Source of the DNA: an uncultured Oxalobacteraceae bacterium
GTDB taxonomy: Bacteria; Pseudomonadota; Gammaproteobacteria; Burkholderiales; Burkholderiaceae_D
Assembly: GCA_903893945.1 (NCBI GenBank)
Contig: CAITOF010000011.1
Span: 1-64,000 of the forward strand
Direction: 5' to 3'
Length of the DNA stretch: 64,000 bases
Shown: positions 1 through 64,000 of the stretch, piece by piece
Numbering within the stretch: the first letter of the stretch is position 1
Layout of the letters: every line of letters begins with the position of its first letter
Made by a program: the position numbers and the translations under genes
The notes under the pieces: generated by a model
What the model was told of the DNA's origin: nothing
The model's input: only the letters and a program-made list of their open reading frames with translations
Databases searched by the model: none

Positions 1-99
1 CCGATAATGGATAATAAGCAATAAATACGCAGTAACCGATACACCGTTTATAATTCTCGATTTACGTTTACGTCAATTGAACTTTGCATAGGCAACCAT

Positions 100-849
100 A
101 TGAAAATTCTTGTACCAGTCAAACGCGTTGTAGATTACAACGTCAAGGTGCGCGTTAAATCCGACCACACCGGTATGGACATCGCCAACGTTAAAATGTC
201 GATGAATCCGTTCGATGAAATTGCCATCGAAGAATCGGTTCGTCTGAAAGAAGCCGGCGTTGCCACGGAAATTATTGCCATTTCATGCGGTGTCGCACAA
301 TGTCAGGAAACCTTGCGTACCGCCATGGCAATTGGTGCGGATCGCGGTATTCTGGTCGAAACCGATGTTGAATTGCAGCCTCTGGCCGTCGCCAAACTGC
401 TTAAAGCCATCGCCGACAGGGAACAGCCTTCCCTGATCATTCTGGGCAAGCAGGCGATTGATGACGACTGTAATCAGACCGGTCAGATGCTGGCCTCACT
501 GCTCGGATGGCCGCAAGCGACGTTCGCCTCCAAAGTCGTGGTTGCGGACGGCAAAGTCAGCGTTACGCGCGAAGTCGATGGCGGTCTGGAAACACTGTCA
601 CTGACACTGCCGGCCATCGTAACCACGGATTTGCGCCTGAATGAACCACGCTATGTCACATTGCCTAACATTATGAAGGCCAAGAAAAAACAGCTGGACA
701 ATCTCAAGCCCGGCGATCTTGGTGTGGATGTAACCCCGCGCGTAAAAACGTTAAAAGTGGTCGAACCGGCCCAACGTTCAGCCGGAATGATTGTCCCGGA
801 TGTGGCTACGCTAGTCGCAAAACTCAAAAATGAAGCCAAGGTGATCTAA
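100..849 (+). CDS. etfB: Electron transfer flavoprotein beta subunit
   Basis: 249 aa [23 protein letters not shown] start and ETF beta-like motifs; directly followed by etfA. Confidence 0.95.
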
Positions 850-1779
850 ATGACGATACTGGTAATTGCTGAACACGATAATGTCAGTTTAAAAGGAAGT
901 ACTGCACACACCGTAACCGCTGCAGCGCAGTGTGGCGGCGACGTCCACGTTCTGGTCGCCGGTTTCCAGTGTGCGGCCGCTGCGCAGGCTGCGGCACAAT
1001 TGGCGGGCGTGGCCAAAGTGCTGGTTGCCGATGCGCCCCATTTTGCCGACGGACTCGCTGAAAATTGTGCTGCCCAGGTGGTCGCTGTGGCCGCCGGTTA
1101 CAGCCACATACTTGCGCCGGCCACGGCCTATGGTAAAAATATTCTGCCGCGCGTCGCGGCAAGTCTTGATGTATCGCAGGTATCGGAAATCACCAAGGTC
1201 ATTTCTGCTGATACATTCGAACGTCCCATTTATGCGGGTAATGCGATTGCCACCGTGCAATCGTCGGATACCGTTAAGGTTATTACCGTCCGCACCACCG
1301 GATTTGATTCGGCTGCCAGCGGCGGATCGGCCGCCATCGACAACATCAGCGCTGTGCCGGATTCGGGTACGTCCAGTTTTGTGTCACGCGAAGTGGCCAA
1401 GTCTGATCGTCCCGAACTGACCGCCGCAAAAATAATTGTGTCTGGCGGGCGCGGCATGGGCTCGGGTGACAACTTCAAGATACTGGAACCGTTGGCCGAC
1501 CGGTTGGGCGCGGCGATGGGCGCTTCACGTGCTGCGGTGGATGCCGGTTACGTGCCCAACGACTGGCAGGTCGGGCAGACCGGAAAGATCGTGGCACCGT
1601 CGCTGTATATTGCCGTTGGTATTTCAGGCGCCATTCAGCATCTGGCCGGTATGAAAGATTCAAAAACAATCGTCGCCATCAACAAGGATCCGGAAGCGCC
1701 GATATTCTCTGTCGCTGACTATGGGATCGTCGGTGACCTGTTTGAAGTTGTGCCGGCACTGATCAAGGAATTAGGCTGA
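850..1779 (+). CDS. etfA: Electron transfer flavoprotein alpha subunit
   Basis: 309 aa; C-terminal FAD domain [81 protein letters not shown]. Confidence 0.95.
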
Positions 1780-1853
1780 TTTTAGCGAGTACAGTTCAAA
1801 CATAAACAGGCGGCCAGTGTATAACGACCTCCTGTTTTTTTATGGAGCAGACC

Positions 1854-3644
1854 ATGAGTTATAACGCACCACTGAAAGACATGCTGTTCGTCCTCAACGA
1901 ACTGGCCGGACTGAAACAGGTCAATGCCTTGCCCGGTTGCGACGATGCGACGCCGGAAACGGTTGAAGCAATCCTGGAGGAACACGCCAGGTTCACACGT
2001 GAAGTCATCGCACCGTTAAACTGGATCGGCGACCAGTCGCCCAGTACCTGGAAAGACGGCCAGGTAACCACCACCACGGGATTCAAGGAAGCATTTAAAC
2101 AGTTCGCCGAAGCAGGTTGGCAGGGCGTGCAGCATCCGGTCGAATTTGGTGGCCAGGGTTTGCCCAAAATTGTCGCGACACCATGCATCGAAATGCTGAA
2201 TTCGGCATCGCTGTCCTTTGCACTGTGCCCGCTGCTGTCGGACGGCGCCATCGAGGCATTGCTGACGGCCGGAAGCGATGAACTGAAATCGGTCTATCTG
2301 GCCAATCTGATCAGCGGCAAATGGACCGGCACCATGAACCTGACCGAACCGCAAGCCGGTTCGGATCTGGCGATGGTAAGAACTCGTGCCGTTCCACGTG
2401 AAGACGGCACCTATGCCGTTTTTGGCACCAAGATTTTCATCACCTACGGTGATCACGACATGGCCGAGAATATCGTGCATCTGGTGTTGGCGCGAACACC
2501 CAATGCGCCTGAAGGTGTAAAAGGCATTTCATTATTTCTGGTGCCCAAATTTTTTGTTAATCCCGATGGCACATTGGGTGCGCGCAATGACGTGCATTGC
2601 GTGTCCATTGAGCACAAGCTTGGCATCAAGGCGAGTCCAACCGCAGTATTGCAGTTTGGCGATCACGGCGGCGCCATCGGAACACTGATCGGTGAAGAAA
2701 ACCGAGGTCTCGAATATATGTTCATTATGATGAATGCGGCGCGCTTTGGTGTCGGCCTGCAAGGCATCGCCATTGCGGAACGCGCTTATCAGCAGGCGGT
2801 ATCGTACGCCCGGGATCGTGTTCAGTCGCGTGATCTGGCAGGGTCCGCCGGCCCTGTTGCCATCATTCACCATCCCGACGTAAAAAGGATGCTGATGACG
2901 ATGCGTGCCCAGATTGAAGCGGCACGGGCGTTGGCGTACTACGCTGCCGGCCGATCCGATGCCGCCCATCATCATGCTGACGCCGATGTCCGGAAACAGA
3001 ACCAGACTGTCTACGAATATCTGGTGCCGATAGTCAAAGGGTGGTCAACAGAACTGTCGATTGATGTCACCTCGAACGGTGTGCAGGTTCATGGCGGCAT
3101 GGGTTTTATTGAAGAAACCGGGGCGGCGCAGTATTACCGTGATTCGCGCATACTGGCGATTTATGAAGGTACGACGGCGATCCAGGCCAACGATCTGGTG
3201 GGCAGGAAAACCGTGCGCGACGGCGGTGCGGCCGCCAAAGCCATTCTGGCTGAGGCACGCCTGGTCGCGGCCAGTCTGGCAGACAGCAAGCAGGCCGATC
3301 TGTTGGCTATTGCAGCGCAGCTGGTCCCGGCGATTGCGGCGCTGGAGGAGGTGGTCACGTATGTCGCCAGCACGATGAAAACCGATATTAAAGGCGTATT
3401 TGCCGGAAGTGTGCTGTATCTGAAGCTGGCCGGCATCGTTCTGGGTGGTTGGCAAATGGCGCGCGCGGCATTGATTGCGGCCGAAAAATTGCAGCAGGGT
3501 GCCGAGGACACGTCGTTTTACCAGGCCAAAATAGCCACGTCACGTTTTTTTGCTGAACATTATCTGGTGCAGGCACCGGGTTTAAAAACCAGCATTGTGC
3601 TGGGCAGTGTGGGTACGCTGGCGCTGACAGAACACCAGTTCTGA
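1854..3644 (+). CDS. Acyl-CoA dehydrogenase (about 600 aa long-form family)
   Basis: ORF 1842..3644; TGTMNLTEPQAGSDLAMVRTRA and YRDSRILAIYEGTTAIQANDLVGRK motifs; start at 1842 or 1854. Confidence 0.9.
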   Translation: MSYNAPLKDMLFVLNELAGLKQVNALPGCDDATPETVEAILEEHARFTREVIAPLNWIGDQSPSTWKDGQVTTTTGFKEAFKQFAEAGWQGVQHPVEFGGQGLPKIVATPCIEMLNSASLSFALCPLLSDGAIEALLTAGSDELKSVYLANLISGKWTGTMNLTEPQAGSDLAMVRTRAVPREDGTYAVFGTKIFITYGDHDMAENIVHLVLARTPNAPEGVKGISLFLVPKFFVNPDGTLGARNDVHCVSIEHKLGIKASPTAVLQFGDHGGAIGTLIGEENRGLEYMFIMMNAARFGVGLQGIAIAERAYQQAVSYARDRVQSRDLAGSAGPVAIIHHPDVKRMLMTMRAQIEAARALAYYAAGRSDAAHHHADADVRKQNQTVYEYLVPIVKGWSTELSIDVTSNGVQVHGGMGFIEETGAAQYYRDSRILAIYEGTTAIQANDLVGRKTVRDGGAAAKAILAEARLVAASLADSKQADLLAIAAQLVPAIAALEEVVTYVASTMKTDIKGVFAGSVLYLKLAGIVLGGWQMARAALIAAEKLQQGAEDTSFYQAKIATSRFFAEHYLVQAPGLKTSIVLGSVGTLALTEHQF

Positions 3645-3692
3645 GCTAGTTGCCCGCCCGAAGCCACCTTTCCGGTGGCGGCGTCGGGCCGA

Positions 3693-4118
3693 TCAACCGT
3701 ACAGACCACCGGTCAGCAATAAATCCATGGTACGTGCCAAAACGGCAATTAATGCGCCGGCACCGATGGCCAAGGTCAATACCAGTATCATGGCAATCGG
3801 CCAGCCAGTCTGGGTCTGTCGGGTTGATTGCGGGTTGTATTTCGCATCCCATTTGTCATCAGGCGTGGTACCGATGACCAGGCAGGCCAGAAAGCCGACC
3901 AGGACTGACAGTATCAGCGGTGCGAAGGAAAAAAAGGGCTGGTTATCCCTGAAACAGCCGTAGACCAGTAGTGATACCGGCAGGCTTGCCGCATGCAACC
4001 AGGCCCACTTGTCGTGTTTCCCGGCCAGATAAAACCGATGCAATCCAATCCCGCCACCCAGCGCTGCCAGCAGGGCGGCGATGGACTTGTTTTTGTGCCG
4101 AATTTGTTGAGTTGTCAT
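3693..4118 (-). CDS. TM2 domain-containing membrane protein
   Basis: N-terminal KNKSIAALLAALGGGIGLHRFYLAGKHDKW TM2-type motif plus several hydrophobic segments. Confidence 0.75.
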   Translation of the reverse strand: MTTQQIRHKNKSIAALLAALGGGIGLHRFYLAGKHDKWAWLHAASLPVSLLVYGCFRDNQPFFSFAPLILSVLVGFLACLVIGTTPDDKWDAKYNPQSTRQTQTGWPIAMILVLTLAIGAGALIAVLARTMDLLLTGGLYG

Positions 4119-4386
4119 AAATACCTGTCTGATGAGTAGCGCCTATTGTACAGATTTCAGCCCCGCAATGACCGATTTGATTGCATATTAATAATTTATT
4201 GCCATTAATGCATTGCGTATCGGCATGGATCGGAATGCCGTTGTTCCTGCCATGTTGCCGGGGAATGAGGCAAACCCGGTCGAAGGTTTCTTGCTGTCGG
4301 GATAATTGTGCGATATAATTCACGGTTTTCCGTCTTCGTGGTTCGCATTGGTGCTTTGCATTCGTGCTTTTTATTTTGGAATTATT

Positions 4387-4647
4387 ATGGTCATTATTCG
4401 TTTATCTCGTGGTGGTGCTAAAAAGCGTCCATTTTTCAATATCGTAGCAACCGATTCACGTAATCGTCGCGATGGTCGTTTTATTGAACGTATCGGTTTT
4501 TATAATCCGGTTGCCTCGGGTGCCGCAGAAGTCGTGCGTATTGCCCAGGATCGTCTGACACACTGGACTGACCACGGCGCACAATTGTCGCCTGCCGTAG
4601 CCCGTCTGGTTGCTCTGGCCGCCAAACAGACTCCCGCAGCTGCCTGA
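4387..4647 (+). CDS. rpsP: 30S ribosomal protein S16
   Basis: [44 protein letters not shown] at 4387 inside ORF 4306..4647. Confidence 0.97.
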
Positions 4648-4796
4648 TAAGTTATTGAGTGGGTGGCGGTAAGCGGTAATCAGGATGTTTCTGGTGTGGT
4701 ACGGTATGCCGGTTCTGTTGCCCCGTTTTTCTGCTGACCCGTTTCGTACCGTCATAGCGCACTGTCGTTTGAGACTGTCGCTTCGTACATGAAAAG

Positions 4797-5474
4797 GTGA
4801 ATGTTGCTGTGGAGCCGCTAACCAAGTTCCCAACCGATTTAGTGTTGGTAGGCCACATCACCGGGGCGTATGGCGTTAATGGATGGATCAGGGTTCATCC
4901 GTACTCGAGCGATGCCGGCGCATTATTGCATGCAAAAAAGTGGTGGCTTGGCCAGCGGACTGCGAGTCCGGAACCGGTTGCCGACAGCGCGCTCAATGAC
5001 GTTGAAAAGCTTGAAGCCAAGCTGCATGGTGACGATGTGGTCGCCCGGATCGTGGGTATCGTTGACCGGGGCGCTGCCGAGGCCTTGAAAGGCCAGGTCG
5101 TCAAGATACAGCGCAGTCATTTTCCGGCGTTGTCCGACAACGAATTTTATTGGCTCGACCTGATCGGCCTGGCAGTAGAGAATTTGCAGGGTGACGATCT
5201 CGGTGTCGTTGCCGACCTGATGGATAATGGCGCACACCCTATCCTGCGGGTGGTAAAACGGCTGGATGAGGCGGCAGCGGCTGCCGAAGCAGGCACGGCA
5301 ATCAGCCCGGAAAGCGGTGCCGTCGCAGGCGCGAAGTTAAACAGGAAAAATAGTAAGCAGGTGCAAAAAACCAGCTCCGAACGCGAATACCTGATCCCGT
5401 TTGTTGAGCATTTTGTTCCTGAGGTTGATCGGAAAAACAGGAAAATCACAGTCGATTGGGGACTGGACTATTGA
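4797..5474 (+). CDS. rimM: Ribosome maturation factor RimM
   Basis: [20 protein letters not shown]-terminus and [29 protein letters not shown]-terminus; GTG start. Confidence 0.95.
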
Positions 5475-5494
5475 GGTCATTCCAGGTGGGTCAG

Positions 5495-6286
5495 ATGCAG
5501 TTTGATGTCATTACCCTTTTTCCCGAGATGTTTGTGGCACTTACCCAATCCGGTGTGACACGACGTGCTTTTGAACAGAAAAAGTGTGAGCTAACCTGCT
5601 GGAATCCGCGTGACTTTACCGTGGATAACCATCGCACCGTCGATGACCGGCCGTATGGTGGCGGTCCCGGTATGGTGATGATGGTAAAGCCGCTGCAGGA
5701 GGCGATAGTGGCCGCAACATCACGGCAATCTGAAGCAGGATTGGCGAAGTCGACGGTGATTTATCTGTCGCCACAGGGTCAACCGCTGACACACCAGAAA
5801 GTGGTGCAACTGAGTGGCCAGGCAGGTACTTCCGGTCTGATTTTGCTTTGTGGACGTTATGAGGCAGTCGATCAGCGCCTCATAGACGCTTATGTGGATG
5901 AAGAAATCAGCCTGGGTGATTTTGTATTGTCCGGCGGTGAAATACCCGCCATGGCACTGATGGACGCCGTTATCCGCCAGTTGCCCGGTGTACTTCACGA
6001 TGAAGACTCCGCTCAGCAGGACAGTTTTGTGAACGGTTTGCTGGATTGCCCGCATTACACACGGCCGGAAGTACATGACAATGTGTCGGTACCGGCGGTG
6101 CTGTTGGGCGGAAATCATGCCGATATCCGCGCCTGGCGGCGCGAACAGGCCTTGCTGGCGACCCGGCTCAAGCGGCCCGATTTAATCGTCAATGCGCGTG
6201 CAGCAGGGTTGCTGACAAAAGCGGACGAACAGATTTTAGGCGATCAGGAAGTAAAGCCTGATCGCAAAAAAAAGCAGGTGCAGTAA
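5495..6286 (+). CDS. trmD: tRNA (guanine-N1)-methyltransferase
   Basis: [13 protein letters not shown] start; [11 protein letters not shown] and [15 protein letters not shown] motifs; between rimM and rplS. Confidence 0.96.
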
Positions 6287-6408
6287 ATAGAAGTAGTACT
6301 GAGAGCAGGCTGAATGATACGGCTTGCATGTTTAATCCCATCCTCTACTGGGCAAGCATCCACCGTGATGCACCAATGGCACCAGCAAGATGGTTACAGG
6401 AGTTAAAA

Positions 6409-6807
6409 ATGGATCTGATCCAACAACTTGAGCAAGAAGAAATCGCCCGTCTGGGTAAAAACATCCCTGAATTCGCTCCCGGCGATACAGTGATTGTGTA
6501 TGTTAACGTAGTTGAAGGTACCCGCAAGCGTGCCCAGGCTTACGAAGGTGTTGTCATTTCACGCCGCAATCGCGGTTTGAATTCCAATTTTATCGTGCGT
6601 AAAATTTCGTCCGGTGAAGGTGTTGAGCGTACATTCCAGTTGTACTCACCACTGATCGCTTCGATTGAAGTGAAACGTCGCGGTGATGTACGTCGCGCCA
6701 AGCTGTATTACTTGCGTGAACGTTCAGGTAAATCAGCACGTATTAAAGAAAAATTGCCTGCTCGTAAAGGTCAGGCCGCTGAACAATCTGACTCTGCCGC
6801 AGAGTAA
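6409..6807 (+). CDS. rplS: 50S ribosomal protein L19
   Basis: [53 protein letters not shown] at 6409 inside ORF 6328..6807. Confidence 0.96.
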
Positions 6808-6864
6808 TTCAGTCAGAAACCGATGATCAGGTATCTGGTTGGTTAATCGGATTTTCTTGAAGAA

Positions 6865-6887
6865 GGGCGCCTCTGGTGCCCTTTTTT
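6865..6887 (+). terminator. Rho-independent terminator downstream of rplS
   Basis: GGGCGCC-TCT-GGTGCCC stem (one G-T pair) followed by TTTTTT. Confidence 0.8.
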
Positions 6888-6911
6888 CTACTCTCGCAAG
6901 CCCCGTCCACT

Positions 6912-7595
6912 ATGCTTATTTTTGATCCTGAATCTGCGCCCATTGACAGCGTCGCCGGTGAAGCTGCGGTAGATCCGTCCAACCTGAATCTGGGCTGGAT
7001 ACGACACCGGTTTGCTGCGCCACCCCAATGGCAGCCGGAAACGACGGACGAGCAACGATTTTTTTCGGCACAGCACGACTTCAAGAGAGCCTCGGTCCTG
7101 ATCGCGCTGGTGCAACGTGACCACGGCCTCAATGTACTGTTCACACGCCGCACCGAACACCTGTCCCAGCATGCAGGTCAGATCAGTTTCCCAGGTGGAC
7201 GACAGGAACTGTCAGATAGCGATGCCATTGAGACAGCCCTGCGCGAGACGGAAGAAGAGATCGGACTGGACCGCGCTCTGGTCGACGTTCTGGGTACCTT
7301 GCCTGACTACCTGACGATCACCGGTTATCGCGTCACCCTGGTGGTCGGCGCAATTCAGGACCTCCCGTGGCTGCATTCCGATCCGGAGGAAGTAGCCGAA
7401 ATTTTTGAGGTGCCGCTATCGTTTCTGATGGATGGCCAGGTGCATCAGCGTCGCCGCGTGGTGGTGCCCGGCGATGACAATCAACAGATCCTCCGCACTT
7501 TCTATGCGATGCCGTACCAGCACCATTTCATCTGGGGTGCCACGGCCGGAATGCTGCGTAATCTATTTCATTTTCTGCGTGCCCGGACTGCCTGA
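6912..7595 (+). CDS. NUDIX hydrolase, CoA pyrophosphatase-like
   Basis: NUDIX box GGRQELSDSDAIETALRETEEEIGL; start placed at 6912 because the 6876 start lies in the terminator. Confidence 0.88.
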   Translation: MLIFDPESAPIDSVAGEAAVDPSNLNLGWIRHRFAAPPQWQPETTDEQRFFSAQHDFKRASVLIALVQRDHGLNVLFTRRTEHLSQHAGQISFPGGRQELSDSDAIETALRETEEEIGLDRALVDVLGTLPDYLTITGYRVTLVVGAIQDLPWLHSDPEEVAEIFEVPLSFLMDGQVHQRRRVVVPGDDNQQILRTFYAMPYQHHFIWGATAGMLRNLFHFLRARTA

Positions 7596-7946
7596 GGCAG
7601 TTCACCTGCGCGGATGGCCGCATCGACACCACGCCTGAGTCGCAAAGGCAAATCCATCGTCCGTCAAATAAAGTCCGGCCTGTTGCAGGGGCATGATGGG
7701 CAGACCGCCTCCCGAATTCACCATCCGGCCCGGACAGATTGAATCGCTATGGCATTGGCAAAAAATGCATGATTCACCTTGCCATTTTTACCGTAAAAAT
7801 ACGACTTATTTGCAAACCGGCCTGACGTGATAATGACTTGTCAGGCAAATCGCTGCGAAGGCAATTTACGGTTTGTCGAATACACGTCCTGAAATCAAAA
7901 AGGGCTGAACAAAACAGAGTCACCAGACAAGCAGGGGAGGGTGTTC

Positions 7947-9059
7947 ATGAAAAAATTGCTGTTGACAGGTGCCGCCTGCGTCGTGATGGCTGCAATGAGC
8001 GGTTGCGCGAACGTCGGTGCTGACGCCGTGCGGTCGACCAGACCGCAATATAATGAGGCCATCAAGCAAACCAATGACCAGGATCTGCTGCTCAACCTGT
8101 TGCGCGTCCGGTACGTTGAGTCGATGTATTTCATGAGCGTGGAAAAGGTCGCGCTGACCCGTGAGGTGGATCAGAATTACGGACTGACCGGCAACAAGCT
8201 GTCTGTGGAAAACAGGACCGCTTATCCCGGTACGGTGTCATCGTCCAACTCCGCGCTGGCCAATGCGGTCACGCGTGGCCTGACGCTGCCGGTCTCGGTG
8301 GCTGTCGATGAAAAGCCCACCATATTTTATGCCCCCATCGAAGGCGAAAAATTCGTGCGTCAAATCCTGACGCCGATGAGCCCCGACAAACTTCTGCTGC
8401 AGGTGAAGTCCGGATGGAGTATTGCCAAGGTATTTGGATTGGGTGTTGAGCACCTGAACGGACTGCTGAATGATCCGGATCTGTCTGACGACTCGTATCT
8501 GAAATTCAGACAGGCGGTGACTTTGCTGGAGCGTCTGCATAAAAAACACATGATGTCGTTCTCCACCGTTCAAAGCACATCGAAAGACAGTAACGGCAAT
8601 GACCATATGGTCCTGCATATACAGGATACGACGATGCCCGAATTTGTGCAGCTCGCCCGACTGCTGGCCCTGGATCCTGGCACGCAGGATTTCAAACTGT
8701 GCAATGCCGCCACGTACGTGGATGACAAGACCATCGCATTCAGTACCCGATCACTGGAATCCGCCATCTACTATCTGTCGCACGGTGTTGACCTGACCTC
8801 GTTTGAAAGCGTGGACAGGGCAACTTTCCTTAATGGTGAGGGTTGGAAAAGCTTTCAGGACGACGTATTCAGGGTCAGCTTTTCACAGGAGCCGCCTCGA
8901 AATGCCAGCGTGGCAGTCAACTATCGCGGCGGCTGGTTTTACATCGCTGATCAGGACAAAAATACCAAAGCGACCTTTGTCCTGCTAACCCAGTTGTTGT
9001 CGTTGCACTCGGTGCAGGGAGCGCCGGGACCGAATTTTTCGTTTTCAATCGGTCAATAA
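7947..9059 (+). CDS. Hypothetical lipoprotein
   Basis: MKKLLLTGAACVVMAAMSGCANVG lipobox signal peptide; no further family recognised. Confidence 0.65.
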   Translation: MKKLLLTGAACVVMAAMSGCANVGADAVRSTRPQYNEAIKQTNDQDLLLNLLRVRYVESMYFMSVEKVALTREVDQNYGLTGNKLSVENRTAYPGTVSSSNSALANAVTRGLTLPVSVAVDEKPTIFYAPIEGEKFVRQILTPMSPDKLLLQVKSGWSIAKVFGLGVEHLNGLLNDPDLSDDSYLKFRQAVTLLERLHKKHMMSFSTVQSTSKDSNGNDHMVLHIQDTTMPEFVQLARLLALDPGTQDFKLCNAATYVDDKTIAFSTRSLESAIYYLSHGVDLTSFESVDRATFLNGEGWKSFQDDVFRVSFSQEPPRNASVAVNYRGGWFYIADQDKNTKATFVLLTQLLSLHSVQGAPGPNFSFSIGQ

Positions 9060-9284
9060 GCAGCGGAACCAGTGCCTGTAAGGGTGCATGGCCAGGACCT
9101 GTCGCGGGTGGGGCCCTGCGGCGGCCGTGTCCGGTTTTTCCGAATTTTGCCTGGCAACGCCCAATCGTGCCGATTGGAGAAGCGCGACTTGTAGTTGCAT
9201 GAATGGCCAGTCTACGTTATCTTGACGCTTGTTCCATGTTGCAGCGGCCCGTCAGGTCTGCTTAACCCAAGCTAATTTACCCCA

Positions 9285-10238
9285 ATGACCTTCTTTTCCA
9301 TACTCTGTGCGTTACTGATTGAGCAATTGAAGCCGTTGCGTGCCGATAATCCGATTTATCTGGCAGTGAAGGCGCTGGCATTGCGTGTCGAATCCTGGTG
9401 CAATGCCGGGGAACCGCAGCATGGTCGGTTAGGATGGTGGGTCACCGTGCTGGCGTTGATGATACCTACCGCTCTGGTCTACTGGATATGCCTCAAAGTG
9501 AGTATATTCGCTGCGCTGGGCTGGAACATACTCATTGTTTACTTAACCTTGGGTTTCCGACATTACAGCCATTACTTCACCTCAATTCAACTGGCACTCC
9601 ACTCGGGCGATGAAGAAACCGCACGGCAGTTGTTGGCAGAATGGACACGTAGCGATACGTCCGGACTGGATACGTCTGAAATTGTGCGAATTGCCGTTGA
9701 AAAATCGTTAATAACCACGCATCGTAACGTATTCGGTGTATTTTTCTGGTTTTTGATGCCAGTCGGTCCGGCCTGCGCGGTCATGTACCGGGTTGCTGAA
9801 CACCTGTCGCGTGCCTGGAACGAGCCGCACCATATGAAAAACGAAGCGTTTGGCGACTATGCAGCAAGAATTTTTTACCTGATTGACTGGATTCCGTCGC
9901 GATTAACCGCGATCGCATTTGCTGTTGTCGGCAATTTTGAAGATGCAATTTATGCCTGGCGTAACTTTGCCCACCGATGGAAAAATGAATCCGAAGGCAT
10001 CATTCTCGCGTCCGGCGGCGGAGCGATCGGTGTGCGACTTGGCTCGCCCGAAGAAAATGCGGTCGTGTTGCCCATGGATGCTGCGCTGGTGGATTCGGCG
10101 GCGCCTGAACCTGAAATTATTCCCGGGGAACCGGCGAGTATCCGTTCCTTGCAAAGTGCCGTGGGCCTGGTGTGGCGTGCGTTGCTTTTGTGGATGTTCC
10201 TGCTGTTAATCCTGTCAATGGCGGTCTGGCTGGCGTAG
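9285..10238 (+). CDS. CobD/CbiB-AmpE-like integral membrane protein
   Basis: Multi-TM; YLTLGFRHYSHYFTSIQLALHSGDEETARQLLAEW and VFGVFFWFLMPVGPACAVMYRVAEHL resemble the CobD/CbiB-like family next to DUF3579 in Burkholderiales. Confidence 0.7.
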   Translation: MTFFSILCALLIEQLKPLRADNPIYLAVKALALRVESWCNAGEPQHGRLGWWVTVLALMIPTALVYWICLKVSIFAALGWNILIVYLTLGFRHYSHYFTSIQLALHSGDEETARQLLAEWTRSDTSGLDTSEIVRIAVEKSLITTHRNVFGVFFWFLMPVGPACAVMYRVAEHLSRAWNEPHHMKNEAFGDYAARIFYLIDWIPSRLTAIAFAVVGNFEDAIYAWRNFAHRWKNESEGIILASGGGAIGVRLGSPEENAVVLPMDAALVDSAAPEPEIIPGEPASIRSLQSAVGLVWRALLLWMFLLLILSMAVWLA

Positions 10239-10458
10239 TTGTTTCGCTGACAGACCTGAACCGGGGTGCTGGCTTGTCAAAGTGATCAAATTCCTGTCAT
10301 TTTCCCGTTTTTTATTCTTATTCCTTGTCGTGACAGTTTGCGTGTCTATACTTAACCTTGTGCAGAGTTCAAGCCGATTGTTTCTTTCGTGGTGATCAAA
10401 TTCATTCAGTCTTCTATAAGATATAATACTGTAATACCGAGTTGTAGAGGCATCGTGA

Positions 10459-10800
10459 ATGGCCGATAGTAAAATCAACCAGACAAAAAATGAATTCTTT
10501 ATCCTTGGATTGACCAGTCAGGGGAAGCAATTTCGCCCCAGCGACTGGTCAGAGCGATTGAGTGGCGCCATGTCGTGTTTCCGTCCGGATAGCGGGCGCC
10601 AGAGTCACCTGCATTACTCGCTGTTTGTACGTCCCATACTGATTAACGGGATCCGTTCCGTGGTTGTTGACCACTCGTTGCGTGAAATCGAACCGCTGGC
10701 CTATCATTTTGTTATTGATTTTGCCAAAGATAACGATTTGCAGATCATCGATGCCTGCCTGTTACCTGATCCTGCCACCAATTCAAAAAAAACCACCTAG
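10459..10800 (+). CDS. DUF3579 family protein
   Basis: 113 aa; FFILGLTSQGKQFRPSDWSERLSGAMSCF pattern. Confidence 0.7.
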   Translation: MADSKINQTKNEFFILGLTSQGKQFRPSDWSERLSGAMSCFRPDSGRQSHLHYSLFVRPILINGIRSVVVDHSLREIEPLAYHFVIDFAKDNDLQIIDACLLPDPATNSKKTT

Positions 10801-10916
10801 TCGCACTGAAGCTGCGCACCGGTTTCTGTTATTTTTGTACTGACTTTCTGCTTATTTTCAACCACGAGGCGGCGTAAAAGCGGTAGACTGCTCACCTTTT
10901 CTCCAGATCGATTATT

Positions 10917-12566
10917 GTGTCCGATTCCATTACTTCCAGCAGCAGCGAAATCCCGGCGTCCATCAGCAAAGAAGTCGTGCGGGAAGTCGCCCGTCGTCGC
11001 ACTTTTGGTATTATTTCTCATCCTGACGCGGGTAAGACTACCCTCACCGAAAAGCTGCTGATGTTTTCGGGTGCCATCCAGTTGGCCGGCACAGTCAAAG
11101 GACGCAAAAGCGGGCGTCACGCCACGTCAGACTGGATGGACATAGAAAAGCAGCGTGGTATCTCGGTTGCCAGTTCGGTCATGCAGTTTGACTACAAAGA
11201 TCATGTCGTGAATTTGCTGGACACCCCCGGTCACCAGGACTTTTCTGAAGATACCTATCGTGTTCTGACGGCGGTCGATTCTGCCCTGATGGTGATAGAC
11301 GCGGCCAAGGGCGTGGAAGAGCAAACCATCAAACTGCTCAATGTTTGCCGCATGCGCAATACGCCCATCATTACCTTTGTCAATAAAATGGACCGGGAAA
11401 CCCGTGATCCGCTCGAGCTGCTCGACGAGCTTGAGTCGGTGCTGAAAATTCAATGCGCACCGGTCACCTGGCCTATCGGCATGGGTAAGAATTTCCGTGG
11501 TGTGTACCATATTCTGCGTGATGAAATTCTGCTGTTCACGGCGGGCAGTGATCGCGCCGACCAGGAATTTGAAGTGTTAAAAGGCATAGATAATCCGCGT
11601 CTGCAGGCGATGTTCCCGCTGGAGATTGAGCAACTCAAGATGGAAGTTGAACTGGTGCATGGCGCCTCGCATCCGTTTGATCTGCAGGCATTTTTGGCAG
11701 GGACCCAGACACCGGTGTTCTTTGGGTCAGCGATTAACAATTTTGGCGTGCGCGAAATTCTGAATGCCCTGGTTGAATGGGCACCTGCGCCGCGCTCGCG
11801 TGATGCGACCGTGCGGTCGGTCGAACCGACTGAGGCGCCGTTTTCGGGATTTGTGTTCAAAATTCAGGCCAACATGGATCCGGCACATCGGGATCGTATT
11901 GCCTTTTTGCGGGTCTGCTCAGGACACTTTGAACGCGGCATGAAACTAAAGCATCTGCGTCTTAATCGTGAAGTGAAAGTTTCGTCGGTCGTGACGTTTA
12001 TGGCGTCCAGTCGTGAGCAGGTTGACGAAGCCTTTGCAGGCGATATTATCGGGTTGCCGAACCATGGCAACATGCAGATTGGCGACAGCTTTTCTGAAGG
12101 TGAGTTATTGCAGTTTACCGGCATTCCCTATTTTGCGCCGGATTTTTTCCGTACGGTACGGATCCGCAACCCATTAAAAATCAAACAGCTTCACAAGGGG
12201 TTGCAGCAGTTAGGCGAAGAAGGAGCCGTGCAGGTGTTTAAGCCGGTTAATAACGCCGACCTGATCCTGGGCGCTGTCGGTGTGCTGCAGTTTGAAGTGG
12301 TCGCGAGTCGTCTGCTTAATGAATATGGCGTCGATGCAGTATTTGAGGGCACCAGTATCAGCAGTGCCCGCTGGGTCAGTTGTGACGATAAGAAGATCAT
12401 GAATGATTTTCAGAATTCCAGCGCCGGCCATCATCTGGCGCATGACGCGGCGGGCAATCTCGCGTATCTGGCGTCATCCGGCGTGAATTTGAAGCTTGCC
12501 CAGGAACGCTGGCCCCAGGTGGTGTTCCATACGACCCGGGAACATGCTGCAAAACTGGACGTCTGA
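10917..12566 (+). CDS. prfC: Peptide chain release factor 3
   Basis: GTPase motifs [30 protein letters not shown]; full-length 549 aa; GTG start. Confidence 0.96.
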
Positions 12567-12631
12567 CCCACTGAATCCGTTGCGGCGGATGGTGAATGCC
12601 GTCGCCAGACTGGACGGTTACCACTGCGGGT

Positions 12632-13363
12632 TCACTGTTCAGAAAACACCGCCAGTTTGCCGTCGGTGACGAAGCGATCGCCGCCGCCGTTGCGTCCTTC
12701 CCGTTCCTTTTGAAACGGATCTATCCATTTCAGGTCTATATTTCCCGTGCGTTGTAAATCGGCGATCAATTTGTCGCGCTCTTTATCGACATCCGCGCCG
12801 ATATGGTGCGTGATCTGCCCCGTGGTGTGGGACAGGCCAACACCGGAGTCATACGTGGCGGCACCGATCCACATCGGGCGGTCAATGGCATCGGTGACCG
12901 GCGCCAGCCAGAAGCGTACATGATGGCGCCTGGACGGGTCCCCGCCAGTCGCCTGTTCAAAGGCATAAAACTGTTTGCGTCCATTGACAAATAAATCGCT
13001 CACCGGGGCGTCGGGATAAGGCATATGGATCACACTGGCTTTTGCAATTCGCAGTGAACTGCTGAACGTGATCGGGTCGGCCGGATACCAGCCTGCTGCC
13101 AGCATTTTCTTGTGCAGCACGTCTTCAGGACCCACAAAGCCGATATTTAAAGGATCGCCGGGTATGCCGGCAGAGGTAAACGCACGGGTGCCCATCTTGT
13201 CGATGGCCGGGTGGCGTCGTTCAGCAAATCGCCATGCAAGAGGAACAAATTCATAAGCCAGCAGCACATAACTGAGGCAAGCAAGGGCAACCAGCAGGGT
13301 GCCGATCACCGCCAGCCGAACCGGCGTAGGTTTGTCTGTTTCGGGTGCGTCCATGGTCATCAC
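12632..13363 (-). CDS. LssY C-terminal-like membrane protein
   Basis: N-terminal TM then GDPLNIGFVGPEDVLHKKMLAAGWYPADPITFSSSLRIA, resembling the LssY C-terminal domain. Confidence 0.6.
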   Translation of the reverse strand: MMTMDAPETDKPTPVRLAVIGTLLVALACLSYVLLAYEFVPLAWRFAERRHPAIDKMGTRAFTSAGIPGDPLNIGFVGPEDVLHKKMLAAGWYPADPITFSSSLRIAKASVIHMPYPDAPVSDLFVNGRKQFYAFEQATGGDPSRRHHVRFWLAPVTDAIDRPMWIGAATYDSGVGLSHTTGQITHHIGADVDKERDKLIADLQRTGNIDLKWIDPFQKEREGRNGGGDRFVTDGKLAVFSEQ

Positions 13364-13655
13364 CTGTCTTGGGAGTCGGCGTTAAAAACGGCTGACGTTG
13401 ATTCTAACCCCATCAATACGGAATGTTCAATGAAACGGTCGCTCCGTGCGTCGAACTGTTGCAGCGCTTCCTCAAACCTGCTTGAATAAACCATAATAGA
13501 CTGATTTTAAAGGACTTTATTTGTGTGAGCGGTACGTTGACCAGGACCCGTTGCGCGTCGGAGTGCAGGCGGAATTCAAAATTCCCGCGCTGCTGTTGCC
13601 CCACAACCAGCGACTTGGGCTATAGTGTTTGCGATTAAAAAGGGAGATTTCAGAA

Positions 13656-15017
13656 TTGGACACCAATAAACACAGTGGGACCAGCAACGTCAGCCCAACA
13701 TCTGGATTGCGACCGTTTGCGCTGAACGACCTGGTAGCAGGGCTGCTGTTGCTGGGCTGCCTGTTGACGATCGAACCCGGCTACGGGCAGACCACTGTGC
13801 AACCGGATGCGCCATTACCCGCTCAACCGCTTCGCGTCCTGACGTGGTGGAAGTCAGGCGCTGATCACAAGGCCGCTGACATATTGTCCGACCGGTTGGC
13901 CAAGGATAATATCCAGTGGCACGACATGGTTTTCCCCCCGGGTAGTGGCGATCCAAAGGTCGATTTAAAGAAATGGATGTTGTCCGGGCTGGCGCCAGAT
14001 ATGGTGCAATTGAAGGGCCCCCTTATTTCCCAATGGTTTGACCAGGGCTTGATCAATGAATTTAAGCCCCTCCCGGGTGGAGCGCCTGGCAGTGGCAAAT
14101 GGGATAAAGCCCTGTTCCCGGCTGTGACCGATCTGGTACGCAAGAATGGCCATTTGCTGGCGATACCTCTGGGCGTACATCGCATGAATCTGGTATTTTA
14201 TAATCGTGCCGAGTTTGCGAAACTCGGATTGCGCCCGCCTGTCAACTGGGATGAATTTATTGTTGATGCAAATAAATTGCAGAAAGACGGGATCATTCCG
14301 CTGGCGCAAAGTGCCCAACCATGGCAACTCGCGGCATTGTTTGAAACGCTGCTGTTGTCCGAATCGTCGCCCGAATTCTACAAGCGCGCATTTGTCCATA
14401 AAGATCCGTCCACCTTTGCCGATAACCGTTTCGGCCGGGCATTGTACCGGCTTCGCATCCTGAAAAAATATATGCCATCGCCGGTAAAAGAGCTGAGCTG
14501 GGTTGATGCGACCCGGATGGTTATAAACGGCAACGCCGGAATGATCGTGATGGGCGATTTTGCCAAAGGCGAATTGAATGCGGGTGGTTACACAACGGAT
14601 GTCAATTTTGGTTGCGCGGCTGTCCCGAATACGGCCAACTATCATATTTACAGTATCGATACGCTGGTGATGCTGAAAAACAATCTGGTGCCGCCTGAAC
14701 TGGCCGATAAAATTGCCCAATTGTTCGAGTCACCGAACGTACAGGCGGACTACAACATCGCCAAAGGATCGGTGTCGGTTTTGCGTAATGCGGATCAGAT
14801 AAAAATGGACAGCTGTGCACGCAATTCGTGGAATGTTTTTTCGCGCGGCAGCTCGGCACAGGCACCCAGTCTGGCGCATGACATGATTGCCGATAGTCAG
14901 TTCAGCGATGCAGTAACGGCCGAGATTGTGCGTTTTTTCACAGACGACAGTATCAAGGTGACCGAAACCCAGCGACGCATGGCATCCATCGCGCGTTCGT
15001 CGAGGTGGCAGTACTGA
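13656..15017 (+). CDS. Extracellular solute-binding protein, sugar ABC transporter type (orphan)
   Basis: LRVLTWWKSGADHKAADILSDRLAKDNIQWHD...WMLSGLAPDMVQLKG; ORF opens at TTG 13629, but TTG 13656 follows a GGGAG Shine-Dalgarno. Confidence 0.75.
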   Translation: MDTNKHSGTSNVSPTSGLRPFALNDLVAGLLLLGCLLTIEPGYGQTTVQPDAPLPAQPLRVLTWWKSGADHKAADILSDRLAKDNIQWHDMVFPPGSGDPKVDLKKWMLSGLAPDMVQLKGPLISQWFDQGLINEFKPLPGGAPGSGKWDKALFPAVTDLVRKNGHLLAIPLGVHRMNLVFYNRAEFAKLGLRPPVNWDEFIVDANKLQKDGIIPLAQSAQPWQLAALFETLLLSESSPEFYKRAFVHKDPSTFADNRFGRALYRLRILKKYMPSPVKELSWVDATRMVINGNAGMIVMGDFAKGELNAGGYTTDVNFGCAAVPNTANYHIYSIDTLVMLKNNLVPPELADKIAQLFESPNVQADYNIAKGSVSVLRNADQIKMDSCARNSWNVFSRGSSAQAPSLAHDMIADSQFSDAVTAEIVRFFTDDSIKVTETQRRMASIARSSRWQY

Positions 15018-15024
15018 GTAGTGC

Positions 15025-16380
15025 TTACACCAGTTCCAGATAGCGCTTTAATTCCCAGTCAGTGACTGCCTGATTAAAGCGTCGCACTTCCCATTGACGG
15101 GTCTGCACAAAATGGCTGACAAATTCGTCGCCGAATAACTCGCGTGCCAGAGTCGAACGGTCAAATGCGTCGGTTGCTTCGGCCAGGGTGCGCGGCAGAC
15201 GGGCTGTGCTTTCAGCGCCGATGTTGGCGCCGGATACCGGAGTATCGCTCAGTGACAGCTTGTGTTCAATGCCGTATAAACCCGAGGCCAGTGCGGCAGC
15301 GATTGCCAGATAGGGATTGGCATCGGCACCCGGTGTGCGGGTTTCAAGGCGCATGGACTTGTCGGATCCGGGAATGACCCGTAATGACGAATTTCGGTTG
15401 TCGATTGCCCAGGTGGGTTTAACCGGCGCCAGATTTCCGTCGACGAACCGTTTATAGCTGTTAATGAATGGCGCATACAGGGGCAAAAATTGCGGCAGGC
15501 AGTGGAGTTGCCCGGCAATGAAATGGCGCATCGTGTCGCTCATGCCATGCGGATCGTTGGCGTTGTGAAACACGTTGGCGCCGTTTTTCCATAAACTTTG
15601 ATGCATGTGGCCACCGCATCCGGCATAGGCGGTTGAGTATTTTGCCATGAAGGTGCTGAGCAGACCATGGCGGCGTCCGATTTCGCGCACAGACTGTTTG
15701 AACAGCACCGCACGATCGGCGGCCTGCAAGGCATCGCTATAGCGTATCGCTGCTTCAAAATTGCCCGGGCCCGCTTCGGTATGCAGGGCTTCGAGCGGGA
15801 TATCGATGGCCGGCAGGTAGTTGAACAGGTCGCGCACGAAATCATGCTGGGCATCAATCCGGAAGGGCGAATAGTTGGTGATGCCCTGCGTGGCGGTGTC
15901 CAGATGCTGATAATTTTTTTCACGCACGGATGATTCGGTTTCCTTCAGGACAAACCATTCAAATTCCATACCGACCTGCGCGGAAAAGCCCAGCGCGTCG
16001 GCCTTTTTTAATACCTTTTTCAAAATTTGACGGGGACAGATGGGCAAAGGACTGCCATCGGCCAGTGTATGTTCACCGAGTATCAGCCAGCGATTATCAT
16101 CCCATGGAATCTGGCGTGCGGTGGAGGCATCGAGCTGCAGACCGATGTCCGGATAGCCGGTATGGAACCCGGTGAAAGTAACGTTGTCGTAAAGTTCGTC
16201 GGCAATATCCCAGCCAAAAACAGCGCTGGCAATGGTACCGCCACCCTGTAGCATGCTGATGACTTTTTCGCCGGAAAGATGCTTGCCACGGCACAAGCCG
16301 TCAATGTCCGTCACGGCGAAGCGGACGAAGGGTTCATCGGCTAACTGCGAAGGATTAAATTGTATTATTGAAGTTGACAT
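15025..16380 (-). CDS. Glutamine synthetase family protein, gamma-glutamylpolyamine synthetase-like
   Basis: Type I GS fold: EAGPGNFEAAIRYSDALQAADRAVLFKQSVREIGRRHGLLSTFMAKY and GCGGHMHQSLW; adjacent FAD oxidoreductase. Confidence 0.8.
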   Translation of the reverse strand: MSTSIIQFNPSQLADEPFVRFAVTDIDGLCRGKHLSGEKVISMLQGGGTIASAVFGWDIADELYDNVTFTGFHTGYPDIGLQLDASTARQIPWDDNRWLILGEHTLADGSPLPICPRQILKKVLKKADALGFSAQVGMEFEWFVLKETESSVREKNYQHLDTATQGITNYSPFRIDAQHDFVRDLFNYLPAIDIPLEALHTEAGPGNFEAAIRYSDALQAADRAVLFKQSVREIGRRHGLLSTFMAKYSTAYAGCGGHMHQSLWKNGANVFHNANDPHGMSDTMRHFIAGQLHCLPQFLPLYAPFINSYKRFVDGNLAPVKPTWAIDNRNSSLRVIPGSDKSMRLETRTPGADANPYLAIAAALASGLYGIEHKLSLSDTPVSGANIGAESTARLPRTLAEATDAFDRSTLARELFGDEFVSHFVQTRQWEVRRFNQAVTDWELKRYLELV

Positions 16381-16398
16381 GATATGTCCGTCGTTAAG

Positions 16399-17688
16399 TT
16401 ATCGTAGTTTTTCCAGCATCTGGTAGTACCACATACCGACGGCCAGCAGGGGGTTGCCCAACAGGTCACCCGCCGGCACGCGCAGGTGGCGAAAACTGGC
16501 AAATGTGTCAAATTTTTGCATGGCGCCGGTAATGGCGTTGGCCATAATTTCGCCCATGATGTGGGTGGTCGCCACGCCATGGCCGGAATATCCCTGGCAA
16601 TAGTACACATTATCCGAAAGCTTGCCCAGTTGTGGTATGCGATTGATAACGATGCCCATGATACAGCTCCACTGGTATTCAATCGGAATCCCCTTGAGAC
16701 TCGGGAAAGTACGTTCGATGGCGGGTCGCAGTTCGGCGATGATATCGCGTGATTCTTTACCGGAATAGTTGGCGCCACCACCGAACAGCAGTCGTTTGTC
16801 TGCGGTAAGCCGATAATAATCCAGAACGAAGCGGGTGTCGTACACCGCCATATCATGCGGATTCAGTTGTTGCACAAGGTCATCTGGCAAGCGGGCGGTG
16901 GTAACAATTCCGCCGGTTGCCGGAAACAGCTTGCCGCCCAGTTTTTTCTGTTCCAGCCTGTGATAGGCATCGCCTGCCAGTAATACGGTGTTGGCATTGA
17001 TCCGACCATGCTCTGTCACCACCGCAGGCGTCGGCCCGTGAATGATGTTGGTCACTTTTGAATGTTCAAATATCAGCGCGCCAAGCGACACAGCCGCACG
17101 CGCCTCACCCAAACATAAATTGAGTGGGTGCACATGCATGTTGCGCTGGTTCTGCAGTGCACCGTGGTATAACGGCGTGTCCAGAATGGCATGTACCTGC
17201 TGCGCGTCCAGAAGACGGACCTGATCGCCCATGCCACGCGCAATCGCTTCATTGCAGGTGTTTCGCAATTCGGTCATGTGCGACGGCTGGTAGGCTGCAT
17301 GCAAATGGCCGTGTTTCAGATCACAGGCAATGCCATACCTGGCCACCCGGCTTTTGATAATGTCGTGGCCGCGCCAGCGCAGGTGCCAGATAAAGTCTTC
17401 GGCATCGACCCCGACCTGTGTCTGCAGCTGTTTGCGCATGGCGCTGTCACCCGACAGGCTGCCGGTTATCTGACCGCCGTTGCGTCCCGAGGCACCCCAG
17501 CCAACTTTGGCAGCTTCGACCACGGCGACTTTGAGTCCGCGCTCAGCCAGCTCCACCGCGGTGGCAACGCCGGTAAATCCTGCGCCGATGATAACCACGT
17601 CGACACGATGGGTTCCCTCAAGCGTAGGGTAGGCTGATTCTTCGCCGATTGTGGCTGTGTAATAGGAGGGGGTGCGTGGTGATTTCAT
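16399..17688 (-). CDS. FAD-dependent oxidoreductase, PuuB-like
   Basis: VDVVIIGAGFTGVATAVELAERGLKVAVVEA dinucleotide fold; GWGASGRNGGQI and QGYSGHGVATTHIMGEI motifs; paired with PuuA-like GS. Confidence 0.82.
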   Translation of the reverse strand: MKSPRTPSYYTATIGEESAYPTLEGTHRVDVVIIGAGFTGVATAVELAERGLKVAVVEAAKVGWGASGRNGGQITGSLSGDSAMRKQLQTQVGVDAEDFIWHLRWRGHDIIKSRVARYGIACDLKHGHLHAAYQPSHMTELRNTCNEAIARGMGDQVRLLDAQQVHAILDTPLYHGALQNQRNMHVHPLNLCLGEARAAVSLGALIFEHSKVTNIIHGPTPAVVTEHGRINANTVLLAGDAYHRLEQKKLGGKLFPATGGIVTTARLPDDLVQQLNPHDMAVYDTRFVLDYYRLTADKRLLFGGGANYSGKESRDIIAELRPAIERTFPSLKGIPIEYQWSCIMGIVINRIPQLGKLSDNVYYCQGYSGHGVATTHIMGEIMANAITGAMQKFDTFASFRHLRVPAGDLLGNPLLAVGMWYYQMLEKLR

Positions 17689-17821
17689 GCTGCATTTTAA
17701 CGTCTGGCCGAAGATGCCTTAATGTAAATACTGGCGAAGTTTACTTGTAGTCCTGAGCAAGCAAACGTAGCGCCACGGCTATGTCTTTTTGATTAGTGTT
17801 AACAAGTATTCAAGAAAACGC

Positions 17822-19342
17822 TCAGTTCTTTTCGGTTTTCTTCTTTAATGCCTCGAGTTCATCTTTATAACGTTCACGCAAGTCACGTTCCAGCGCGTCG
17901 ATCATGGCATCGTCATAATAGGAGGCATCCGACGAGCGCCGCGCAATGCCAAGCTGGTCCATGGCCGGCGAAATGGCGCCGGACAGGGCATACGCCTGGG
18001 CCAGTGCCAGGTGCTGCAGTGCTTCCTTCCCGTCGGCGGCATAGGCCTTTGCCAACTGTTCCTGCAGGCCAAAATCCTTGCGATAAAGCAGGGTCTGGTC
18101 GCGCAGGTAGGTGATTGCTTTTTCAGCTTCGTGGTTGGCTATTAACGCGTTGGCGTACTGACGACTGATACTGCGCGATACGGGAAATTCCTGCAGAGCC
18201 GATTCTGCCTGATTCAGTGCGGCGCCGTACTGTTTATTCGCCGACAGAATATCGCAGGCCAGATTGGCAAAAAACACACTGTTTTGTGTCGCGTCATTGC
18301 GTGCTTTATCGAGGTAGCTCTGTGCACCGGTAAAATTGTTCTGTTTCAATGCCACCAGCGCTAATCCGTACTCGGCAGCCGGGTTGCTCAGTTTATGGGC
18401 GGTGGACTGGCTGACCTGGTTCTCAAAGTATTCCCTGGCATCTGTCAGGCCTTGTGTCGATTCGTCCTGTAACACCCGAATTCGCGACCGAAACAGCTGA
18501 AAATCCGGACTGTCGACATGTTTTTTGAATGTTTCTGATTGTATGCGCGACTGAATGTCGGCAATCCGTTCCGTGGTCATCGGGTGGGTGCGCAGGAACG
18601 CAGGGTAATTATCGGAATATCCGCGGCTGGAATTTTGCATCCGTTCAAAAAAGGCCACCATACCGGAAGGATCGAACCCGCCATCACGTAATATCTGCAG
18701 ACCAACCCGATCTGCTTCACGTTCGGCATTTTGACTGAAATCGAGCTGGCGCTGCATGGCAATACCTTCACCGCCAATGGCTAGGGCCATGGCCGCGTCA
18801 GGGTTGGAACGCATGGTCAGCGCCGCCAAAATCAGCGAAGCAATCGGGATTAACATGTCCTGCTTCTGGTTACCTATCATGCGCGCGATATGGCGCTGGG
18901 CAATATGGCCAATTTCGTGTGCCATGACGGACGCTAACTGGGATTCATTGTCAGCGATTAAAATCAGGGCGGAATAGACGCAGATAAAGCCACCCGGCAA
19001 GGCGAACGCGTTGATCGCCGGATCGCGCGCAACGAAAAAGAAAAAATCAAAGTTGGCGTCACCACGTGCTTCCTGATGCACTTCGAGAAGTTGGGATCCG
19101 AAATTGTTCAGGTATTCAGAAATAACATCATCATCGATATAATCCTTGTCGCTGCGTATGCCCAGCATGATCTCTTCACCCAGTTTTCGTTCCGCAACCG
19201 GCGACAGGTCTTCACGACCGGTGTCACCCAGGGCCGGTAGATTCTGGGCCTGCAATGAATGGGTGTCAACGCCAGCGGATACCCATAAGAGTGCCAGCAG
19301 GGTCAGACGGGGTAATTGGCGGAGAATTGAGGTTTTTTTCAT
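17822..19342 (-). CDS. M48 family periplasmic metalloprotease with TPR-like C-terminus (BepA/YfgC-like)
   Basis: HEIGHIAQRH zinc motif, EREADRVGLQIL, signal peptide, repeat-rich C-terminus. Confidence 0.85.
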   Translation of the reverse strand: MKKTSILRQLPRLTLLALLWVSAGVDTHSLQAQNLPALGDTGREDLSPVAERKLGEEIMLGIRSDKDYIDDDVISEYLNNFGSQLLEVHQEARGDANFDFFFFVARDPAINAFALPGGFICVYSALILIADNESQLASVMAHEIGHIAQRHIARMIGNQKQDMLIPIASLILAALTMRSNPDAAMALAIGGEGIAMQRQLDFSQNAEREADRVGLQILRDGGFDPSGMVAFFERMQNSSRGYSDNYPAFLRTHPMTTERIADIQSRIQSETFKKHVDSPDFQLFRSRIRVLQDESTQGLTDAREYFENQVSQSTAHKLSNPAAEYGLALVALKQNNFTGAQSYLDKARNDATQNSVFFANLACDILSANKQYGAALNQAESALQEFPVSRSISRQYANALIANHEAEKAITYLRDQTLLYRKDFGLQEQLAKAYAADGKEALQHLALAQAYALSGAISPAMDQLGIARRSSDASYYDDAMIDALERDLRERYKDELEALKKKTEKN

Positions 19343-19412
19343 CGCGCTATGATACTCTTGTAACTAATTTTATTACATCAGAAATGGTGTCCACTTAGCC
19401 CATTTGTTAATT

Positions 19413-19910
19413 ATGTCAGACAACCAAGAGAAATCCGAATTAAGGAATCTGAACCATTTTGATGCAGGTGGTCAGGCCCATATGGTGGACGTGGGTGGCA
19501 AGGCCGCCACAGACCGCATGGCGCGTGCCAGTGGTCTGATCACGATGAAGGCCGCCACGCTGGCGTTAATCGCGAGTGGCACGGCCAGAAAAGGTGATGT
19601 ACTCGGCGTTGCCAGGGTCGCGGCGATCATGGCGGCAAAGCGGACCAGTGACCTGATTCCTCTGTGTCATCCACTGGCGCTGACCCGGGTCACCGTTGAC
19701 TTCGTGCTACAGGAAAACAGCGTTCTGTGTACGTCCCAGGTTGAAACCGTGGGGCAGACCGGTGTCGAAATGGAAGCATTGATGGCCGTTCAGACAGGTT
19801 TGCTGACCATCTATGATATGTGTAAAGCGGTCGATCGGGGTATGGTGATGGGCGGGATTAAAGTGGTCGAAAAAAAAGGCGGCAAATCCGGGCACTGGGT
19901 CGCGGATTAG
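19413..19910 (+). CDS. moaC: Cyclic pyranopterin monophosphate synthase
   Basis: [29 protein letters not shown] and [23 protein letters not shown] motifs. Confidence 0.95.
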
Positions 19911-19964
19911 CGATTTTTCGGCGAAATGCAGGTAAAATCAGATTAACTTCAATGAGGTCTGCAT

Positions 19965-20498
19965 ATGGCAACCGAAATGGCAACCGAAATGGCAACATTG
20001 GGCGGCGGATGTTTCTGGTGTACGGAAGCCGTTTACCAGGAACTGAAAGGCGTCGTGCAGATAACCTCTGGCTACGCAGGCGGTACGGTGGTTAATCCAT
20101 CGTACGAGCAGATTTGCACAGGCACGACGGGCCACGCCGAAGTTGTTCAGCTTACGTTTGATACTGATCAGGTCAGTTACAGAAAAATTCTGGAAGTCTT
20201 CTTTACGATCCACGATCCGACAACGCTGAATCGTCAGGGCAACGATACAGGAACACAATATCGTTCAGTCGTTTTTTACCACTCGGCACAGCAGCAGGAT
20301 ACGGCCAGACAGGTGATGGCTGAGATGGCCAGCGTCTGGGATGCGCCGCTGGTGACTGAATTAAGTCCGGTGCCGACGTTTTACCGCGCTGAGGATTATC
20401 ACCAGAATTATTATCGCCAGCATCCTGAGCAGGGATACTGCGCCTTTGTCGTTGCCACCAAAGTTGCCAAATTCCGTAAAATGTTTATTTCTCAGTAA
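19965..20498 (+). CDS. msrA: Peptide methionine sulfoxide reductase MsrA
   Basis: ATLGGGCFWCTEAVYQELKGV catalytic motif; three in-frame ATGs in a 12-nt repeat. Confidence 0.95.
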   Translation: MATEMATEMATLGGGCFWCTEAVYQELKGVVQITSGYAGGTVVNPSYEQICTGTTGHAEVVQLTFDTDQVSYRKILEVFFTIHDPTTLNRQGNDTGTQYRSVVFYHSAQQQDTARQVMAEMASVWDAPLVTELSPVPTFYRAEDYHQNYYRQHPEQGYCAFVVATKVAKFRKMFISQ

Positions 20499-20748
20499 CG
20501 GACGACCGGGCGGCCGCGACCTCTTTGAATTCGGTGCAGTTGCCATTGCTGCAGGTTGAAACGAATAATTTATGATCGCGTTCAATGGTACGCGTTGTTA
20601 TATTCTGGTTGGTATCGATCAGGGTGCAGATGCGGCTTCCGTCGACCTTGTTCTCCATGCAGGAGTTCGACAGTCCGGTGATGATCGAACAGCCACTTAA
20701 CCATGGCGCGGTGACGGCGAAAACGACAGCAAAAAGGGCGTATTTCAT
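20485..20748 (-). CDS. Small hypothetical lipoprotein
   Basis: MKYALFAVVFAVTAPWLSGCSIITG lipobox; convergent 14-nt overlap with the msrA 3' end. Confidence 0.6.
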   Translation of the reverse strand: MKYALFAVVFAVTAPWLSGCSIITGLSNSCMENKVDGSRICTLIDTNQNITTRTIERDHKLFVSTCSNGNCTEFKEVAAARSSVTEK

Positions 20749-20840
20749 TGAAAGTTCTCCTTTAGTGTTGACTGCTGGTCCGGCATTCCCGATTGATTCC
20801 GCAATGAGGGGCTACAGGCTTGCGCTACGCCTGCCTGTCA

Positions 20841-22655
20841 TCAGATCGATGATACCAGCTCCACGATCTGTTCACCATAAGTTGCCAGTTTTTTCTCACC
20901 GACACCACTCACGCCGCGCAGATCGGACAGGGAATTGGGGTACGCCTTGGCGATATCGCGCAGGGTGCTGTCATGAAAAATGACATAGGCGGGCACATTA
21001 TGCAATCGGGCGGTTTCCATGCGCCAGTGTCGCAACTTTTCAAACAGGCGCTGGCCCTGTGCTGACAGGTCCGTTTCAATGTAGCCTTTGCTGACCCGTT
21101 TTTGCTTGGCAGGTTTTTGCGGCTTTTCGTAACGGCGCATCTGTACCGATAATTCGCCTTTCAATACCGCCCGTGAAATTTCAGTCAGTTTTAATGAATT
21201 ATAGGACTCGTAATCGACGCTGACATAGCCCTGGGCAATTGCCTGGCGCAAAATCGCGCGCCATTCGGCTTCGCTGCGTGCCGCGCCGATACCGTAAGTG
21301 GAGAGTTGATCATGGCGCCACTGCAGTATGCGTTCGCTTTCCATGCCCCGCAAAATATCGATGACATGCCCTGCGGCAAACCGCTGGTCAACACGGTAAA
21401 TGGCCGACAGCAGCTGCTGGGTAACCACGCTGGCATCAAATGCACTCGGCGGATTCAGGCACACGTCACAATTGCCGCAATTTCTTATGCCTGTTTCGGT
21501 CTGGCCGAAGTAGCTCAGCAGATGTTGACGCCGGCAATGGATGGTTTCGCACAATGCCAGCATGGCATCGAGTTTTCCGCTCTGTAATCGCTTGTAGTTT
21601 TCGTCGGCCTCGGATTCATCGATCATGCGGCGTTGCTGTACCACGTCCTGCAATCCATAGGACATCCAGGCATTGGCCGGTGCGCCGTCGCGACCTGCAC
21701 GGCCGGTTTCCTGGTAATAGCCTTCAATACTTTTGGGCAGATCAAGATGTGCGACGAACCGTACATCGGGCTTGTCGATGCCCATACCGAACGCGATGGT
21801 GGCTACCATGACGATGCTGTCCTCGCGCAAGAACCGCGCCTGATTCTGGGTTCGTATCCGGGTGTCGAGGCCGGCGTGATAGGGTAGGGCACTGATGCCG
21901 TGTTCATTCAGGAATTGGGCGGTCTCCTCCACTTTTTTACGTGACAGACAATAGACTATACCCGAATCCTGCAAATGTTCTGCCTGCAAAAAATCCAGCA
22001 GCTGCTGGCGACCGTTCGCCTTTTCGACGATGCGATAGCGGATGTTGGGACGGTCAAACGACGAGACAAACTGCATGGCGTTTTCCAGCTGTAACCGGGT
22101 AATGATTTCAGCGCGCGTGGCCTGGTCTGCCGTCGCTGTCAGGGCAATACGCGGTATGTGCGGGAAACGTTCGTGCAAGACGGACAGTTTGATGTACTCG
22201 GGCCGGAAGTCGTGACCCCACTGCGATACGCAGTGCGCTTCATCAATGGCAAATAATGATATCGGGCATGCATCGAGCAGTTCCAGACAGCGCTGGGTGA
22301 GCAGACGCTCTGGTGCGACGTAAACCAGGTCCAGTTCGCCCTGGCGCATTTTCTGTTCAATCACCAGAGCTTCCTGAAACGTCTGGGTTGAATTGATGAA
22401 TGCGGCTTTGACACCGACTTCGGCAAGCGCGTCGACCTGATCCTGCATGAGGGCAATCAGAGGTGATACCACCACACCCACACCCTGGCGCAACATTGCC
22501 GGGAGCTGGTAGCATAACGATTTTCCACCCCCGGTTGGCATCAGAACCAGAGCATCACCACCGTTGACAACATGGTCAATTATTTCTGCCTGAGAACCAC
22601 GAAAGGCCGGATAGCCGAAGACGCTCTGAAGTAAGGCGAGTGCTGCTTGGTTCAT
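20841..22655 (-). CDS. recQ: ATP-dependent DNA helicase RecQ
   Basis: [43 protein letters not shown] and zinc-binding cysteines; HRDC-like C-terminus. Confidence 0.96.
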
Positions 22656-22759
22656 TCCTGCGAATCCAGTTCCGGTGTGGGCAGGCGGGTTGAGGCACCT
22701 GCAATTGAAATTATCTAGCTAGTATACAATATCCCCTGTTAATCAGGCTGAGGAGTGCA

Positions 22760-23458
22760 ATGAATAGTTCAAAATTGGCAAAAACAGGCCACGGTTTATC
22801 TCCAGAGCAGTTGTTTCAGAATAATCGCGAATGGGCCGCCGACATTAAAGCGCAGGACGAGCATTTTTTTGCCAAACTGGCCGCGCAACAGACGCCGGAA
22901 TATATGTGGATCGGGTGTTCAGACAGTCGGGTGCCGGCCAACGAATTATTGGGACTGCTGCCGGGTGAATTATTCGTGCACCGTAATGTCGCCAATGTGG
23001 TGGTCCATACAGACCTGAATTGTTTGTCGGTATTGCAATTTGCGGTGGATGTGCTCAAGGTAAAACATGTCATCATCTGTGGTCACTATGGTTGTTCTGG
23101 CGTGGACGCTGCCCTGAAACGGCGTCGCATTGGTCTGGCCGACAACTGGTTGCGCCACGTACAGGATGTACAGCAAAAACATGAGCGCTATCTGGGTGAA
23201 GCACTGGCTGATCATGTCAGGCAGAATCGTCTGGTTGAGCTGAATGTGATTGAACAGGTGGTTAACATCTGTCAGACCACGATAGTGAATGATGCGTGGG
23301 ACCGGCAGCAGGACCTGACCATTCATGGCTGGGTTTACGGCCTGCAGGATGGTTTGCTAAGTGATCTGGGTATGAGTATCAGCAGCCCGGAGATGTTGTC
23401 CACCAAGCTGGCGCAAAGTCTGTTGACCTATGAAAAACCCGGCAGAAACGCGACCTGA
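22760..23458 (+). CDS. can: Beta-class carbonic anhydrase
   Basis: MWIGCSDSRVPANELLGLLPGELFVHRNVAN and CGHYGCSGV motifs. Confidence 0.95.
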   Translation: MNSSKLAKTGHGLSPEQLFQNNREWAADIKAQDEHFFAKLAAQQTPEYMWIGCSDSRVPANELLGLLPGELFVHRNVANVVVHTDLNCLSVLQFAVDVLKVKHVIICGHYGCSGVDAALKRRRIGLADNWLRHVQDVQQKHERYLGEALADHVRQNRLVELNVIEQVVNICQTTIVNDAWDRQQDLTIHGWVYGLQDGLLSDLGMSISSPEMLSTKLAQSLLTYEKPGRNAT

Positions 23459-23463
23459 GCAAT

Positions 23464-24282
23464 TCAAAAGCAGTGTTCTGCGGCGGGAAACTGTTGCGCT
23501 TTAACCGCAGCAACATAAGCGTTGATGGCGTCATCAATACTGGTGTGGCCATCCATAAAATTCTTCACAAAACGTGCTTTTTTCCCCGGGAAGACACCCA
23601 GTAAGTCATGCATGACCAGCACCTGTCCGGAACAGTCGGGGCCGGCGCCGATACCTATCGTGGGGATGGCCAAAATATCGGTTACCTGTTTGGCCAGGTC
23701 GCGTGGAATCGCTTCCAGAACCAGAAGGCTGGCTCCTGCACCCTGCACGATCAGCGCATCTTCTTTTAATTTATCGGCGGCTTTTTCGGTTTTACCCTGT
23801 ACTTTATAGCCACCCATCTGATGCACGGACTGCGGCGTTAAACCCAAATGCGCACAGACCGGAACCGACCGCTCGGTCAAAAACTGTATTGTCGGAGCCA
23901 GCCAGCTGCCGCCTTCCAGTTTCACCATTTCGGCGCCGGCCTGTATCAGCCGCACGGCGTTTTCCATGGCCGATTCGGGTGTCGAATAACTGCCGAACGG
24001 CATGTCGGCAACGACCAGACTGTGTTGATTGCCCCGCGCAACGCTTGCGGTGTGATACACCATTGCTTCGATGCTGACCGGCAGGGTCGAGGTATGGCCC
24101 TGGCATACCATACCCAGTGAATCACCGATCAATAAAACATCGACCCCGCAACGATCCATTAAAGCGGCAAAACTGGCGTCATAGCAGGTCAGCATGACGA
24201 TCTTGTCGCCAGCCGTCCTTTGTTCATGCAAGCGCGGAATGGTGACTTTTGAACGGTGCGAGTCTTCCAGATAGGTAGCCAT
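23464..24282 (-). CDS. panB: 3-methyl-2-oxobutanoate hydroxymethyltransferase
   Basis: [46 protein letters not shown]...DMPFGSY. Confidence 0.96.
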
Positions 24283-24397
24283 GATGTTTTTGCTGAGACA
24301 GTGTTCGAGAAAGTGAATTTTAGCTGAGTTTTGCCATTATTGTAGTAAATAACCAAAACGGAAGCAGAAGGGGTTTGGAGGGCAGACCAGCGAAAAG

Positions 24398-24431
24398 AGT
24401 TTATTCCCCGGACTGTGCCGGGGAATAAACT
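24398..24431 (-). terminator. Hairpin downstream of the minor-pilin operon
   Basis: 14-bp perfect inverted repeat AGTTTATTCCCCGG-ACTGTG-CCGGGGAATAAACT; short T run follows on the minus strand. Confidence 0.6.
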
Positions 24432-24465
24432 AACCGAGGTACCGCAATAACATTGAAAAGGACTA

Positions 24466-24900
24466 TCAGTTACTCCAGCAATATGCCGCCGTGCCGGTGC
24501 CGCTGCTGGTCTGTACCGATGCATTAGTAACGGACAACGTGCCGCAGGCGACGTCGTTCTGGTTTGCATTCGGTGTGGCGGTCAATGTATAGGTCGATGC
24601 GGTTGGTCCGGCCGAAAAGGTTATTGCATAATAGGCCGTGCCATTTCGCGGTGAATTATCAAACGGTAGTGCTGCTGCAGTGACTGCAGTCCCGCTCGGC
24701 ATGGTCAAATAGGAGTTTGTCAGGGAATAATTTCTCTCCATCCATTGTTGCAATTCCATTAAATCGGACTTTGCAACATTGCGATTGGCTTTGATGACGT
24801 ACTGATTGTAACTTGGCACGGCAATCGCCGTTAGAATTGCGACGATTGCCATAGTGATAATCAGCTCGAGCATGGTAAATCCGCGTGAATTTTTATTCAT
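24466..24900 (-). CDS. pilE: Type IV pilin-like protein (PilE-like minor pilin)
   Basis: MNKNSRGFTMLELIITMAIVAILTAIAVPSYNQYVIKANRN prepilin signature; start at 24900 within ORF 24466..24969. Confidence 0.85.
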   Translation of the reverse strand: MNKNSRGFTMLELIITMAIVAILTAIAVPSYNQYVIKANRNVAKSDLMELQQWMERNYSLTNSYLTMPSGTAVTAAALPFDNSPRNGTAYYAITFSAGPTASTYTLTATPNANQNDVACGTLSVTNASVQTSSGTGTAAYCWSN

Positions 24901-24917
24901 AATGATCTCGGTTATTA

Positions 24918-27900
24918 TTAACGAAGTTCGTGCCAGTTGATTCGTGTGCCACCAACAAAGGTTCTGCATTGGCCGAAAGCACCGCCGTTAAACTGACCTG
25001 GGCAGGTACCCGCACCGACACCATTTCCGCCCGCACTGGCGTTGTTCAGCGCCGTTTCGAGGCTGTATAAAGATCCTGGTGGTTGCGCATATTGTGATCC
25101 ATACCGCAAACCGCCAATTTCAACGATCACCTGGTTACTGGCCGAGATAACTGAGCTCATCCATGGTATGCCTAACCCGATTGCTCCAAAACTGGCCGTG
25201 CCGGTGGAAGCGCCGGTGAATGCGTTAAAAACATTAATGTAGCCTGTAGCACCGAGGCATGCCGTAGCAGGTGTAAATGAACTGACTAATGCGGTACCGG
25301 TGTCAACTGGAATGATAGGATTGACGATACTGCGTTCACCGTTGGTTGTCGGTAAATTGAAATACCAACCGAGATTGGCCGGGTACGTGACCGCATTACT
25401 CGATGTGGTTCTGCTGAAGTCGCCGTAGGCATCCGGACTTGTGGTTGATACAATCGTCTGCTGTACCAGATTTGCTAGCGTAATGGGCGTCGATGAAAAT
25501 GTATCGATCAATCCATAGATGGCCTGTTGGGTCGTCGTATTGTAATCCGTACGCTGAATGTATTGGCCTGTACCGAAAACAACCTGCCAGGCACCATTGA
25601 CATTGGGATTGGGTGCAACGGCAGGTGCAGCCGTAATCGGTTGATTAGGTGAACCGGCAAACAGTTTTGTTGTTACCCAGGCGTTGGTCGTACTGTTCCA
25701 TTGAACGCGCCACATATTGCCCTGGAGGTCGCCGGCCCACACGGTATCAATAACCCCATTGAACGCCGTGCTGGCCGGGTAGGGTGTCGCCAGACCGTTG
25801 GCGCCTGTAGAGGATTCAACCGTAACTTTAAACAACGTGTTGCCGGTCCCCGGATCTAAAAAGTACAGCACGGCATGGCCATTGGCGCTCCCAAAACCGT
25901 TACCAACGATAATTGCCCACTGATTGCCGCCACCGGCTTTAGGAACCAGTGCATATTGCAGCGGCTGATTAGAAATCGGACTCGTAGACGGTTGGTTGTA
26001 AGTGTAACCAATGTCACCAGTACCATCCGACACATCTGAAATCTCCCACATAAATATGTTGGAGGCATTGCTCTGCGCGTTTAACGACGTGGAAAAGTTG
26101 GTCGGATTGGTTACGTTCAGTGCATAGAAACCTTTACCGCCCGCTCCATACCCGCCGACCAGTTCGGTGGTCCATGTGCCGTTAATGAGGACGTCGCCTA
26201 CCATGGGGGTGGCATCCACATAAAATTGATGAACGTAAGTCGGCATTGTGAGCGAATTTACCCGCGCAGACGTTGTCGTTGCATCCGCTTGCAAGAAGTA
26301 GTTTGGAACGTACGCAAATACTTCCATCCCGGTGGCAACATCAAATGCATGTAACATGCCATCGTTGGCACCCACATAAATTACGGGTGAGCGCCCTGTA
26401 TTATTGGCAATAAAATTGGCGTAACCGGGGAACAGGCTGCCTGAATAGAGTGCACTTGGCACGCCAACGTAGACCGAACCTGAATCCACAATATCACCCA
26501 GCTTGGTGGTCAAGCGTGTACGGAATACGCCACCCGTCTTAATGATTTCATTGGATGAATCGCCGCGTATATAGTCGACGCGTTCACTTCCGAGGGTATC
26601 GACGGCCTTGGTAGTTGGGTCGATATTAAAGTTCGCCTGTTCGGTCGTAGACAGATTGGACAGCGCAAAGGCAGTTCCCTGCAATGCTGAACCTGTACCC
26701 TTAGAGCTGGTAATGATCTGGCGGGTCAGATTGGTCATGTATGTTACGGCGAAGGTGTTTGTCGATCCTGCATAGGTCATGGTTGCACCGGGTACTAACG
26801 GTTGCGACACCGTTGGGTCCAGCCAGTTTGCGGCATTCCAGTCAGGCGTAAGTGCGCAGATTGAAATATCGGTTGTGAAAGGACAGGCTTTCAAGGAGCC
26901 AATACCGCCGTTGGTTAAACTGTAACCTGCAAAAAAATTTTCTTTGGACGTCGAAATCGATACGCCTGATGTCGAGGGGGCGGCGCCATCACCGGAACTG
27001 GTGGCGTTGACGATCGATTGGAATGCGTGTGTCAGACCGTTTTTCAAAGAAACCGGGTCATCGCCTGCATACCAGTTGTCCGGGATATTGTCGCCGCTGG
27101 CATTCCATGCCCGGATGGTACTGCCAGATACAAAGGTATTTGGGTTGTATTTTGTCGCTGTTGACGTTTGATCGGTCAGTGTTGTATTAAAGCCGCCGTA
27201 TTTGGCCAGAAACCAGAATTGTGTTTTTTGTGTTCCGTCATAATTATGGCCCTCCATAACGTCGACGGCAAACGATGTCACTGTTTGAATATCGCCTGCT
27301 GGCCTGCTGGCCGCCAGGTCGGGGCGGATATCATTGGTATGCGCCCAGTAGCCCATGTCACCCAGATACTGATTTCCTGAGCTGCCGTATTGTGGCGTAT
27401 CCGCCGTATTGGCAGGCGAACTGCCAGGTCCTAGCAGCGTCAGAGGTGCGCTGGTGTAGGGCATCGTTGAGTCAGAAGGGACAGAGCCGCTATTACAGGC
27501 AACTCCCGCCGGGTTTCCTCCACCGCCAATCTGCGTGTCGCAAGCCTGGTTGTTTTTATCGCCAAGCAGGATCATGTAATTCTGTTGACAGGCACTGACC
27601 ACAGGATCGCCAGCGGTACCTGCTGCCGGATTATCCGTATTCCCCATGCCGCTAAATGGAATTGCCGGAAAGCCGTCAAAGCGCTGCGCGTAGCTTGACG
27701 TCGCATAATTCATGGCTTGTGAATCGTTGGGCAGTCCGCGCAGGTACCTCAGCGCATCGTAATAGAGCTCTGCCATCGGGTCGCCATATTTGTAGGATTT
27801 ACCTGTCGTGTTTGTCAGTGTTGAATTTGATGGGTAGCCAAACTTGTTCAGATAATTCATGACACCGCTGTTCGATATCGTCGTTCCGGATAACGTGGTA

Positions 27901-29006
27901 CTGGCAGTCGCGTCGGCCGGGTTGGGATTGACAGCATACGTGCCGTCCGTTGCGCTGTATTCGGCATAAGCATTAACTGTCGTTGCGCTCAGTGCAGTGG
28001 GTATGTAGGGACCTACCGATTTCATGCGGGCACGTAGAACACCACCCTGCTGTAATTCGGAACCACTGTAGTCTGACAGATAACCAAACGCGGCAAAACG
28101 CATATTCTGGTTATATTTCTGCATCAAACCTTCCGGCTTGTAGTTTGAACCGTATTGGGTACAGTTGGTTTCCACACCACCAGTCGCTGAAGGATTGCAG
28201 ACCTGTACGCGAATGTGGTAACACATTTGGGCAGAGTTATTTAGCGTTGTCGACAACGCGTTGCAGTCGTCCATTGCCCATTGGGCTGTCGTCGCGGCGG
28301 AAATGTTTAACGATGGCGAAGAGGCTGACGTCGCGCTGACGATCATTTTGTCGCCCAGACCCGAAATTTTGTATATATAGGTGGTTGTGCTCGCGGTTGA
28401 TTGCGCAGTCCCGGCAGGTACGCCCAGATTACCGGCATCGGTCGTTGATGCCGTGCGCAATGGCGCATTGATGTCGCCACTGTTGACAGTGGTTTCAGTA
28501 ATGTTGCCTGGATTGGTATCCATGAACGAGCGCTGCAGGATCGTGTTTGATGCCGTGTCAACCAGTCGCGCGCCACCTGTTAGCGTTTGACGGAACTCAT
28601 CCAGTACTGACATGGATGCCCAATTCAGGAAATTACCTTTCGGGGTCGTGGTCGTGCATGTAGCCGGTTTAAAATAGGTGTTCGTGCTGGTTATCGGGGT
28701 GGCGGTCACATACTGATAGCAGGCGGCTGGATTGAAGTAACCGTAATATGTGTTGGCAGGATTATAGACCCGGGTGTCCGGGTTATTATTGGTGCCAATT
28801 GTTCCGTACGCAGATGTGTCTGCCGTTGGAAATTCAGCCGAAAGTGTCAGGACCAGATTGGATAAGGCGCGATCAATATTGGCCAGCGGGACATTGGACG
28901 GAGTGATGGTGGTGGCAGCCATGGCAACACTGACCGTGGACCAGAAGGTCGTTGCAACCATTGCCTTATTCGTCATTATCCGGTGAATGTGGTTAAGTAG
29001 TTTCAT
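24918..29006 (-). CDS. pilY1: Type IV pilus tip/biogenesis protein PilY1
   Basis: 1362 aa with beta-propeller motifs PVIYVGANDGMLHAFDVATGMEVFAYVPN and GDLQGNMWRVQW; in minor-pilin operon. Confidence 0.9.
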   Translation of the reverse strand: MKLLNHIHRIMTNKAMVATTFWSTVSVAMAATTITPSNVPLANIDRALSNLVLTLSAEFPTADTSAYGTIGTNNNPDTRVYNPANTYYGYFNPAACYQYVTATPITSTNTYFKPATCTTTTPKGNFLNWASMSVLDEFRQTLTGGARLVDTASNTILQRSFMDTNPGNITETTVNSGDINAPLRTASTTDAGNLGVPAGTAQSTASTTTYIYKISGLGDKMIVSATSASSPSLNISAATTAQWAMDDCNALSTTLNNSAQMCYHIRVQVCNPSATGGVETNCTQYGSNYKPEGLMQKYNQNMRFAAFGYLSDYSGSELQQGGVLRARMKSVGPYIPTALSATTVNAYAEYSATDGTYAVNPNPADATASTTLSGTTISNSGVMNYLNKFGYPSNSTLTNTTGKSYKYGDPMAELYYDALRYLRGLPNDSQAMNYATSSYAQRFDGFPAIPFSGMGNTDNPAAGTAGDPVVSACQQNYMILLGDKNNQACDTQIGGGGNPAGVACNSGSVPSDSTMPYTSAPLTLLGPGSSPANTADTPQYGSSGNQYLGDMGYWAHTNDIRPDLAASRPAGDIQTVTSFAVDVMEGHNYDGTQKTQFWFLAKYGGFNTTLTDQTSTATKYNPNTFVSGSTIRAWNASGDNIPDNWYAGDDPVSLKNGLTHAFQSIVNATSSGDGAAPSTSGVSISTSKENFFAGYSLTNGGIGSLKACPFTTDISICALTPDWNAANWLDPTVSQPLVPGATMTYAGSTNTFAVTYMTNLTRQIITSSKGTGSALQGTAFALSNLSTTEQANFNIDPTTKAVDTLGSERVDYIRGDSSNEIIKTGGVFRTRLTTKLGDIVDSGSVYVGVPSALYSGSLFPGYANFIANNTGRSPVIYVGANDGMLHAFDVATGMEVFAYVPNYFLQADATTTSARVNSLTMPTYVHQFYVDATPMVGDVLINGTWTTELVGGYGAGGKGFYALNVTNPTNFSTSLNAQSNASNIFMWEISDVSDGTGDIGYTYNQPSTSPISNQPLQYALVPKAGGGNQWAIIVGNGFGSANGHAVLYFLDPGTGNTLFKVTVESSTGANGLATPYPASTAFNGVIDTVWAGDLQGNMWRVQWNSTTNAWVTTKLFAGSPNQPITAAPAVAPNPNVNGAWQVVFGTGQYIQRTDYNTTTQQAIYGLIDTFSSTPITLANLVQQTIVSTTSPDAYGDFSRTTSSNAVTYPANLGWYFNLPTTNGERSIVNPIIPVDTGTALVSSFTPATACLGATGYINVFNAFTGASTGTASFGAIGLGIPWMSSVISASNQVIVEIGGLRYGSQYAQPPGSLYSLETALNNASAGGNGVGAGTCPGQFNGGAFGQCRTFVGGTRINWHELR

Positions 29007-29052
29007 TTTTTTCTCGATTACTTTAAGTGATGACCTGAATGGATTGGTTTAG

Positions 29053-29748
29053 TTAAGGAGAAGACATACTTTGCAAGACAACTATCGTATTCGGGTTTTG
29101 TCCAACTGCACGAGCCGTTATCCGAAAAACGACATGTGAGGTTGCCTGACCATAAGAGTCGTTCAGGCATGAATTAATCGCTCGAAACATTTCGATAATA
29201 TAGCGCGGCTGGGCATAGACATTCGGTATGGCGCTCGCGCCGGTGTAAGTGCCATACTGAACGGTAGGGAAGGTGCCGGTGTATCCGGGCTGATTCCCCC
29301 AGTTGGCTGCCGAGTCGTCCCAGACCGGGACGGTGGCTGTCGATGGCGTATTGCAATCGTTATAGCATTGGCCTCCGGTGCAGGCTGCTGTCCAGTAAGG
29401 AATCAGTGACGGTCCCCAGGTCCAGTAACCGGCCGCATCGGCTGCCGAAATGGATGAACGATAACCTGTCGGCCGACAACCGGTCGAACCCGCAGGGCAG
29501 AACGCGCCACTGGCTGTTCTTGCCGCTAAATCTCGTTCCGCATCACGTAGCGCCATTTGTGCCGCCTGTAAGGCAACATTGCGGTCGCTCTGATTATTAG
29601 CCATGCGCTCCTGGAGTGTGCTGTTGCTGATTGCAGCCAATCCCAAAAATGCCAACAGCAGCATAAAGACCAGCGACACGAGCAGCGAGGCACCGCGCTG
29701 ATGGATGGGGTTATATCGTGCCACAGGCGTTGGAGTATCGATTTTCAT
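29053..29748 (-). CDS. pilX: Minor pilin PilX-like
   Basis: RGASLLVSLVFMLLLAFLGLAAISNSTLQERMANNQSDRNVALQAAQMALRDAE. Confidence 0.88.
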   Translation of the reverse strand: MKIDTPTPVARYNPIHQRGASLLVSLVFMLLLAFLGLAAISNSTLQERMANNQSDRNVALQAAQMALRDAERDLAARTASGAFCPAGSTGCRPTGYRSSISAADAAGYWTWGPSLIPYWTAACTGGQCYNDCNTPSTATVPVWDDSAANWGNQPGYTGTFPTVQYGTYTGASAIPNVYAQPRYIIEMFRAINSCLNDSYGQATSHVVFRITARAVGQNPNTIVVLQSMSSP

Positions 29749-30782
29749 GGGTAGGCATCTGGAATTGTAAAAATATTGTTTTGCAATGCAAAGGTCCGCG
29801 TGACAACCAGTCTGGCGCGATTGTCCGGGTAGGTTTTCGTCACTCCGCTACAGTTAACGTAAGTATTGCCAGCCAGCGTGGTTGTATAGTTGACGTTGAC
29901 CGAGGCAAATTCCATGCAGACCTGAACTGAAATGACATTAACCCAATTCGTGACACTGTTGGCGGGAACATATCGGGCGGCGTAGCCATCATTTGGTACT
30001 GCCATAGAAATTACTGATGGTATGACACCGTAAAGTATCTGCATGTCCATAACCCCTTCAGCAACGGGTTTCGGGTGAGCTGTGTCGCCATTCCCTAAAC
30101 ACATCAGCCGGTTGGTGGCTGTATCGACGTAAAAACGATTAATCGCCAGTGGGCCACTCGGACTGGCCCCAGCGCCGGCGACATTATTGCCCGCGCAATC
30201 GCCGCCGGCACCGGTACTCGCATTGTAGGCCGGCAAGCTATCCGTATTTGCAACAGGTGCTCGCACGTTATTGAGGTTGGTGGCGGCGGGTTGAACCTGA
30301 TACGACAGGGTAATTGAACTGGCACCCGTTGTGCCAGCGCAAGTCCATGGGTAACTCGTAAAACTGGTCGACGAAAATAATCCTTCGCATCCCGCCACAC
30401 CGTGGATTGAATTAAGCCCGGTGCTATAATTGCTGGCACCGCCAAAATACTGCGACAGCAGATCATTCGTTCGAGCATCTTGCATCGCATAAAATTCCTG
30501 GTTGGCCAATGAGCCGCTGACAACGAATTGAGTGTTGCCCATGTCAGGACCGACGTCTGCGTAGCCTGCCAACCTGATATGGTATCCAATGGTGTCAAAA
30601 GCTGCCTGCGCGGTTTCCTGCAATCGTGAATCGTCATCCTGTTGGCCAAAGGCTTTGACATTCGACACATACAGGGTGCCGACAGAGATAACCAGGATTA
30701 ATCCGATAGTTACGGATATCATCAGTTCGACTATTGAAAACCCGTGTTCCTTCTTGATGGTCTTTGATTTTTGCATGGTCAT
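29745..30782 (-). CDS. pilW: Minor pilin PilW-like
   Basis: EHGFSIVELMISVTIGLILVISVGTLYVSN...QETAQAAFDTIGYHIRLAGY. Confidence 0.88.
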   Translation of the reverse strand: MTMQKSKTIKKEHGFSIVELMISVTIGLILVISVGTLYVSNVKAFGQQDDDSRLQETAQAAFDTIGYHIRLAGYADVGPDMGNTQFVVSGSLANQEFYAMQDARTNDLLSQYFGGASNYSTGLNSIHGVAGCEGLFSSTSFTSYPWTCAGTTGASSITLSYQVQPAATNLNNVRAPVANTDSLPAYNASTGAGGDCAGNNVAGAGASPSGPLAINRFYVDTATNRLMCLGNGDTAHPKPVAEGVMDMQILYGVIPSVISMAVPNDGYAARYVPANSVTNWVNVISVQVCMEFASVNVNYTTTLAGNTYVNCSGVTKTYPDNRARLVVTRTFALQNNIFTIPDAYP

Positions 30783-30789
30783 AGTCGAT

Positions 30790-31329
30790 TCATGGCATAT
30801 AAGGAACGGTTAGACAACGTACACCGACGACAGGTGTGCCCGGACACGTCGAATCGGTATTGGGCGTGGAGGCTGCCAGTATTTTGTCCTGCCACATGAC
30901 GACGATATTGTATGTATAGGTGGCGCCCGTGACCGGAATGACGGCGCCGGTACCTGACGGCAGCTTCGTTTTAAGTCCGGCATTCCATGCTATCAGGTCC
31001 AGTGTTGCCATTTGTGCTGAATTACAGTCCGATGAAGTACCACAGCCGGGTGCGGTTAACCCAGCCAGTGCAGGAATTGCGGCGGTATAACCGTTGTTCA
31101 ATGTGTACGAACCCGCCTGGACTCCTGCCATATTGGCGCGCATCCTGTCTGACAGTTCGTCAGCCAGAAAAGTTGCCTGTGATCGGCTACTGGCTGTTTT
31201 GTTATATTTCATCGCCGATAGCTGAAGACCTGCAAGTCCAAGCGCACCAACGGCAAGAACCAGAATGGTCATCAGAAGTTCCATCATTGCGAAACCGGCC
31301 AGTCGGTTTGCCTGTCGTTTATTTAGCAT
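30790..31329 (-). CDS. pilV: Minor pilin PilV-like
   Basis: AGFAMMELLMTILVLAVGALGLAGLQLSAMKYNKTASSRSQATFLADELSDRMRAN. Confidence 0.88.
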   Translation of the reverse strand: MLNKRQANRLAGFAMMELLMTILVLAVGALGLAGLQLSAMKYNKTASSRSQATFLADELSDRMRANMAGVQAGSYTLNNGYTAAIPALAGLTAPGCGTSSDCNSAQMATLDLIAWNAGLKTKLPSGTGAVIPVTGATYTYNIVVMWQDKILAASTPNTDSTCPGTPVVGVRCLTVPYMP

Positions 31330-31341
31330 CGTTATGCGTCC

Positions 31342-31947
31342 TTAAGTGCCACAAATAGTGTCAGCAGCATATTGCGTCGCTGTATCGACCCGTGGTCGGC
31401 CCTGTGAGTTTATACATATGTATTTACAGTTGGTTGTGGCAGTGGTCCCGCCAGGGCAAACTGTAATGATCGAGCCGGTAAACGTCGGCCCGGGTCGTCC
31501 ATTGCTGAAAAAAGTCACACTGTTTGTCATCGCGTTACCGGTAGGTACGTTGGCAGTATCAGCATTGGTAAAAGGTGAATAGGCTCTTATTACCGCTTCG
31601 CCTGCATCGACCACCGCATTGTAATTGGGATCATAAAAAACAATCCAACCCGATTCCCAACCAGCGGCGGCAGTCGAACAGTTCGCCTGGTCGGTACTTC
31701 GGCACATGGTGACGCCATAACCTGATTTGATCGCTTCACTTCGAGCCAGATTGATCGCTCCGACCAGTTTTTCGACGTCAGACGCAACGTGCGAGAATTG
31801 CACCACATTGGTCAGTGCGGGTGCTGCGATACCTAACAAGACAGCCGAAATGACAATGGTAATAAGTATCTCGATAAGGGTAAATCCGTTCGCCCGCGGA
31901 GGAAAAGGGATTTGTTTGTTGGCGGGTCGTTGCGTAATCAATGACAT
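31342..31947 (-). CDS. fimT: Minor pseudopilin FimT/GspH family
   Basis: ANGFTLIEILITIVISAVLLGIAAPALTNVV...NLARSEAIKSGYGVTMC. Confidence 0.87.
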   Translation of the reverse strand: MSLITQRPANKQIPFPPRANGFTLIEILITIVISAVLLGIAAPALTNVVQFSHVASDVEKLVGAINLARSEAIKSGYGVTMCRSTDQANCSTAAAGWESGWIVFYDPNYNAVVDAGEAVIRAYSPFTNADTANVPTGNAMTNSVTFFSNGRPGPTFTGSIITVCPGGTTATTNCKYICINSQGRPRVDTATQYAADTICGT

Positions 31948-32131
31948 ATCTTAGTTCCAGTTATGTTTAGCCCAGATATTTTGTACGGATTTAAAGCCAT
32001 TGCACAGTAATGTACATTAACCCAGAGAAACATTGAATTCCACTGGTCAGCCGAAATTGACCGCTTGTCGTGCAGCCCAGCAAGTTTCAGTAACAAACCA
32101 CGGAATATGGTTTTATTAAAATTATAATTAT

Positions 32132-32629
32132 TTATATAAGGTCAACTGATTTTTTGACCTTTTGGTCGGCCAGCGCGTTTAGCAGTGTCTGGACCGTTCC
32201 CTGATCCGGGATGGCCATATCAGGAGCGATTTCGGCGAGCGGCACCAACACGAAGGCACGCAGGTGCATGCGTGGGTGGGGCACCTGCAGGTCTGGGGCA
32301 TCGATAACCTGCTGGTCATACAGCAGCAGATCACAGTCGAGTGTGCGTGGCGCATTCAGATAAGAACGAACCCGTCCGAACTGCTGTTCGATGGCCTGGA
32401 GTCCGGCCAATAATTCAGCGGGCGTAAGCAGAGTCCCAATTTCAGCAACCGCATTCAGGTAATCGTCGCCATCGGCGTCCACAGGCGCGGTGACATAGAC
32501 CGCCGACGTCTTTGTAACTGTGGTGTGCGGCAGCTTTCGCAGTGCGTTCACGGCAGCGCTGATGGTTTCCAGCCGGTTGCCCAAATTGGCACCGAGGCCG
32601 ATATACGCGGTGTGTTGCTGGGCAATCAT
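32132..32629 (-). CDS. folK: 2-amino-4-hydroxy-6-hydroxymethyldihydropteridine diphosphokinase
   Basis: AYIGLGANLGNRLETISAAVNAL and RTLDCDLLLYDQQVIDAPDLQVPHPRMHLRAFVLVPLAEIAPD. Confidence 0.95.
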   Translation of the reverse strand: MIAQQHTAYIGLGANLGNRLETISAAVNALRKLPHTTVTKTSAVYVTAPVDADGDDYLNAVAEIGTLLTPAELLAGLQAIEQQFGRVRSYLNAPRTLDCDLLLYDQQVIDAPDLQVPHPRMHLRAFVLVPLAEIAPDMAIPDQGTVQTLLNALADQKVKKSVDLI

Positions 32630-34080
32630 TCGGATGGGTTGGGTGAGGCCGGTTTTTTAGGGCGACGGCGACGTTTTTTTGGAGCAGGCGGCAGGCCTGC
32701 CCCGGTTTCCGGAACGTCGCTGTCGGCCACGGGTTTCACGGCCGGTAGTCGTTTCTGACCGTTTTTGGGTGGCGCTTTTTTGCTGGTGCGTTGTGCGTTG
32801 GCGACCGCTGACACCATCAGGGTTTCACGCCCTTCGTAATCGGCAACAAAAAAATCCGTCCACCAGTCCGGCAGTTCCTGGTCGATTTCTCCCGACGCAG
32901 CGCGTAACACCAGAAAATCCAGTCCGGCCCGGAAGCGGGGATGCTCGATCAGTTTATACGGCGATTTTCCGACACGACGGTCAAAGCGCGGCTGCATGGC
33001 CCAGATATCACGCATGTCGGACGCGATCCGGCGCTGCAGGGCCAGCGAGTCAGTTTGAGTTTGCAGCACGTCGTCAGCCGCCAGGTGCAAGGCCGGGATC
33101 GGGAATTCGCCGGACGCCTGGTAGGCCTGCCATTTTTCGAGTACCTGGTGCCACAGCAATGAGGCAAACAGGAATCCGGGCGAAACGGTTTTACCCTGTT
33201 TTACACGGTCATCCGTATTGGTGAGTGCCAGCGTGACAAATTTGGCGCCGAGCGGCTGTTCCAGTACGACATCGAGCAACGGCAGCAGGCCATGGTGCAA
33301 GCCTTCCAGGCGTAACTGTTTTAAGCAGGCAAGCGATTGGCCGCTGAAAAGCAGTTTCAGCATTTCGTCAAAAACCCGAGCCGCCGGCACATTGTCGATC
33401 AGGGACGCCATCACGGCAATCGGCGCGCGTGTTGCCGGTGCGATCTCAAACCCGAGTTTTGCGGCAAAGCGCACCACGCGCAGCATGCGCACCGGATCTT
33501 CGCGGTAACGTGCTTCGGGCTGACCAATGATGCGCAGCGTTTTTTTGCGTATGTCGGCAATTCCGCCGTGGTAGTCCAGCACCGTCTGTGTCGCCGGATC
33601 GTAATACATGGCGTTAATGGTAAAGTCGCGCCGTGTGGCATCTTCGGGTTGTTCGCCGAAGGTGTTGTCCCTTAATACGCGACCGAATTCGTCTTTCGGC
33701 GCCCCGTCAGTGGCTGCACCGCGAAAGGTGGTAACTTCGATCAGATCGGATCCGAACATGACGTGGACGATCTGGAAGCGTTTGCCGATGATAAAGGCCC
33801 GGCGGAACAGGCGTTTGACCTGCTCTGGCGTGGCGTTGGTGGCGATATCAAAATCCTTGGGCTTGACGCCCAGAAGCAGATCTCGCACCGCACCGCCCAC
33901 GAGGAAGGCTTTAAAGCCGGCGTCCTGCAAGGTGCTGGTGACCCGGACCGCATTGCCGGACACAAGGTCAGGATTAATGCCATGTTCTCTGGCCGTCAGC
34001 GTCTTGAGTCTGGGCGTCGCCGATTTTGAGGGTGAGGTATCACCACTGCCAAAGATTTTACTGATGAGTCGCTTAATCAT
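32626..34080 (-). CDS. pcnB: Poly(A) polymerase I
   Basis: AFLVGGAVRDLLLGVKPKDFDIATNATPEQVKRLFRRAFIIGKRF nucleotidyltransferase motif; basic C-terminal tail. Confidence 0.94.
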   Translation of the reverse strand: MIKRLISKIFGSGDTSPSKSATPRLKTLTAREHGINPDLVSGNAVRVTSTLQDAGFKAFLVGGAVRDLLLGVKPKDFDIATNATPEQVKRLFRRAFIIGKRFQIVHVMFGSDLIEVTTFRGAATDGAPKDEFGRVLRDNTFGEQPEDATRRDFTINAMYYDPATQTVLDYHGGIADIRKKTLRIIGQPEARYREDPVRMLRVVRFAAKLGFEIAPATRAPIAVMASLIDNVPAARVFDEMLKLLFSGQSLACLKQLRLEGLHHGLLPLLDVVLEQPLGAKFVTLALTNTDDRVKQGKTVSPGFLFASLLWHQVLEKWQAYQASGEFPIPALHLAADDVLQTQTDSLALQRRIASDMRDIWAMQPRFDRRVGKSPYKLIEHPRFRAGLDFLVLRAASGEIDQELPDWWTDFFVADYEGRETLMVSAVANAQRTSKKAPPKNGQKRLPAVKPVADSDVPETGAGLPPAPKKRRRRPKKPASPNPSE

Positions 34081-34086
34081 ACCGGT

Positions 34087-34767
34087 TCATGCCGATTCGT
34101 TAAATAGTCTTAATACGGGCCAGCCAGAGCGTTGTGCATGGGCTGTCAATTTGGGGTCGGGGTTGGTCGCAACCGGGTGGCTAACCAGTTCCAGCAATGG
34201 AATGTCGTTGTGCGAGTCACTGTAAAAATAGGTGCGCTCAAAACTGTTAAGCGATTTGTTCTGCTGGTGCAGCCAGTCCATCAAGTGTTTTACCTTCCCG
34301 ATACCGGATGTCGGTGAACCTGCAAGTTTACCTGTAATTCGACCCTCTTTGGAATATTCCGGCAGCGCCGCGATCAATTGCTCAAATCCGAGCGCTTTGG
34401 CAATAGGTTCTGTCACAAACCGGTTGGTCGCGGTAATCATCAGTTTCAGATCATTTTTATGGCGTGCCAGCAGTCGATGTGCTTCGGGCAGCAGCGCCGG
34501 CTGAATCACTTCCAGCATGAATAACTGGTGCATGGTTGCCAGCTGTTCGGGTGAAAACTGCGACAGGGTGTTGAGGGTGAACTCCAGGTATTCTCTGGGG
34601 TCCAGGGTGCCTGCCTGGTATTGCGCATAGAATTCTTTATTGCATTGCTCAAAATAACCGCGGTCTACGGCGCCTATGCTGCACAGGAACTGTCCCCATT
34701 CGTAATCCGAATCGATCGGCAGCAGGGTATGATCCAAATCAAAAATGGCGAGGCGCTGTTTATCCAT
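34087..34767 (-). CDS. HAD-IB family hydrolase (SerB-like phosphatase)
   Basis: LAIFDLDHTLLPIDSDYEWGQFL motif I; TYFYSDSHNDIPLLELVSHPVATNPD motif III. Confidence 0.88.
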   Translation of the reverse strand: MDKQRLAIFDLDHTLLPIDSDYEWGQFLCSIGAVDRGYFEQCNKEFYAQYQAGTLDPREYLEFTLNTLSQFSPEQLATMHQLFMLEVIQPALLPEAHRLLARHKNDLKLMITATNRFVTEPIAKALGFEQLIAALPEYSKEGRITGKLAGSPTSGIGKVKHLMDWLHQQNKSLNSFERTYFYSDSHNDIPLLELVSHPVATNPDPKLTAHAQRSGWPVLRLFNESA

Positions 34768-35452
34768 TAAGGTCTCTTTGTTGTTGCATCACTTCACGGA
34801 GAAACGGCAAGGTGATGGGTCGTTTAATTTCCATTGCATGGTTGATCAATGCGTCAAGCAGCCCGGCAAGCGAAGGCATATCGCGATGAAAGTGGGTGAT
34901 CAGGTAGGGCAATACACCCTCCGGTATGGTGACGCCACGCGCACTGGCAGCATTTTCCAGTGCGGCCATTTTTTCCTGATCGGTCAAGCCGTGCAACTGG
35001 TAAATCAGTCCCCAGCCCAGACGGGTACGCAAATCGTCCCGTACGGTCAACAAGGCTGGCGGTAATGAACCCGCTGCAACAAAAAAGGCATTGTGTTCCT
35101 TGATCTGGTTAAACAAATTAAACGCCGCTATCTGCTGGTTGTCGCTGAGCAACTCACAATCATCGAGCAAATATAAATTGATTTCAGTGCTGTAGTCAAA
35201 CTCGGTCAGCGCGGCTGTTGCATTTATAGAGCGTGCATGGCCTGTCGTGTCATGGTCGCTCAGTGCGCGCAGCAGATGCGATTTTCCGGAACCGGTTTCG
35301 CCCCATAAATAGGCGGCGCGCTCACCGAAACTGCCAGGCAGGCGTTGTTGGAAACGTCGTAACAGTTCCACCACTTCAGCATGCTGACCAACGACAAATG
35401 AGTCTAACGTTTCCGGACGGTGAACATCGAGTTCCAGCAGCAATTGTTTCAT
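34760..35452 (-). CDS. hda: DnaA regulatory inactivator Hda
   Basis: DnaA-like AAA+: GERAAYLWGETGSGKSHLLRAL, LYLLDDCELLSDNQQIAAFNLFN; lacks DnaA DNA-binding domain. Confidence 0.9.
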   Translation of the reverse strand: MKQLLLELDVHRPETLDSFVVGQHAEVVELLRRFQQRLPGSFGERAAYLWGETGSGKSHLLRALSDHDTTGHARSINATAALTEFDYSTEINLYLLDDCELLSDNQQIAAFNLFNQIKEHNAFFVAAGSLPPALLTVRDDLRTRLGWGLIYQLHGLTDQEKMAALENAASARGVTIPEGVLPYLITHFHRDMPSLAGLLDALINHAMEIKRPITLPFLREVMQQQRDLNG

Positions 35453-36528
35453 GGGGTGGTGTAAAAGGGACTTTGATAATAAAGATTACGCAAATGTTTC
35501 AGTGCCACCGAGGTAATCGCCGAGGCAGGCAGGGCGAGCAGTACCCCGATAAAACCGAATAACTGCCCGAAAGCGAGCAGGGCAAAAATCACCGCTAACG
35601 GCGGCAAACCAATGCGCTCGCCGACTAGCTGGGGTGTCAGATAAAAGCCTTCCAGCAGCTGGCCGATGCCATAAATGATGCCGACCATAATCAGTCCGTG
35701 CAGGGGATCGGTTTGCAGGACGGCACCCACCAGCGCCAGGCATAACCCGAAGCCAAAACCGATGTACGGAATAAAGACCAGCAAGCCTGTGAGTATGCCG
35801 ACCGGCAGCGCCACCGAGAACCCGGCCAGCGTCAGCGAACATGAATAATATGCGGCGAGCAGGAACATCACCAGCAGCTGACCGCGTAAATATTGCGCCA
35901 GCAGGTCATCGGTTTCCTTGATCAGGTTGATGGTTTTGCCGGCCCAGCGGCGGGGTACCGCTTTATGCAGTCGTTTCGTGATGGCATGCCAGTCCAGCAG
36001 CAAATAATAGAGCACCATGGGAATCAGGAACAGATTGGCGATCAATCCGAGCAGTGCGGTTCCGCCCACCCGAATCGAGGAAATTGCCGAGGCCGCAATC
36101 TTCTGGCCACTGTCGGCAATATGCTGGGTAATCAGCTGTTTGATGCTGGCACTGTCCAACTGCACATGAATATTGTATTGCTGCAGGTATGGCTCGAGCA
36201 CGGCACTGAGCTGGTCGATAAATTTCGGAATCTGGTCCTGTAGCAGGGGGAATTCATTTTCGACGACCGGCAATACGATCAGTATCAATGCAAGAACCGA
36301 TGAAAAAAGCACAAACATGGCGATAAAGACAGCGATGAACCGGGGCAGCGACCATTGTTTAATTTTAATTCTGCACAGTCGGTCCACCAGTGGATTTAAC
36401 GTATATGCCAGAATGGCTCCCGCGACAAACGGCATCAACACCGGCCCGAGAATCACCAGAAACAGGACCAGCGCAATGCCTACCAGCAGCCAGATCGCAG
36501 TTTGAAATTGTTCTTTAGTAAAGTTCAT
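35449..36528 (-). CDS. AI-2E/PerM family transporter
   Basis: Multi-TM; GILTGLLVFIPYIGFGFGLCLALVGA and EGFYLTPQLVGERIGLPPLAVIFALLAFGQLFGFIGVLLALPASA. Confidence 0.88.
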   Translation of the reverse strand: MNFTKEQFQTAIWLLVGIALVLFLVILGPVLMPFVAGAILAYTLNPLVDRLCRIKIKQWSLPRFIAVFIAMFVLFSSVLALILIVLPVVENEFPLLQDQIPKFIDQLSAVLEPYLQQYNIHVQLDSASIKQLITQHIADSGQKIAASAISSIRVGGTALLGLIANLFLIPMVLYYLLLDWHAITKRLHKAVPRRWAGKTINLIKETDDLLAQYLRGQLLVMFLLAAYYSCSLTLAGFSVALPVGILTGLLVFIPYIGFGFGLCLALVGAVLQTDPLHGLIMVGIIYGIGQLLEGFYLTPQLVGERIGLPPLAVIFALLAFGQLFGFIGVLLALPASAITSVALKHLRNLYYQSPFYTTP

Positions 36529-36688
36529 GGGCTGTTCGCAGGTTTAGGTTTTTTCGCGGGCTTTTTGGGTTAAAATGCGGGTCTTTATCGACATACGGCA
36601 ATTCGTTGTATAAGTGTTGAATTTTAACCGATAGAATTGCTTTTCAACTATTTTTAGCGCTTCCTTCCCGAAAACATAGCCAGATACC

Positions 36689-37732
36689 ATGACTACCACC
36701 TCCAAAGTTCCTCTTTCCTACCGCGATGCTGGCGTTGATATAGACGCCGGTGATGCCTTGATCGATGTTATAAAGCCCTACGCGAAACGGACCCTGCGTG
36801 AAGGCGTGCTCGCCGGTATTGGTGGATTTGGTGCCCTGTTTGAAGTCAGCAAAAAGTTCAGGGAACCCGTTCTGGTCGCCGGAACCGATGGGGTTGGCAC
36901 CAAACTCAAGCTTGCTTTTCATCTGAATCGTCATGATACCGTAGGTATTGATCTGGTCGCGATGAGCGTCAACGACATTCTGGTACAGGGCGCAGAACCG
37001 TTATTTTTTCTGGACTACTTCGCGTGCGGCAAACTGAACGTCGCAGCGGCGGCGGATGTGATCAAGGGGATAGCACTGGGCTGTGAGCAGGCCGGCTGCG
37101 CATTGATCGGTGGCGAAACCGCCGAAATGCCGTCGATGTACCCGGACGGTGAATACGATCTTGCCGGGTTTGCGGTGGGCGCTGTTGAAAAATCCCGCAT
37201 TATTGATGGCACCCGGATTAAGCCCGGCGATGTCGTCTTGGGGCTGGCATCGTCGGGGGCCCATTCGAACGGTTATTCACTGGTCCGCAAGATTATCGAC
37301 GTCGCACAACCTGACCTGAACAGCGATTTCCACGGGCAGAAGCTGGCCGATGTATTAATGGCGCCGACACGCATTTACGTAAAGCCGCTGCTGGCGCTGA
37401 TTGCCTCGCTCGACGTCAAGGGCATGGCGCACATTACCGGTGGTGGGCTGGTTGAAAATGTGCCGCGCGTACTGGGAACAAATCTGACGGCAGTACTGGA
37501 TCATTCCAAATGGGTCATGCCACCTTTGTTTGCCTGGTTGCAGGAGCACGGCAAGGTCGCCGATGCGGAAATGCATCGTGTCTTTAATTGCGGAATCGGC
37601 ATGGTTGTTATCGTCGCGAAGGACGACGCAGCGGCGGCGATGGCGCAGCTCACGGCGGCAGGCGAGCAGGTGTGGCAGATCGGTGAAATCCGCGCGCGTA
37701 TCGGTGATGAAGCGCAGACCCAGGTTATCTGA
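36689..37732 (+). CDS. purM: Phosphoribosylformylglycinamidine cyclo-ligase
   Basis: [22 protein letters not shown]...[15 protein letters not shown]...[24 protein letters not shown]. Confidence 0.97.
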
Positions 37733-37828
37733 TTTGCGCGCCACAGGTGGTCCGACGGACTTTATCCGGCCGGACTGTTGCATCGCCGCGCCAGACTGGC
37801 GGCCGCCTCTGGTGTGGAATTACAATTT

Positions 37829-37851
37829 AAGCTCCTGACAGGGGCTTTTTT
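37829..37851 (+). terminator. Probable intrinsic terminator between purM and the small membrane ORF
   Basis: AGCTCC-TGACA-GGGGCT stem (one T-G pair) followed by a T run. Confidence 0.6.
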
Positions 37852-37880
37852 AATCGTAGTAAATTTACAACAAACTTCCC

Positions 37881-38129
37881 ATGAATGAAATCGACACGCT
37901 GACCACCCTTGGATTTACGTTGCCTACGCCGGCCTACCTGCTCGGCGCCATCGTGTTTGGGCTGATCGGCTTTGTCGCCTATCGTTACGGGAAAAAAACC
38001 GCGCACCCGCATGTGCGGTGGATAGGACTTGCGCTGATGCTGTATCCGTATGCCATTTCAGAGACCTGGCAGATGTACCTGGTGGGCTTTGCGTTATGTG
38101 CAGCTTGTTATTATTATCGCAATCATTAA
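37881..38129 (+). CDS. Small integral membrane protein
   Basis: 82 aa with hydrophobic segments AYLLGAIVFGLIGFVAYRYG and MYLVGFALCAACYYY. Confidence 0.6.
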   Translation: MNEIDTLTTLGFTLPTPAYLLGAIVFGLIGFVAYRYGKKTAHPHVRWIGLALMLYPYAISETWQMYLVGFALCAACYYYRNH

Positions 38130-38211
38130 ATGGTATTAATGATAATTTAAGTGATATTATTGTCCATGTTTTCGGTGTTGAAGCAACATTTTCTGGATTT
38201 TTTGACTTTTT

Positions 38212-38231
38212 AACTGTTTTTTTATACAGTA
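38212..38231 (+). promoter_or_regulatory. LexA/SOS box upstream of recA
   Basis: aaCTGTTTTTTTATACAGta matches CTGT-N8-ACAG exactly, about 90 bp upstream of the recA start. Confidence 0.85.
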
Positions 38232-38320
38232 GTTAAAAATTACAGTAGAATACGATTTATCGAAAAAAAGCGTAACGAATCCACGCCGAATCACTACTTC
38301 AACCTTTGCTGAGAGAAATC

Positions 38321-39475
38321 ATGGACGACAAAAAAACAATCCCCAACACAGAAAAAGCCAAGGCGCTTGCAGCCGCTTTAGCTCAAATCGAAAAACAATT
38401 CGGCAAAGGTTCTGTCATGCGCATGGCAGATGGCGAAGTGGTTGAAGAAGTACAGGTGGTCTCAACCGGTTCCCTCGGACTGGACATTGCACTTGGCGTC
38501 GGCGGCTTGCCACGCGGTCGTGTGATTGAAATCTACGGTCCGGAATCATCCGGTAAAACGACCCTGGCCTTGCAGGCAATTGCTGAAATGCAGAAAATCG
38601 GTGGCACGTGCGCATTTATCGATGCGGAACATGCGCTTGATGTCGGCTACGCGCAGAAATTGGATGTAAATTTATCGGATCTGCTGATTTCCCAACCGGA
38701 TACCGGCGAGCAGGCGCTGGAAATTGTGGACGCCCTGGTAAGGTCCGGCAGCATTGATCTGGTGGTCATCGACTCGGTTGCGGCATTAACACCCAAAGCG
38801 GAAATCGAAGGCGACATGGGCGCTTCCTTACCTGGTTTGCAGGCACGATTAATGTCGCAGGCGCTGCGTAAATTAACCGGCACGATCAATCGTACCAACA
38901 CACTGGTAATCTTTATTAACCAGATCCGCATGAAAATCGGTGTCATGTTCGGTAATCCGGAAACAACCACAGGCGGAAACGCACTGAAGTTTTATGCATC
39001 GGTGCGTCTGGACATTCGTCGTGTAGGTGGCATTAAATCCGGCGAAGAAGTGATCGGCAATGAGACCAAGGTTAAAGTGGTCAAAAATAAAGTGGCGCCC
39101 CCGTTCAAAGAGGCCCATTTTGACATTATGTATGGTGAAGGAACGTCCCGTGAAGGCGAAATTCTCGACCTTGGATCGGATGCGAAAATTGTTGAAAAAG
39201 CGGGTGCCTGGTACAGCTATAACGGCGAACGTATCGGTCAGGGTAAAGATAATGCGCGTACTTATCTTAAAGAGCGGCCTGCGTTGGCGCGTGAAATCGA
39301 AAATAAGGTACGGGCCCATTTAGGCGTGCCAGAACTTCCCGTCATTGTGGAACCCAAAGTTAGCAGTAAAGCGGCTGCGGCGGCGGCATCGGCGATCGCT
39401 GCCGCGTCATCGGACGACAGTTCAGCTGGTTCAGGTAATGCCACCAAAACAGCAAAAGCTCAGTCTAAAGAATAG
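38321..39475 (+). CDS. recA: Recombinase RecA
   Basis: [24 protein letters not shown] Walker [23 protein letters not shown] at 38321. Confidence 0.98.
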
Positions 39476-40100
39476 GGCGCTTCGTTTCCTTTCTTTGCGA
39501 GAACACAGTCGGCTTGAATTAAAACGCAAGCTGACTCGTTATGCAGAGGAGGGCGATGACGTCGAGGCGCTGCTGGATTTTTTGGAAAAAATGAAATTTC
39601 TCTCCAGTGCGCGCTTTTCAGAGTCATTGGTTCGACGACGTCTGGACAGTTACGGCAATCATCGCATACTGGCTGAATTACAGACCCACGGCCTTGATCC
39701 AGACCTGGTGGCCCAAAACAGGGTAGAACTGGCCGAGTCTGAAGTCGCCCGGGCCCGGGCTATCTGGCAGAAAAAATTTGGTCACTTGAAGTCGGCTCGA
39801 ACCGCTTATCCTGCCAATACACCTGATTCATCTGATACATCTGATGCATCTGATACATCTGATACATCTGATACATCTGATTTCCCGGATCAACCCGATA
39901 CACTGAATTCCTCCAGATCCTTTAATTCCCCGAAATCTGTCCAGTTCCGCGGGTCACCCGGGTCATTTTCAAGAGAACAACGAGCAAAGCAGATTCGATT
40001 TTTGGCGCAACGTGGCTTTTCCTCCGTCGCGATTAAAGCGGCTTTACGTGGCGAATTTGATGAATTGGACGACATTGATGAGATAGATCAAATCGATTAA
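39438..40100 (+). CDS. recX: Regulatory protein RecX with low-complexity linker
   Basis: [21 protein letters not shown] and [24 protein letters not shown] RecX repeats; overlaps recA 3' end; start at 39438 inferred. Confidence 0.88.
39822..39881 (+). repeat. 9-nt tandem repeat (tctgataca)n inside recX
   Basis: Roughly six to seven 9-nt units, consensus TCTGATACA, encoding (SDT)n. Confidence 0.95.
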
Positions 40101-40509
40101 TGGACAATTAACATAGAATTTGAATGTATTTTTTTGCATTGCGTCAATGTTTTCATAAAAAACCTCCTTTTTTTGGGTATCGTGCCCCTCAAATTCGTCA
40201 GGATAAAACTGAGAGTCATTGAGCTGTGGTAAACTCCCACGATATTTTGCAGTGCCGCAGGAGCGGCTGTTAGCGTAGAAACTGCGCGAACGACGCTTGA
40301 TGCGGCTTTTTGAACTTATTTTGTAGATATCCATTACAGGTTAGAAAAAGCCAATCTATTCCCATGCCTTATCCATCCCTTATCTATCCCTATCTCCCAG
40401 ATATCTTTCAACGTGTCAACAGCCAGGCTGGCATTGCGGCAGTGGCAGTCGCTCTGCATCCGAATTTTTTTAATTTTTTAGTCTCCAATAAAGTTGGAAG
40501 GGAAATCGC

Positions 40510-41694
40510 ATGAAAATCCATGAGTATCAAGGCAAAGAAATTCTCCGCAAATTCGGAGTGACTGTCCCGCGCGGTATTCCGTGCCTGTCAGTGGATGAGG
40601 CTGTCAAGGCGGCTGAAACATTGGGTGGACCGGTTTGGGTGGTAAAAGCCCAGATTCACGCCGGCGGGCGTGGCAAAGGCGGTGGCGTGAAAGTGGCCAA
40701 GTCGCTGGAGCAGGTCAAAGAATATGCGGCCGCCATTCTGGGTATGCAGTTGGTTACGCATCAGACCGGACCGGAAGGTCAGAAAGTACGCCGGTTGCTG
40801 ATCGAAGAAGGCGCGGACATTAAAAAAGAATTGTATGTGAGTATGGTGACAGATCGCATCAGTCAGCGCGTGGTGCTCATGGCGTCCAGTGAAGGCGGTA
40901 TGGATATCGAAGAAGTGGCAGCCTCCCACCCGGAAAAGATCCACCATATTGCCATTGACCCCACGGCAGGCCTGCAGGACGAAGAAGCCGATTCGATTTC
41001 CCGCAAAATAGGTGTGCCGGAAGGCTCGGTTGTCGACGCGCGGGCGCAACTGAAAGGCCTGTACAAGGCCTTTATGGAAACTGACGCGTCGCTGGCAGAA
41101 ATTAATCCGCTGATTGTGACAGGCTCGGGAAAAATCATTGCACTGGATGCAAAATTCAACTTTGATTCCAACGCCCTGTTTCGCCAACCTGAAATCGTCG
41201 CGTATCGGGATCTGGACGAGGAAGATCCGGCTGAAATTGAAGCCTCCAAATTTGACCTTGCCTACATTTCACTGGATGGCAATATCGGCTGTCTGGTCAA
41301 TGGTGCAGGTCTGGCGATGGCGACCATGGATACCATCAAACTATTTGGTGGTGAACCGGCCAACTTCCTTGATGTGGGCGGTGGTGCAACAGCAGAAAAA
41401 GTGACCGAGGCCTTTAAAATCATGCTGAAAAATCCGGGACTGAAAGCAATCCTGGTTAACATTTTTGGTGGCATCATGCGTTGTGATGTCATCGCAGAAG
41501 GCGTGATAACTGCCTCAAAGGCCGTGTCGTTAAAAGTGCCTCTGGTGGTGCGCATGAAGGGAACCAACGAAGACATCGGCAAGAAGATGCTGGCCGACTC
41601 CGGTTTACCCATAATTTCTGCAGACACCATGGAAGAAGCGGCCAAAAAAGTGGTTGCAGCTGCTTCCGGATATGCCGACGCGGCAGCTCATTGA
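40510..41694 (+). CDS. sucC: Succinate-CoA ligase beta subunit
   Basis: [22 protein letters not shown]...[21 protein letters not shown]. Confidence 0.97.
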
Positions 41695-41715
41695 CGACAC
41701 ACCTAAGGAACCACT

Positions 41716-42597
41716 ATGTCAATCTTAATCAATAAAGACACTAAAGTAATCACGCAGGGTATCACCGGTAAAACCGGCCAGTTTCATACGCGCATGTGTC
41801 GCGACTACGCTAACGGACAGAACTGTTTTGTGGCAGGGGTCAATCCCAAGAAGGCCGGCGAAGACTTCGAGGGCATCCCCATTTATGCCAATGTCAGGGA
41901 AGCAAAAAAAGCAACCGGCGCGACTGTGTCTGTCATTTATGTGCCGCCTGCCGGCGCTGCTGCGGCCATTTGGGAAGCCGTCGAAGCAGAACTGGACTTA
42001 ACCATCTGTATTACCGAAGGCATTCCGGTGCGTGACATGATGATGTTAAAAGACCGTATGGCCAAAGCCGGCAGCAAAACCTTGTTGTTGGGTCCGAACT
42101 GTCCGGGCATTATCACGCCTGATGAAATCAAGATCGGCATCATGCCCGGACACATCCACCGCAAAGGCCGGATCGGTGTCGTGTCACGTTCAGGTACATT
42201 GACCTACGAAGCTGTCGGGCAGTTGACAGCTCTGGGTCTGGGACAGTCGACAGCGGTCGGTATAGGTGGTGATCCGATTAACGGATTAAAGCATATCGAC
42301 ATTATGAAAGCGTTTAATGATGATCCGGACACCGATGCGGTGATCATGATCGGTGAGATCGGTGGCCCCGACGAAGCCAATGCGGCTTACTGGATACGCG
42401 ACAACATGAAAAAACCGGTGGTCTGTTTCATTGCCGGCGTAACAGCGCCACCTGGCAAACGCATGGGACATGCAGGCGCGTTAATCTCGGGTGGAGCCGA
42501 TACTGCGCAGGCAAAACTGGACATTATGGAACAGTGCGGTATTAAAGCCACCAAGAATCCCTCGGAAATGGCGCGCTTGCTCAAAGCGATGCTCTGA
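41716..42597 (+). CDS. sucD: Succinate-CoA ligase alpha subunit
   Basis: MSILINKDTKVITQGITGKTGQFHTRMCRDYANG; GHAGALISGG phosphohistidine motif. Confidence 0.97.
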   Translation: MSILINKDTKVITQGITGKTGQFHTRMCRDYANGQNCFVAGVNPKKAGEDFEGIPIYANVREAKKATGATVSVIYVPPAGAAAAIWEAVEAELDLTICITEGIPVRDMMMLKDRMAKAGSKTLLLGPNCPGIITPDEIKIGIMPGHIHRKGRIGVVSRSGTLTYEAVGQLTALGLGQSTAVGIGGDPINGLKHIDIMKAFNDDPDTDAVIMIGEIGGPDEANAAYWIRDNMKKPVVCFIAGVTAPPGKRMGHAGALISGGADTAQAKLDIMEQCGIKATKNPSEMARLLKAML

Positions 42598-42626
42598 GTC
42601 AGAAAGTCAGCCGGACGATGGTCAGT

Positions 42627-42668
42627 TGAGACAAAAAAGGGGAGTGCGTTCTCCCCTTTTTTGTCTCA
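42627..42668 (+). terminator. Strong, probably bidirectional terminator after sucD
   Basis: 18-bp perfect stem TGAGACAAAAAAGGGGAG-TGCGTT-CTCCCCTTTTTTGTCTCA. Confidence 0.9.
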
Positions 42669-42848
42669 TCATCATTTTGGCTTACTAAAAAGTAATGTTT
42701 TGAGTTATATTGCTGTGTTAACTAACGGATGATTTGTCGTTGAGCTTTTTATATGAACTTTAATTCGGGCCGAGTTTTGGTTAATTCGCCGGTGTTGAGG
42801 TGATCATCCAACTTTATCCATTAATTTCACTGCAGGCGCCGAGATATT

Positions 42849-43652
42849 TTGTTCATGAATAAGAGCAACAGCATAGACTACGCCGCACAAACGGATGTCG
42901 GTTTAATGCGCCTGCATAATGAAGATGCGATTGCTGTATGCCCCGAAACCGGAATGACTGTTCTGGCCGATGGAATGGGTGGTTATAATGCAGGCGAAGT
43001 GGCCAGTGAATTGGCGATTGCTGTTATTAAAGACTATATCAACAACCGGTTGAACGGATTTTTGTCGCTGCTTATTCCCCACCAGCCCGACGAACTCGTG
43101 CAAATTGTCGGCAGCTCAGTCGAATTGGCGAATAATACGATACTGAATACGTCGATCAACGAACCGCAATTTACCGGGATGGGAACGACACTGGTGATGT
43201 CGTTATGCTACGGAAAATCGATGGTTATAGCCCATGTAGGGGATTCGAGAGCATATCGGTTGCGCGGCGGCCGGTTTGAGCAAATCACAAAAGACCATTC
43301 GGTGGTCCAGGAACAGATTGATGCTGGCATGATTAGTGCTGAGTCAGCTCAATATTCGGATATTAAGAATTTGGTAACTCGCGCTGTCGGTGTTGGTTAC
43401 CCGGTTGAGGTGGAAGTAAATCTGCACCAGCTGGAGGTGGGCGATCTGTATCTGCTCTGTTCGGATGGTTTATCCGATATGTTATCGATGCAGAAAATGG
43501 ATGAAATATTGCAAAAAAATAATCAGACGTTACAGGAAAAGTGCGCTGAACTCATTGAAGAGGCCAACTTGCAGGGTGGGCGAGACAACATTTCCGTCAT
43601 TTTGTTTAAAATAAACAGTATTAAACAGGGCGGATTGCGCCACCTTTTTTAG
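42849..43652 (+). CDS. PP2C-type serine/threonine protein phosphatase
   Basis: QTDVGLMRLHNEDAIAVCPETGMTVLADGMGGYNAGEVAS; MVIAHVGDSRAYRLRGGRFEQITKDHS; SDGLSDML; GGRDNISVIL. Confidence 0.92.
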   Translation: MFMNKSNSIDYAAQTDVGLMRLHNEDAIAVCPETGMTVLADGMGGYNAGEVASELAIAVIKDYINNRLNGFLSLLIPHQPDELVQIVGSSVELANNTILNTSINEPQFTGMGTTLVMSLCYGKSMVIAHVGDSRAYRLRGGRFEQITKDHSVVQEQIDAGMISAESAQYSDIKNLVTRAVGVGYPVEVEVNLHQLEVGDLYLLCSDGLSDMLSMQKMDEILQKNNQTLQEKCAELIEEANLQGGRDNISVILFKINSIKQGGLRHLF

Positions 43653-43699
43653 TCGCAGGCTGACGGTGGCATTTAACGAAATAGCAAGGGAGTTTTAGA

Positions 43700-44299
43700 A
43701 TGGCAAAAATAAGCGTGACCTTGGAAGGCGCGATCTTACAGGAAATACCCATCAATAAGCACAAGATCACGATTGGGCGACGTCCCACGAATGATGTGGT
43801 GTTAAACCATCTGGCCATCAGCGGTAATCATGCTGTGATCGAAACACAAATGAATGATTTTTATCTGGAAGATCTGAGCAGTACCAACGGTACACAGGTC
43901 AATGGCCAGCCCATCAAGCGTCATTTTCTACAAAATGGTGATGTTATTTCACTGGCAAAATACTTGATTAAATTTGAGTCGGACCCTAAGCTGAATGCAG
44001 ACTCAGCGCAGGCAAATGGCGCCCGGCCGGCACCGATAAGAAATGCATCGGTCAAAATAATGAATGGAAATAATGCGGGCCGAAATCTGATGCTGACCAA
44101 GGAATTGACAACTTTAGGATCGCCGGGTGTTCAGGTTGCTACAATCACAAGAACGAATAATACCTATTTTTTAACGCATATAGAAGGAACCAAGCCGACT
44201 CTGGTGAATGAGGTGTCGATCGGTAATAAAGTGCGGGAATTAAAACACGGCGATGTGATTGACCTTTCCGGCACACAGCTTAAATTCCAGATTGATTGA
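43700..44299 (+). CDS. FHA domain-containing protein
   Basis: ITIGRRPTNDVVLNHLAISGNHAVIETQMNDFYLEDLSSTNGTQVNGQPIKRHFLQNGDVI; second FHA-like half. Confidence 0.88.
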   Translation: MAKISVTLEGAILQEIPINKHKITIGRRPTNDVVLNHLAISGNHAVIETQMNDFYLEDLSSTNGTQVNGQPIKRHFLQNGDVISLAKYLIKFESDPKLNADSAQANGARPAPIRNASVKIMNGNNAGRNLMLTKELTTLGSPGVQVATITRTNNTYFLTHIEGTKPTLVNEVSIGNKVRELKHGDVIDLSGTQLKFQID

Positions 44300-44401
44300 C
44301 ATAAAAATACCGATTCTGATCGGTCGAAATTTGACTTGAATTGTTTGTTTAATTGCAATAAAATCGGTCTGGTTGTGAGTGTGATACGACTATAATAATA
44401 G

Positions 44402-44418
44402 CTGGCTTGGTTTTTGCT
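44402..44418 (+). promoter_or_regulatory. Sigma-54-like -24/-12 promoter upstream of first pilin
   Basis: cTGGCttggtttTTGCt, exact TGGC-N7-TTGC spacing, about 40 bp before the ATG. Confidence 0.65.
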
Positions 44419-44456
44419 TAATCATTTTCATTACTAAATGAACCAAGGAAAGTGAA

Positions 44457-44906
44457 ATGAAAGCGATTCAGAACGGGTTCACACTGATTGAATTGATGAT
44501 AGTCATTGCTATTATTGGTATTTTGGCGGCGATCGCTGTCCCGCAATATACAACTTATGTAAATAAGGCACATTTTACCGAGGTGGTGCTTGCAACCACC
44601 CCATACAAAATTGGCGTGGAAGTATGTGTGGTTCAGTTAAATATCACAACAGCACCCATTGCGGGCTGTTTGCCAGGAACGAACGGCATGCCACCGAATG
44701 CAACTGCGCAAGGTAATTCGTTATATGTTGCGACCGTTCTGGCTGATTCAGGAACAGGGACCGGTCAGATTACGGCGACCAGTACAGCGGCACTGAGTGG
44801 GAAGACTTATATTTTAACTCCTGCGCTAAACACCACTGCGAACTCATCTGCGCTGGTAGTCTGGAGTAATTCGGGTAGTACTTGTTTGAGTGTAGGCTAT
44901 TGTTGA
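44457..44906 (+). CDS. Type IV pilin (PilA-like), copy 1
   Basis: [38 protein letters not shown]; ends [14 protein letters not shown]. Confidence 0.92.
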
Positions 44907-45050
44907 TGTGGTTTTAAGTCAAAATTTGTCACTCATCTGGATTTGAATTTTGTTGTGACAAAAATTGTTAGTTTTAAGCGTTATTTTTAAGATCAGTTGG
45001 ATATAGTTGGGTATTTGTGGCAAACTATCGCCGTTGGTACAGTTTGAGTG

Positions 45051-45067
45051 TTGGCATGATCGTTGCT
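45051..45067 (+). promoter_or_regulatory. Sigma-54-like -24/-12 promoter upstream of second pilin
   Basis: tTGGCatgatcgTTGCt, exact TGGC-N7-TTGC spacing, about 47 bp before ATG 45114. Confidence 0.7.
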
Positions 45068-45113
45068 TAATGTGTTGTTACGTAGAAATAGTTCTACATT
45101 ACAGGAGAAAGAA

Positions 45114-45581
45114 ATGAAAGCGAAAATTAATCAAGCAGGTTTTACGTTGATCGAATTGATGATTGTTATTGCAATTATCGGTATTTTGGCAGCAATCGCT
45201 GTGCCTCAGTATCAAACTTACGTCAACAAAGCCAAGTTTACTGAAGTTGTGAACTCGGTTACACCATTCAAATTAGCAATTGAATTGTGTGCTGTACAAT
45301 TTACACCGGCAACAGATGCTGCGCTCGGAACTTCTTGCGGTACTGCTGGCGTGAATGGTATACCAGCCGCTATCACGACAGTCACTGGTCAAGGTACAAG
45401 CTATGTCGGTAGCGTTGCTTTAACTGCAGGTACTGCCGCAATTACTGCAACATCGAACGGTATTACATCCACAAACTATAACTACATCCTGACACCTTCA
45501 GTCAACACAACAGCTAACAGCTCTGCTTTGTTGACCTGGAGCAACTCTGGTTCGACTTGCCTGACAGTCGGCTGGTGCTAA
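45114..45581 (+). CDS. Type IV pilin (PilA-like), copy 2
   Basis: [53 protein letters not shown]; ends [14 protein letters not shown]. Confidence 0.93.
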
Positions 45582-45594
45582 TCGTCGCATGAGG

Positions 45595-45624
45595 AAAAAA
45601 GCACGGTTCTCCGTGCTTTTTTTT
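45595..45624 (+). terminator. Intrinsic terminator after second pilin
   Basis: AAAAAAGCACGG-TTCT-CCGTGCTTTTTT hairpin with T run. Confidence 0.88.
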
Positions 45625-45651
45625 GGTTTTAACTGTTAACTTTATTGAATT

Positions 45652-46374
45652 ATGAGCAGATATAAAGCTTCGTTAATTCATTTGGCAGGAAGCGCACTTG
45701 TACTCCTCCTGGTGTTTTTATTAATAAGTCAGGTCTGGTACCCAGGTGTCCTGTTCTCCAAATCGGCCGGAGTAAAGTTGCTGGAAATCGTCGCCAGTGT
45801 TGACCTTGTAATCGGACCGTTGATTACGCTTATCATTTTTGATGTAAAAAAGAAATTGCTCAAGATGGATATGGCGATAATTCTTTTTTGCCAGATCTGT
45901 TTCATGTCATATGGTATGTGGACTGTCTTTGTCTCCCGACCTGTGTTTATTGCATTTACAGGAACAAATTTCTACATGGTGAAAGCCAATGAGATTGAAC
46001 GGAAAGAACTAAAGAAGGTTCAACTTAAGCAATACCAGGATCTACCCTTGTTTGGGCCCGAATTTGTGGGTACCAAGGAACCCGACGACATAAAAATAAG
46101 AAACGATATTGTTTTCGCAGGGGCAGGCGGGATGGGCATTCAGAACCTTCCGCAATATTACGTTCCTCTGGACGACGTACAGAGTCAGATTATTGCCAGC
46201 GCAAAAACGACCAAGCAACTGGACAAGATTGAACCGGAACTTAAAGCTTTTTTGGAGCAGTACGAAAAAAATCATTCATCAACACCGGTCGCTTTTCTCC
46301 ATCTGTTTTACAGAGGGTTCAGTTTGTTTGTTGTAGTTAATTCACAAACCGGCAAAATTATTGAAATAATCTGA
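45652..46374 (+). CDS. TfpZ-like type IV pilin accessory protein
   Basis: Four hydrophobic segments with LLISQVWYPGVLFSKSAGVKLLEIVASVDLVIGPLITLIIFD; directly downstream of pilin genes. Confidence 0.75.
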   Translation: MSRYKASLIHLAGSALVLLLVFLLISQVWYPGVLFSKSAGVKLLEIVASVDLVIGPLITLIIFDVKKKLLKMDMAIILFCQICFMSYGMWTVFVSRPVFIAFTGTNFYMVKANEIERKELKKVQLKQYQDLPLFGPEFVGTKEPDDIKIRNDIVFAGAGGMGIQNLPQYYVPLDDVQSQIIASAKTTKQLDKIEPELKAFLEQYEKNHSSTPVAFLHLFYRGFSLFVVVNSQTGKIIEII

Positions 46375-46442
46375 TTGAAAAAATGTTATAAGCATTGCTG
46401 TGGTCCCGTTTCAACGTCGTTATTTAAACCTGAACTGACGCA

Positions 46443-48173
46443 ATGCTTAATCAAAAACAATTGAATCGCACGCTGTTTATTTTTGCGGCACTTTTATTCT
46501 CAAGTTTTGTTTTTCCCCTGCATTCCCCCCCGTTTCGTACCTATTATCATGAATTGCTCGGCGCGTTGAGTGTTATTTGCGCGCTGGGCTCAATGACCTG
46601 TCTGCCACAAATTAAATTGACTATACCAAAACTGGTTATTCTTCCGGTGGGTCTGATCATCATAATTGCTATCCAGACCAAGGTGGGCTTGATTCTTTTT
46701 CCAGTAGACATGGTATTTCCCGTACTGACCTTATTGTGTTTTATCTGCGCGCAGATTTTTGGGGCGACAGTCGCAGCGCAGGACAATGGTATTGAAAAGT
46801 TAAGCATGGCGTTGGCATTGGCATTTGTCGTGACGGGGCTCGTTTCTGTGATTCTGCAGCACATCCAGCTGTTAGATCTGCATTGGCGACCTCTGGTTTT
46901 CCCGTTGCTTTCCAAGGTGCAGGTACGGCCCTACGGAAATCTGGCGCAACCCAATTTATTGGCATTGCTGCTGTGTTTTTCTGTGGCGTCGATCTGGTAT
47001 ATCTACTTAAAGGAAAAAATTAAACCGATCGCTGGCCTGGTCATTGTTGTTTTTTTGCTGTGGGGTTTGGCACTTACTCAATCGCGCATCGCATGGATAA
47101 TCTTACCAATCTTTTTTGCAGGCTGCTGGCAACCGCCGGCGCATACCCGGAAAATCCCAGGTGCGGTGCTTTCGGCGCTGCTGCTCTGTTTTGTGGCTTT
47201 TGTTTTTGTGTTGCCTTATTTCTTTTCTTTATTTGGATTGACTATCGAATCGCTCAAGGAACATGCCGGACAGACGTCGGTTCGAACGGTGCTTTGGCAA
47301 CAGGCATTGCAAATGAGTTTTATGCACCCCTGGATGGGCGCAGGCTGGTACCAGTTTGGTCCCCAACAGATTTTGTTGTCGACCTATTTCAGTCCGGCCG
47401 AATATGCGGATAATGCGCACAATATAGTCATGAATTTTGTTGCTGAAATAGGGTGGCCAAGTACGGTGTTGATTGTTGTTGGCATGGCATATTGGTTCTA
47501 CTCCTGCTGCATTCGACATTGGCAAAATCTTCAGGTCAGGTTCATGAGCCTTACATTGCTTGCGGTAGCTGTACATAGCATGGTTGAATATCCCATGTGG
47601 TTCTGTTTCGTATTGATGCCCTGTGGCGTCATGCTTGGCGCATTGCATGTTGAGAACTTGGGTCTGGAGCGCGTGGTTGTTTCAAGGAAAGCCCTGATTG
47701 CATTTTTTGTGGCGGCGGCAATTATTGGCGCTGACGTTACGTGGGATTATGTTCGTGTTGTCTATGGATTTGTTGCCTTAAATTGGCAACAGGAGGGCAA
47801 AAAAACAGGTCTGGGTAGCACAGAGAAACCCGAATTTACCTTGCTGCCCCAGTTTTATGATTATTTTCGAATTTTAAAAATCGATGTTGCGCCGGGAATA
47901 TCCAAAGAAGATCTGAAATTTGTAGAACAACTGTCACTGCGATTTGGTCATCCGGTGGTGCTGAACCGACTGGCGTTAATTTATGCAAATAACGAAAAGC
48001 CGAATGAGGCACTTCAAGTCCTTATTACGATGCAACGATTATTCAGGGTACAGTATGTTGACAGCTACGCAGACTGGAAAAAATATGCGCAGCTTTCACC
48101 CGAGCTGTACGGCGAAATATTCAAACGATTGCCGCAGCCAGACACGATCGGCGAAGCGACTACGTCCAAATAG
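46443..48173 (+). CDS. PglL/O-antigen-ligase-like O-oligosaccharyltransferase
   Basis: Multi-TM with RPYGNLAQPNLLALLLCFS and LGLTQSRIAW-like segment LALTQSRIAWIILPIF; next to pilins. Confidence 0.85.
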   Translation: MLNQKQLNRTLFIFAALLFSSFVFPLHSPPFRTYYHELLGALSVICALGSMTCLPQIKLTIPKLVILPVGLIIIIAIQTKVGLILFPVDMVFPVLTLLCFICAQIFGATVAAQDNGIEKLSMALALAFVVTGLVSVILQHIQLLDLHWRPLVFPLLSKVQVRPYGNLAQPNLLALLLCFSVASIWYIYLKEKIKPIAGLVIVVFLLWGLALTQSRIAWIILPIFFAGCWQPPAHTRKIPGAVLSALLLCFVAFVFVLPYFFSLFGLTIESLKEHAGQTSVRTVLWQQALQMSFMHPWMGAGWYQFGPQQILLSTYFSPAEYADNAHNIVMNFVAEIGWPSTVLIVVGMAYWFYSCCIRHWQNLQVRFMSLTLLAVAVHSMVEYPMWFCFVLMPCGVMLGALHVENLGLERVVVSRKALIAFFVAAAIIGADVTWDYVRVVYGFVALNWQQEGKKTGLGSTEKPEFTLLPQFYDYFRILKIDVAPGISKEDLKFVEQLSLRFGHPVVLNRLALIYANNEKPNEALQVLITMQRLFRVQYVDSYADWKKYAQLSPELYGEIFKRLPQPDTIGEATTSK

Positions 48174-48259
48174 TTCAGGTTGAGCAATTAAAATCTGGAG
48201 TGTCGACTGCAGGGCCTGTCAATTTTGGTCACCGTTTATTATGTGGGGCAAACGATACG

Positions 48260-51200
48260 CTATCTGTTTATGAATTGGGCAGAGGTTGAGGAAAATTGTC
48301 TCAAGAACCCCAGCATCTGTTTAAGGGATTCTGGCCCGTCAAGCGCATTTGCTTTCGGTGTTGAATATTCCAGGTACAAATTATCGTCGTTGGAAATCAT
48401 AAAATCACTGCTGGACTCGAAAGATTTAACCAGGTGGTTCACGTCGTCTGGTGTCAGCATCAGCGTCCGGGAAATTTCTGCTGGTTTCAGGTCCGCCTGC
48501 TGCAACAGCGTCAGTAAGCCGGCATGGTCGGTCATTAATTTCAGCGCTACCTCGGACGGCAGGTGTTGTTCATTCTTTGTGGCGATTATAATTCCTTGCC
48601 CACCAATAATATACAACCTGACGTTTGGGAAAACGGATCGGACTGTACTCAAGATGCATGCAATATCAACGGGCGTCATGTGATGTAACTGTACCCACTG
48701 CTGAAGCACACCATTGTCAGTCAATCGTTTTGAAACCAGCTCATAGAATTCCTGATTGTAAAGTGATGCTGCGCCCGCGAACCAGATCGATGTTATTTCC
48801 ATGCTGATGAGATCGTATTTTTTATTCTGCAATAAAAGAAAGTTCCTGCCATCAGTAATGTAAGTATGAACGCCTGCTTGCTCTGAAACCCTGGCATTCA
48901 CATTTGAAAAATGTGTATTCGCGAGTTGGATAAGATCTTTACTCAAGTCGACGATATCGAGTTGGTTAAAACCAGATTCTTTGATCGCTCGCGCACTGAC
49001 ACCTGTTCCGTAGCCGATAACCAGAGCGCTGTCTCTGTACGACGTGTGCAATAGCGGGGCGATTGCGAACCCGAGTTGAGCCCGCATTTCACCCTGGATA
49101 TCATTGTTTCCCTGAAATTTGCCGTTGGTAAGCAGTGTTTTAACCTGGACATTTACACTGTTCTGTTTAATCGCCACTGAAGTCAATCCACCGTCCACAC
49201 TCTCAGTGTGTGCGATCACATGACCGTTATTCTGGAACTGGAAATAGACATTCGATCCTGAAGATAATTTTGTATAGTCAAATGTGGATGGCTGTCCGGC
49301 AAATAAAATGAGAACCACCATTGTGCAACCCAGAACCAGACCATTTTTCAGTCTCTTGACTGACAGTGCCGCCATCAAACTGGCGATTAGGCAGATGGTT
49401 GCTGCGACCCAGATTGATTTTTGGGTACCTATCATCGGAAGCAATATAAAACCGCCGGCTAATGTCCCAACAATGTTGCCCACGGTATTTATGCCAATGG
49501 CGCTGCCTAGCAGGGGTACCTGATTTTTCTTCTGATTTTTATGGGCGACAAGCTCAATGGCTAAAGGGTAACAGGCGCCGATAATCAATGCCGGCGGAAA
49601 CATCATGAACCAGCATGCGATAGCCCGGATCGTTTCACGTTCGATAAAATTCAAATGGTAGGGATAAACCCCGTATGCCGCAAACATGGCTGGCAGGCTG
49701 TTCCATTGAAAATTGCCAATTAACAGTATGCCTGACAAACATGAGAGCAGAACGGAAAGTACCAATGTGATTGATATTTTAATATCGAGCAGATGACGCG
49801 CTGCAATGGAGCCTGCGCCCAGCCCTAATAATAATGAAAACAGCATCAAAGAAAATGCATAGACGCTATTGCCCGCCACAACAGCCAATAACTGCATGTA
49901 GTTCACTTCAATTAACAGTGTTACGCAACCTGTCAGGAATAAAGTGAGCATGGCGGACCAAACTGCCCGGTGTTCGGCGGGTTGCGAGGTGACCTGTGAC
50001 AGGTCATCAGCATGAGTTGTAGTCACTTCACCCGTTTTAAAGTGGGCCGACTTGTTTAACTGCATTGCAGTCAACGCCACTGCCATACTTCCTACGGCGC
50101 TCAACGCAATTGAGCTGGATACTCCCAATGTTGGCAGCAGAATATAGCCGGACAGGAGTGCGCCGGTTGCTGCCCCTAACGTATTTGCACCATACAGGTT
50201 TGAAACGGCACCGCCCGCCGTCCACCCTTTGCGCTGCAATTCGGTCACCATGACAGGCAAGGTCATGCCCATAAGTATCGTTGGAATCAGAAGTACAAGG
50301 CCGCCAGCCCCCATGCGCAATATTATCAGGACCGGGGAATCAGGTGGAATGGCTTGTGCCATGGCGACATAAGCCACTTGTACGTAACGGAAAAAAACAG
50401 GCGTTGCCAGACAATACAGTCCAATGACCAGCTCACAGCTGGCATACAGAATCAGGCCACTTTTGGAGCTGCGGTTGACCACCAGTCCGCCGAGCCATGC
50501 ACCGATAGCCATACCACTCATATATACGATAAGTATAGTATAGGTGGCCGTTGACATGCTTCCGAAAGTTAATGACAGTTGTTTTGAAAATACGACCTCG
50601 TACATTAATCCGGTGAATCCGGAAACGAAGAACAGGGCCGGAATAACATATTTTCTTGGAGAGACTCCTTTCCCCGTCATGCGTTGCGCTAACGGTGTGC
50701 AGTATCCCCACACTTCGTATGGCCAAATCCGTTGATACACAAAAAGGCTGCCGAGGATGGTAATAAGGCTGACCAGGTAAATAAGACCAGGGATGACCTG
50801 AAATAAAATTAATCCATAACGCACTAATACCACCCAACCTAACCATAGGCTGATACCCGCGATGATGGCAAACAGGCGATATTTCTGACCCTGGTCTGTT
50901 ACGTGCGTGCAGTAAGACTGGATGGCAACAATAAACGGGAACGACACGACCAGATCGATGAGGTAGTGTTCTCCCTTGCCCAGTGTTGCCATAAAAGTTA
51001 ACGCGGTCGCAACGTAAAGAAGCAGGTTGAGAATTTTGGAACGCTGGTAACGTGCTGTGAATACTAACATCAGGCAGGTGCCGAAATGCATGGAGGGGAG
51101 GCCATTGCGGTATACCGGAGTAACGATCGTGCCAAAGTCAATGACTTTGCTTAATTCGGGTAAGGCATTTGGAAAAAAATCTTTGCCAAATAAATAAATC

Positions 51201-51727
51201 GGTCCGGTGATCGGGCACAGGTGATAAGCAATCAGGCAGGATAACGTGGACACAACCCAGACAAGTAGCATGTTTGCAGGTGGCATTTGTTTGCATCGCA
51301 GCTGCAGCGCATAGATCAATGGGAAACCAAAAGCGATGAATTCGTAGTCGGCATCCAGAATTGTCGCCAGGCGAGGTACCGCAGCATAAAGCTTTGCGAT
51401 AGCGGCGCTCGGGTTAAATCCTGATGTGGCATCAATATGATAGGCCACCGCATCAAACGTTATCGGGTGTAACAGTGTGGTCAAATCGAGCAGGGTATAT
51501 GCGCTGAACTGCAATATGTTGGCGAAAACATAGAAGTCAATTAATTTTTGCCTTGTTTGCTGGCTTTCTTCACCTTTCTTTGTGGTGAGCAGGGTCAACA
51601 AAATGGAGGCCAGTCCGATTCCAATGCTGGAGATGACGATATTGTTAAAGCTCCAGAATTGCAGATTCCATTCGACTGGGTGAACCAGCCAGACTAATCC
51701 GAATGACGCAATGCCCGCTACGATCAA
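48260..51727 (-). CDS. Fusion: PAP2-type phosphatase domain + MFS-like TM domain + spermidine-synthase-like domain
   Basis: 1155 aa; PAP2 motifs GLPSMHFGTCL and LGKGEHYLIDLVVSFPF; repeated TMs; C-terminal DSALVIGYGTGVSARAIKESGFNQLDIVDLS...YDLISMEITSIWFAGAASLYNQEFYELVSKRL. TTG start after AGGGGG. Confidence 0.8.
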   Translation of the reverse strand: MIVAGIASFGLVWLVHPVEWNLQFWSFNNIVISSIGIGLASILLTLLTTKKGEESQQTRQKLIDFYVFANILQFSAYTLLDLTTLLHPITFDAVAYHIDATSGFNPSAAIAKLYAAVPRLATILDADYEFIAFGFPLIYALQLRCKQMPPANMLLVWVVSTLSCLIAYHLCPITGPIYLFGKDFFPNALPELSKVIDFGTIVTPVYRNGLPSMHFGTCLMLVFTARYQRSKILNLLLYVATALTFMATLGKGEHYLIDLVVSFPFIVAIQSYCTHVTDQGQKYRLFAIIAGISLWLGWVVLVRYGLILFQVIPGLIYLVSLITILGSLFVYQRIWPYEVWGYCTPLAQRMTGKGVSPRKYVIPALFFVSGFTGLMYEVVFSKQLSLTFGSMSTATYTILIVYMSGMAIGAWLGGLVVNRSSKSGLILYASCELVIGLYCLATPVFFRYVQVAYVAMAQAIPPDSPVLIILRMGAGGLVLLIPTILMGMTLPVMVTELQRKGWTAGGAVSNLYGANTLGAATGALLSGYILLPTLGVSSSIALSAVGSMAVALTAMQLNKSAHFKTGEVTTTHADDLSQVTSQPAEHRAVWSAMLTLFLTGCVTLLIEVNYMQLLAVVAGNSVYAFSLMLFSLLLGLGAGSIAARHLLDIKISITLVLSVLLSCLSGILLIGNFQWNSLPAMFAAYGVYPYHLNFIERETIRAIACWFMMFPPALIIGACYPLAIELVAHKNQKKNQVPLLGSAIGINTVGNIVGTLAGGFILLPMIGTQKSIWVAATICLIASLMAALSVKRLKNGLVLGCTMVVLILFAGQPSTFDYTKLSSGSNVYFQFQNNGHVIAHTESVDGGLTSVAIKQNSVNVQVKTLLTNGKFQGNNDIQGEMRAQLGFAIAPLLHTSYRDSALVIGYGTGVSARAIKESGFNQLDIVDLSKDLIQLANTHFSNVNARVSEQAGVHTYITDGRNFLLLQNKKYDLISMEITSIWFAGAASLYNQEFYELVSKRLTDNGVLQQWVQLHHMTPVDIACILSTVRSVFPNVRLYIIGGQGIIIATKNEQHLPSEVALKLMTDHAGLLTLLQQADLKPAEISRTLMLTPDDVNHLVKSFESSSDFMISNDDNLYLEYSTPKANALDGPESLKQMLGFLRQFSSTSAQFINR

Positions 51728-51733
51728 TACCCC

Positions 51734-51949
51734 CTAATCTTTCAAGTCTCTTCGGATTGCAAGGAAAGGAATCAGGCAGGTGATCATAATGTAGCCAGTA
51801 ATCACATAGAGCTTGATCGAGCCAAAATTGCTAAAAATATCCAGATTTCCGTTATTTTGAGTTATCCCTGACTTGAATAGCAAAAAGGACAGTAACAGCA
51901 TCAAAATGGATATGGTTCTTATTATTTTATGTTCGTCAGTTATTTTCAT
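51734..51949 (-). CDS. Small two-TM membrane protein
   Basis: MKITDEHKIIRTISILMLLLSFLLFKSG...VITGYIMITCLIPFLAIRRDLKD; start at 51949 within ORF 51734..52066; stop 6 nt before the fusion start. Confidence 0.6.
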   Translation of the reverse strand: MKITDEHKIIRTISILMLLLSFLLFKSGITQNNGNLDIFSNFGSIKLYVITGYIMITCLIPFLAIRRDLKD

Positions 51950-52020
51950 TTTCTGGTTCTGTGATGTGTGTGTGGGATTTCCAGGTATAGGCAGAAATAT
52001 TATAGCGCAGGTGTTCGATT

Positions 52021-52380
52021 TCAGATGTTGCGGGCAATTGAATGCGAGCAGCAACTTGCACTGCACAGAGCGGACTGAATCACATCCAGCGCTCTCTGTG
52101 GTTCCGATTTACCGCACATGAAAATATCCACGGCGGCAAACCCCGACTCGGGCCAGGTATGGATCGACATATGCGATTCTGCCAGCAGCACGACGCCGGT
52201 TACACCCAGTCCTGGGCCGAAATGATGAAAGTGGCTGGATAAAATGGTTGCACCCGCCGCTATGGCGCTGTCGGTCAGCATTCGTTCCAACAAGGGTAAA
52301 TCGGCGAGTTTGGCAGGACTGATACCGCGTAAATCGGCCAGCAGGTGCTGGCCCGCTGGCTGGAACCGGGTTGACGTCAT
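52021..52380 (-). CDS. speD: S-adenosylmethionine decarboxylase proenzyme (short prokaryotic class)
   Basis: AESHMSIHTWPESGFAAVDIFMCG pyruvoyl-precursor motif; 119 aa. Confidence 0.93.
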   Translation of the reverse strand: MTSTRFQPAGQHLLADLRGISPAKLADLPLLERMLTDSAIAAGATILSSHFHHFGPGLGVTGVVLLAESHMSIHTWPESGFAAVDIFMCGKSEPQRALDVIQSALCSASCCSHSIARNI

Positions 52381-52571
52381 TTGTGGCCGCCACTGCCACC
52401 GACGCCACCACTGCCCCAGGAACCGCCACCCATGAACGAACTCCAGCCGCTGCCGTGGCTGGCGCCGGTATGGTACGGGTCATTGGTTCCTGCAGCCAGC
52501 AATTTTTGCCACGCAAATCCGGTGGTGAGTATGGTGACAATGATTGCGTAGATGGTAAATTTTTTATTCAT
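52377..52571 (-). CDS. Small secreted Gly/Ser/His-rich peptide
   Basis: MNKKFTIYAIIVTILTTGFAWQKLLAAGTNDPYHTGASHGSGWSSFMGGGSWGSGGVGGSGGHK; overlaps upstream DUF4178 by 8 nt and speD by 4 nt. Confidence 0.75.
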   Translation of the reverse strand: MNKKFTIYAIIVTILTTGFAWQKLLAAGTNDPYHTGASHGSGWSSFMGGGSWGSGGVGGSGGHK

Positions 52572-54003
52572 TATTGTAGGTATCCAGATACCTGGCGGGA
52601 TAGTAGATGGCAGCGATGCCAAAGCCAATTGCGAGCCATGAGAGTGGCGAGAGCAGCAGCGGAATCAGGTTTAACAGCAGAATGATCCAGATGAATTTGG
52701 TCGAAACGCTTTTTATCGATTCGGTGCTACCGGTTTTGTGCGCATCCACTGTCTGTCCAAACCAGGCGTGAATCTGGTCAGCGCTGACTGGTGTGGATTG
52801 TGACCAGGTGATTTCAGATGCGGTTATTTCAGCAGCGAGTTTGATCTGTCCGTTCTGAAATTCGACGACTTCAGTCTGGTAGCCGATGCCGACGCGCCAG
52901 TTGAAGGCGCCGATCGCGTAGATGACCCGTGCCGGATAACGGTACAGCTTGTTATACGTTGTATTGCCGAGCACTGCAGCATTCTCCTCTGCCCAGATCG
53001 GCCACTCATCCATGACGTGCGCCCTTGCCCAGCCCTGGTCTGTTTCAATTATCCAGAAAAAGCCCGCAGTGGGATGGTGTAACAGGTATTCTGTCCAGAC
53101 GCTGTTTTCATTGTCGGCGACGCGCATCAGGCCGATGATCTGGAACGCTTTGCCGTTGATGGTGGCCTGTGCGCCCAGTTCGAGAGTGGTTGCATGCTGC
53201 GCGACTGCATTGGCCTGGGTTAATACCTGTGCCGTGCTGCCTGATACATCGACCTGTGCGTGGCAACTTGGACAAATTAACGTGGAGGTCAGTCCCGGTA
53301 CAATCGAGGTGTTGCTGCCGCAGGAAGGGCAGGTCAGGGTCTGGATTTTGCCATGGTATTTACCGGCTGCCGCCTGGATCTGGTCTTCCTCGCGCAACAG
53401 CTGGCATTTTAGCTCGTCCAGGGTAACGGCCTGGCCAACAAAAATCCTGGGCGTGCCGGGCTCGGAATAATCCAGTGTCAGAAAACTGCGGCCACTGCGC
53501 AGATCAGCGACTTTTGCCTGCCAGCCGCTGCCAACTTTAAACGGCAACTCGCCCTGACCGCCGATACAATCTGCCGTCCTGACATCGGATGCGGTATAGC
53601 TGTGTCCGCCGATGGTATAGGCACGCGCGGGAATGAGCGACGTAAAAGGAGGGACGTTACTGCCACCGTGAACTTCGGAGGTGAGCATGTACTGGCCCGA
53701 TGCATCGCCGAGCCAGGCCGTTTTCCCGTTGTCGAACATCACGTACCATTCATTCCACATGCCGTCGGCGTAACGTAACTGTATGCGACCTATCACGGTA
53801 AACACATTACCGCCGAACGTTCCGGAGGTGTTGATCTGTATCGGTGAATAATCTTCCAGCACGTCAGACATCTTGCCAAGATCCTTGACCGAATCGAGGT
53901 CTTTCAGTACGGTGGTTTTACAGTACTCGCAAACGGCCATGACCGACGCGGTTGACCGGAATTGAACTTGTGCTCCACAGCTTGGGCAAGAAATAGTCTG
54001 CAT
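52564..54003 (-). CDS. DUF4178 domain protein with two zinc-ribbon-like motifs and C-terminal TM
   Basis: CPSCGAQ...CEYCKT and CPSCGSN...CPSCHAQ; duplicated DUF4178-like modules; C-terminal hydrophobic segments. Confidence 0.8.
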   Translation of the reverse strand: MQTISCPSCGAQVQFRSTASVMAVCEYCKTTVLKDLDSVKDLGKMSDVLEDYSPIQINTSGTFGGNVFTVIGRIQLRYADGMWNEWYVMFDNGKTAWLGDASGQYMLTSEVHGGSNVPPFTSLIPARAYTIGGHSYTASDVRTADCIGGQGELPFKVGSGWQAKVADLRSGRSFLTLDYSEPGTPRIFVGQAVTLDELKCQLLREEDQIQAAAGKYHGKIQTLTCPSCGSNTSIVPGLTSTLICPSCHAQVDVSGSTAQVLTQANAVAQHATTLELGAQATINGKAFQIIGLMRVADNENSVWTEYLLHHPTAGFFWIIETDQGWARAHVMDEWPIWAEENAAVLGNTTYNKLYRYPARVIYAIGAFNWRVGIGYQTEVVEFQNGQIKLAAEITASEITWSQSTPVSADQIHAWFGQTVDAHKTGSTESIKSVSTKFIWIILLLNLIPLLLSPLSWLAIGFGIAAIYYPARYLDTYNNE

Positions 54004-54015
54004 GTGGTTTAGACG

Positions 54016-55050
54016 CTACCCAATAAGTTTTTTAAGCAGTTCGGTTTTGGCAGTATCGTAATCGGCAGCGGAAATCAATCCTTTGTCCAGCAAGCCTTTC
54101 AGTTTTTCGAGGCGGGCTTCAACCGGCTCATCGCCCGGCACCGTGGCTGCCGCAGTAACGGTTGCTGCAGTTGCTGGCGAGGTGGTCATGCCCTGCGACA
54201 TGACCTGGCCGAACGCCACGCCCGATGCCAGGCCGGCCCCGAGTCCGGCCAGGCCGCCTTCGTTTTGGGCAGCCAGTGGAATGGAGCTGGCCACCTGATA
54301 TTGGGTAAAGCCGGCCATCTTGTCATGGCTTAATCCGCCTTTCATTCCGGCAGAAATGCGCTCATCCAGCGCAGCCTGCAATTCCTCTGGCAGGCTGACG
54401 CTGGTGACATTGAATTCATCCAGTCCCAGTCCATACTTGTCAAATGCCTTGCTCAAATCACCTTTAACCTGTTGCGCCATCAGGGTCTGGTTGGCAGCCA
54501 TATCCAGAAAGGGCACATTTGCTGCGCCCAGTGAATTGGCCATGGTGGCCATTGTAATGCCACGTAACTGGTCTTCCACTTCGTCACGCGTGTACTGGTC
54601 GCGTGTGCCACTGATTTCAGTGAAGAATTTCTTCGCGTCGGTGATCCGGTAGGAATACATGCCGAAGGCACGGATGCGCACCATGTCAAAATCCTTGTCG
54701 CGGATCGTGATCGGCTGCGCCGTACCCCATTTACGGCCGGTCTGGATACGTGTGCTGAAAAAATAAACATCGGATTTAAACGGGGACTCAAATAATTTGT
54801 CCCAGTTTTTCAGATAGGTCAGTACCGGCAGCGTGTTGGTGGTCAGTTTGTGGTTGCCGGGGCCGAATACATCCGCCACCTGACCTTCATTGACGAAGAC
54901 TGCGATCTGTGACTCACGAACGGTGAGTGTCCCGCCATTCTGGATTTCAAAGTCCTGCATCGGATAACGCCAGGCCAGCACGCCATCCACCTCTTCGTTC
55001 CATTGCAGAATGTCGATAAACTGTTTTTTGATGAAAGATCCAAAGCTCAT
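54016..55050 (-). CDS. SPFH/band-7-like protein with C-terminal SHOCT-like motif
   Basis: LTVRESQIAVFVNEGQVADVFGPGNHKLTTNTLPVLTYLKNW; YDJ/virion-core-protein type; C-terminal EARLEKLKGLLDKGLISAADYDTAKTELLKKL. Confidence 0.85.
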   Translation of the reverse strand: MSFGSFIKKQFIDILQWNEEVDGVLAWRYPMQDFEIQNGGTLTVRESQIAVFVNEGQVADVFGPGNHKLTTNTLPVLTYLKNWDKLFESPFKSDVYFFSTRIQTGRKWGTAQPITIRDKDFDMVRIRAFGMYSYRITDAKKFFTEISGTRDQYTRDEVEDQLRGITMATMANSLGAANVPFLDMAANQTLMAQQVKGDLSKAFDKYGLGLDEFNVTSVSLPEELQAALDERISAGMKGGLSHDKMAGFTQYQVASSIPLAAQNEGGLAGLGAGLASGVAFGQVMSQGMTTSPATAATVTAAATVPGDEPVEARLEKLKGLLDKGLISAADYDTAKTELLKKLIG

Positions 55051-55138
55051 GATGTTCTCACTTGTGTCTGTGACGTGGTTAATATACCAAAGATCAGGAA
55101 ATAATCCGAAAAACCGCCGATAAAAGGGTCAGAAAGAA

Positions 55139-55525
55139 TCAGGAGATGCAGGCCGCGTTAATCGCTCCTATGCACAGCGATATCGCGCCCATTAAGCCAC
55201 CAAAGGCGGTGTTGCCGGATTCAATGTGGTTTTTGGAGATGTGCAGCAGGCGCACCGTCACGGCGTAGGCGACCACCTGCACGACCATTGCGCCAGCCGC
55301 CCAGGCCAGAAATTCGACATAACTGGCTGTGTGCAGGATACTTGACGCAACGGGAAGGGAAAATCCGATGAGTGAACCACTGGTGGCAAGCATCGCCGCA
55401 TTATTGCCTTGACGGATCAGCAAGATTTCATCGATCGTGGTGATGTAGGTGTAGACAATAAAAAAAACCACGAGGAGTGCACAGCCGGTCAGCAAATGGA
55501 TCGCATAATTGATAATCGCAGGCAT
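55139..55525 (-). CDS. DUF350 (YjfL-like) membrane protein
   Basis: 128 aa with four hydrophobic segments; TSGSLIGFSLPVASSILHTASYVEFLAWAAGAMVVQVVAY; G-rich last TM. Confidence 0.8.
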   Translation of the reverse strand: MPAIINYAIHLLTGCALLVVFFIVYTYITTIDEILLIRQGNNAAMLATSGSLIGFSLPVASSILHTASYVEFLAWAAGAMVVQVVAYAVTVRLLHISKNHIESGNTAFGGLMGAISLCIGAINAACIS

Positions 55526-55563
55526 CGGACCCTCACTTTTTCAGATGAAATGATGTTGTCAAA

Positions 55564-55584
55564 ATTAGCGGCAAATTCGCTAAT
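55564..55584. promoter_or_regulatory. Palindrome in the divergent intergenic region
   Basis: ATTAGCG-GCAAATT-CGCTAAT, perfect 7-bp arms, in the 93-bp gap between DUF350 and the aminopropyltransferase gene. Confidence 0.5.
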
Positions 55585-55618
55585 ATGAGTTAAAGTATAT
55601 TAAACCAAAAGACCCGCC

Positions 55619-57130
55619 ATGCCTAAAAAAATATTAATCCTCTCCGTCTTTATTGTCGCATCCTGTGGCCTCGCGTATGAGCTGATTGCCGGTGCCCTGT
55701 CGAGCTACCTGCTGGGTGACTCCATTCTGCAGTTTTCAACCATCATAGGCTGTTATCTTTTTGCTATGGGCGTAGGTGCGCATTGTTCAAAATTCATACG
55801 GGACGAGGACCTGCTGGCGCGCTTTGTGGATATTGAACTGGCGGTCGGTTTTATTGGCGGCATGTCTGCAGCTCTGCTGTTCCTGACATTTTCGTGGATG
55901 GCTGCGCCGTTTCGAACGCTGCTTTATGTGCTGGTTTTTCTGATCGGTGCGCTGGTCGGGATGGAAGTACCACTGGTCATGCGTGTGTTAAATTCCCGGC
56001 AGACCGAATTCAGTGAGCTGGTCAGCCGGGTGCTGACGTTTGATTATCTGGGTGCACTGGCTGTTTCGTTACTTTTCCCGCTGGTACTGGCGCCTTATCT
56101 GGGGCTGGTGCGGACCGGATTTTTATTCGGCATGCTGAATATTGGCGTTGCGCTGTGGACGATCCACACGTTTCGTCACGAATTAAAACAGGTGGGCACC
56201 CGTCTGTTGCGTGCCGCGACCGTGCTCTGCCTGCTGGTCGCCGGATTTTCATTTTCGGACACCATGGTCTACTGGGGCGAGCATGGCCTGTACGGCGACG
56301 AAATTATTTATTCGACCACGACCCCCTACCAGCGACTGGTGATCACACGCTGGAAAGATGATTTGCGCCTTTACATTAACGGCAATCTGCAATTTTCGTC
56401 CCGTGACGAATATCGTTACCATGAAGCGCTGATTCATCCGGCACTCGAAACCCTGCCCTGGGCGCGCTCGGTACTGATCCTGGGTGGCGGCGACGGACTG
56501 GCGTTGCGTGAAGTATTACGCTATACCAATATCACCTCGGTGACGCTGGTGGATCTGGATCCTGCCATGACCACGGCGTTCACCCGGCGCGACGAGCTCG
56601 CCCGACTCAATCTGCACTCGTTCAGTGACCCGCGTGTCACGGTGATCAATGCGGATGCGGCAATCTGGCTGCAGCAAAATCAGGACATGTTTGATGCCGT
56701 GATTGTCGATTTTCCCGATCCTTCCAGCTTTGCACTGGGAAAATTATATTCGGTACCGTTTTACGGCATGGTAAAAAAACACATGGCGGTCAACGGCCTG
56801 ATCGTGGTGCAGTCGACGTCGCCGTTTTTTGCCCCGCATGCGTACTGGACCATCGATGCCACGTTAAGGGAAGTCGGGTTGATGACCTATCCCTATCATC
56901 TGTATGTGCCTTCATTCGGCGAGTGGGGCTTCGTCATCGCCTCACCTGAACTGCACTTTGAGGTGCCCACCCATTATCGGTTGCCGATGCGCTATCTGAA
57001 TCAGGAAACGACACGGGAAATGTTCCAGTTTCCGCCGGATATGCAACGGCTCAGGATGGAGCCGAATCGTCTGGACACCCAATCGCTGGTGCGCGAGTTC
57101 GAGCAGGATTGGCGTCAGGTGATCCGGTAA
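55619..57130 (+). CDS. Polyamine aminopropyltransferase (spermidine synthase-like) with N-terminal TM domain
   Basis: Seven or so N-terminal hydrophobic segments, then STTTPYQRLVITRWKDDLRLYINGNLQFSSRDEYRYHEALIHPALETLPWARSVLILGGGDGLALREVLRY...DAVIVDFPDPSSFALGKLYS. Confidence 0.9.
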   Translation: MPKKILILSVFIVASCGLAYELIAGALSSYLLGDSILQFSTIIGCYLFAMGVGAHCSKFIRDEDLLARFVDIELAVGFIGGMSAALLFLTFSWMAAPFRTLLYVLVFLIGALVGMEVPLVMRVLNSRQTEFSELVSRVLTFDYLGALAVSLLFPLVLAPYLGLVRTGFLFGMLNIGVALWTIHTFRHELKQVGTRLLRAATVLCLLVAGFSFSDTMVYWGEHGLYGDEIIYSTTTPYQRLVITRWKDDLRLYINGNLQFSSRDEYRYHEALIHPALETLPWARSVLILGGGDGLALREVLRYTNITSVTLVDLDPAMTTAFTRRDELARLNLHSFSDPRVTVINADAAIWLQQNQDMFDAVIVDFPDPSSFALGKLYSVPFYGMVKKHMAVNGLIVVQSTSPFFAPHAYWTIDATLREVGLMTYPYHLYVPSFGEWGFVIASPELHFEVPTHYRLPMRYLNQETTREMFQFPPDMQRLRMEPNRLDTQSLVREFEQDWRQVIR

Positions 57131-58770
57131 TGGATCGACGCTCATTTTTACTGTGGAGCGGGATGGCCGGGGCCGCGGGTCTGGCCAGTGCCGCCGGGTT
57201 CTGGCGATGGCAGGAAATTCCGGCGAGCGTGGCGTCTCCCGGAAGGCTGGAAGGCCATTATTTACGTGACCGGCAGAGCTTGCCCGCCCCATCGGAAACA
57301 TTGCATGCCGATATCGCCATTCTGGGCTCCGGGATTGCCGGCCTGACGGCTGCGTGGAAGCTGAACCGGGAAGGGCATGATGACTTCTTAATGGTGCAGG
57401 GCCCTGAGCTGTTTGGCAACGCGGCCGGTGGCATGATGGATGGCATGCCTTACCCGACGGGCGCGCATTATTTACCGGTTCCTTCAGCAGAATCGTTCCA
57501 TGTGCGTGAAATCCTGTCGGATCTGGGCATCATTCTGCGTAATCCGGAGAGCGAAAAGCCTTATTACGATGAACGGTTTTTGCTGCATGCGCCGGAGGAA
57601 CGTTTGCTGTACCAGGGGCGCTGGCAGGAAGGTGTGATTCCCGGCGAGGGTGTGCCACAGCAGGATTTGATTGAACACCGGCGGTTTTTCAGTGAAGTCG
57701 ATCGCTTGCGCCAATATCGTGATGCCAGCGGCAAACGTCTGTTCGCGATTCCAAGCGTGCTGTCTTCCAGTGATGCCGAATGGCAGGAGCTGGACCGGAT
57801 TACCTTTAAACAGTGGCTGGATAAAAATAATTATAAATCAGCGACATTGCACTGGTATTTGAATTATTGCTGCCGCGATGATTTTGGCGCACGGTTCGAT
57901 AAAGTCTCGGCCTGGGCAGGACTGCACTATTTTTGCAGTCGCATCGGTAAGGCAGAAAATGCAGAAAACGGGGCATGGCTGACCTGGTCCGGCGGCTTGC
58001 AGCCGCTGGCGGACGCGATGGATAAAAAGGCCGGTTCGCGCAGGAAACCGGGGACGGTTTTCCATGTCGGGACGACCTCACAGGGTATTGAGGCGCACTG
58101 CTTTGAGATAAAAAACGGTCAGCCCAGAACCTACCGGATTCTGGCGCGAAAGGCTATCTGTGCCATGCCGTTATTTGTGGCAGCACGTGTTGTCGAATCC
58201 ATTCAGGATCTGGGCTTTGATCCGCAGCAGCATATGCCGTCGTACGCGCCGTGGCTGGTTGCGAATTTTCTGATGAAAGAATTTCCCTTTGAGTTGCCGG
58301 ATGCGCCACTGTCCTGGGATAATGTCGTGTATCAGGAACCGGGTCTGGGTTACGTGGTATCGACCCATCAGGATATTCGGGTTGCCCCGCCGCCGGAAAC
58401 GGTATTCACGTCGTATGTGGCCTTGTCAAATCATGATCCCGTCGCTGCGCGGGCCTGGATGATGCAGGCGACACCCGCTGAACTGCTTGATGTGGTCAGC
58501 GCCGACCTGAAATCAGCCTATGGCTGGAAATTGGCTGCCTGTGCCAGGCGTGTGGAGATTACGCTGCGCGGCCATGCCATGGCCATACCCATGCCGCAGT
58601 TCCGCAGCAATCCCGGCCTGAAGGCCTTGCGTGAATTGAATGGCGCGCTGCTGTTTGCGCATTCGGATCTGTCCGGCTTTTCGGTGTTTGAAGAGGCCGC
58701 GTGGTGGGGCTACCGGGCCGCGACACTGGCGCTCGGAACTGACCCGGCCACGGCAGTCACGAAAGGCTGA
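57130..58770 (+). CDS. FAD/NAD(P)-binding oxidoreductase with Tat-like signal
   Basis: MDRRSFLLWSGMAGAAGLASAAG twin-Arg-like N-terminus; ADIAILGSGIAGLTAAWKLNREGHDDFLMVQG Rossmann motif; TAATG overlap with upstream stop. Confidence 0.82.
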   Translation: MDRRSFLLWSGMAGAAGLASAAGFWRWQEIPASVASPGRLEGHYLRDRQSLPAPSETLHADIAILGSGIAGLTAAWKLNREGHDDFLMVQGPELFGNAAGGMMDGMPYPTGAHYLPVPSAESFHVREILSDLGIILRNPESEKPYYDERFLLHAPEERLLYQGRWQEGVIPGEGVPQQDLIEHRRFFSEVDRLRQYRDASGKRLFAIPSVLSSSDAEWQELDRITFKQWLDKNNYKSATLHWYLNYCCRDDFGARFDKVSAWAGLHYFCSRIGKAENAENGAWLTWSGGLQPLADAMDKKAGSRRKPGTVFHVGTTSQGIEAHCFEIKNGQPRTYRILARKAICAMPLFVAARVVESIQDLGFDPQQHMPSYAPWLVANFLMKEFPFELPDAPLSWDNVVYQEPGLGYVVSTHQDIRVAPPPETVFTSYVALSNHDPVAARAWMMQATPAELLDVVSADLKSAYGWKLAACARRVEITLRGHAMAIPMPQFRSNPGLKALRELNGALLFAHSDLSGFSVFEEAAWWGYRAATLALGTDPATAVTKG

Positions 58771-58899
58771 TAGCGTCATGGCGACAATCTGCGTGGCAGG
58801 CCTTTATTAAACGAAGAATAACTCTAACCTGATCGATCACATTGGCGTATCATTCCTGTTTTAAAAATTGACAACGAATTCCCCGATCTGGAGTAAATC

Positions 58900-59598
58900 A
58901 TGTACCCCGTGGTATTTAAAAAGGTCGTAAAAACCTACCATCTTGACGCTGTTGATGTGCCGGCATTGATTGATATTGACCTGGACATTCGTGCCAACTG
59001 TTTTACCGTGATATCCGGCCCTTCGGGCAGCGGAAAAACAACCCTGCTTAATCTGATTGGCTGTATCGACCGGGCGGACTCCGGAGAAGTGGTGGTGGCG
59101 GGGAAAAACGTCAACACCATGTCTGACGATGCATTATCGGATTTCCGTGCGCATCATCTGGGCTATATTTTTCAGAATTTCAATCTGCTGCCTGTCCTGT
59201 CCACTTTTGAAAATGTCGAGTACCCGCTGATTCTGACCAAAGTGCCAGCCGCCCGGCGCAGGAAAAAGGTGATGGAACTGCTGGATGCGGTCGGATTGGC
59301 GGACCGGGTGCAGAACCGACCGGGGCAATTGTCGGGCGGTCAGCGCCAGCGTGTTGCGATAGCGCGGGCACTGGCCACCGATCCCAAACTGGTGCTGGCT
59401 GACGAACCGACTGCAAATCTGGACAGCCAGACCGGTGCGGCCATCATTACCTTGATGCGGCAGATGCAACGCGAACTCCAGGTTTCTTTCGTTTTTTCGT
59501 CGCACGATCCACAAGTGCACGCCGAAGCAGACGATACCATTTTTATTCGTGACGGACGCATCGTTGCGGTCGAGCGCAAGCAGGCGGAGACCGCATAA
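58900..59598 (+). CDS. ABC transporter ATP-binding protein (LolD/MacB-like)
   Basis: ISGPSGSGKTTLLNLIGCIDRADSGEV Walker A; LSGGQRQRVAIARALATDPKLVLADEPTANLDSQTG. Confidence 0.95.
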   Translation: MYPVVFKKVVKTYHLDAVDVPALIDIDLDIRANCFTVISGPSGSGKTTLLNLIGCIDRADSGEVVVAGKNVNTMSDDALSDFRAHHLGYIFQNFNLLPVLSTFENVEYPLILTKVPAARRRKKVMELLDAVGLADRVQNRPGQLSGGQRQRVAIARALATDPKLVLADEPTANLDSQTGAAIITLMRQMQRELQVSFVFSSHDPQVHAEADDTIFIRDGRIVAVERKQAETA

Positions 59599-60992
59599 TG
59601 AAGACTCTTTCCCTGGCATTAAGAAACCTGCTGCGAAACCGGCGCCGTTCATTGACAACCCTGCTGGCGATGATCGTTGGCCTGACCTCGATTCTGCTGT
59701 TTGGCGGCTATCGATCCAATATCATATACGGTATTGAATCCGGCTTCATTCAGGGTAGTGGTCATTTGCAGATTCAGCACAAGAATTATTATCTGGAAGG
59801 GGGCGACAATCCGACTGCGTATGGCATCACCGATTACACACAGATTATTGAGGTGGTTCGGCACGACCCGGTTTTAATGCCAATGTTGACGATGGTGACA
59901 CCCACTTTGCAGCTTGGCGGCCTGGCGGGCAATTTTGCAGCTGGCGTATCCCGTTCGGTCTTTGCCCTCGGAATGGTATCGGAAGAACGCAGTCAGATGG
60001 AAAAGTGGAATGACTACGGTCTGGTCAGTTACGTGAAACCGCTGGTGCTGGTCGGCACCAGCCAGGATTCGGTGGTGATTGGCGAAGGCGTCGCCAAAAA
60101 ACTGAAGCTGTGTAACGTGCTCAACATTAAAAACTGTGTCCAGACCGAAACGCCGGTGGTCAGCACCGGCGCCGAGGCGCCTTCGGACATTCTGGCGCTG
60201 TCAGGCCTCGAGCAGGGCGCGGCAGATCAGGCACCGCGGCAGGGTGCCCAGATAGAAATGCTGGCGTCAACCGCACACGGCGCCCCGAATGTGGCCAGTC
60301 TGACTGTGGTGGGCGCGAGAAATATGGGGATCAAGGCGCTCGATGACGTTTACCTGGCGATGCATTTGAGTCAGGCACAGAAATTGATTTATGGATCGTC
60401 GCAACCGCAAGTGACTGCCATACAGATCCAGTTGCACCATACCAGTCAGCTGCCCGCTGCGCAGGCAAGATTAAAGGCGCTCATTGCCCGGCATTTCCCG
60501 GATCAGCCGCTGGAAGTGCTCGATTTTGAAACACTTAACCCGATGTATGGACAAACGGCCCAGTTCATGAATTCGATGTTCGGCTTCATTGCAACCCTGA
60601 TCGCGGTCATTGTACTGTTCACCATTGGCAATACCATGAGTACCGCAGTCGTGGAACGTACCGTTGAAATCGGGACGTTGCGTGCCATGGGACTTCGTCG
60701 TTCCGGGTTGCGGTTCCTGTTTTTGTGCGAGGGTATCCTGCTGGGAATAATCGGCGCTGCGGCAGGTGTGGTGTGTGCGCTGATCATTGCGTATCTGATT
60801 AACCATAGTGGATTGACCTGGATTCCCCCGGGCTACTCGTATGCTTATCTGATACTGGTGCGCGTCTGGCAGGATCCGACCCTGTTGGCAGGCAGTGTCA
60901 CAGGCCTGATTGTCGTGACCGTCATTTCAGCGTGGTGGCCGGCAAACCGGGCTTCAAGGATGATGATAGTTGACGCGTTGCGTCATGTCTGA
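59598..60992 (+). CDS. FtsX-like/LolC-E-like ABC transporter permease
   Basis: LALRNLLRNRRRSLTTLLAMIVGLTSILLFGG; C-terminal FtsX domain NTMSTAVVERTVEIGTLRAMGLRRSGLRFLFLCEGILLG. Confidence 0.9.
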   Translation: MKTLSLALRNLLRNRRRSLTTLLAMIVGLTSILLFGGYRSNIIYGIESGFIQGSGHLQIQHKNYYLEGGDNPTAYGITDYTQIIEVVRHDPVLMPMLTMVTPTLQLGGLAGNFAAGVSRSVFALGMVSEERSQMEKWNDYGLVSYVKPLVLVGTSQDSVVIGEGVAKKLKLCNVLNIKNCVQTETPVVSTGAEAPSDILALSGLEQGAADQAPRQGAQIEMLASTAHGAPNVASLTVVGARNMGIKALDDVYLAMHLSQAQKLIYGSSQPQVTAIQIQLHHTSQLPAAQARLKALIARHFPDQPLEVLDFETLNPMYGQTAQFMNSMFGFIATLIAVIVLFTIGNTMSTAVVERTVEIGTLRAMGLRRSGLRFLFLCEGILLGIIGAAAGVVCALIIAYLINHSGLTWIPPGYSYAYLILVRVWQDPTLLAGSVTGLIVVTVISAWWPANRASRMMIVDALRHV

Positions 60993-61058
60993 CGCCGGGT
61001 CGCGAACTGTCGGATGAATGTTCAGGCGTCGCTTACGTAGAGCAATCAAGGAAATAGC

Positions 61059-61862
61059 ATGCACTTAATTAAAAAAAGCTGGATAAAAGTCACGTCTCAC
61101 GCTGCTTTGGTTGCGGTCGTGTATGTTACCGCGGTGACCGCCACCCTGGCGGCGCCCACACCCCAGGAAATTCTGGCGGCGAGTGATTCGGTTCGAAACC
61201 CCGATTACCCGTTCGGATTGACTAACACCCTGGTCGAATACCGCAACGGCAAGCAGACGGACAGCAGTACATTGGCAATTTATTCAAAAGCGGATACCCA
61301 GAGCGGTCAGTTTCGCAGCCTGATTCGCTATATCGCACCAGCACGCGATGCCAATAAACTTATTCTGTTCAGTGGCCGCGACCTATGGTTCTATGATCCG
61401 TCCAGCAAAGCGAGTATTCGTATGTCGCCCCAGCAGCGCCTATTGGGACAGGCATCGAATGGTGACGTGCTTACAGTAAATCTGGCCAAAGATTATCAGG
61501 CGAGTACCGCTGTTGAAGAAGACGCCGTGGATGGTGACCGGCAAACCAAACATTGCTACAAGGTCGCGATGCAGGCCAGTACCCCGGATGCGACTTATCA
61601 CCACATTGAAATGTGGATTGAAGTGGCTGACTTTCATCCGGTAAAAGCACGTTTTTATTCAGACAGCGGGAAAATGCTGAAGAGTGCCTATTATCGCCGC
61701 TATCAGAAGCAACTCGGTGTTGACCGGCCCACTGAAACAGTGATTATCGATGGTCTTGATCCGAACTGGGTAACCGTGATGCGCTATTCAGACATGGTCA
61801 AGCGCGAGGTTCCGGAGCTATGGTTGCAACGTGATTATTTACCACGGTTCAAACCTGAATGA
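61059..61862 (+). CDS. LolA-like outer-membrane lipoprotein-sorting family protein
   Basis: Signal peptide, then PTPQEILAASDSVRNPDYPFGL...LILFSGRDLWFYDPSSKASIRMSPQQRLLGQASNGDVL. Confidence 0.82.
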   Translation: MHLIKKSWIKVTSHAALVAVVYVTAVTATLAAPTPQEILAASDSVRNPDYPFGLTNTLVEYRNGKQTDSSTLAIYSKADTQSGQFRSLIRYIAPARDANKLILFSGRDLWFYDPSSKASIRMSPQQRLLGQASNGDVLTVNLAKDYQASTAVEEDAVDGDRQTKHCYKVAMQASTPDATYHHIEMWIEVADFHPVKARFYSDSGKMLKSAYYRRYQKQLGVDRPTETVIIDGLDPNWVTVMRYSDMVKREVPELWLQRDYLPRFKPE

Positions 61863-63172
61863 AATTTACATTGTATGGTCGGGCAGCACTTGGCATGCTG
61901 ACTGGCTTATTTTTATCGTGCAACGTTCTGGCTCAGCAGGATGCCGATCTTGATGCGTTAAAACTGGCTGATCAGATGACGCTACCCAGCGAATCGCCCA
62001 GTAACTGGCGTGTTTTTACCGAGGGCGCTCTGGGTGCGGCGCAACAGCGCGCAACGGGCAGTTTTCAACCTGAGCAGCGGTTGTCCTTTGACGTGCAGTA
62101 TGACAACTCCCTGTCGCACGACTGGCGATTCATGTTTGCCGACCGGATGGATGTGGATAACCCGGCTGAGCCGCCCTACAATCACACGATTAATACCATC
62201 AAGGAAACGTATCTCAGCTGGCAGGCTGACAGCGATCTGATGATTGATGTTGGCCGCATCAATGACCGTCATGGAGTGGCCAGCGGCTATAACCCCACCG
62301 ACTTTCTGAAAACCGATGCAGTGCGTTCTGAGGTGTCGGTTGATCCGGCGAGTTTAAAAGAAAACCGGCAGGGCAGTGTCATGGTGCGCGTACAGTCGCT
62401 CTCGGAAAGCAGTTCAACAACACTGCTGTATTCACCCCGAATCACGAATCAGTCGAATTCAGTGAACATGAATGATTCCAGTTTCAGTCCTGATTTCGGT
62501 GCGACCAATAATCAGAATCGCTGGATACTCAGTTACAGCAATAAAGTGACTCATGAATTTAATCCCCAGGTGCTGGTGTACCAGTCGGACCAGTTGCCGG
62601 TACAGCTGGGACTGAACATGACCAGTCTGCTTGGCGATTCGACCGTGATTTATGGCGAATGGTCTGGTGGGCACAGTCCGTCGTTATTGGTCCAGGCGCA
62701 GCGTCAACTGGGGCTGCCTTATGACGATGACACCACGTTTCATCAGCGCCTGGCAACCGGACTGACTTACACGACGACCAATAAAATAGCATTGACGGCA
62801 GAATTTGATTACAACGGCAATGGCCTGACTCAGCTACAAACAGCCACGATTGAACGCCATGTTCACGCGTTTACCGGGCTTTACGGCTTGTATAGCGCCT
62901 GGCTGTCGGGTGCGCAGGAGCCGTCTGACAAGGAAAGTGCCTTCTTTTATCTGTCCTGGCAGGACGCCCTGATCAATCATCTGGATCTGTCGGCCATGCA
63001 GCGCTGGAATATTAACGATGGCAGCCGGCTTGCCTGGATGGAGGCTCGTTACCACCTGACCCATTCAGAATTTGCCTTGCAATGGCAACGCTACAGCGGC
63101 AGTGAATTCAGTGAATTTGGTGCCACATCACAAACACAAAGCTGGACATTGCTGGGCCGGTTTTATTTTTAG
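61859..63172 (+). CDS. Probable outer-membrane beta-barrel protein
   Basis: Signal peptide; alternating amphipathic strands; DLMIDVGRINDRHGVASGYNPTDF; C-terminal aromatic end LLGRFYF; 4-nt overlap with LolA-like gene. Confidence 0.65.
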   Translation: MKFTLYGRAALGMLTGLFLSCNVLAQQDADLDALKLADQMTLPSESPSNWRVFTEGALGAAQQRATGSFQPEQRLSFDVQYDNSLSHDWRFMFADRMDVDNPAEPPYNHTINTIKETYLSWQADSDLMIDVGRINDRHGVASGYNPTDFLKTDAVRSEVSVDPASLKENRQGSVMVRVQSLSESSSTTLLYSPRITNQSNSVNMNDSSFSPDFGATNNQNRWILSYSNKVTHEFNPQVLVYQSDQLPVQLGLNMTSLLGDSTVIYGEWSGGHSPSLLVQAQRQLGLPYDDDTTFHQRLATGLTYTTTNKIALTAEFDYNGNGLTQLQTATIERHVHAFTGLYGLYSAWLSGAQEPSDKESAFFYLSWQDALINHLDLSAMQRWNINDGSRLAWMEARYHLTHSEFALQWQRYSGSEFSEFGATSQTQSWTLLGRFYF

Positions 63173-63203
63173 GTCAAAAATCAGCCGCCGCGCAGCTCAC
63201 GCG

Positions 63204-63251
63204 GATTATTGTGCGGATTTTTGTGTCGATTATTGCGGCGATTATTGCACC
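63204..63251 (+). repeat. Four imperfect 12-nt tandem repeats in intergenic region
   Basis: gattattgtgcg / gatttttgtgtc / gattattgcggc / gattattgcacc. Confidence 0.75.
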
Positions 63252-63432
63252 AGATTCATCGCTGAAGACCGGCTTTCACCTGCAGATGTCCCGACTGGTG
63301 ACCCTGGTTTTCATGGTCCAGGCAAGCGTGGAAGTACCTGGGAAGCCAGCGATTTTACAAAAACCAGGGCGAACCTGGTCAATGGACACGTCGAAATGTG
63401 GTCGAAATTGAATTTGTGGATTACCATTAGAC

Positions 63433-64000
63433 ATGGAAAACAATGTAGCTGACCAACTCATGCCGATATCAACCCGACCCTCAGTGCACCCGGACATCAT
63501 CAAACTCAAAACCCTGCCCGAGCTGTTTGCCTGGCGGGTTGCACATACGCCACAGGGCGAAGCCTATCGGCAGTTTGATGAATCTGACGGCAAGTGGGTC
63601 AGCACCACGTGGCACGAAGCCAGCAAGCGTGTTGCCGGGTTTATCAGCGCACTGACCGAGTTACACCTTGAGCACGGTGCGCGTGTCGCCATACTTTTGC
63701 CCAACGGAGTCAACGCAGTGTGTCTGGATCAGGCAGTGCTGGCCATAGGCTGTGTGCCGGTCCCGATGCATGCACTGGATAATCCGGCCAGCATTGCCTA
63801 CATTCTGGCCGACAGCGATGCGTCACTGCTGGTTGCCGATACCGATTTCCAATGGCAGGCCATTGAGCAGGTCGGTCTGGCCTTGCCGGCATTAAAACAG
63901 GTCGTGGTGCAAAGCCGGACTCTGGCGCCGGCCGAACGCCATTCAAGTTTTCCACAGGTGCAGCTGAATGTCTGGCTGGCGTCCGCTTCCGGCAAACTGC
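63433..64000 (+). CDS. AMP-dependent synthetase/acyl-CoA ligase, N-terminal part (runs off window)
   Basis: Open frame from ATG 63433 to window end: LPELFAWRVAHTPQGEAYRQFDESDGKWVSTTWHEASKRVAGFISAL...VAILLPNGVNAVCLDQAVLAIGCVPVPMHALDNPASIAYILADSDASLLVAD. Confidence 0.82.
   Translation, partial: MENNVADQLMPISTRPSVHPDIIKLKTLPELFAWRVAHTPQGEAYRQFDESDGKWVSTTWHEASKRVAGFISALTELHLEHGARVAILLPNGVNAVCLDQAVLAIGCVPVPMHALDNPASIAYILADSDASLLVADTDFQWQAIEQVGLALPALKQVVVQSRTLAPAERHSSFPQVQLNVWLASASGKL

Follow-up and report, generated by a model that had tools for sequence, protein, structure and literature searches.

We show here that a membrane-anchored aminopropyltransferase homologue (membrane SpeE) of an uncultured Oxalobacteraceae bacterium belongs to a conserved seven-gene unit, and that the envelope tails identified beside such enzymes share a C-terminal lysine. 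In our view the best explanation, which we give about an even chance of being right, is that SpeE aminopropylates this lysine and so would produce a spermidine-like tail. The genes lie as follows in the window, that is, the whole stretch of 64,000 nucleotides that was analysed:

48260-51727, minus strand: fusion of PAP2 with two MFS_SpdSyn-like modules, outside the conserved unit
51734-51949, minus strand: small TM gene, outside the conserved unit
52021-52380, minus strand: SpeD, class-1b S-adenosylmethionine decarboxylase (PF02675 4.6e-34, TIGR03330 4.1e-37)
52377-52571, minus strand: Gly-rich peptide of 64 aa, with counterparts in family loci
52564-54003, minus strand: protein with two DUF4178 domains (PF13785 2.4e-22)
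54016-55050, minus strand: SPFH/Band_7_1 protein with C-terminal SHOCT (PF13421 5.6e-75, PF09851 1.2e-06)
55139-55525, minus strand: DUF350 (YjfL-like) membrane protein (PF03994 7.8e-29)
55526-55618, no strand: divergent intergenic (shared promoter) region of 93 bp, from the sequence
55619-57130, plus strand: membrane SpeE, 7-TM plus aminopropyltransferase domain (NF002956 685 bits)
57130-58770, plus strand: flavin amine (FAD) oxidase (PF01593 5.4e-6, PF10518)

The true unit is the seven genes from 52021 to 58770, with SpeD, the Gly-rich peptide, DUF4178, SPFH and DUF350 on one strand and membrane SpeE and the flavin amine oxidase diverging from them. This order is seen in nearly all of 69 related loci, SPFH and DUF350 each being kept in nearly all family loci, and the unit is found in 67 of 196 family genomes. 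Co-occurrence of DUF4178 with membrane SpeE in these 196 genomes (67 with both, 2 with DUF4178 only, 0 with SpeE only, 127 with neither; Fisher p = 8e-51, uncorrected for relatedness) shows that the arrangement is far beyond chance. ORF and profile searches recovered every gene that a sequence-only reading of this DNA had named, with its strand and family. That reading was also right about the overlaps of 8 nt between DUF4178 and peptide and of 4 nt between peptide and SpeD, the 6-nt gap between small TM gene and fusion, the 93-bp divergent gap between DUF350 and membrane SpeE, and the absence of an ATP-grasp ligase, none being present among the cluster genes or nearby. The wider co-occurrence it had asked about is found as well, the cluster occurring across Burkholderiales, Alpha- and Gammaproteobacteria and on one Gemmatimonadota plasmid. 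A promoter scan of the 93-bp gap gave no consensus promoter exceeding shuffled background.

The boundary of the cluster had been drawn too wide. The PAP2/SpeE fusion and the small TM gene, both counted as members in the sequence-only reading, adjoin the unit in 0/69 loci, GC content drops at about 52.0 kb from 53-57% to 45-50%, and the "SpeE" domain of the fusion has VIGYGTG and MEITSIW in place of the aminopropyltransferase motifs GGGDG and DxxDP. The fusion is therefore not to be counted as an aminopropyltransferase, and these three findings exclude both genes from the unit. Apart from the fusion, the expectation that the enzymes of a conserved cluster should aminopropylate a molecule at the membrane or envelope, and should also carry out the oxidation of an amine, fits the retained active sites of SpeD and SpeE and the fold of the oxidase.

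Membrane SpeE carries a spermidine-synthase-like domain C-terminal to a 7-TM domain. The donor-binding GGGDG and the catalytic DxxDP are both intact in the window; Q258, D263-E264, YH267-268, GGGDG, D314 and D364xxD367 are retained in nearly all of 104 homologs, and the protein matches the aminopropyltransferase structures 1uir and 1jq3 by fold. Because the 7-TM part has low confidence in the AF2 model and is too weak for interpretation, the topology was taken from positive-inside counts. K+R numbers per loop over the 104 homologs are about 1.1, 2.7, 3.2 and 3.6 for the inner loops versus 0.3, 0.7 and 0.9 for the outer ones, and seven TM helices with a periplasmic catalytic domain are predicted. 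The tails, with their hydrophobic segment or lipoprotein nature, and the RRxFL oxidase point to the same side. To our knowledge, there is no precedent for a periplasmic enzyme using decarboxylated SAM.

A catalytic domain attached to a 7-TM domain, with SPFH and DUF350 as membrane partners, would also suit aminopropylation of a membrane lipid head group, e.g. phosphatidylethanolamine, the tail helping to position enzyme or product. However, no lipid-metabolism gene is conserved within the cluster in the 69 related loci, and the lysine terminus would be given no role; we regard this reading as rather improbable. Complete active sites in both SpeD and SpeE, and the NCBI family name polyamine aminopropyltransferase, could likewise suggest ordinary spermidine biosynthesis by a membrane-tethered spermidine synthase, with the remaining genes as bystanders. 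We hold this to be very improbable given the fixed seven-gene architecture and the predicted periplasmic catalytic domain. In addition, 19 family genomes that lack the cluster have a different SpeD, in most cases joined to a SpeE domain in one open frame, and the betaproteobacterium Ralstonia pickettii is reported to produce putrescine and 2-hydroxyputrescine (PMC7857480).

The oxidase begins with a twin-arginine (RRxFL) signal, of which R3, R4, F6 and L7 are invariant across 9 aligned proteins, has the FAD-binding Rossmann motif GSGIAGLTAAW, and is a flavin amine oxidase, probably periplasmic. A PDB search with its sequence alone gave no match; a fold search with the AF2 model (pLDDT 84) retrieved putrescine oxidase 2yg7, MAO 8p84 and SpdH 7d9g, of which putrescine oxidase and MAO were best. 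The SPFH protein is a probable membrane scaffold, and the DUF4178 protein combines its two DUF4178 domains with two zinc ribbons and a C-terminal 2-TM hairpin.

The Gly-rich peptide, which matched no Pfam, NCBIfam or PHROG family, has a hydrophobic segment at its N-terminus and a Gly/Ser-rich tail ending in ...GGSGGHK. The invariant C-terminal lysine had been overlooked in the earlier reading. All 58 family peptides scored end in His-Lys, with synonymous variation in the codons (AAA/AAG and CAC/CAT are both used), and in other Burkholderiales an HK tail is fused onto the C-terminus of the DUF4178 protein (L135-L139, L142, L143, L145). Our survey of tails covered membrane-SpeE loci of Pseudomonadota and one Gemmatimonadota plasmid; actinobacterial relatives are of the Rv2597-2601 type. 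The envelope tails at the surveyed loci are unrelated to one another (TM peptides, DUF4178 C-termini, lipoproteins), with ends such as ..GGSHK, ..PTHK, ..FGR(V/I)K, ..RGGK and ..PGSGK for DUF4178 fusions, ..RRGK and ..FGGK for lipoproteins, ..SSGK in Alteromonas and ..RHGK in Gemmatirosa. All 102 tails identified beside membrane SpeE end in lysine and none in arginine, a count that includes six (L137, L149, L153, L154, L186, L187) picked by hand once the rule was suspected. When candidates were selected blind to the last residue, lysine was the last residue in 95 of the 148 that had a hydrophobic segment and in 8 of the 472 that lacked one. An adjacent tail was absent at the membrane-SpeE loci L160 and L176, and the case of L177 is ambiguous. 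DUF1190 proteins beside YgiC/YjfC-type ATP-grasp ligases have a Gly-Gly end in 5/5 cases; how a tail ends thus goes with the kind of enzyme beside it. We found no report in the literature of a C-terminal-lysine rule or of a tail-peptide substrate.

These ends bear on two further explanations. SpeE might act on a small soluble amine (putrescine, 2-hydroxyputrescine, agmatine or similar) and release the polyamine to the periplasm, where the Lys-ended tail, itself unmodified, would bind, sense or anchor it. The closest PDB relatives of SpeE, aminopropyltransferases using free amines, would agree with this, as would an oxidase resembling putrescine oxidase and spermidine dehydrogenase. Yet it leaves unexplained why non-homologous tails end only in Lys and never in Arg, and why GG takes the place of Lys where the neighbour is an ATP-grasp ligase; moreover, such fusions reportedly yielded neither spermidine nor complementation in Li et al. 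2019. We consider this explanation unlikely. Alternatively, the C-terminal lysine could serve binding or sorting instead. If the tail were a sorting or assembly signal, its lysine unmodified or a lysyl-oxidase-like target of the oxidase, SpeE would act elsewhere; invariant C-termini can indeed act as recognition signals, and the fold of the oxidase is that of an amine oxidase. However, the Lys tail is kept at loci without a detected oxidase relative (L144-L148, L158-L181) and its constant partner is membrane SpeE, which leaves this explanation with little probability.

If SpeE aminopropylates the terminal lysine, as we favour, decarboxylated SAM would be made by SpeD in the cytosol, perhaps passed across the membrane by the seven-helix domain of SpeE, and used by the periplasm-facing aminopropyltransferase domain, which would move the aminopropyl group onto the amine in the side chain of the lysine that ends the Gly/Ser-rich tail peptide. 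This would yield N6-(3-aminopropyl)lysine, whose side chain, (CH2)4-NH-(CH2)3-NH2, would cap a flexible envelope tail in the manner of spermidine. Where present, the Tat-signal flavin amine oxidase may oxidise or trim the tail amine, and SPFH, DUF4178 and DUF350 would organise the complex in the membrane. This scheme draws on gene conservation, catalytic residues and the C-terminal lysine as read from sequence and on predicted topology and location; its substrate, donor transport, oxidase role and benefit to the cell are inferred. Membrane-fused spermidine-synthase homologues accompanied by AdoMetDC, yet reportedly without spermidine, have been a puzzle since at least 2019, and the lysine rule points to a definite substrate, predicts a change in mass and can be checked with a simple mutant. 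If true, it would answer the substrate question for membrane SpeE enzymes, extend SAM chemistry into the periplasm, unite the DUF350/DUF4178/SPFH/PspA envelope systems by the one theme of capping an envelope tail with a polyamine, and give the hypusine idea a bacterial counterpart. In hypusine on eIF5A, too, a chain derived from a polyamine is attached to the side chain of a lysine, but there deoxyhypusine synthase transfers an aminobutyl group from spermidine to an internal lysine of a cytosolic protein, whereas we propose an aminopropyl group on the C-terminal lysine of an envelope tail.

Li et al. 2019 (Biochem J 476:2579) reportedly described clusters of AdoMetDC, a membrane-fused spermidine-synthase-like protein and DUF350, in which such fusions are said to have given no spermidine and no complementation, so that a substrate other than putrescine was reportedly assumed; class-2 AdoMetDC is said to occur with membrane-fused proteins of this kind as well. 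An active-looking SpeD, membrane-fused SpeE, DUF350 and, in some, class-2 AdoMetDC are thus common to both, whereas SPFH, DUF4178, the Tat-signal amine oxidase, the Lys-ended tail peptide and a specific proposed substrate are added here. Ravi et al. 2024 (PMC11237479) describe, in their main text, PSP-associated operons with CesT/Tir-PspA, 7TM-spermine synthase, DUF350, DUF4178 and the Ctha_1186 lipoprotein; variants of these also carry band-7, AdoMetDC and polyamine oxidase. The cluster type is therefore already described (Li 2019; Ravi 2024). The latter operons share with ours DUF350, DUF4178 and 7TM-SpeE and, in variants, the other three; in contrast, the CesT/Tir-PspA dyad that the text gives them is replaced here by SPFH, with no PspA or CesT in the cluster or its recurring order, and the Gly-rich peptide, the fusions and the shared C-terminal lysine are not in that main text. 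PspA-like genes do occur at the distant relatives L146, L148, L158 and L173.

In E. coli, yjfIJKLMC and ygiBC also combine DUF350 (YjfL) and a Gly/Ser-rich-tailed envelope protein with a polyamine-attaching enzyme, YgiC/YjfC being named peptide-spermidine ligases in RefSeq (see also Pederick 2023, cited in PMC12270671). That system differs in using an ATP-grasp ligase, preformed spermidine and Gly-Gly ends instead of Lys ends; no DUF1190 protein was found in genome G000, and the tail in the window ends in HK. A widespread bacterial post-translational modification, periplasmic aminopropylation of C-terminal lysines on Gly/Ser-rich envelope tails by membrane SpeE with exported decarboxylated SAM, may exist, a tentative generalisation to which we give somewhat less than an even chance; if YgiC/YjfC ligate spermidine to DUF1190 Gly-Gly ends, it would be functionally convergent with their route. 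Microcin C is aminopropylated by MccD/MccE (PMC10491745), its B. subtilis version with decarboxylated SAM according to the title of a JACS 2025 article cited in PMC13381572. There, too, the aminopropyl group is close to the C-terminus of a peptide-derived molecule, but it is transferred to the phosphate in a nucleotide antibiotic, the enzymes are others and no membrane system is involved.

With the active-site residues of reference SpeDs taken from PMC10407285, SpeD of the window (motif AESHMSIHTWPE...MCG) retains the pyruvoyl Ser, the catalytic His and Cys and the WPE proline, and by these residues should make decarboxylated SAM. The same motif is present in family SpeDs read in frame; motif matching for SpeD and Tat signals in GC-rich loci at times picked the wrong frame, and its counts are not taken as rates. 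A neofunctionalised ornithine or arginine decarboxylase is unlikely given the four retained features. SpeD has a single genomic match and is the sole AdoMetDC of its genome, and AdoMetDC is present in 66 of the 67 family genomes with membrane SpeE. Across the phylum it was not found in 3 of 43 genomes, one merely 71% complete, and was present in the other 40, as class 2 instead of class 1 in eight. At L146-L148 and L181, which are alphaproteobacterial loci, Ser replaces the catalytic His of SpeD, the motif there being ESHILISTWPE.

Sequence and profile searches recovered, at unchanged coordinates, every gene named in the sequence-only reading of a polyamine-membrane cluster:

55525-55139, minus strand: DUF350 protein
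55050-54016, minus strand: SPFH protein with C-terminal SHOCT
54003-52564, minus strand: protein with two DUF4178 domains
52571-52377, minus strand: Gly-rich peptide, 64 aa
52380-52021, minus strand: SpeD, class-1b
51949-51734, minus strand: small TM protein
51727-48260, minus strand: large PAP2 and double MFS_SpdSyn-like protein, 1155 aa
55619-57130, plus strand: membrane SpeE (NF002956, 685 bits)
57130-58770, plus strand: FAD oxidoreductase, its start overlapping the SpeE stop by one base

Across related loci, drawn from a genome-collection scan and a survey of 196 same-family genomes, the order SpeD < peptide < DUF4178 < SPFH < DUF350 and, divergently, > SpeE > oxidase is nearly invariant. 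DUF4178 and membrane SpeE occur together in 67 of the 196 genomes, DUF4178 alone in two (one of them truncated at a contig end) and SpeE alone in none; SpeD accompanies membrane SpeE in 66 of the 67, the Fisher tests in both cases ignoring relatedness. The small TM gene and the PAP2/SpeE fusion had also been counted as members, and here the earlier proposal fails: neither is found in any of 69 DUF4178 loci, a drop in GC coincides with their start, and the SpeE-like domain of the fusion lacks both GGGDG and DxxDP. They are neighbors of the cluster, not members. The fusion adjoins an O-antigen-ligase/PglL-like gene (46443-48173) in this lower-GC stretch. One family locus (L052, genome G084) keeps SpeD, the HK peptide, DUF4178, SPFH, DUF350 and the oxidase, and membrane SpeE is missing from the stretch, perhaps a natural loss; a transposase-like ORF lies at 8003-9334 of that locus.

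In 2019, Li et al. reportedly described clusters that combine SpeD with a membrane-fused SpdSyn and DUF350. Operons of DUF350, DUF4178 and 7TM-SpeE were described by Ravi et al. 2024 (PMC11237479), who also raised "aminopropylation of other substrates". Given both reports, the cluster is a variant of a described type; what is new is the lysine rule, together with the substrate proposed below. The Gly-rich peptide and its fusions, the terminal Lys and the idea of a tail as substrate did not turn up in the papers available to the search. Pfam and NCBIfam assign the peptide to no family, PHROGs gives no significant match, and existing gene tables label it only "hypothetical protein".

In the family loci examined, a short ORF between DUF4178 and SpeD encodes a hydrophobic segment followed by a Gly/Ser-rich tail, whose final residues before the stop codon are (G/S)HK. 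The tail closes with His-Lys at all 58 loci scored; both codons vary synonymously (Lys AAG 35, AAA 23; His CAC 44, CAT 14), so it is the amino acids that are under selection. In the distant membrane-SpeE loci of the phylum surveys the form of the tail changes and the final Lys is kept. Other Burkholderiales and a single gammaproteobacterial genome have the tail as a C-terminal extension of the DUF4178 protein, preceded by an additional hydrophobic segment (e.g. ..GGYTSGGSHK, ..GYSSGGAHK); alphaproteobacterial and related loci encode it as a stand-alone small TM protein, with FGR(V/I)K, RGGK, PGSGK or PTHK at the end; in PspA-type loci it is a mostly lipoprotein-like protein of 300-400 aa beside DUF350, ending in RRGK, SRGK or FGGK; in Alteromonas it is a 510-aa lipoprotein (SSGK); and on a Gemmatimonadota plasmid it is an ORF of uncertain start (RHGK). 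All 102 tails identified end in Lys and none in Arg. When candidates were selected blind to the last residue, by tail composition and hydrophobic segment, 95 of 148 ORFs with the segment ended in Lys versus 8 of 472 without it, and many non-Lys candidates resemble antisense or out-of-frame ORFs. Two membrane-SpeE loci, L160 and L176, are clear exceptions, with no adjacent Lys-ended tail found, and L177 is an ambiguous case. In an Alteromonas mediterranea plasmid locus (L190), a TelA-like "toxic anion resistance" gene (9539-10645) beside DUF4178 occupies the position of PspA in other loci.

In RefSeq, the E. coli proteins YgiC and YjfC carry the name peptide-spermidine ligase, following Pederick et al. 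2023 as cited in PMC12270671. In contrast to the Lys-ended tails of membrane-SpeE loci, their DUF1190 neighbors end in GG (YgiB ..SMGG, YjfM ..HWGG), as do three more DUF1190 proteins; of these, two lie next to DUF350 and two precede an ATP-grasp-like ORF. Judged from these sequences, the tail terminus tracks the type of polyamine-attaching enzyme, and thus behaves as expected of a substrate.

The side chain of a C-terminal Lys, a primary amine ending a four-carbon chain, resembles putrescine, and its aminopropylated form, (CH2)4-NH-(CH2)3-NH2, would be the spermidine skeleton. On this ground we propose that these envelope tails receive a spermidine-like cap from membrane SpeE, on which the oxidase, where present, then acts. 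Microcin C is a precedent for peptide-linked aminopropylation (PMC13381572, PMC10491745). The reaction is predicted to be periplasmic, with export of the donor, decarboxylated SAM (dcSAM), as a putative step. A capped tail might serve as a flexible, finger-like polycation that binds to anionic lipids or LPS; SPFH, DUF4178 and DUF350, and PspA in other lineages, would form its membrane platform.

Among solved structures, spermidine synthases and aminopropyltransferases match the catalytic domain of SpeE, and aminopropyltransferase residues are kept in nearly all of 104 homologs, which have signatures of their own (QSTSP..A and PSFGEWG). Hydropathy gives seven TM helices, as does a low-confidence AF2 model. 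Inner loops average about 1.1, 2.7, 3.2 and 3.6 K+R and outer loops 0.3, 0.7 and 0.9, counts that place the catalytic domain, by prediction, outside in the periplasm. The TM domain also holds conserved acidic residues (E21, E116, D142), which would be compatible with passage of a cation such as dcSAM. Among the 43 genomes of the phylum surveys that have membrane SpeE, 32 carry class-1 AdoMetDC and 8 more the eukaryote-type class-2 enzyme, so that 40 have a donor enzyme; class 2 (PF01536) without class 1 was seen in the gammaproteobacterial genomes G357, G410, G484, G510, G512, G522, G534 and G554. Near four PspA-type membrane-SpeE loci (L146, L147, L148, L181), SpeD homologs carry ESHILISTWPE or ESHILVSTWPE, and may have lost AdoMetDC activity since Ser replaces the catalytic His. 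The oxidase has an N-terminal RRxFL invariant in nine aligned proteins, and its AF2 model (pLDDT 84) is closest to putrescine oxidase, monoamine oxidases and spermidine dehydrogenase.
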